Shown here: in pieces, positions 1-26,381 of the stretch
Layout of the letters: the number at the start of each line of letters is the position of its first letter
How positions within the stretch are numbered: the stretch's first letter is position 1
Origin: a virus
Strand: one strand, 5' to 3'
IMG/VR virus record: IMGVR_UViG_3300010354_000539
Span: 1-26,381 of that record
Length of the DNA stretch: 26,381 nt
The notes under the pieces: model-generated
Databases searched by the model: none
The model's input: the letters and a program-made list of their open reading frames with translations, nothing else
Told to the model about the DNA's origin: nothing
Position numbers and translations under genes: made by a program

Positions 1-393
1 CAACTCAGGCGCTATGTCGGGATACTCTTCATATGGTCTATAAAGCTCAGGATTATGAGGACGAATAATTTGACTGGGTCTATAATATTTTTCAGTTAAA
101 TTTATAAAGATTTTTGTGGGAATATACAGTTGTTCCCGCAAACTAATATATTTTTCAGGATTTTGTAAATATTCTTCCCTAAATGACCTAGGAATCAAAT
201 GCTCATGAATCAACTGAGGTGCTACTTGTGGTAACATGGGATTGGGAATATAATATTTTTCTCTGATAGACTGCGTTATGATATTATCTTGATAATATTC
301 CTCAGTTAATGTAGTAGTAAAAGGATTGGGACGAATGTATTGACTTACAAAATCCCAATAAACATAACCCACAGTGGCATATTTTTCGCGTAA
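1..393 (-). repeat. Degenerate REKY/TEEY repeats at the edge
   Basis: From residue 2353 of the giant protein to the window edge, the motif [RT]-E-[EKQ]-x-Y recurs: LREKYA, LTEEYY, IREKYY, FREEYL, LREQLY and LTEKYY, with Y[IR]P following several copies. Spacing is about 14-15 residues or near twice that. The array is different in sequence from the PVTFFTD repeats and probably continues beyond base 1. Confidence 0.6.
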
Positions 394-3300
394 TGGAGAT
401 CCGGCATAAGTCGGGCTTCCTTCTCTGCCTGATGTAATTGGGCTTGTTGCTATTTGATGGTTGACATACTCGCCACTGATATCTATGTCAATCATGTCAT
501 TACTTGGATTAAACAAATAATCTATAAACACATTGTTGTCAGTGGCCTGGAAAGATTTTGAATAGACCAACGCATTGCCGACTTGTGTTGCCGATCCCGC
601 CACACTGCCCCCGGCAAATCCATCAACAATTAGAGGATTACCTAAGAACAAGTTAGCACCAAATGGTAAAATCACTGCTTCCGAATTGAATCCTTTGTCG
701 AAACTAATTATGCTCATTGATTCAGTTTCTGGAGCATAGCTTGTAAACAGAATTTCATTGTAAGCCAATGTAGTTGAACCTGCTACACCATAATTAATTA
801 TTGTGCCGTATTGAGCTATTGATCCTGCGTAAATAGGTGTCAAATCTCCTGCCGGGCTAGGGGTAAAAGTGATAACATCATCATAGTTCCTAAACTCGTA
901 GCCAGGTATTGTATTATTTTTAACAAAATAATCGCGTGCCGGTGCTGCTGGAGAAGTCACTGCACCTCCGCGTTTGGGCCCAATGCCGGATCCAGCTAGC
1001 CCGGGTTTATGATGCAGTATTTCATTGTTTCTGTAAACAAAATAAGTCACAGGTTTTAACCTAAACTCAAATGGGTTACTGGTAAAATATGTTACAGGTA
1101 GTATTCTACGATATCGTATTGTGTCAGTGAAAAATGTAACCGGTCCCAGATATCTATATGTCAACCTATCAGTAAAGAATGTAACAGATTTTTGGAACCT
1201 ATAGAATAATTGTCCTCGGAAAAATGTAGGACCTTTTAAGACTCTTAGATTAGCTCGTAACCTAGACGAGAAAAATGTAGGACCGCGCCCCCATCTATAA
1301 AATCTTTTTTCATTGTACAACATAGTGGGTTGGAAAACCTTTTGGTAATACTCCAGCTTTCCTTTAAAATCGGTTACACTAGGCACATATTGATAGGATA
1401 ATTTATTTGTAGCATAACCTCTAATAGCACCAAGATATCCCGACACTACTTTAGAGCTTGCAATATTATTACTATTAGACGGTGTAAATCCTGTTAGCTT
1501 GGGAGCAAAAACAGGTGTTGCACTGCCGGCAACTGTTCCAAATCCAAATTGTCCCTGTGTTTGTTGCACTTTGTTAAGAGTATATTGATTTGCCAACACT
1601 CTAATTTCGTTTTCTCGAGATAATAGTTTTTCATCTACATTTGCCGTTACCACAGCCGGTAATGTGTTAGGACCAGTAATTGTAATTGAGGGCGGTGTAA
1701 GGTATCCATCACCATTATCCAGCATAATTATGCGATTAATTGCCCCGGTGGCAGTGATATCCACATATGCAAAAGGTAATCGTCCAGTTGGCAAATCAGG
1801 TTGACTAAATGTAATACCAATAGTATTACGATCATACCCAAGACCAGGATTAACTATGGTAACACTGGTAATTGTTTTTCCTAAATCTCTTGTTCTGTTA
1901 ATAAATTGAGCATCAACAATACTGCGTTGTTGCACATCCCATTTCCCAACTTCAATATAGATGTCGCTGCCGTCTAGAGGATCTGTTGCTATTTGGAATA
2001 TAGTTGCGTTACCTTGAAAGTAATTATACATATACCATTCTAGTCCAATGGTATTAGTACCTGTGATTACAGTGGCAACATTATCATTGTATTCAGGATC
2101 TCCATCAATAACAAAACTTATGCCGGGCTCATCAACTAAAAGATTAATTGTTGTTCCTGGTGTAGCACTGGTTGCAGGAATACTAGGTGTAACATAATAG
2201 GTAGCATTACCAAAAAAAGATGTTATAGGTGTGTCATACTTATTAGTAAAGTTATAAACACCAAAAGCATCTTTATATTCTAATGTATCGTTTGTTTCGT
2301 ACCTTACAAAAGGCTCTACCAAAATAGGATATACTAACGGATCAATAATTTCAGGAGGATTAACAGTTTGACTTCTCATTCTAAGAATATTTCTACTAAT
2401 CAAACTTATTTCAGTTTGGTTATAATCTCTATAACCAGTAAAAACATTGCGTACAGTAATGACATCATTGATATTTAAAAAGTTATATGTACCGGGTGAT
2501 AGTGTGTACATTGCTCCCCCACCACTGGGCAATATTTCATAAATGTATTCATTACCACCGCTGCCGGCCGCACTTTTATAGTAGTTTGGCACCCAGTAAG
2601 TTTCACTAAGTTGTATTGAAGTCAACAGATTAATGTTAGTAGATTTAGCTTGCCCGGGCAGTAAATAATCTTGATAATTATAGAATTGAGCATCGTAGTA
2701 TGGATAAACTGGCAAAGCCAATTGATATGTTCCTAAACTAAAGATAACTCCAGATGGGGCTTGATTAGTGCCCATAGGAATCACAGCAGTCAATACATCT
2801 CCTGTCTTTATACTGGATTCGCCATTGTAAATTTTATTATTTCTATACAACCACCCGTATTCAAGACCAGCACGAACATCGCTCAAAGTGGGAATTTTCA
2901 CATCAACAAATATGTCATAGCGTATTTCGCTTGATGCAATACCGGGTTGACGATAATATCTGAGATTTCTAGGCCTGAATCCCAATGGGGTAGGAGTGAA
3001 ACTACCAAACCCAAGAAACTTCCATTTGCCATTGGCCAATGCCGAGCCCAATATAGCTGTGGTTGGAGCCACAACCGGTAGTTTGATTTGATTACCTGGG
3101 CTTACTCCGCGTATTCCAGTGTCTAGACCATAGTTATGATTTGTGTCGTATTGTAGTTCCAAATATTGAAAATTCTTACCTACAAAAAATGCAAATTCGT
3201 ATATGGCTGTGGGATGACTAACAAAAGGTTTAAATAAAACTTGCGTTGATGCCGGTAAAGTTTGAGCAGTTGAAAAAGTTACAAAATTAGCATCATATGA

Positions 3301-6300
3301 CACCGGAGTAGAAACAACTATCGGTGCTAAAAAAGAATAGACTTTGGCTTCATGTAACCTAAAATTCACAGTTGTAGTGGCAGGTACAATTGACCCAGGG
3401 ACCGCAGTGGGCAGAGTTAATCTAGTTACATTACTAGATATAATATCACCGACGGCCATAGTTTGTGGCGTAGTGACCACTATATAGTATTCGTTTACTG
3501 TAACTGATCCTGTGTTGGGATCCTTGCGTACTAAATAACTTTCAAAATTACCAGGTTCCACAATTTGTAACACAGCAACCAGCGATCTATTAATTAATGA
3601 ATTAATTTGTGGGATTACAAATCTATAAGCCTCTACACCAACATCGCCAACGGTGTTAGTAGCGTAAGTATATTCAATTTCAAAACAATTATCTTGTATG
3701 GCTATGGTACCGTTTGTTGCATAAGGAACAGTATAACTAGGTGATCCAATAGTAAAAGGAAAACGATAAACCATTGTTGGTTCGATATCAGTAAACACAT
3801 CAAAACTTGGTGTAGTAGGACTGAACTCCCAAGGAAATATAGTACCATCGGGCACATTAGTAGTAATAACCCGTATCTTGATTACCGCACCTTCTAGTCT
3901 TGTATCATGCCTTGCTTCTAATCTGTAAGTTCTTGTTTTGGTAATTTTACCTACTAGAGTTTCCGGACCACTGAATGAACCGCTGTATAAATTTTGTCCT
4001 ATGACTAAACTATTATAAGCACTGGTACCCACCGACAATGGGGGAGAATTGTAAGCCAATAAAATTTCTGTGGTAGCGGTAGACGCAGCTCTTACTGTGT
4101 AATTGATAGAGGATAATGCTATCGAAGTAATACCAAGATATGTAACAGTAGGTCCACCAGTAAGGAAATCAAATACCCATTTGTTAGTGACTGCAGACGA
4201 AATATGCCCATTCACAATAACAACTTTATTAGGCGCCTCGATAGCTTGAATGAAATCCCCAGTTACATATGTGTTGTCTTGTTGTTGATAATATCCGTGT
4301 TTGACACTACCGCCAGCTGATGTCATTAAACTATATTGTTTTATAGTTTTTGGCGCACTCACATAAAACGACTTATCAACGGCTTTGCTCCAATATACTG
4401 TATCAGTGTCATTATAAACTGCGGTAGCAACAACTTGAGTAGGTCCAGTTACTGGTCCGGTGGAAACAATCGCTCCCCAAGGATAAGGAAAAGGACTAGT
4501 AATTGGATTGCTAATATAATCGCCTACGCTGATTCCTGTAAAATTAACAAAATTTATTTCTGTGGTTGCAGTTTGAAGAATTGCAGCAGTAGTATTAACT
4601 CTACCCCTTGGGTAAGAAGCTTCGGTGGTGCCTATATATTTGGCTTTGAAGTAAGCAAACTCACCTATCAACCCCGAAGTATAATAAAAACCAGGGACAT
4701 CCGCTGTAGTCAATGTGCCTTGTACGATATTGGTAGGATCGCGATTATCTATGGGATAATCAGGGTACAATAATTCCGGCCTAGGTAAGATAGCATCAGT
4801 CATTACTGTTGCAAACCCAGGAACTACTCCTGTTATATTATAAGCAGGATCAAACCCAACTACGCCATTGTTGGTCACTATCAGTTCATTGTACACAGAT
4901 CCCCAAAAATTAACATCGAATGTGATAGGATAAGTACCAGTCACACCCGCGATAGGTGCTATAAATGTGTAAGTGAGACCAATTTTGTTTAATCCAATAG
5001 TACCAAGAGAAACAAAATCGTACAAACTTATGTCAGATTTGACTTCAACTTCAAAATCAAGTGCGTGCTCGCCTACCACTAGTTGCGTAGTAATTGTACC
5101 TTCTTCGCTGGCTCTAAAATCTATTCCAAGATAATCACCAGTGTTAATGGTATTTCTATAATTACCGTTGACCCACCATTGAGTTAATGCTGCCGGATAT
5201 GCAGTTATACCTTGCTGCCCCAACATCGTAACTTGATAAGGATCAGCACTGACATGACTTGTTGAACCACCTTTACGAGAAGGTTTAAACGGAATAATTT
5301 TTTCTACTCCGGCCAAATCTAATGTGGTTCGGTTTTCTAACCAATGCACTGCCCATATATAACCATCAGCCACATCTACTAAAGTTACCTTGCTAGAGAA
5401 ACTTATTTTTTGTAGTTGAAACTGAGAGTTATATACATACACTTCATTGGTGTCATGGCCAGTTACATATAGATTATTATCATTGTAAAAATTTAAACAA
5501 TAAGCAGGTACAAAATCACCGGTGCTCGAGAAAGAAGCCACCAATCCCGGAATACTGATAAAAATTAATCTTCTATTATGGCAGTCTGGCACTACCACCC
5601 TGTTGTAAAGATTTTTAGGATCTTTAAAATAGGCAGGTGAACCCAAGACAAACAAACCTGTAGGAGTAATATCCATGCTGGTACCAGCAGCATAAATTAC
5701 CAAGATTCTATGATTTTTTGTAGTAACAATAATAGAAGTTGGGCTAGCATATGTAACTGCAACTATTTCGTGTATAGCTGTAACATAATATATATTGATT
5801 AAGGATAGACTTCTTGTGCCAACAATATAAACAACATTATAGCCTATCAACCAAATAATAGCATCTGTTATCTCCAAAGCCACTAGATCAGGAAATAAGC
5901 CAGCCGTTAACTTCAACCTAGAGGCATCAGTAAAGTCCCCTCTAAAAGGAATAGCTTCACTTATTGCCAACCCTGTTAATACAAAAGTACTCTTAGTTTT
6001 TGGTATAAGCTGCATAGTTCTATCGTAGGATAGATTGGGCCAAACACGATAGCATCTAAAATCATTGCATAAAACATACAATACTGCGCCTCGAAAATTG
6101 GTCAAAGTTCCTTCAATATTACCAACACCAAACACATGTTTACGATAACTAATAGGACCGCCAGGTAAAGCCAAGCTAGCTACTAAACCGCCATTATAAA
6201 AGAAATTTACAGTTTGTGCCAATGGATCTAAAATAATTGCACTGTTGATAATATCAACATTAGCTGACAAAGAATTGCCCATGGGCCTCGATGTATCTTC

Positions 6301-7449
6301 AGCAGCGATTATTCCTTTACCTGTTGCAACAGTAATCCTAGGATTATCATTTATATAATTGTACCATTTTTTAGTTCTATCCGGTACCTTGATCAGTGGT
6401 TGATAGTTATTTTTATTGACAATAGCAAATGATGATCTAGCCCCATCTAAGTAATAATAGTAAAATGCTCTAGCTAAAAAACTGGCAGGACTGGTTACTG
6501 AAACTTTTACAAGTTCGTCCTTGAGTAAATTCACAGTGGAATTAGCAGGATAAGTTGTACCTGAATTTGAAATTCTTATAGTACCAATAAAGGGTGCCCC
6601 CGAAATACGAGATCTGTAATTTAATGTGGCAGGAGTAGTAGCCGATGTTCTAATTTCAATCGCACCTGAATCACCTAAGTCATATTCAACAGTGACAATA
6701 TCGTTTGCCAGTACATTGTTAAAAAAATATAAACTGTTACCACTGGTAACTTCTATAGCATAATCACCGTTTGATTTTTTTCCAGCTATCAAAGTAGAAG
6801 GAGTTTTTACTACACCGTTTACCTTGACAATATATCTAGCTTGATCAAACATGGTACTTAATACATATCGTCCCCGTATGATTTTAAGTTGTTCCCACAT
6901 ACCACCAAACAAGGCGGATTCAATATAACTACCAAACCCTACATCAAAACCAGTGCTGTAGTCTGGTCCGTTTGCAAGAAACTGCCATGGATCAGGAACA
7001 GTAAAATCTTCCTGCCACCAAACTGAATAATCGTCAAAATTAACAACGCCAGGATCAATATAATATTTTGTTTGCCCAAGAGTTGTTCCTAAAATGAAGA
7101 TACAGTCAGTCCCGCTAAAAGTATCTTTATTTGGGATGTGTTGCTGATAACGAATACCATTAGTATATGTAACGCCAGCAGTGGTTGTTATACGAACTGG
7201 TTGGCTGGGGGCATTTAAAACGAGATAGTAGATACGATTTCGTAATAAATGCAAGGTGTGATTTAAGATTCCCGGTCCAGTGGGTATAGTATCTACAAAG
7301 TACCCGGTACCGGTTTCGGTGATGTAATAAATTTCAGTGCCGGTAATTACCACCGGCACTGAACTACCGCTTAATTCTTGCTGCTTGCCTGATACAAAAC
7401 TTGTTGATACAGTTGTACTTGGTACACAAGATGATACACTTGGAAACAT
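1..7449 (-). CDS. Giant tail/fibre protein, C-terminus beyond the left edge
   Basis: I read this frame by translating the minus strand; it has no stop from the ATG at 7449 to base 1, so at least 2,483 residues, and it is still open at the edge. An in-frame TAA lies two codons upstream (7453-7455), so this is the first possible ATG; it has no good Shine-Dalgarno site and begins 23 bp after the 428-aa gene. Residues about 415-700 look like a beta-propeller (recurring hydrophobic strands, e.g. AIIWLIGYNVVYIV and RILVIYAAG). A segment with TTNVPDGTIF near 1200 resembles the Calx-beta-like repeats of the 389-aa neighbour. Residues about 1860-1925 carry NPGLGYD and NGDGYLTPPSITI, the GxGY-type motif common in T4-like fibre proteins. 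Two short-repeat arrays follow. Role as a tail fibre or other host-contact protein is inferred from composition and neighbours; I do not recognise a named gene. Confidence 0.8.
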   Translation of the reverse strand, partial: MFPSVSSCVPSTTVSTSFVSGKQQELSGSSVPVVITGTEIYYITETGTGYFVDTIPTGPGILNHTLHLLRNRIYYLVLNAPSQPVRITTTAGVTYTNGIRYQQHIPNKDTFSGTDCIFILGTTLGQTKYYIDPGVVNFDDYSVWWQEDFTVPDPWQFLANGPDYSTGFDVGFGSYIESALFGGMWEQLKIIRGRYVLSTMFDQARYIVKVNGVVKTPSTLIAGKKSNGDYAIEVTSGNSLYFFNNVLANDIVTVEYDLGDSGAIEIRTSATTPATLNYRSRISGAPFIGTIRISNSGTTYPANSTVNLLKDELVKVSVTSPASFLARAFYYYYLDGARSSFAIVNKNNYQPLIKVPDRTKKWYNYINDNPRITVATGKGIIAAEDTSRPMGNSLSANVDIINSAIILDPLAQTVNFFYNGGLVASLALPGGPISYRKHVFGVGNIEGTLTNFRGAVLYVLCNDFRCYRVWPNLSYDRTMQLIPKTKSTFVLTGLAISEAIPFRGDFTDASRLKLTAGLFPDLVALEITDAIIWLIGYNVVYIVGTRSLSLINIYYVTAIHEIVAVTYASPTSIIVTTKNHRILVIYAAGTSMDITPTGLFVLGSPAYFKDPKNLYNRVVVPDCHNRRLIFISIPGLVASFSSTGDFVPAYCLNFYNDNNLYVTGHDTNEVYVYNSQFQLQKISFSSKVTLVDVADGYIWAVHWLENRTTLDLAGVEKIIPFKPSRKGGSTSHVSADPYQVTMLGQQGITAYPAALTQWWVNGNYRNTINTGDYLGIDFRASEEGTITTQLVVGEHALDFEVEVKSDISLYDFVSLGTIGLNKIGLTYTFIAPIAGVTGTYPITFDVNFWGSVYNELIVTNNGVVGFDPAYNITGVVPGFATVMTDAILPRPELLYPDYPIDNRDPTNIVQGTLTTADVPGFYYTSGLIGEFAYFKAKYIGTTEASYPRGRVNTTAAILQTATTEINFVNFTGISVGDYISNPITSPFPYPWGAIVSTGPVTGPTQVVATAVYNDTDTVYWSKAVDKSFYVSAPKTIKQYSLMTSAGGSVKHGYYQQQDNTYVTGDFIQAIEAPNKVVIVNGHISSAVTNKWVFDFLTGGPTVTYLGITSIALSSINYTVRAASTATTEILLAYNSPPLSVGTSAYNSLVIGQNLYSGSFSGPETLVGKITKTRTYRLEARHDTRLEGAVIKIRVITTNVPDGTIFPWEFSPTTPSFDVFTDIEPTMVYRFPFTIGSPSYTVPYATNGTIAIQDNCFEIEYTYATNTVGDVGVEAYRFVIPQINSLINRSLVAVLQIVEPGNFESYLVRKDPNTGSVTVNEYYIVVTTPQTMAVGDIISSNVTRLTLPTAVPGSIVPATTTVNFRLHEAKVYSFLAPIVVSTPVSYDANFVTFSTAQTLPASTQVLFKPFVSHPTAIYEFAFFVGKNFQYLELQYDTNHNYGLDTGIRGVSPGNQIKLPVVAPTTAILGSALANGKWKFLGFGSFTPTPLGFRPRNLRYYRQPGIASSEIRYDIFVDVKIPTLSDVRAGLEYGWLYRNNKIYNGESSIKTGDVLTAVIPMGTNQAPSGVIFSLGTYQLALPVYPYYDAQFYNYQDYLLPGQAKSTNINLLTSIQLSETYWVPNYYKSAAGSGGNEYIYEILPSGGGAMYTLSPGTYNFLNINDVITVRNVFTGYRDYNQTEISLISRNILRMRSQTVNPPEIIDPLVYPILVEPFVRYETNDTLEYKDAFGVYNFTNKYDTPITSFFGNATYYVTPSIPATSATPGTTINLLVDEPGISFVIDGDPEYNDNVATVITGTNTIGLEWYMYNYFQGNATIFQIATDPLDGSDIYIEVGKWDVQQRSIVDAQFINRTRDLGKTITSVTIVNPGLGYDRNTIGITFSQPDLPTGRLPFAYVDITATGAINRIIMLDNGDGYLTPPSITITGPNTLPAVVTANVDEKLLSRENEIRVLANQYTLNKVQQTQGQFGFGTVAGSATPVFAPKLTGFTPSNSNNIASSKVVSGYLGAIRGYATNKLSYQYVPSVTDFKGKLEYYQKVFQPTMLYNEKRFYRWGRGPTFFSSRLRANLRVLKGPTFFRGQLFYRFQKSVTFFTDRLTYRYLGPVTFFTDTIRYRRILPVTYFTSNPFEFRLKPVTYFVYRNNEILHHKPGLAGSGIGPKRGGAVTSPAAPARDYFVKNNTIPGYEFRNYDDVITFTPSPAGDLTPIYAGSIAQYGTIINYGVAGSTTLAYNEILFTSYAPETESMSIISFDKGFNSEAVILPFGANLFLGNPLIVDGFAGGSVAGSATQVGNALVYSKSFQATDNNVFIDYLFNPSNDMIDIDISGEYVNHQIATSPITSGREGSPTYAGSPLREKYATVGYVYWDFVSQYIRPNPFTTTLTEEYYQDNIITQSIREKYYIPNPMLPQVAPQLIHEHLIPRSFREEYLQNPEKYISLREQLYIPTKIFINLTEKYYRPSQIIRPHNPELYRPYEEYPDIAPEL
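1006..1284 (-). repeat. Six tandem ~15-residue repeats (PVTFFTD type)
   Basis: Within the giant protein (residues 2056-2148) the translation falls into six consecutive units starting GPTFFSS, GPTFFRG, SVTFFTD, PVTFFTD, PVTYFTS and PVTYFVY. Units two to five are exactly 45 bp each; the first is 51 bp and the last about 48 bp. The pattern is [GPS]-[PV]-T-[FY]-F followed by about ten polar or basic residues rich in R, L and Y. The period suggests a repetitive beta structure such as a fibre shaft; that is inference. Confidence 0.8.
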
Positions 7450-7472
7450 TCTTTAGGCATAAATCATCTATA

Positions 7473-8759
7473 TTATCTACTTCTAGTTTCGTTAGCTTCA
7501 GCAGATGCTGTCAGTACCATAATTCTCATTCCGTTACCATAGGGCCTATTGCCATATACGGCAGTGTATTTCCTATCAGCAGTTTCTCCATAAACTCTAA
7601 CGGTAATACTGGTACCACCGCCCATTACTTCTGCACCCACTGTACCTAACATATCTAATTCATCGCCGTATCTAAATCTACTTGTACTTAGATTATTAAT
7701 AAAAGTCACAACAAATTCGCCGTTTTCCGTGATACTCTGTTGCTGGTATGGATTTATAATTGCTGGACTGTCTGTTGTATTTGCCACAGCATTCTTTTTA
7801 GGTCCAGGAACTAAAACATCATTTTCTCTAACAATAAATCGTTTATATGTATTCGGTTGTCCTGTACCAAACACACAAAAAACGGGTGATCTACTGGGTT
7901 CAGGTAATCCATCTACATAAGGATCCCAGCCTTTATCGTTACCGGTCAAAGCACCAGTATGCATTCTTGCTATTCCATTGCCCCTCATATTAAATCCACC
8001 GCGCACCCAACCGGTTTCTCTATCTACTGCTCGTTGTATAACAAACCATCTTATAGGACTATTACCGTATATATCTTCTAAATCGGTATAACCTGCATTA
8101 GGCACAGCCTCAGTGGGAACTTCCTCTTGGTTGTCCTCCCAAATGGCCACCACTATACCACGGTTACTCATTGTAAGAATATAATTCATTGGATAAGATT
8201 CTTCAGCTCCAATGCTGCTTTTACGACTTATAAATAACTCGCCTGCCTTATCAACATCAGGTTGTGGATAAGTCTTACCCGCGACAGGTGGTGCACCAAA
8301 AAAAGCACCGGTACCACTCCAGTATTCTGGATTCATACAACCCGGCGGTTCCCTGTATTGGAGGCCAGCTGTATTTGGCGCTCGATTTGTCATGAATAAT
8401 ATTTCACCGTCATCGGGCAGTGTTAGTGCAGTCCCAGCGTGAGCGGTAAAGGCTTTATCATCATGCCTTACCCATCCAAATCTCCAATGACAGTTTGCAT
8501 ATGCTGTACCAACTTTTGTCAATGTAGGCATGTAATTAGCTAGACCGTTAACTGCTGTTGTTGTTTCATAGATAACAACAGCATTATCGGGATATGTTGC
8601 TCCAGCAAAATTTGCACCACCACCTGTGGGGAAAACTTTTGTAAAGTAGGTTACAGTACCCCCGCCAACAGTGTGTGCTTTTGTTATTTCAGTATCTAGA
8701 TCAGCTATTAGCAAATCTATGGTAGAAAATCCATATTTCTGTACAGAAACGACCGTCAT
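7473..8759 (-). CDS. Virion/tail protein sharing a C-terminal domain with the 1043-aa protein
   Basis: 428 aa. The start is preceded by AGGAG at good spacing, and the gene follows the 1043-aa gene after 13 bp, so the two are probably co-transcribed. The N-terminal ~180 residues are specific to this protein. The C-terminal ~240 residues match the end of the 1043-aa protein in order: ESYPMNY, NRGIVVAIWED, VIQRAVDRETG, SPVFCVFG, RFIVRENDV, FINNLSTSRFRYGDELDM and a closing VRVYGE...RKYTA segment. No catalytic motif, signal peptide or membrane segment is seen. Position among fibre proteins suggests a tail or baseplate surface component; the exact role is unknown. Confidence 0.75.
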   Translation of the reverse strand: MTVVSVQKYGFSTIDLLIADLDTEITKAHTVGGGTVTYFTKVFPTGGGANFAGATYPDNAVVIYETTTAVNGLANYMPTLTKVGTAYANCHWRFGWVRHDDKAFTAHAGTALTLPDDGEILFMTNRAPNTAGLQYREPPGCMNPEYWSGTGAFFGAPPVAGKTYPQPDVDKAGELFISRKSSIGAEESYPMNYILTMSNRGIVVAIWEDNQEEVPTEAVPNAGYTDLEDIYGNSPIRWFVIQRAVDRETGWVRGGFNMRGNGIARMHTGALTGNDKGWDPYVDGLPEPSRSPVFCVFGTGQPNTYKRFIVRENDVLVPGPKKNAVANTTDSPAIINPYQQQSITENGEFVVTFINNLSTSRFRYGDELDMLGTVGAEVMGGGTSITVRVYGETADRKYTAVYGNRPYGNGMRIMVLTASAEANETRSR

Positions 8760-8772
8760 TTAAAGCTCCTAA

Positions 8773-11700
8773 TTATTCATAAACATCTTTAATAACGCAA
8801 ATTCTTAAACCAGCGTTATATGGTAAGTTTGCACTTAAAGCCTTGTATGTCCTAGCCCCGGCTTCACCGTATGCAGTCACAACAACATCAGAGCTTGCCA
8901 TAGACACATCACCTGCTGACTGACCAATCATGTCTAATTCTTCAGAATATCTGAATCTCGGTGTAGTTAGGTTATATAGGAAAGAAACCAAATATCTACT
9001 GTCCTCAGTCAAAGCAATTTGTGCTGTTGAATTAATAACTAAGAAACTGTCCTCGCTGTGCCTATCAGCAGGCACACGAAATGGAGTTGTTTCCTCAGCC
9101 ACAGTATGATCATCAACATCATAATAATAAGATTTAGTTTCTTTGTCACCTTGTGTTGGATGCATAACATCGCGTTCGCGTACAATGAATTTCCAATACT
9201 TGTAACCAATACCATTTACACAAAATACTGGACTTTGTCCTACAGTTAGAACTTGTCCATTATTTCTATCAACTGGTCTCTGTACTAACATCCAATTAAA
9301 CCATGCATCTTTTTCACTTAATTGTCTTGCTCGACTCTTTTGCATGATTGACCATGTACCTTCCCAAATTCCAAAAAAGAACCCGCGGTTGGTAAATGCA
9401 CACATATAGCTCAATGGGTAACTTTCTGGATGCTGAGCCACTCTTACTGAACGATTTACAAAACCTTGTGAAGTATCATTTGTATCAGTTTTTCTATCAA
9501 TTATAGGACCAATATGTACAAGATCTGTTTTAGTCAAAGTTACTGCCGCTGTTACATCTTTAGTTAAGTCTAACTCGTATTTGGCCGCTGTAGCTCCTGC
9601 TTTGGCGGTATATGTGACAGATTTTATAAATGTTTCTGGGGGAATCTGATTGCCAACTACAGCGTAACCAACTTTATATCTGCCGTCATCAGCATCTTGA
9701 GGGTTTCTTGGATCTGTGCTATCAAGATCATCTAATGTAAGTTTTGAAGGGGCAGTAGTTATTGACCCCGTTAAAACCTGTATAGTACTCCCATATTGTG
9801 GGCGATAGCGTTTTTGACAAATAAACACATGATTCGTAGCTGTTAAAGCAACAGCAGTTGGTCCATAATCTTTTGTTACTAAAAATGTAATTGTAGGTAC
9901 ACCAGCGGCTACTGTAAAGGTTTTGACCTTGATGATCTCGGTCATTGGTATAAAAGTTTGGGTACCCGATCCATTGATAATTACCCATTCACCTACAAAT
10001 GTGTTGATATCAACATAATTGGTGGTCCAAGTTACACCTGCTCGATTTGAGATAGCAGTACTCATGGTCAATTCATTGTTAGTAAAATTGCCGCCAGTGA
10101 TTTTCCAACTACTATCAGCAGTTGGATCACCTACACTGGCTTGATGATCTTCTCTAAGATAATCAAGCACTACTTTGCTAGGAACTTGACCAACAATACC
10201 GCTCAAATCAGTTACATAACCTTGGTAGTCTGTGACCCGTGAAATGTGCCCGTCGTCGCGCAGTTGAACTTCTGTGCCAACAAAGGCATTTAATGTCTGG
10301 GAACCATTGGCTTGGAAAGCAACACGATAAGGCTGCGTAAATGGAAACTTAAATCTCACAGTGGTTGTAGGACTTGTTATCAAACCCGCAGCTTGGTTTA
10401 CATTCAACCATACATTTGCAGTACCGTTATAAACATCTACATTGGCAACATTTGTGATTGTTACATTACTACCAGTTAATGTGCCAGCTCCACTGGCAAT
10501 AGTAAGTTCCATGCCCTTGAACAGCATGGGATAAAATGTAGGACTTGGATTATTACCAGTTCTATTAGGTGCAGTTAATGTAGTAACTGCCAAAGAATTG
10601 CCGGCAACTTTGATAGCTTGCCCAGTTACACCCAAATCATCATTTAATGGATCAATTCTATAAAGTGCTTCTAAAGTCACATTAAACTTATCGGCTGGTA
10701 TATCTGCTGTGTCGTCAATTGCAAACTCATCGCCGCGCACAGCAAATTCGTCGCCCTTGGTTACTGTAATAGGTGCACTGGTTTCAAACCATAAAAAGTC
10801 TTTGGTTTCCTCGTACCAAGTTTTCGTTGTCGTCGCACCGCTTGTCACAGAAACAACTTTTTGATCAGCTACACAAGGAAAACTGTTCACTGCAACTATT
10901 GTTGTACCTGCAGGAATTGTACTAGTTGCTCCACCATATGCCGGCCTAGTTAGAATAATTTCTTGTCCAACAAAAATCACTGGTGGATCTTCTGTGGCCA
11001 ATACCGGAGTCCATATTCCATCTACAGGCCATCTTGTGCAGGCTTGTGTAGTTTTACAATCAGGATCGCCGGCACTATCTCTATAAAGATCCGTTGGAGC
11101 ACCTGCTGGAGTACCAGTTTTCACCAATCTAGTAGAAAATGGTTGAGCTGGTCCTCCCCGTCCCGGTGCAGTTTCTAACGGCCCACCAGCAACCGTTTGA
11201 ATGAATAAACCGCCTCCGTAGGCCCTGAACCAATTATCGCCCGGAACATTGTCCGTAGAACTACTCCCAAGAGCCACAGGAAAAGGTTTGACCACAGTAG
11301 GGCCAGCAGAGCCCGTAGAAGATACTACATTACCACCAAAATATAAAACATTTCCGGTGCCATCGGCATGTTCGGTTAGATAACTTACTTCTGCATTTCT
11401 TACATATGGCTTGAATCTGTTGCCTTTTGGTTTAAAAACTAATGCTTTATTGTTAGAAGTTGCAGTGTCATAAGTACCTGAATTCAAGACTTCGAATTTA
11501 GTTACACCACCTGTTTGTTCATTAATTCCTGTTACTTTAACAACTAGATTAGATGGCTGGCCTGGATCTTGATAGGTCAATATATCTCCTATAAAATATC
11601 CGCGACCAGGATTAGCGATTTTTCTTAATCTTTGTCTTGGTGGCCAAGTTGTATCTTTAATCGTTATATTAGCAAGAGTAAGAGCACCATACCCCTCAAA

Positions 11701-11904
11701 TACATCGGGCAACGGATCGTTGTTGTATTGTACTAAAACATTTGCAGATTCAATGACATCAGTTGTAATGACTTTTAATGCTCCCTGAGCACTGGCATCA
11801 TTAATAAAATCAGTCAAAAGTTCAGTTACCGTCAAATACCCAGTTCTTTCTGTCGAGTAGAAAGTTCTTTTTTGTCTGCTAAATTCATAAACTTGGCGCG
11901 GCAT
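8773..11904 (-). CDS. Large virion/tail protein with GxGY motif and the shared C-terminal domain
   Basis: 1043 aa. GGAG lies upstream of the ATG, and a late promoter box (GATAAATA) sits about 40 bp upstream, giving a leader of about 30 nt, so this gene probably heads a transcript with the 428-aa and giant genes. Near residue 95 it has NPGRGYFIGDILTY and later VTKFEVLNSGTYDT, the GxGY-type motif of T4-like fibre proteins. The middle is rich in T, V, G and N with beta-strand character. The last ~250 residues repeat the domain of the 428-aa protein (HPESYPLSY, NRGFFFGIWEG, VQRPVDRNNG, SPVFCVNG, FIVRERDVM, RFRYSEELDM). Tail surface or fibre role is inferred. Confidence 0.75.
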   Translation of the reverse strand: MPRQVYEFSRQKRTFYSTERTGYLTVTELLTDFINDASAQGALKVITTDVIESANVLVQYNNDPLPDVFEGYGALTLANITIKDTTWPPRQRLRKIANPGRGYFIGDILTYQDPGQPSNLVVKVTGINEQTGGVTKFEVLNSGTYDTATSNNKALVFKPKGNRFKPYVRNAEVSYLTEHADGTGNVLYFGGNVVSSTGSAGPTVVKPFPVALGSSSTDNVPGDNWFRAYGGGLFIQTVAGGPLETAPGRGGPAQPFSTRLVKTGTPAGAPTDLYRDSAGDPDCKTTQACTRWPVDGIWTPVLATEDPPVIFVGQEIILTRPAYGGATSTIPAGTTIVAVNSFPCVADQKVVSVTSGATTTKTWYEETKDFLWFETSAPITVTKGDEFAVRGDEFAIDDTADIPADKFNVTLEALYRIDPLNDDLGVTGQAIKVAGNSLAVTTLTAPNRTGNNPSPTFYPMLFKGMELTIASGAGTLTGSNVTITNVANVDVYNGTANVWLNVNQAAGLITSPTTTVRFKFPFTQPYRVAFQANGSQTLNAFVGTEVQLRDDGHISRVTDYQGYVTDLSGIVGQVPSKVVLDYLREDHQASVGDPTADSSWKITGGNFTNNELTMSTAISNRAGVTWTTNYVDINTFVGEWVIINGSGTQTFIPMTEIIKVKTFTVAAGVPTITFLVTKDYGPTAVALTATNHVFICQKRYRPQYGSTIQVLTGSITTAPSKLTLDDLDSTDPRNPQDADDGRYKVGYAVVGNQIPPETFIKSVTYTAKAGATAAKYELDLTKDVTAAVTLTKTDLVHIGPIIDRKTDTNDTSQGFVNRSVRVAQHPESYPLSYMCAFTNRGFFFGIWEGTWSIMQKSRARQLSEKDAWFNWMLVQRPVDRNNGQVLTVGQSPVFCVNGIGYKYWKFIVRERDVMHPTQGDKETKSYYYDVDDHTVAEETTPFRVPADRHSEDSFLVINSTAQIALTEDSRYLVSFLYNLTTPRFRYSEELDMIGQSAGDVSMASSDVVVTAYGEAGARTYKALSANLPYNAGLRICVIKDVYE

Positions 11905-11941
11905 TGCAAAATTCTCCAGAAAATGTTAAATCTGTATCAAT

Positions 11942-11949
11942 TATTTATC
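11942..11949 (-). promoter_or_regulatory. Late promoter box GATAAATA
   Basis: The minus strand reads GATAAATA, matching the NATAAATA late promoter of T4-like phages, in the 56-bp gap before the 1043-aa gene. A start near 11936 would leave a leader of about 32 nt. A 6-bp inverted repeat, CTGTAT/ATACAG, brackets the box (about 11931-11957). Confidence 0.6.
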
Positions 11950-11960
11950 CTAATACAGAA

Positions 11961-12794
11961 TTAGCTTGCTTGTAGTAATGGGAACCAACCGGTTGGTCCG
12001 AATACATAAATCTTATTGTCATTTACATTATAAACCATCTTGCCAATATAGGCCGGAGTAGGTAACTCAATTACCACATCCATATGAGCACCTTGGTCTG
12101 TTACAGCCGGGAAATAAAATACTTCTACTCTAACAGGATCACCAGCCAGGTAACTGTCCAAGCTAGTTATCTTCATATATACATTCATTTCAGGCGGATC
12201 TTCTAGATTAGCCCATATACTATATTGACGACTTTGAAAACTACTACCATCATTCAAAATTACTGTACCATCATCGGTCAAATGATCGGGGGTAGCAATA
12301 AAAGTATAAGGATTAGGCTCATCCATTGCCCTAGTACTAAACACTTCTACTTTAACTGGTCTACTGACTGTAAGTCCGTATATGATAGAACTTACACCAA
12401 TAGATACTATAACATCAGCATTACCGTATCCCAATAAACTGTCAACTTCAAATACATACTTTCTTCTTCTAGTGGTGCCTAATGGTAAACCACCTGCCCA
12501 AAAAGTTGGACTTGGTCCGGGGCCGCCCGAGGCTACTAATATTTGTCCCGGGGCAGGTAGTGATGTGGGTAAAGTGTATAAGTTGCCTACCTGTACTGTA
12601 CCACCAACAAACAAGTTACTAGTGACATTGGCAGACCCAACTACATCCAAAGCAACATTAGGATACTTAGTATTGATACCAATATATCTATTGGTAACAT
12701 CTAAATAAATTAAGTCACCATCAAAAGATAAGTCTATGCCTTGGCGCTCAAGATTCTTGAGCAGCATTGGGCCACTAATTCTACCTATTGCCAT
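11961..12794 (-). CDS. Fibre-like structural protein
   Basis: 277 aa. The N-terminus, MAIGRISGPMLLKNLERQG followed by YLDVTNRYIGINT and LDVVGSANVTSNLFVGG, is the pattern of T4-like phage fibre proteins in which IGINT/LDV segments repeat. The rest is beta-rich and ends in NDNKIYVFGPTGWFPLLQ, a short aromatic motif seen at ends of phage fibre proteins. It starts 6 bp after the stop of the 389-aa gene with no clear Shine-Dalgarno site, so translation is probably coupled. The specific structural position is not known. Confidence 0.7.
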   Translation of the reverse strand: MAIGRISGPMLLKNLERQGIDLSFDGDLIYLDVTNRYIGINTKYPNVALDVVGSANVTSNLFVGGTVQVGNLYTLPTSLPAPGQILVASGGPGPSPTFWAGGLPLGTTRRRKYVFEVDSLLGYGNADVIVSIGVSSIIYGLTVSRPVKVEVFSTRAMDEPNPYTFIATPDHLTDDGTVILNDGSSFQSRQYSIWANLEDPPEMNVYMKITSLDSYLAGDPVRVEVFYFPAVTDQGAHMDVVIELPTPAYIGKMVYNVNDNKIYVFGPTGWFPLLQAS

Positions 12795-12800
12795 AATTTA

Positions 12801-13970
12801 TCACATAAATGTCCAACCAATAGCAGTAATAGCACTATTAGCAACTATTCTGCCATATTCATCATCCTCTCGAACTTGTACAAAGAATCTTTCCCCAAGA
12901 TCCGGTGCAGAATCAAGTCTTGTATTGATAGCAAATGTACCAATGTTTGAAGTAACTGTGAATGTACCAAATAAAATGTTGGCTGCGTTGCCGCCAACAA
13001 AATCATCGCCGTCAACTGGCATGACTGGATCTGCAATAACTCTATACCAAAATATAGATCCATCTGGTACTTTGTTTGTGTACATTGTATAATTTACAGT
13101 AGACCCTTCATTGACAAGATATCTATCCTGCGATAGACTATACAACTTAGGTAATTCTTCATAAATTACAATATCATACTCAACCGATGTAGTAACTACC
13201 GTACCATTGATGTTGCCAGTCAAGACCTCTACATAAAAACTTTCATCGTACTCAACTATAAGATCGGTTACTATTTCAATATCAAATGTAGCAATATTTC
13301 CTTGAATAACAAAAGATCCAGTGTAAAGAAATGGAGCCCCGCCACCTGAGATATCAGCAGGATCTGCCGGAACAGGACCCGGTCTTAATCTATAATAAAG
13401 CACTGTGCCATCATTTACATTAGTAGTAGTGACTGTAAAAGTAATTAGATTAGCGTCAACTTCAATGGCACGATCCGAACTGCTAATAATACGATAGCTG
13501 GGAGGCTGAAATCTTTGTGGCGGTGGTTGCCATGAAGTCGGTATTGGTACAAATGGATCGCCGGGAACCAATCCATGTACTATAACTATGGCATGTCCAT
13601 CCGGTACAGGACTAGAGAAACTTATGGTGTAGTCATCGATTGTGTAAGCGATACCGGGATTTTGCCACACATTATGAATATGCACAACTAAAAATATTTC
13701 ATTGCCCACCGGATATTTAAATCGCATAGGCCCAAACACAGTTTGAGTACCGGTACCATAAAATACATCTTTAAAAGGATATTCGATGTCACTAGCCCAA
13801 GTCAAAGGTCTCCAACGATTTACATCATAAAACTCAATTTTACTGCGTGATTGGTTGAATCTAATCAACCCGGTAACAGGGTCATTTGGCGCCAATACAT
13901 TGGAACCCATAGGTAATCTTATACTGTAACTTTGAGAATCTAATTCTTTATTCTTTACGAAACGACCCAT
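12801..13970 (-). CDS. Tail protein with two Calx-beta-like repeats
   Basis: 389 aa; ATG follows directly after the TAA of the 107-aa gene with AGGAA upstream. Residues 1-150 hold a base domain (GLIRFNQSRSKIEFYDVNRW, then NEIFLVVHIHNVWQNPG and YTISFSSPVPDG). Two related repeats follow, about residues 158-270 and 275-385. Each has an aspartate-containing turn (TTNVNDGTVLYYR; TNKVPDGSIFWYR), a glycine-rich loop ending in FTV or FVI strands, and a late acidic segment (VEYDESFYVEV; PDLGERFFVQV). This is the layout of Calx-beta domains, which bind calcium and serve as adhesive spacers. Calcium binding and surface adhesion here are inferred. Confidence 0.75.
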   Translation of the reverse strand: MGRFVKNKELDSQSYSIRLPMGSNVLAPNDPVTGLIRFNQSRSKIEFYDVNRWRPLTWASDIEYPFKDVFYGTGTQTVFGPMRFKYPVGNEIFLVVHIHNVWQNPGIAYTIDDYTISFSSPVPDGHAIVIVHGLVPGDPFVPIPTSWQPPPQRFQPPSYRIISSSDRAIEVDANLITFTVTTTNVNDGTVLYYRLRPGPVPADPADISGGGAPFLYTGSFVIQGNIATFDIEIVTDLIVEYDESFYVEVLTGNINGTVVTTSVEYDIVIYEELPKLYSLSQDRYLVNEGSTVNYTMYTNKVPDGSIFWYRVIADPVMPVDGDDFVGGNAANILFGTFTVTSNIGTFAINTRLDSAPDLGERFFVQVREDDEYGRIVANSAITAIGWTFM

Positions 13971-14294
13971 TTAAATTCCTATGGTTGATACTGTGCAGAC
14001 CACTCTAGTTGCCCCGGGAGTGTAATTGACTTCTAGATTAGCAAACAAACTATCTCCATCTTCAAGAATAATTTTTTCTGTATCCATGATAAAGGTATCA
14101 TTTATAGCAATTGGCAATCTATAATAAATTATATTTTGATCAGTAGGGAGATCAAATTTACCAACAGCATGAACAGTTAAGTAGGCGATTTGATCGCCTG
14201 TGTTACAAAAATACACGGTGGTAATGGCGCTGCTACCATCGCTGGTATATATGCTAGGTAAAACATTAGTTACATTTGTACTTGTTAGTGCCAT
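13971..14294 (-). CDS. Small beta-rich virion protein
   Basis: 107 aa. An AAGGA site overlapping the stop of the 217-aa gene precedes the ATG by a suitable distance, and its own stop abuts the start of the 389-aa gene, so the three are an operon with translational coupling. The sequence is a compact beta-type domain: a VYFCNTGDQIAYLTVHAV strand pair, then YYRLPIAINDTFIMDTEKI and LEDGDSLFANLEV. The pattern NTG...TVHAV and LEDGDSL resembles small head-tail or tail-tip proteins in many phages, but I cannot name it. Confidence 0.7.
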   Translation of the reverse strand: MALTSTNVTNVLPSIYTSDGSSAITTVYFCNTGDQIAYLTVHAVGKFDLPTDQNIIYYRLPIAINDTFIMDTEKIILEDGDSLFANLEVNYTPGATRVVCTVSTIGI

Positions 14295-14302
14295 ATTAAT
14301 CC

Positions 14303-14956
14303 TTACAAAACCAAAGAGTAAACCAACGCACGCCTCTTGGTGATCAATTCTTCTTTTCTCGCTTTCTTATCTGTTATGTACAAGCCAGATTGGCCATTGC
14401 CAACATCCATACCATACAACACCGTGGCTCCTTCAACATAGGCAACATTGGCTGTGGGCGAATAGGTATGAGTTATTTGAATAGCGGCGTTGGCCTCGGC
14501 GCCAGTCCACCCTGGTGTTAAAATGATATTGCATGGATCACTGGATCTAATTTCATAACAATCCGTGTAAAGATGACCTCCCAAATGCGGGTCTGGATCA
14601 TCTTTGATAAAACGCAGCATTTTCCAATATGTATACCCATCATTGGTAAATTGCCACCAATCTATTTGTTCGTTCCATGTAAGACTAACATTAGGTAACA
14701 GTCCACGAGCGACTTCGATACCGGCATCTTCATAGGGCCATATGCCCTGTGCATCAGCATTTAAGGTAATAAAATTATCATATATCAGAGTCTGAACAGA
14801 CTCTACCCTAGAAAATACACCAGCCACAACCAAATTCCCGTTTATAAGAACTTGGCCACGGCCTTCATCTACAGTGATAGTGAAATTGGCTGACCCGCTG
14901 TTATCACGCAGCGTTTCTAAAAAATAATCACCGGTTATTCTATCATAGGAAGGCAT
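14303..14956 (-). CDS. Structural/fibre-like protein
   Basis: 217 aa. First gene after a terminator and late promoter box, and so the likely head of a transcript running left. It has an N-terminal beta segment (FTITVDEGRGQVLINGNLVV, then RVESVQTLIYDNFITLNADA), a middle part rich in Trp and Tyr (LTWNEQIDWWQFTNDGYTYW), and a C-terminus with LYGMDVGNGQSGLYITDKKA followed by a basic tail. The repeated pairing of NGNLVV and DNFITLNAD is similar to T4-like marine phage fibre proteins. There is no Shine-Dalgarno site before the ATG; the box TATAAATA ends only 4 nt upstream. Confidence 0.7.
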   Translation of the reverse strand: MPSYDRITGDYFLETLRDNSGSANFTITVDEGRGQVLINGNLVVAGVFSRVESVQTLIYDNFITLNADAQGIWPYEDAGIEVARGLLPNVSLTWNEQIDWWQFTNDGYTYWKMLRFIKDDPDPHLGGHLYTDCYEIRSSDPCNIILTPGWTGAEANAAIQITHTYSPTANVAYVEGATVLYGMDVGNGQSGLYITDKKARKEELITKRRALVYSLVL

Positions 14957-14960
14957 ACTA

Positions 14961-14968
14961 TATTTATA
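14961..14968 (-). promoter_or_regulatory. Late promoter box TATAAATA 4 nt before a start codon
   Basis: Perfect T4 late consensus on the minus strand. It is directly joined to the T-run of the terminator before it and lies only 4 nt before the ATG of the 217-aa gene. A T4-like start site would fall at or just inside the ATG, implying a leaderless message or a non-functional match. Confidence 0.5.
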
Positions 14969-14997
14969 AAAAGAAATAGCACCCTAAGGTGCTATTT
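14969..14997 (-). terminator. Intrinsic terminator of the 130-aa gene
   Basis: Perfect 10-bp inverted repeat AAATAGCACC/GGTGCTATTT (14974-14983 and 14988-14997) with a 4-nt loop. Reading leftward it is followed by C and a run of five T, 21 bp after the stop of the 130-aa gene. Confidence 0.8.
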
Positions 14998-15018
14998 TCT
15001 TGTTATTTTTAAATTAAG

Positions 15019-15411
15019 TTATGTCAAATCGACATTGCCTGCAAATACGCTGTTTGTACCGGCTTCTTCAACCTGTACAGCATTATCACTTGCGCTGGCG
15101 GTGTATGTCCACGGATATGCAGTGCCGTCACTGGCTGTCAAAGTATGAGCACTGATTTTCCTTACAAACAAATCTGTGCCTGCATCGTTCGTTACTGTAA
15201 TTGTCATTTGACCGGCTGTGAGACTGGCGTCGGCCACTTCAACCAAAGTACACACTGCTTGTGTTCCAGCAGAATCAACACATACAAATTTTTTTGATCC
15301 TTTTTGTCTAACAATGGCACCATTTACACTGGCAGTACCATTATGAAATCTCACACGAAGATTTGGATTAGCATCGGCACCAAAATTTCTTTTATTAAGA
15401 GGGCGTCCCAT
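15019..15411 (-). CDS. Small conserved T4-like structural protein
   Basis: 130 aa with AAGGAG 8 nt before the ATG. The N-terminus MGRPLNKRNFGADANPNLRV and the following pattern (a sentence such as IVRQKGSKKFVCVD, then MTITVTNDAGTDLFVRKISA and YPWTYTASASDN) belong to a family of short virion proteins found in T4-like aquatic phages, of unknown role. All of the sequence is beta-type with no membrane segment. It is transcribed alone: a terminator follows it, and upstream the gap holds the divergent lipoprotein promoter. A poor late-type box (GGTAAATA, 15484-15491) could serve it. Confidence 0.7.
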   Translation of the reverse strand: MGRPLNKRNFGADANPNLRVRFHNGTASVNGAIVRQKGSKKFVCVDSAGTQAVCTLVEVADASLTAGQMTITVTNDAGTDLFVRKISAHTLTASDGTAYPWTYTASASDNAVQVEEAGTNSVFAGNVDLT

Positions 15412-15498
15412 TTGTTTTCTCCTTAGTGGTGTTCTAGACCCTACGGGGTGGGTTCCCCATAAACTCTTTTTGAGTGAACAAAGTATTTACCATTTTAG

Positions 15499-15532
15499 TT
15501 GACAAACTGGTTAAAACATCTTATCATAAATA
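15499..15532 (+). promoter_or_regulatory. Sigma70 promoter with superimposed late box
   Basis: TTGACA at 15499-15504, a 17-bp spacer and TATCAT at 15522-15527 form a near-consensus bacterial housekeeping promoter. The late box CATAAATA (15525-15532) overlaps its -10 element. Both would start transcription near 15534-15538, about 20 nt before the lipoprotein ATG. Confidence 0.8.
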
Positions 15533-15545
15533 ATAGACAACCCGT

Positions 15546-15550
15546 GAGGT
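15546..15550 (+). promoter_or_regulatory. Ribosome binding site GAGGT
   Basis: GAGGT followed by GA, six bases before the lipoprotein ATG; this fixes the start at 15557. Confidence 0.8.
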
Positions 15551-15556
15551 GATATA

Positions 15557-16468
15557 ATGCGTTCGATTATTGCTATTTCTATAGCCGCCCTGTTTGTAGC
15601 AGGCTGCGCCGCTAATACAGATTACAAAATGTATGCCGAAACTCAAGCAAAGATAGCTCAAGCAAATGCGGTTGCACAAACTGCCAAATACAATGCACTT
15701 GCAGAAATTGCTAAATCGGGCGACAGTGCCGCCAAAGTTGCAGCAGTATTAAGTATACAAATGGGCAATATGACTGGTGGCGGGAATCAACAGGCACAAC
15801 AACAAAATATTGCAGCACCAGAAGATTTAAATTCTAAACTTTTGCGTTGGGCCGGTGTGTTATTACCCACTGTTACACAAGGACTTGGTATAGCTGCACA
15901 ACTCCATGCTGCCAATGTTCAAAAACAAATAGCAGTAACACAAAGTAACAATGCTGCTGCCACTGCTCAAAGCACCAATAACACATTTGCTGCTATGAGT
16001 ACGAACATGGCTACCTCTAATACAAACATAGCCAAAGCTGGGTTTGATGCTGTAGGTGCTGCCGGTACTGCTCTCAGCACTGTTGCCACAGCGGGACTAA
16101 CTGCTACACAAACTACAGCCACAAATGGATTTACCGGAATGCAAAATGTAGCAACAGCAGGAATCACCGGGGTCAACAACGCTGCCGCTGCCGGATTAAC
16201 TGCTTCAACTACATTAGGCACTGCTGGTATAACAGGAGTCAATAACGCTGCCGCTGCCGGTATAACCGGCATAAACACAGCGGTGTCTAGTGGTAGTACC
16301 ATGACAAATAATATAGCAGCCGGTTATACGACTGCGTTACAAGCAGCCATTGCCAAATTAACAGGTACAACAACTACCACCACTACTTCAACTACTAACA
16401 CAACTACAACAACTAATAATGTTGCATGTCCGGCTGGTCAAACATTTACCGGCGGGTTGTGCCAGTAA
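15557..16468 (+). CDS. Phage lipoprotein, alanine/threonine-rich
   Basis: 303 aa. A short signal peptide ends in a lipobox, LFVAGC, with Cys17 the lipidated residue, so the product should be exported and anchored in a membrane. Residues 20-70 form an Ala-rich helix (KMYAETQAKIAQANAVAQTA; GDSAAKVAAVLSIQMG) of a type seen in uncharacterised lipoproteins of several phages. A hydrophobic stretch (LLRWAGVLLPTVTQGLGIAA, near 95-115) follows, then a low-complexity region with TAGITGVNNAAAAG units, a Thr/Asn-rich tract and a final CPAGQTFTGGLC. It is the only plus-strand gene among the structural genes and has its own promoter and terminator. Superinfection exclusion or another envelope function is possible; a virion role is an alternative. 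Neither is shown. Confidence 0.8.
   Translation: MRSIIAISIAALFVAGCAANTDYKMYAETQAKIAQANAVAQTAKYNALAEIAKSGDSAAKVAAVLSIQMGNMTGGGNQQAQQQNIAAPEDLNSKLLRWAGVLLPTVTQGLGIAAQLHAANVQKQIAVTQSNNAAATAQSTNNTFAAMSTNMATSNTNIAKAGFDAVGAAGTALSTVATAGLTATQTTATNGFTGMQNVATAGITGVNNAAAAGLTASTTLGTAGITGVNNAAAAGITGINTAVSSGSTMTNNIAAGYTTALQAAIAKLTGTTTTTTTSTTNTTTTTNNVACPAGQTFTGGLCQ
16165..16260 (+). repeat. Internal repeat in the lipoprotein gene
   Basis: Two nearly identical 30-bp copies (16165-16194 and 16231-16260), 66 bp apart, both encoding a GVNNAAAAG segment. Related, more diverged AGLTA/AGITG units flank them. Confidence 0.7.
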
Positions 16469-16484
16469 CGAGTTGTACCCAATG

Positions 16485-16508
16485 AAAAAGGGCCTTGCGG
16501 CCCTTTTT
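16485..16508. terminator. Bidirectional intrinsic terminator
   Basis: AAAAAGGGCC, a TTGC loop and GGCCCTTTTT: a perfect 10-bp stem flanked by A and T runs. It lies 16 bp after the lipoprotein stop and 33 bp beyond the capsid gene stop, so it can end both converging transcripts. Confidence 0.9.
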
Positions 16509-16541
16509 CATTCTTCCCATCCCTTGAGAAAATATTCCGAT

Positions 16542-17717
16542 TTACTGGAATGATAGATTTGCGACTGTGATACGCTCTAGGTAATCAGCAGCATTACCAA
16601 GAGAGCTGGCAGTATTTGTTAGCTCAACATAACCATATCTGGTCATGAAGCCAACTACTGGCTCAAATGTTGCTGGATCTAGAACAACACCACTGCTCAT
16701 TAGAGGTACATATGGGCAATAGAAAGCAGCAGCATCAGCCTCGCTTGATCCCTTATAACCAATTAATACAGCAGTTGTATCGCTGGCATAGCTGTCAACA
16801 TAGACTTTCATAGCACCATTTAGTGTACCAACAAACTTAGTATTGGTTGGGGCTTCGAATGTGCCTTCTGTTGTACGAGCAAATGCAGAAGTTGTTGCAC
16901 TCTGTAGTACTGTTAGGGTAGTTGGACTAACAACTGCCCAGTTTGCAGCACCACGGCGTGTGCGTTGTGCAATCAAGTTTGCAGCACGATTGATCTTAAC
17001 TGCAAGAGCGGCATGCTCATCACCTACAAATGTAGCTGTGCCACTAACAGCAGCCTGATCGTAGCCGCTTAATGTAGCAGGTGCTAGTGAGCGCAAGCTA
17101 GCTAGGATTTCCTGATCGATTTCAACTGTGATTTCCTGTGCTAGAGCTGCCATGATTTCGGCCTCAACATCTAGACCATGCATAGCTTGTGCGTCCTGTG
17201 CAGCTTCAAATGTCCAACGAGCACTTAACTTACGAGTACGAGCCTCGACAGTTTGCTTCAAGATTTGAACATTGATTCTGTTGCCTGGTTCACCTTCTAG
17301 TGTAGCAGTTGAAACAGCACGACCGTTGCTGCCACCTGAGTAAGCAGTAGCGATCTTAAATGGACTTAGCATTTCTTCGCCAGCTGTTGAACCATTGTCA
17401 GCATTGTCTGCCGAAACAGTTTGAGCGTAGCGAACACGCAATGTATGAATTTGAGCTACTGGACCGGTCATTGGTTGTACACCAACAATCTCGTTAGCAA
17501 TAACTGTTGGCATTACGCGACGGATGATTGGTAGAATCACACGGTTTAATGTGCTGATCTGACCGCTGGTTGTTGACCCAGCTGTAACAGCTTCCATAAG
17601 TCCTTTACGAGTATTTTCAAGAATAATACCCATAGTATTGCGGCGTGTACCTTGTAAGCCTTCAAGCAGGGCTTCTTTAGTTTCGCCCCAACGGCTTTCT
17701 AATAGTTCTTGTGTCAT
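16542..17717 (-). CDS. 23: Major capsid protein, gp23-like
   Basis: 391 aa, forming the hexameric shell of the head. Recognised by the T4 gp23 core: IRRVMPTVIANEIVGVQPMT near 68-87, ATAYSGG, VEARTRKLSARWTFEAAQD followed by HGLDVEAEIM, and the C-terminal YCPYVPLM and FMTRYGYVE segments. In T4 the N-terminus is removed by gp21 after an [IL]xE motif; candidates here are LLE19-G20 and LME42-A43. T4 gp23 has 521 residues, so this is a compact version; the stretch between QTVSADNADNG and ATAYSGG is short. AAAGGA precedes the ATG. It follows gp22 by 28 bp and is probably read from upstream, since no clear late box lies directly before it. Confidence 0.95.
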   Translation of the reverse strand: MTQELLESRWGETKEALLEGLQGTRRNTMGIILENTRKGLMEAVTAGSTTSGQISTLNRVILPIIRRVMPTVIANEIVGVQPMTGPVAQIHTLRVRYAQTVSADNADNGSTAGEEMLSPFKIATAYSGGSNGRAVSTATLEGEPGNRINVQILKQTVEARTRKLSARWTFEAAQDAQAMHGLDVEAEIMAALAQEITVEIDQEILASLRSLAPATLSGYDQAAVSGTATFVGDEHAALAVKINRAANLIAQRTRRGAANWAVVSPTTLTVLQSATTSAFARTTEGTFEAPTNTKFVGTLNGAMKVYVDSYASDTTAVLIGYKGSSEADAAAFYCPYVPLMSSGVVLDPATFEPVVGFMTRYGYVELTNTASSLGNAADYLERITVANLSFQ

Positions 17718-17745
17718 TATCTTCTTTCCTTTAAGGTTAAACTAA

Positions 17746-18849
17746 TTATTTCAACCCTGCCAAACGCTTGAGTTCAACGACATTGTTCTCGGTAGCAGTT
17801 TCTTGGGCTGCTGCTGGTTTAGCAGTTTTATCTCCTGTTACTGTTACACGGCTTTCGGTTAATACAGCCTTAGCTGGTTCCTTAGCGCCGGTAGTTAGTA
17901 CGGCAGGTAGATACTTTTCGAATGCTGACTTCAATTTTGGAGTCTGCACACTTTCGAGAAGTTCACGCATTACCGATTGCTTCTCTTTAACCAATGTACC
18001 AAGTAGCTCATCCATTACGGCTTTGCGATCCTGGCTTTCTTTAATAACGCGAATCTCGCGTTCTTTAGATTCAACAATTTGTTGAGCTTGTTGCTTGGCC
18101 GATGTGGCTTCTGCAAGCTGCTCAGTTTGTTGATCAATAACTTTTCTTAGCTTTTGTATTTCTACATTTTCATTGAGATGAGTCAACGAAAACTCGCTGG
18201 CAAATGCTTCGAAAATACGGCGTCCAAACATGTTCTCACGAGCAAGTTGGATATCCTCTTTAAGTTGAGTAAGTTCTGCGCCTAGTTTTTGTGTTACTGA
18301 TTCTTTAACTAGTTGTGCGCTGCTCTGAATAAAACGGCGTTGAATTGACTCAAGTTTGTCTTTGGCTTCGGCTACTAGACGAACTTTTGTTTCAACAACT
18401 GATTTCTTATCTTGAGCAAACTCGCTGATTTCTTGAGCGAGAGCGCGAACAATGAACTTTTCTAAACGCTGATAATTCTCTTTTTGAATTTTGCGATCAG
18501 AATGTAGTTCTTTGATTTCTTCTACTAGTTTGTTTACCATGAAGTCGTTGAAACGACCGGCGCTTTCAAGCATGTGATTCTTGATACGCACACGATCCTC
18601 GACAATGGCTTTTTTCTCGTCTACAAATTCCGTAATTTCCTTAGCGAGATTTTCAGTAACCATCTTGTCTAGTGCTTCGACCATTACAGACTTATCGTGC
18701 TCATAGCGGGTGGCCATTTCCTCACGGAGCTCGGCGCGGATTTGCTCGCGAGCTTCAGTTAACTTGGCTTCCCAAGCTTCGTTTAACTCACGGCGTGTGT
18801 CCTCATTGATAATACCGCTATCTAGCAATGGTTTTAAAGCGTCAAACAT
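17746..18849 (-). CDS. 22: Prohead scaffold protein, gp22-like
   Basis: 367 aa, the main internal scaffold on which the capsid assembles, later degraded by gp21. Predicted almost wholly helical and charged, with coiled-coil character. The signature ENMFGRRIFEAFASEFSLTH lies near 206-224. It is longer than T4 gp22 (269 aa), at least in part from repeats of the type LAKEITEFVDEKKAI (68-82), LVEEIKELHSDRK (108-120), LAQEISEFAQDKKSV (137-151) and a weaker copy near 188-201. AAGGAG precedes the ATG; 12 bp separate it from gp21. Order and content leave little doubt about the role. Confidence 0.9.
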   Translation of the reverse strand: MFDALKPLLDSGIINEDTRRELNEAWEAKLTEAREQIRAELREEMATRYEHDKSVMVEALDKMVTENLAKEITEFVDEKKAIVEDRVRIKNHMLESAGRFNDFMVNKLVEEIKELHSDRKIQKENYQRLEKFIVRALAQEISEFAQDKKSVVETKVRLVAEAKDKLESIQRRFIQSSAQLVKESVTQKLGAELTQLKEDIQLARENMFGRRIFEAFASEFSLTHLNENVEIQKLRKVIDQQTEQLAEATSAKQQAQQIVESKEREIRVIKESQDRKAVMDELLGTLVKEKQSVMRELLESVQTPKLKSAFEKYLPAVLTTGAKEPAKAVLTESRVTVTGDKTAKPAAAQETATENNVVELKRLAGLK

Positions 18850-18861
18850 TGCGGTTTCTCC

Positions 18862-19497
18862 TTAGATTTTTAGATCCTTGATCAAAGCCTTAACAGCTTC
18901 TTTCAAATATTTCTGCACTTGTTGATTTTCTTTAGCCTCACCGGCTATTTCAAGTACACGATGGCCATTACGCATGTTTAACAAACCTTCGTATATGGCT
19001 TTAGGATAGGCATGTGGGGCACTGGGTTGTGCTACTATGTCTACTGTTACAATTTCGAATTCACTGACATGGCCAGTTCCTTCGTTGACATTGCCGCTAC
19101 CACGGCTTGAAACTCCTAACTTTACACCACTTTCTAACATGGTCTTGACTAATTGACCCATTGGCGTAGGTAGAATCTTTAACTTACCGTGCCCGGCTGG
19201 ACCATCCATCCACATTTGTTCAATCATGTGGCTGACTCGATCTAAATTGATTTTTAAATCATCGGGATGATCAACTTCACCTAAGACACTATAGCCGCTT
19301 TTGATTTGCTCATTGATACTTTCAACGGCCTTGGCTATTTCGTTGACGGGGTAAACTCGGTTATTACCGTTTTTAACCCCACCTTCGATGAATATACCTT
19401 TCATGTAAAGATCCTTGCCACCGTCGGAGCGGTTTATAGATTCGACCTGCATCTTGGCATGGTCGAATGTGAGATCTTCGCGTAGGTATCTATTCAT
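18862..19497 (-). CDS. 21: Prohead maturation protease, gp21-like
   Basis: 211 aa, close to T4 gp21 (212 aa). A serine protease of MEROPS family S77 that cleaves scaffold, core and capsid proteins during head maturation. GEVDHPDD carries the probable catalytic His77, GVSSRGSG the probable nucleophile (Ser130 or Ser131), and TVDIVAQPSAPHA follows, with Asp153 as a possible third residue. The ATG starts one base after the TAA of the gp67-like gene with only a weak ribosome site, so translation is probably coupled. Autoproteolysis is known for the family. Confidence 0.93.
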   Translation of the reverse strand: MNRYLREDLTFDHAKMQVESINRSDGGKDLYMKGIFIEGGVKNGNNRVYPVNEIAKAVESINEQIKSGYSVLGEVDHPDDLKINLDRVSHMIEQMWMDGPAGHGKLKILPTPMGQLVKTMLESGVKLGVSSRGSGNVNEGTGHVSEFEIVTVDIVAQPSAPHAYPKAIYEGLLNMRNGHRVLEIAGEAKENQQVQKYLKEAVKALIKDLKI

Positions 19498-19498
19498 A

Positions 19499-20359
19499 TT
19501 ACTTGTTTCTTACAGTTGTTCCGATAAAGGCTTTGCCCTGTACGGCCATCTTACCATCAGTGGTACTACCTTCTGGCTTGCTGCCGCCGGCTTTGTCGGT
19601 ATAACCCTTGGTTTTTGCACCTGGCACATTTTCATAACTTCCAGCATGAGGCAAGTTTCCTTTACCTTTGCTGTATTGGTTAGAAGGTTGTGGTGTTGCT
19701 TTGCCCTCAGGAGCTTGCTCTGTACCACCTTTTAAGATGTTACCGGCACTACCGCCCATGTTGTTGGCTTTGTTGATGTTGGGACTGCGAGTTTGCATGG
19801 TTGGCTTGTCGCTGGCGCCTGTTCCGATAGTCTGTCCTTCAGCATTGCTTGGTGTAGCAACTTTGTCAACATACTCACGCACCATACCCGGATCAAAGGC
19901 TTCCTTGGGTGGCTCTTCACCACCTTCGTCACCGCCCATGTCCATGTCTGCATGTTCTGGCTCGTCCATTTCGTCACTCATAAGAGCGTCAAATTCGGCT
20001 TTGAGTTCGTCTAGGGCTGCTTCAAGATCCATAACGCGATCTTCTAGCTCACCTTCGCCGCCTTCGTCACCCATGTCGTCCATGCCTGGCTCTTCCATAT
20101 CACCGGGCATTTCTGCGTCCATTTCCATGTCACCCATTGGGTCCATGTCATCGGCATTAGGATCGGCCTCGGCCATGCCTACTTCATCTTCGGTTTCTAA
20201 TTCGTCGACTAGATTACCGACTTGGTCAAAACCCTCTTCGTCAATGAGATTTTCATAAATCTCACGGCTTTTCTCAACTACGATTTGATGGAAAAGTTCG
20301 CGAGCCTTATCTTCATGCTCATTGATAATGTATTCAATTAGCTGTTCATACTTGTTCAT
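19499..20359 (-). CDS. 67: Acidic prohead core protein, gp67-like
   Basis: 286 aa. The N-terminus (YEQLIEYIINEHEDKARELF, then VVEKSREIYENLIDEE) is similar in pattern to T4 gp67: a LIE-x-I helix, ARKLF-like and EEK-like segments, followed by a strongly acidic tract. Here the tract is long and rich in Met, Asp, Glu and Gly (about residues 55-155, e.g. DMEMDAEMPGDMEEPGMDD). A Gly/Asn/Lys-rich, probably disordered, tail follows. T4 gp67 has only 80 aa, so most of this protein is additional. In T4 the core protein is cut by gp21 into internal peptides that stay in the head. AGGAG lies before the ATG. The symbol rests on position and N-terminal pattern. Confidence 0.65.
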   Translation of the reverse strand: MNKYEQLIEYIINEHEDKARELFHQIVVEKSREIYENLIDEEGFDQVGNLVDELETEDEVGMAEADPNADDMDPMGDMEMDAEMPGDMEEPGMDDMGDEGGEGELEDRVMDLEAALDELKAEFDALMSDEMDEPEHADMDMGGDEGGEEPPKEAFDPGMVREYVDKVATPSNAEGQTIGTGASDKPTMQTRSPNINKANNMGGSAGNILKGGTEQAPEGKATPQPSNQYSKGKGNLPHAGSYENVPGAKTKGYTDKAGGSKPEGSTTDGKMAVQGKAFIGTTVRNK

Positions 20360-20394
20360 TCTAGGGGCTCCTATAAATTGGTTAAGTATAGTTT

Positions 20395-20402
20395 TATTTA
20401 CA
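20395..20402 (-). promoter_or_regulatory. Weak late promoter box TGTAAATA
   Basis: One mismatch to TATAAATA. It would give a leader of about 30 nt for the gp67-like gene, the same as for the other late promoters in this window. Confidence 0.35.
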
Positions 20403-20423
20403 ATATATTTGGATTTTATGGGT

Positions 20424-20450
20424 CAAATAGGTGGTTTTTAACCTATTTTG
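20424..20450 (-). other. Inverted repeat after the 76-aa gene
   Basis: AAATAGGT and ACCTATTT form an 8-bp stem with an 8-nt loop, one base after the stop of the 76-aa gene. No T-run follows on the minus strand, so it is more likely an RNA-stabilising or processing hairpin than a terminator. Confidence 0.4.
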
Positions 20451-20451
20451 A

Positions 20452-20682
20452 TTATAAACCTGCTGCTTCAGCGGCTGCTGCCGGTGGTTTATACTGTGTT
20501 GATATCTTTTGCATCTTCTGTTGCTTCTCAAATTTCTTGACATCATTCATCTTACGCAACTGTCGTATACGAGAGATAGTGAGGCGTGTGGAACGAACAT
20601 CTGTCATTTTTTTGGCAGTGTTGTCGTCCTTGTCGCTGTGATAGCCGTCGGGCATTTTATCAAAAAACTCTATTAGATACAT
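20452..20682 (-). CDS. Small head-core region protein of unknown role
   Basis: 76 aa, between portal and the gp67-like gene, where T4 has gp67/gp68. It starts MYLIEFFDKMPDGYHSDKDD, continues as a basic helix (TISRIRQLRKMNDVKKFEKQ) and ends in a Pro/Ala-rich tail. The tight position (8 bp after portal) and lack of any other gene there support it as real. It has no Shine-Dalgarno site; a TATAAATA box ends 5 nt before the ATG. A head core or assembly role is inferred only from position. Confidence 0.65.
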   Translation of the reverse strand: MYLIEFFDKMPDGYHSDKDDNTAKKMTDVRSTRLTISRIRQLRKMNDVKKFEKQQKMQKISTQYKPPAAAAEAAGL

Positions 20683-20687
20683 GTCTA

Positions 20688-20695
20688 TATTTATA
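20688..20695 (-). promoter_or_regulatory. Late promoter box TATAAATA over the portal stop codon
   Basis: Perfect late consensus on the minus strand. The portal stop codon TAA (20691-20693) lies inside it, and it ends 5 nt before the ATG of the 76-aa gene. Confidence 0.5.
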
Positions 20696-22439
20696 CAGCC
20701 GCAGCCATATTAGTGGCTGCCGACGGCGTTCCACCTATGGGACTTAAAGCGCCCGACGCTTGTGCAGCTTGATCACCACCCATACCGGCTGCTAGATCAG
20801 CGCCCTCGGCACCGCCTAATTGAGCTTGCGCTGCATCAACATTTTCTAAATCTGTGGCAAGAGCCCCGGGAGTTACACCCACACTACGCATTCCAACATC
20901 CAGCTCTCCTTCTGGTGCTGTACCCTGCTCTTCAGTCCACATGGTTTCGTTTTCTTGCATTTCTTCTTCAGTTAAACCTAGATAACGCTTCATTAGAAAG
21001 CGTTTGCTAAAGTAAGGTACTTGCTCTAAACTTGTGAATGTACTGATTCGCTGTGTATCAACCTCAACCTGTCTGTGTTGAGCAAAATTTTGTGGCTCAT
21101 TTAACTTGATTTCAAATAATTGTCCATCGATGCTGATACCGCGCCAGCGTAAATAAGTTTTAAATTCTTGATCTAATACGCCAGATATCATATTTTGTAA
21201 ACGAATACAATACCTATTGAAGCGCCATTCTTGTATTAATGCTGTACCAACTCTACCATCATTATAACTTTGAGTACCGTCTTCTAAGCCTGTAGGCAAA
21301 TAACTACTGGGAATACGCAAACCACGAAATAACTTGTTGGTAAAGAAGCGTAAATCTGTTATTTCGCCCAAATTTTGACCACCAGCCAAAGTTTCAACCG
21401 AGCTTCCGCGCCCATCTGCTGTTTGTGGAAAGAAATAATCTTCATTCGTACTCAATGGATTATAGGTGGCATCCATCATGTTTACACCACCGCCGGTTTG
21501 TGTAGGAATACGACGCTGATGAATTTCATTTTTGATGCGCTCTACAAAGGCCATAGCCAAATGATTGGGCATGTTACCTACATCAATTTTAAATATTCTA
21601 CGCTCGGGTGCTCGCTGCACTCGATATATAATAATTGCATCCTCTAATAATTCTTTTTGTTTGAATACTTTGAAAATATTTTCCAATACACTGTTACCAA
21701 AAGGCCAGAATATATCAAGTCCTTCTGTTAAACTAAGATGTACTACATGTTTAGCGTCAACTGCTACTTCATTTTGCGAATTCGCAAATCTACTCCCACC
21801 AGTAAAGGGCGCATTTGGTTGCACATATGCGCCACTCGGACCACCCACTTGAGGATGATTTATATAGGTATCACTGGTGCTGACCGCAGTAACTGTCAAA
21901 TTTTTTAAATTTGGTTGAATATCTTTCAGTATGTACTGCTCAGGCTCTTTGCCCTCGGCTTCGTTTACTATGACTTTGGTGATTTTACTCATTTCTACCC
22001 AATACAACTTGAATGTCTCTGGGTCTCTTACAAATATTTGATCACCATACTTGAGTGTATTACGCACTAATTTGAATATTCTTTTATGTAGATCATTTAA
22101 TGTACACCAAGTCTGCAATTGTTCTTTAATTATATCGATTTCTGTTTCAGTTGGATTATCATTATAATGAATATAAAAAGGTAAATTTGTATTTTCATCA
22201 GGCTGACTACTGAATTCAGCTAAAATATCAAGAGCAGCATTGACTTCGCTGTCCATGTCCATCTGTTCATACTGGTTGTATCGCTCAATACGATTTGGAT
22301 GGCCTGTATACAATTCAGGTAAATTGCTTTGATAATTACGGTATGCCGGAGAAGCACCCGGCCCAGTATCAGATAAATTATTACCTAATGGACTCAATAA
22401 ACTCGTGTTAGGAGTTTTAAAATACTTACGCCATGTCAT
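20691..22439 (-). CDS. 20: Portal vertex protein, gp20-like
   Basis: 582 aa (T4 gp20: 524). Forms the dodecameric portal at one head vertex through which DNA is packaged and to which the tail attaches, and initiates prohead assembly. Characteristic segments: RYNQYEQMDMDSEVNAALDI (53-72), FKLVRNTLKYGDQIFVRD, FKIDVGNMPNHLAMAFVERI, RRIPTQTGGGVNMMD followed by NEDYFFPQ, and ITDLRFFTNKLFRGLRIPSS. The C-terminal ~80 residues are Ala/Gly-rich and probably disordered, which adds to the length. AGGA lies before the ATG, and a late box AATAAATA about 40 bp upstream overlaps the tape measure stop codon. First gene of the head operon. Confidence 0.95.
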   Translation of the reverse strand: MTWRKYFKTPNTSLLSPLGNNLSDTGPGASPAYRNYQSNLPELYTGHPNRIERYNQYEQMDMDSEVNAALDILAEFSSQPDENTNLPFYIHYNDNPTETEIDIIKEQLQTWCTLNDLHKRIFKLVRNTLKYGDQIFVRDPETFKLYWVEMSKITKVIVNEAEGKEPEQYILKDIQPNLKNLTVTAVSTSDTYINHPQVGGPSGAYVQPNAPFTGGSRFANSQNEVAVDAKHVVHLSLTEGLDIFWPFGNSVLENIFKVFKQKELLEDAIIIYRVQRAPERRIFKIDVGNMPNHLAMAFVERIKNEIHQRRIPTQTGGGVNMMDATYNPLSTNEDYFFPQTADGRGSSVETLAGGQNLGEITDLRFFTNKLFRGLRIPSSYLPTGLEDGTQSYNDGRVGTALIQEWRFNRYCIRLQNMISGVLDQEFKTYLRWRGISIDGQLFEIKLNEPQNFAQHRQVEVDTQRISTFTSLEQVPYFSKRFLMKRYLGLTEEEMQENETMWTEEQGTAPEGELDVGMRSVGVTPGALATDLENVDAAQAQLGGAEGADLAAGMGGDQAAQASGALSPIGGTPSAATNMAAAV

Positions 22440-22478
22440 GTGGGCCAGTCCTAGTGATTTTCTGTTTCATAAAAATAA

Positions 22479-22486
22479 TATTTATT
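22479..22486 (-). promoter_or_regulatory. Late promoter box AATAAATA before portal
   Basis: Matches NATAAATA on the minus strand; its first base is the last base of the tape measure TAA. A start near 22473 gives a leader of about 34 nt for portal. Confidence 0.6.
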
Positions 22487-24888
22487 TAAGTTTGAACTGC
22501 ATAAATTTTACCTTGAGTTCTTGTCATTTCTCTAATATGATCTCTTACCTCAGCCATTACACTAATTTGCTGTCTGCTTATCATATTATTTTCTTGTAAT
22601 ACATTTTTCAAATCGTTTTGAAAGTTACGATCCATATTAGTGAGACTGGTTGAATTTCTTGTTGATTCAACAACTTGATCTGATATTTGTCTAACTGATT
22701 TTTGTGTATCTTGCACTGCCAGCAGCGCACCATTTACTGAACTGTTTAACTGCCCTAGAAAATCTCGCGAGTTTGAAGTACTAGACACTCTGCCAAAAGC
22801 AGATGGTCGTACTAATTCTGGGCCTCGTTCACCCACAAGATATTGTTTACCGGGAAAAATGTCCCCACCAATGGCTTTTTTATCAGCTAGCCCACCCACA
22901 GCACCACCGCCAAAATACCCTATGGTACCGCCCACCAATCCGCCAATAGCTGCGCCCACTACCGGTATAGGAATAAGAGCTTGTCCCATTCCTGCACCAA
23001 TCATGCCCATGCCATATGCTCCAGCCACACCGCCTAATGTTTTACCAGGACCCTCAACCGCAGCCTCTGGTGGTTTGCCGGCATTTTGTAATGCACTGAT
23101 AACTTCAGGTTTTAGTGTACCGTCGGGGTTGAATGCGCTGTCCATCAAGGTTTTTTCAGCTATGCCAACCACAGTACGCAATACACTTACAAATTTACTT
23201 AGTGGCCCTTGCCCATCCGGGCCGGTCATAAGAGATTCTAATGCCACTCTCATTTTTTGTGTAGAATTTTCTAGTGCCAAGACTTCACCATTTAGACCTT
23301 TTGTATTTGTAGCAGTCTCAGCTATATTTGCACCAGCAGCACTGGCAGCTTTTTCCGAATAGACCAATTGCTGTAATATTTGATTAGTTATATCTGCCGC
23401 TGCTTTAGTATTGCCGCTTAAATTATTTGTCATTAATGCGCTAAAACTCAGAGCTTGATCTGTTGATGCCGCAGTTTCACGCATTCTATCACGCAACCTA
23501 CCAACTTCACTTTGCATCATTGTTGTGACTTGCTCAGGGTCCATGGTAGATTTTATCATGCCAACAACATTGTCCACAAAACCCATTAGTGCAGGTTGTT
23601 GTTGTGCCGCAACTAAAAATGGAATGTCTGTAACTACCTGACCCATGGCTTTTTGTAATATTGCCCTTTGCATTTGTTCAGGGGTTTGTGCCAGTACTCT
23701 CTGCAATCTTACACTTTCTTCTGCGCTTAACTTGCTTAATACTTCGTTACGCATTGACTCTAGTCGAGCACGATCTTGTAGTTTTTTAGCGTCCTTACCA
23801 GTTAAGTCGCTGACTATACGAAGATTTTTTCCGTACTCAGCAGTCATTCGTGCTATTTCCTCATCACTGCGTATTCTTTCATCCCCGGCTGCTCTTTGGT
23901 TGGCTATTAAACTGGCTGCAAGTCCTGCTTGTTCCTCAAAACTATAGCCTAGCAAAGTTAACTGATCACCTAGTTGACTGTTACGCAATACACGACTTAC
24001 ACCACCTATCTGTTTGGCTGCTTCGCCCATGCCCATGCCCATTAGCACAAGGTCATCACGGCTTTTAGAAATAGCTGCACTAAATTGTGCCACTCCTAGG
24101 CCAGCCATATTGGCTTGTTGCCTTAGGCCCACTAATCCACCGCCCAGTGTAGCACCGGCATCAAATACTTCTCTATAACTTTTTGTAGTTTTATTAACTT
24201 CGTTGCGTAAAAAATCAATAGCCTTAATTACTACCTCTTGGGTCTTGGCTAGACCTTCCATAAGCTGTCCGGCGCCAATAAGAGCAGCACCAAATGCTTT
24301 TAATGGACCCGGCAATAATGCTAAGTATTGACCAAATTGACTGAGATTGCCGCCCATGGCTTGTGTGGCTTGGGCAGTTGCTCTTACCGAATCTATTGCT
24401 GCCTGAGATCCAGTATCAACTCCACTGGCACCTCGTTGTAGATTTTCAGCAAAATTAAAAATTCCATTTATTATTGTACCAATGGCCGAAGTCATAGTGG
24501 CTGCTGTATTTTGAGTAGCAACACCAAGCCCTTCTTGTGCCAATACTTGAGCTCGACTGGCTCGTGATTGCCGCAAGTTATCAAGTTGTTTTTGAGCTGC
24601 TACACCTTTTTCGGTGGCACCATACCTTGCCACATCAGCTTCGGCTTCGCGAATTCTACGAGTAAACTCGTCCATTTCCGTACCAATATCTTGGTAACTA
24701 CGAGTTTGGCCTTTCAGTAAACTTTCAGTTTTTTTATACCAAGGATTGGATTTTTCCATGGCTTCGGTATTTTCTTTTATTTTCTTAAGGAACTCGTCTA
24801 GCGATTTTTTGTCCAATGGAGCTTTGTCAGGGGCACCAAAATATTCCCTGAATAGACCTTCCATTTCGCTTTGTGTAATTCCGGTCAT
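22486..24888 (-). CDS. Tail tape measure protein
   Basis: 800 aa; sets tail length and forms the interior of the tail tube before DNA ejection. It has long helical stretches (residues 1-130 and the middle part rich in Ala, Gln and Met), a glycine-rich hydrophobic segment (about 615-670: VVGAAIGGLVGGTIGYFGGG), and the typical tape measure end motif AIGGDIFPGKQYLVGERGPE followed by LVRP near 673-697. At the usual ~0.15 nm per residue the tail would be about 120 nm. T4 uses gp29 (590 aa) from another locus; this one lies between portal and the gp26-like gene and has the siphophage-style GERGPEL motif. Alternative: another tail protein with a tape-measure-like end, less likely. Confidence 0.82.
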   Translation of the reverse strand: MTGITQSEMEGLFREYFGAPDKAPLDKKSLDEFLKKIKENTEAMEKSNPWYKKTESLLKGQTRSYQDIGTEMDEFTRRIREAEADVARYGATEKGVAAQKQLDNLRQSRASRAQVLAQEGLGVATQNTAATMTSAIGTIINGIFNFAENLQRGASGVDTGSQAAIDSVRATAQATQAMGGNLSQFGQYLALLPGPLKAFGAALIGAGQLMEGLAKTQEVVIKAIDFLRNEVNKTTKSYREVFDAGATLGGGLVGLRQQANMAGLGVAQFSAAISKSRDDLVLMGMGMGEAAKQIGGVSRVLRNSQLGDQLTLLGYSFEEQAGLAASLIANQRAAGDERIRSDEEIARMTAEYGKNLRIVSDLTGKDAKKLQDRARLESMRNEVLSKLSAEESVRLQRVLAQTPEQMQRAILQKAMGQVVTDIPFLVAAQQQPALMGFVDNVVGMIKSTMDPEQVTTMMQSEVGRLRDRMRETAASTDQALSFSALMTNNLSGNTKAAADITNQILQQLVYSEKAASAAGANIAETATNTKGLNGEVLALENSTQKMRVALESLMTGPDGQGPLSKFVSVLRTVVGIAEKTLMDSAFNPDGTLKPEVISALQNAGKPPEAAVEGPGKTLGGVAGAYGMGMIGAGMGQALIPIPVVGAAIGGLVGGTIGYFGGGAVGGLADKKAIGGDIFPGKQYLVGERGPELVRPSAFGRVSSTSNSRDFLGQLNSSVNGALLAVQDTQKSVRQISDQVVESTRNSTSLTNMDRNFQNDLKNVLQENNMISRQQISVMAEVRDHIREMTRTQGKIYAVQT

Positions 24889-24901
24889 GGCAAAAAATAC
24901 C

Positions 24902-24909
24902 TATAAATA
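24902..24909 (+). promoter_or_regulatory. Late promoter box TATAAATA for the gp26-like gene
   Basis: Perfect consensus on the plus strand; start near 24915, leader about 27 nt. Confidence 0.7.
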
Positions 24910-24923
24910 TACTGCGTCAATTA

Positions 24924-24931
24924 TATTTATG
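24924..24931 (-). promoter_or_regulatory. Late promoter box CATAAATA for the tape measure gene
   Basis: NATAAATA on the minus strand; start near 24918, leader about 30 nt to the ATG at 24888. It faces the plus-strand box 14 bp away. Confidence 0.6.
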
Positions 24932-24941
24932 GAATCAATTT

Positions 24942-25784
24942 ATGGATAAAGTCAATCCTTTGCACAAGTTTTTTAGACAAGCTGCTATTCACATGGAACT
25001 ACCTAGTGGTGGTAGATTTTGGCCACAAGGCAGTATTGATATCCCTGTTACTGGCCAAATTCCGGTTATGCCAATGACAGCTCGTGATGAAATCACATTG
25101 AGAACCCCGGATGCGCTAATGAATGGCAGCGGCATAGTTGAAGTTATTCAAAGTTGTTGCCCGTCAATAAAAGACGCTTGGGCTACACCAAATGTCGATG
25201 TTGATGCGTTATTAATCGGAATTCGTATAGCCACTTACGGCCCAAACATGGACATTGACAGTAAATGCCCACATTGTGCCGCAGAAAACAGGCACGGTGT
25301 TGACCTAGGCACTGTGCTAGGTAGTATCCAATGCCCTGACTATAATCATCTTATAGCAGTATCCAATCTACAAATCAAACTCAAACCAGTACCATTTTTC
25401 GGTATAAATCGTGAAAACACTGTGAGTTTTCAAGAACAAAAATTACTACAAGCATTAGAAAAACCTGATATTGATCCACAACTAAGAGCTCAAGAAATTC
25501 AAAACAGTATGACAAGAATAGTCGACGCCAATATTGAAATGACTGCTAAGGCCACTGACTACATTGAAATTGATGCAAACACAAGAGTAAGTGAATATGA
25601 TTTCATTCACGAGTTCTACACAAATGCAGCAGCAGATATACTCAGAGCAGTGCAGTTGAGATTGACAGAGATCAACGCTCAAGGCGCACCTAAACCCAGT
25701 TCTGTACAGTGCTCGGAATGCACCAAGGGCTATATTATTCCATTGGAGTTTGATTACGCAAATTTTTTCGTCAAAGGCTTTTGA
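24942..25784 (+). CDS. 26: Baseplate hub/assembly protein, gp26-like
   Basis: 280 aa (T4 gp26: 208). Belongs by pattern to the T4 baseplate protein family represented by gp26: an N-terminal PSGGRFWPQG, MPMTARDEITLRTPDALMNG near 43-62, IQSCCPSIKDAW and DALLIGIRIATYG near 88-100. CPHC (109-112) and CSEC (257-260) can together hold a zinc ion. A late promoter is placed 32 bp upstream. Near the 3' end the codons GCA AAT TTT TTC contain two -1 slippery heptamers (AAATTTT and TTTTTTC), and the downstream 72-codon frame lies in the -1 register. A frameshift there would give a 352-aa product. The symbol is based on family pattern. Confidence 0.8.
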   Translation: MDKVNPLHKFFRQAAIHMELPSGGRFWPQGSIDIPVTGQIPVMPMTARDEITLRTPDALMNGSGIVEVIQSCCPSIKDAWATPNVDVDALLIGIRIATYGPNMDIDSKCPHCAAENRHGVDLGTVLGSIQCPDYNHLIAVSNLQIKLKPVPFFGINRENTVSFQEQKLLQALEKPDIDPQLRAQEIQNSMTRIVDANIEMTAKATDYIEIDANTRVSEYDFIHEFYTNAAADILRAVQLRLTEINAQGAPKPSSVQCSECTKGYIIPLEFDYANFFVKGF

Positions 25785-25785
25785 C
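25760..25785 (+). promoter_or_regulatory. Candidate programmed -1 frameshift site
   Basis: A-AAT-TTT (25760-25766) and T-TTT-TTC (25763-25769) are both in the correct phase of the gp26-like frame for tandem -1 slippage. A 6-bp hairpin, GTCAAA/TTTGAC (25770-25785), follows directly, and a second inverted repeat CGAAATC/GATTTCG lies at 25798-25826. The -1 frame is open only from 25754, so the site lies in the 31-nt overlap. The first hairpin is closer than the usual 5-9 nt. Confidence 0.5.
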
Positions 25786-25999
25786 AGCCAGCGATGACGA
25801 AATCGTAAAAATCCTTGATGATTTCGATCGCGAATCAAAAGCCATAAAGCAGGAACTACTTAAAATGTGTTGGTTTATGAGGGGTGGGATAACCTATGAA
25901 GAAGCTAGTCAGTTAACCATCAATGAAAGAGAAATGATTGCAAAGATTATACAGGAAAATTTAGAAATAACTAAAAAGTCAGGAATTGGATTCTTTTAA
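25781..25999 (+). CDS. Small tail-assembly region protein or frameshift extension
   Basis: 72 codons from a TTG whose last two bases and the next A form the TGA stop of the gp26-like gene. There is no in-frame ATG before codon 29, so the frame is either started at TTG by coupling or entered by -1 frameshift from the gp26-like gene. The product is charged and helical: ILDDFDRESKAIKQELLKMC, WFMRGGITYEEASQL, then EMIAKIIQENLEITKKSG and FF at the end. A similar short protein after gp26 appears in T4-like phages as I remember them; function unknown. A terminator follows at once. Confidence 0.75.
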   Translation: MTASDDEIVKILDDFDRESKAIKQELLKMCWFMRGGITYEEASQLTINEREMIAKIIQENLEITKKSGIGFF

Positions 26000-26052
26000 G
26001 ATTTGCTATGCAAATCTATTTCTTTCGCTTGCGCTCAGAAATCTTTTTTTTT
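25999..26052 (+). terminator. Terminator with two hairpins
   Basis: A perfect 8-bp hairpin AGATTTGC/GCAAATCT (25999-26017) is followed by a second, ATTTCT/AGAAAT with an inner CGC/GCG (26018-26042), then C and nine T (26044-26052). The second hairpin plus the T-run is a typical intrinsic terminator for the gp26-like operon. Confidence 0.8.
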
Positions 26053-26091
26053 AATTATTCTTTTAAGAAGGCATTCATCCAGATAATTCAG

Positions 26092-26122
26092 TCATAATTT
26101 GCCCGCTAGGGGCAAATTATGA
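26092..26122. repeat. Perfect 13-bp inverted repeat
   Basis: TCATAATTTGCCC, a 5-base loop GCTAG, and GGGCAAATTATGA. No T-run on either side. TTCATCC occurs just before (26074-26080) and after (26130-26136), and AAGGC/GCCTT (from 26068 and to 26131) could extend the structure. It lies in a ~150-bp stretch without a gene. It could be a transcript end, a processing site or a protein-binding site. Confidence 0.7.
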
Positions 26123-26155
26123 TGACGCCTTCATCCGAGTGCATCAGTCACTGAT

Positions 26156-26381
26156 CTAGTAGAGTTGTTTTTCAACAGGAGGCGGTTGACCTGTACCCCC
26201 ATACTCTAGCTTTTGCATGTCAACGGAACCCGCATCGCACTGATCAGCAGCACGAATTGAGCCTACGGTTGTCGCTTTTTCACAGAGCCGTAACCATTTG
26301 AGACCTAAAGTTAGTTTCTTACCTCGCAATGCCCAAGATCTGACGGTAAACGAATACAGCCTCAATGGGAGTCGAGCAGCC
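26156..26381 (-). CDS. Unidentified frame, 5' end beyond the right edge
   Basis: An open frame enters from the right edge and stops at TAG (26156-26158), giving 75 visible codons. The end reads KWLRLCEKATTVGSIRAADQ, then KLEYGGTGQPPPVEKQLY. A TTG at 26365 could be a start, but nothing supports it, so the frame more likely continues outside. I do not recognise the product. The base composition looks somewhat richer in G and C than the phage genes to the left, which could mean different origin. It may also be non-coding. Confidence 0.35.
   Translation of the reverse strand, partial: AARLPLRLYSFTVRSWALRGKKLTLGLKWLRLCEKATTVGSIRAADQCDAGSVDMQKLEYGGTGQPPPVEKQLY

Follow-up and report, generated by a model that had tools for sequence, protein, structure and literature searches.

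A gp26-like gene of jumbo phages and cyanophages probably encodes two tail-assembly chaperones through a −1 frameshift at a conserved T TTT TTC heptamer

Tail assembly chaperones are made through a −1 frameshift by the G/GT genes of phage lambda and, in the same manner, by E/E+E′ of phage P2, and T4 has long been listed as an exception to the frameshift rule known from lambda. A −1 frameshift also operates in Escherichia coli dnaX, where an SD-like element, a heptamer and a stem-loop are combined. Of the two lambda forms, the short one attaches to the tape measure protein, while recruitment of the tube protein falls to the long one (PMC5009743). The hub assembly chaperones listed for T4 include both gp26 and gp51, the latter being required although the particle does not contain it (PMC3004832). 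As cited in PMC10885494 and PMC12846349, Vladimirov, Gautam and Davidson (2022, Virology 566:9-15) describe chaperones of this kind (TAC genes) in T4-like phages and the use of two genes for them in T4. Going by these citations, the frameshift/two-gene chaperone idea for T4-like phages has been in print since 2022, and the anatomy of the stimulators and the spread among jumbo phages may be unpublished.

We analysed a gp26-like gene in a 26,381-base record of an uncultivated virus, the whole of which we refer to as the window. Like lambda G/GT, this locus combines a short protein with a putative −1 frameshift-extended form in one gene beside a tape measure gene, here a probable one (PMC5009743 for lambda). 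It differs from lambda G/GT and P2 E/E+E′ in its heptamer TTTTTTC, in the divergence of its tape-measure-like neighbour and in the presence of a covarying downstream stem; Pfam and PDB comparisons yielded no sequence or solved-fold match to either system, a weak or missing match not being the same as a different fold. For the TAC locus of Pseudomonas phage Adele and of Vandenendeviridae and Andersonviridae, a −1 shift has been proposed that would take place on a poly-T motif close to where TAC-N ends, and there, as in the relatives of the window gene, the downstream frame is usually annotated as a separate hypothetical protein, although the motif is GTTTTT and the phage families are others (PMC12846349).

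The gp26-like gene and its −1 extension

The gene and its neighbour occupy the following positions:
24942-25784 (+): gp26-like gene, short form (TAC-N type), 280 aa, PF12322 / phrog_150 baseplate hub
22486-24888 (−): 800-aa divergent neighbour gene, probable tape measure protein

The gp26-like ORF matched the Pfam profile PF12322 (T4_baseplate) with 39.7 bits, above the curated cut-off of 24.5, and the PHROG profile phrog_150 of the T4 baseplate hub family with 1.1e-14. The 280-aa protein was modelled by AlphaFold with a pLDDT of 84.9, and a BFVD search returned phage baseplate hub proteins, as expected. The neighbouring gene, which lies back to back with the gp26-like gene, found no named family in profile searches. 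Its C-terminal part contains the segment YLVGERGPELV, which we take to be a tape-measure motif, and at the corresponding place RaK2 has a gene annotated as similar to a tail tape measure protein. On the motif and the RaK2 annotation, the initial annotation was right to place the gp26-like pair next to a tape measure gene, here a probable one. A gp26-like gene also lies a short distance upstream of the annotated tape measure gene in Caulobacter phage Cr30.

Several other features of the window were recorded. Downstream of the gp26-like gene, at about 26093-26121, an inverted repeat, CATAATTTGCCC-GCTAG-GGGCAAATTATG, was read by eye and is perhaps a terminator or a module edge. The Rfam freshwater-2 cis-regulatory RNA (RF02980) was found at 15409-15477 (−) with 51.1 bits, above its gathering score. 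Two adjacent ORFs, 7473-8759 (−, 428 aa) and 8773-11904 (−, 1043 aa), may represent a sheath duplication, since each has a match to the tail sheath family phrog_12249 at about 1e-43. ORF 17746-18849 (−), flanked by the genes for head protease and major head protein, matches phrog_10922 over its full length and has a borderline Pfam globin match (22.3 bits, cut-off 22.0) that is probably due to chance. A 2483-aa ORF at 1-7449 (−) runs off the left end of the record.

The gp26-like ORF ends in GAT TAC GCA AAT TTT TTC GTC AAA GGC TTT TGA, its zero-frame stop being the TGA at 25782-25784. The features around this end are:
25763-25769 (+): slippery heptamer T TTT TTC, in zero-frame phase, the universal candidate shift site
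25760-25766 (+): second heptamer A AAT TTT, overlapping the first, in zero-frame phase, not conserved and probably dispensable
25754-25999 (+): −1 frame, open throughout, with TAA at 25997-25999
25769-25996 (+): 76-residue extension of the long form (352 aa), encoded in the −1 frame

As the initial annotation had it, the small frame lies in the −1 register, is open only from 25754 and has no early ATG: the only start-like codon before its codon 29 is the TTG at 25781 in a TTGA overlap, and the first ATG follows 32 codons past the shift. We also confirmed on the sequence that both in-phase heptamers lie within the 31-nt overlap of the gp26-like ORF and the −1 frame and that a slip at either would give the identical 352-aa product (276 residues, RQRL, then 72 residues). 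The model of the 76-residue extension is helical (pLDDT 86.1). PHROG and Pfam searches with the window extension gave no credible match, tblastn with the extension as sole query hit nothing besides Atu_ph07 and Phosso, and fold and sequence searches of the PDB found no solved structures resembling the models of either the gp26-like protein or the extension.

Heptamer and phase were both conserved across homologous gp26 loci. T TTT TTC in phase and a continuing −1 frame were present in all 25 metagenomic relatives with a gp26-like protein, and T TTT TTY in phase with a −1 extension in 12 of 12 named jumbo phages (Phosso, BF, RaK2, Atu_ph07, PA5oct, SCTP-2, Vibrio 2.275, PBECO4, GAP32, Munch, Hallingskeid and XacN1, the last with the variant T TTT TTT), the lowest protein identities being about 24-30%. 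Among 93 further genes from cyanophages, Aeromonas and Caulobacter phages, gathered from one cyanophage and one Aeromonas starting point, 88 had the in-phase T TTT TTY followed by a −1 extension, and the zero-frame stop stood exactly one codon past the heptamer in 86 of these 88. Because bias in codon choice was to be avoided, we scanned IMG/VR with a codon-neutral pattern that admits every synonymous codon for FDYANFF; AAT TTT TTC was present in 68/68 gp26-like hits among the matches listed, while the preceding codons varied. In counts drawn from related sequences, for which P values assuming independence do not hold, the second Phe codon was TTC in 21/21 non-redundant members of the window clade (17% of Phe elsewhere in the same genes), 11/11 of a second group (35% elsewhere) and 43/46 of a third (25% elsewhere). 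The slip site is thus conserved far beyond chance.

The initial annotation had named both heptamers as slippery. A AAT TTT is missing in L001, L008, L024 and several others with GCT or GCC Ala codons, as well as in distant relatives. Because it is not conserved, TTTTTTC is the likely working site, and we rejected AAATTTT as an essential shift site.

The Ackermannviridae-type gp26 genes of Det7, D504 and BX-1, which were set aside, lack the heptamer and keep the −1 extension. In D504 and BX-1 the frames meet in an overlap start, TAATG, and Det7 has neither heptamer nor TAATG; a different recoding or coupling solution is likely in these genes. No recognisable heptamer or −1 extension was found in the gp26-like gene of IME-SM1.

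RNA elements flanking the heptamer

Four elements of the window were considered as possible stimulators or as parts of them:
25770-25775 (+): spacer of 6 nt from heptamer to stem
25776-25843 (+): candidate stimulatory stem-loop, with an outer stem of GGCUUUUGA (25776-25784) and UCAAAAGCC (25835-25843) that encloses an inner hairpin
25770-25785 (+): GTCAAA/TTTGAC hairpin of the initial annotation
25745-25748 (+): GGAG, SD-like, 14 nt upstream of TTTTTTC, possible upstream stimulator

The stem-loop at 25776-25843 has a folding energy of −26.4 kcal/mol, with z-scores of −5.4 against dinucleotide shuffles and −5.2 against synonymous shuffles, which preserve the −1 protein and its codon usage; the window lay below all 200 of the latter. 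The mean synonymous-shuffle z was −3.86 in 20 members of the window clade and −2.88 in 45 relatives that had not been used to find the stem, 25 of which were below every shuffle, and in 41 of these 45 independent relatives the first paired base lay 5-6 nt past the heptamer. RNAalifold returned no consensus structure; the outer stem was tested as a named structure by covariation and by synonymous shuffles. It showed compensatory changes in 20 cells compared with a shuffle mean of 9.8, above all 500 shuffles, and its covariation score was 0.236 (0.174 in shuffles), with the best pairing in the proposed register. The shuffle and covariation results indicate that downstream RNA structure is under selection in the window clade. 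The cyanophage group has a downstream hairpin of its own (mean z −2.67), and synonymous shuffles detected no selected downstream structure in the Enterobacteria jumbo phages RaK2, BF, GAP32 and Munch.

The GTCAAA/TTTGAC hairpin exists as initially described, but it abuts the heptamer, is not conserved and is mutually exclusive with the larger stem. We rejected it as the stimulator; the stem-loop beginning after 6 nt is the better candidate.

Upstream of the heptamer, 6 of 21 relatives have GGAG and 6 more GAG, and the codon for the Glu concerned was GAG in 12/18 (18% background). The corresponding element in cyanophage-like genes lies 10 nt upstream of the heptamer, as GGAGG in 33/46 and GAGG in 9/46, with GAG at that Glu in 42/46 compared with 28% background. 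At about 25 nt from the ATG of the extension, the cyanophage GGAGG is too distant to act in initiation there. The cyanophage-like relatives thereby share the three-part layout of dnaX, with GGAGG 10 nt upstream, heptamer and hairpin, in an unrelated gene and with a T-rich heptamer; the SD-like GGAG of the window stands farther upstream, at 14 nt, and shows less conservation.

Alternatives to ribosomal frameshifting

If the two frames were ordinary overlapping genes, the small protein would start by translational coupling at the TTG at 25781 and the slippery sequence would be incidental. The TTGA overlap of the window with an AAGG 3 nt before the TTG, the ATG at extension codon 3 in many cyanophage-like relatives (60/88) and the annotation of the frame as a separate gene in public records speak for such a start. 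However, PA5oct has no ATG, GTG or TTG across the whole extension, and L008, L011, L015, L023 and RaK2 have no start codon for at least 30 codons. Where a first start codon is present, it varies in both position and type and in most cases has no SD. Conservation of the protein begins directly behind FF: extensions align from the Arg that follows Phe-Phe with at most one internal gap, and in 21/21 of the window clade the heptamer is followed by G, while the zero-frame residue there varies, so that the Arg is fixed in the −1 frame. These comparisons indicate that −1 coding is under selection and that no start is conserved. Because start codons are scattered or absent, coupled initiation cannot be the general mechanism; it also leaves AAT TTT TTC in every one of the listed matches, and the selected stem at +6 nt, without an account, and we regard it as very improbable. 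An ATG stands immediately past the shift site in a few jumbo relatives, and separate initiation is possible in these and in the cyanophage-like relatives with an early ATG; members of the latter with the codon-3 ATG could use both frameshift and initiation.

Transcriptional slippage is known in bacteria, and RNA polymerase slipping on the T6 run could yield mRNAs that gain or lose one base. The homopolymer run is there, but T6 is short for efficient polymerase slippage, which moreover needs no fixed phase, whereas the X XXY YYZ phase is kept in every heptamer-bearing relative; neither the stem at +6 nt nor the SD-like element at −10 would be called for. This explanation likewise appears very improbable. 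A frameshift mutation or assembly error that split one gene and left the overlap as an artefact has nothing in its favour beyond the presence of two frames, and it is refuted by conservation, since the same split recurs in more than 100 records, finished phage genomes included, and the slip site and RNA structure are selected. We give it practically no weight.

Ribosomal −1 frameshifting at T TTT TTC, through which one gene would give rise to two tail-assembly chaperones, is in our judgement very probable. The heptamer, its phase, the extension and the RNA structure support the initial proposal that such a shift joins the gp26-like protein to the small frame. Most ribosomes would stop at the TGA at 25782-25784 and release the 280-aa, gp26-like short form of TAC-N type. 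The stem-loop that begins 6 nt downstream would pause a minority of ribosomes, which would slip back by one base on T TTT TTC (25763-25769) and continue in the −1 frame, resulting in a minor 352-aa long form of TAC-NC type with the 76-residue helical extension. If lambda G/GT is a guide, the tape measure protein would be bound by many short and few long copies, and the extension would recruit the tail tube or hub. We infer the occurrence of slippage, its efficiency and the chaperone role from sequence; the gene pair is probably a TAC-N/TAC-NC tail chaperone pair of the lambda G/GT type.

Relation to T4 gp26 and gp51

T4 gp26 and gp51, both PF12322 proteins, resemble the window gene in belonging to the PF12322 / phrog_150 family and in comprising a short and a long form, gp51 having about 46 residues beyond the family domain. 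The window has one gene and a −1 shift, whereas T4 has two genes and no slip site: T4 gp26 keeps Phe-Phe as TTC TTT, without a heptamer, and gp51 is a separate in-frame long protein. The initial annotation was right that T4 itself is not known for this frameshift. A profile of the cyanophage −1 extension matched the C-terminus of gp51 in T4 (1.4e-7) and in Klebsiella phage phiKp_23 (5e-8) and did not match T4 gp26. The profile phrog_634, 'baseplate hub assembly catalyst', matches both the cyanophage-type small frames and the gp51 tail, and the small frames of S-PM2 and RHph_N34 are annotated under that name. The 76-aa extension of the window is longer than that of gp51 and weakly similar to it, the window-type (jumbo) extension giving a weak profile match to the cyanophage/gp51 extension (hhalign probability 11%, E 0.0027). 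On these profile comparisons, the gp26-like part is a member of the gp26/gp51 family and the cyanophage extension is homologous to the gp51 C-terminus. Because gp51 carries an in-frame piece homologous to the cyanophage extension, T4 appears to make both forms from two separate genes, 26 and 51. The match between the cyanophage extension and gp51 also lends support to the earlier suggestion that the pair may be a T4-type counterpart of lambda G/GT.

The tree built on the family domain unites gp26 and gp51 of T4 type in a single clade (99/96), which adjoins the Aeromonas frameshifting genes (83/81) and lies among the frameshift lineages. This placement fits a derived duplication in the T4 line and is suggestive only because of long branches and midpoint rooting. 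We lean, with some reservation, towards a history in which a −1 shift at TTTTTTC in one gp26/gp51-type gene was ancestral to the T4 superfamily. Jumbo phages, cyanophages and some Straboviridae would have kept it with stimulators specific to each lineage: the freshwater jumbo clade would rely on its long covarying stem at +6 nt, and cyanophages on an SD-like GGAGG at −10 nt plus a hairpin. T4 genes 26 and 51 would have arisen by duplication as a derived replacement.

What public records show next to gp26 as a small gene is probably, for the most part, a wrongly annotated fragment of a longer protein. In the records for L026-L037, L127 and L131, the −1 extension is missing, cut back to an internal start, or given either as a hypothetical protein of its own or as gp51, which amounts to a systematic annotation problem. 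The relatives described here point to the lambda-type frameshift rule in the wider T4 superfamily and suggest that one frameshifting gene was replaced in the T4 line by two. The T4 hub factors gp26 and gp51 would thereby gain a concrete, testable job as short and long tail chaperone.
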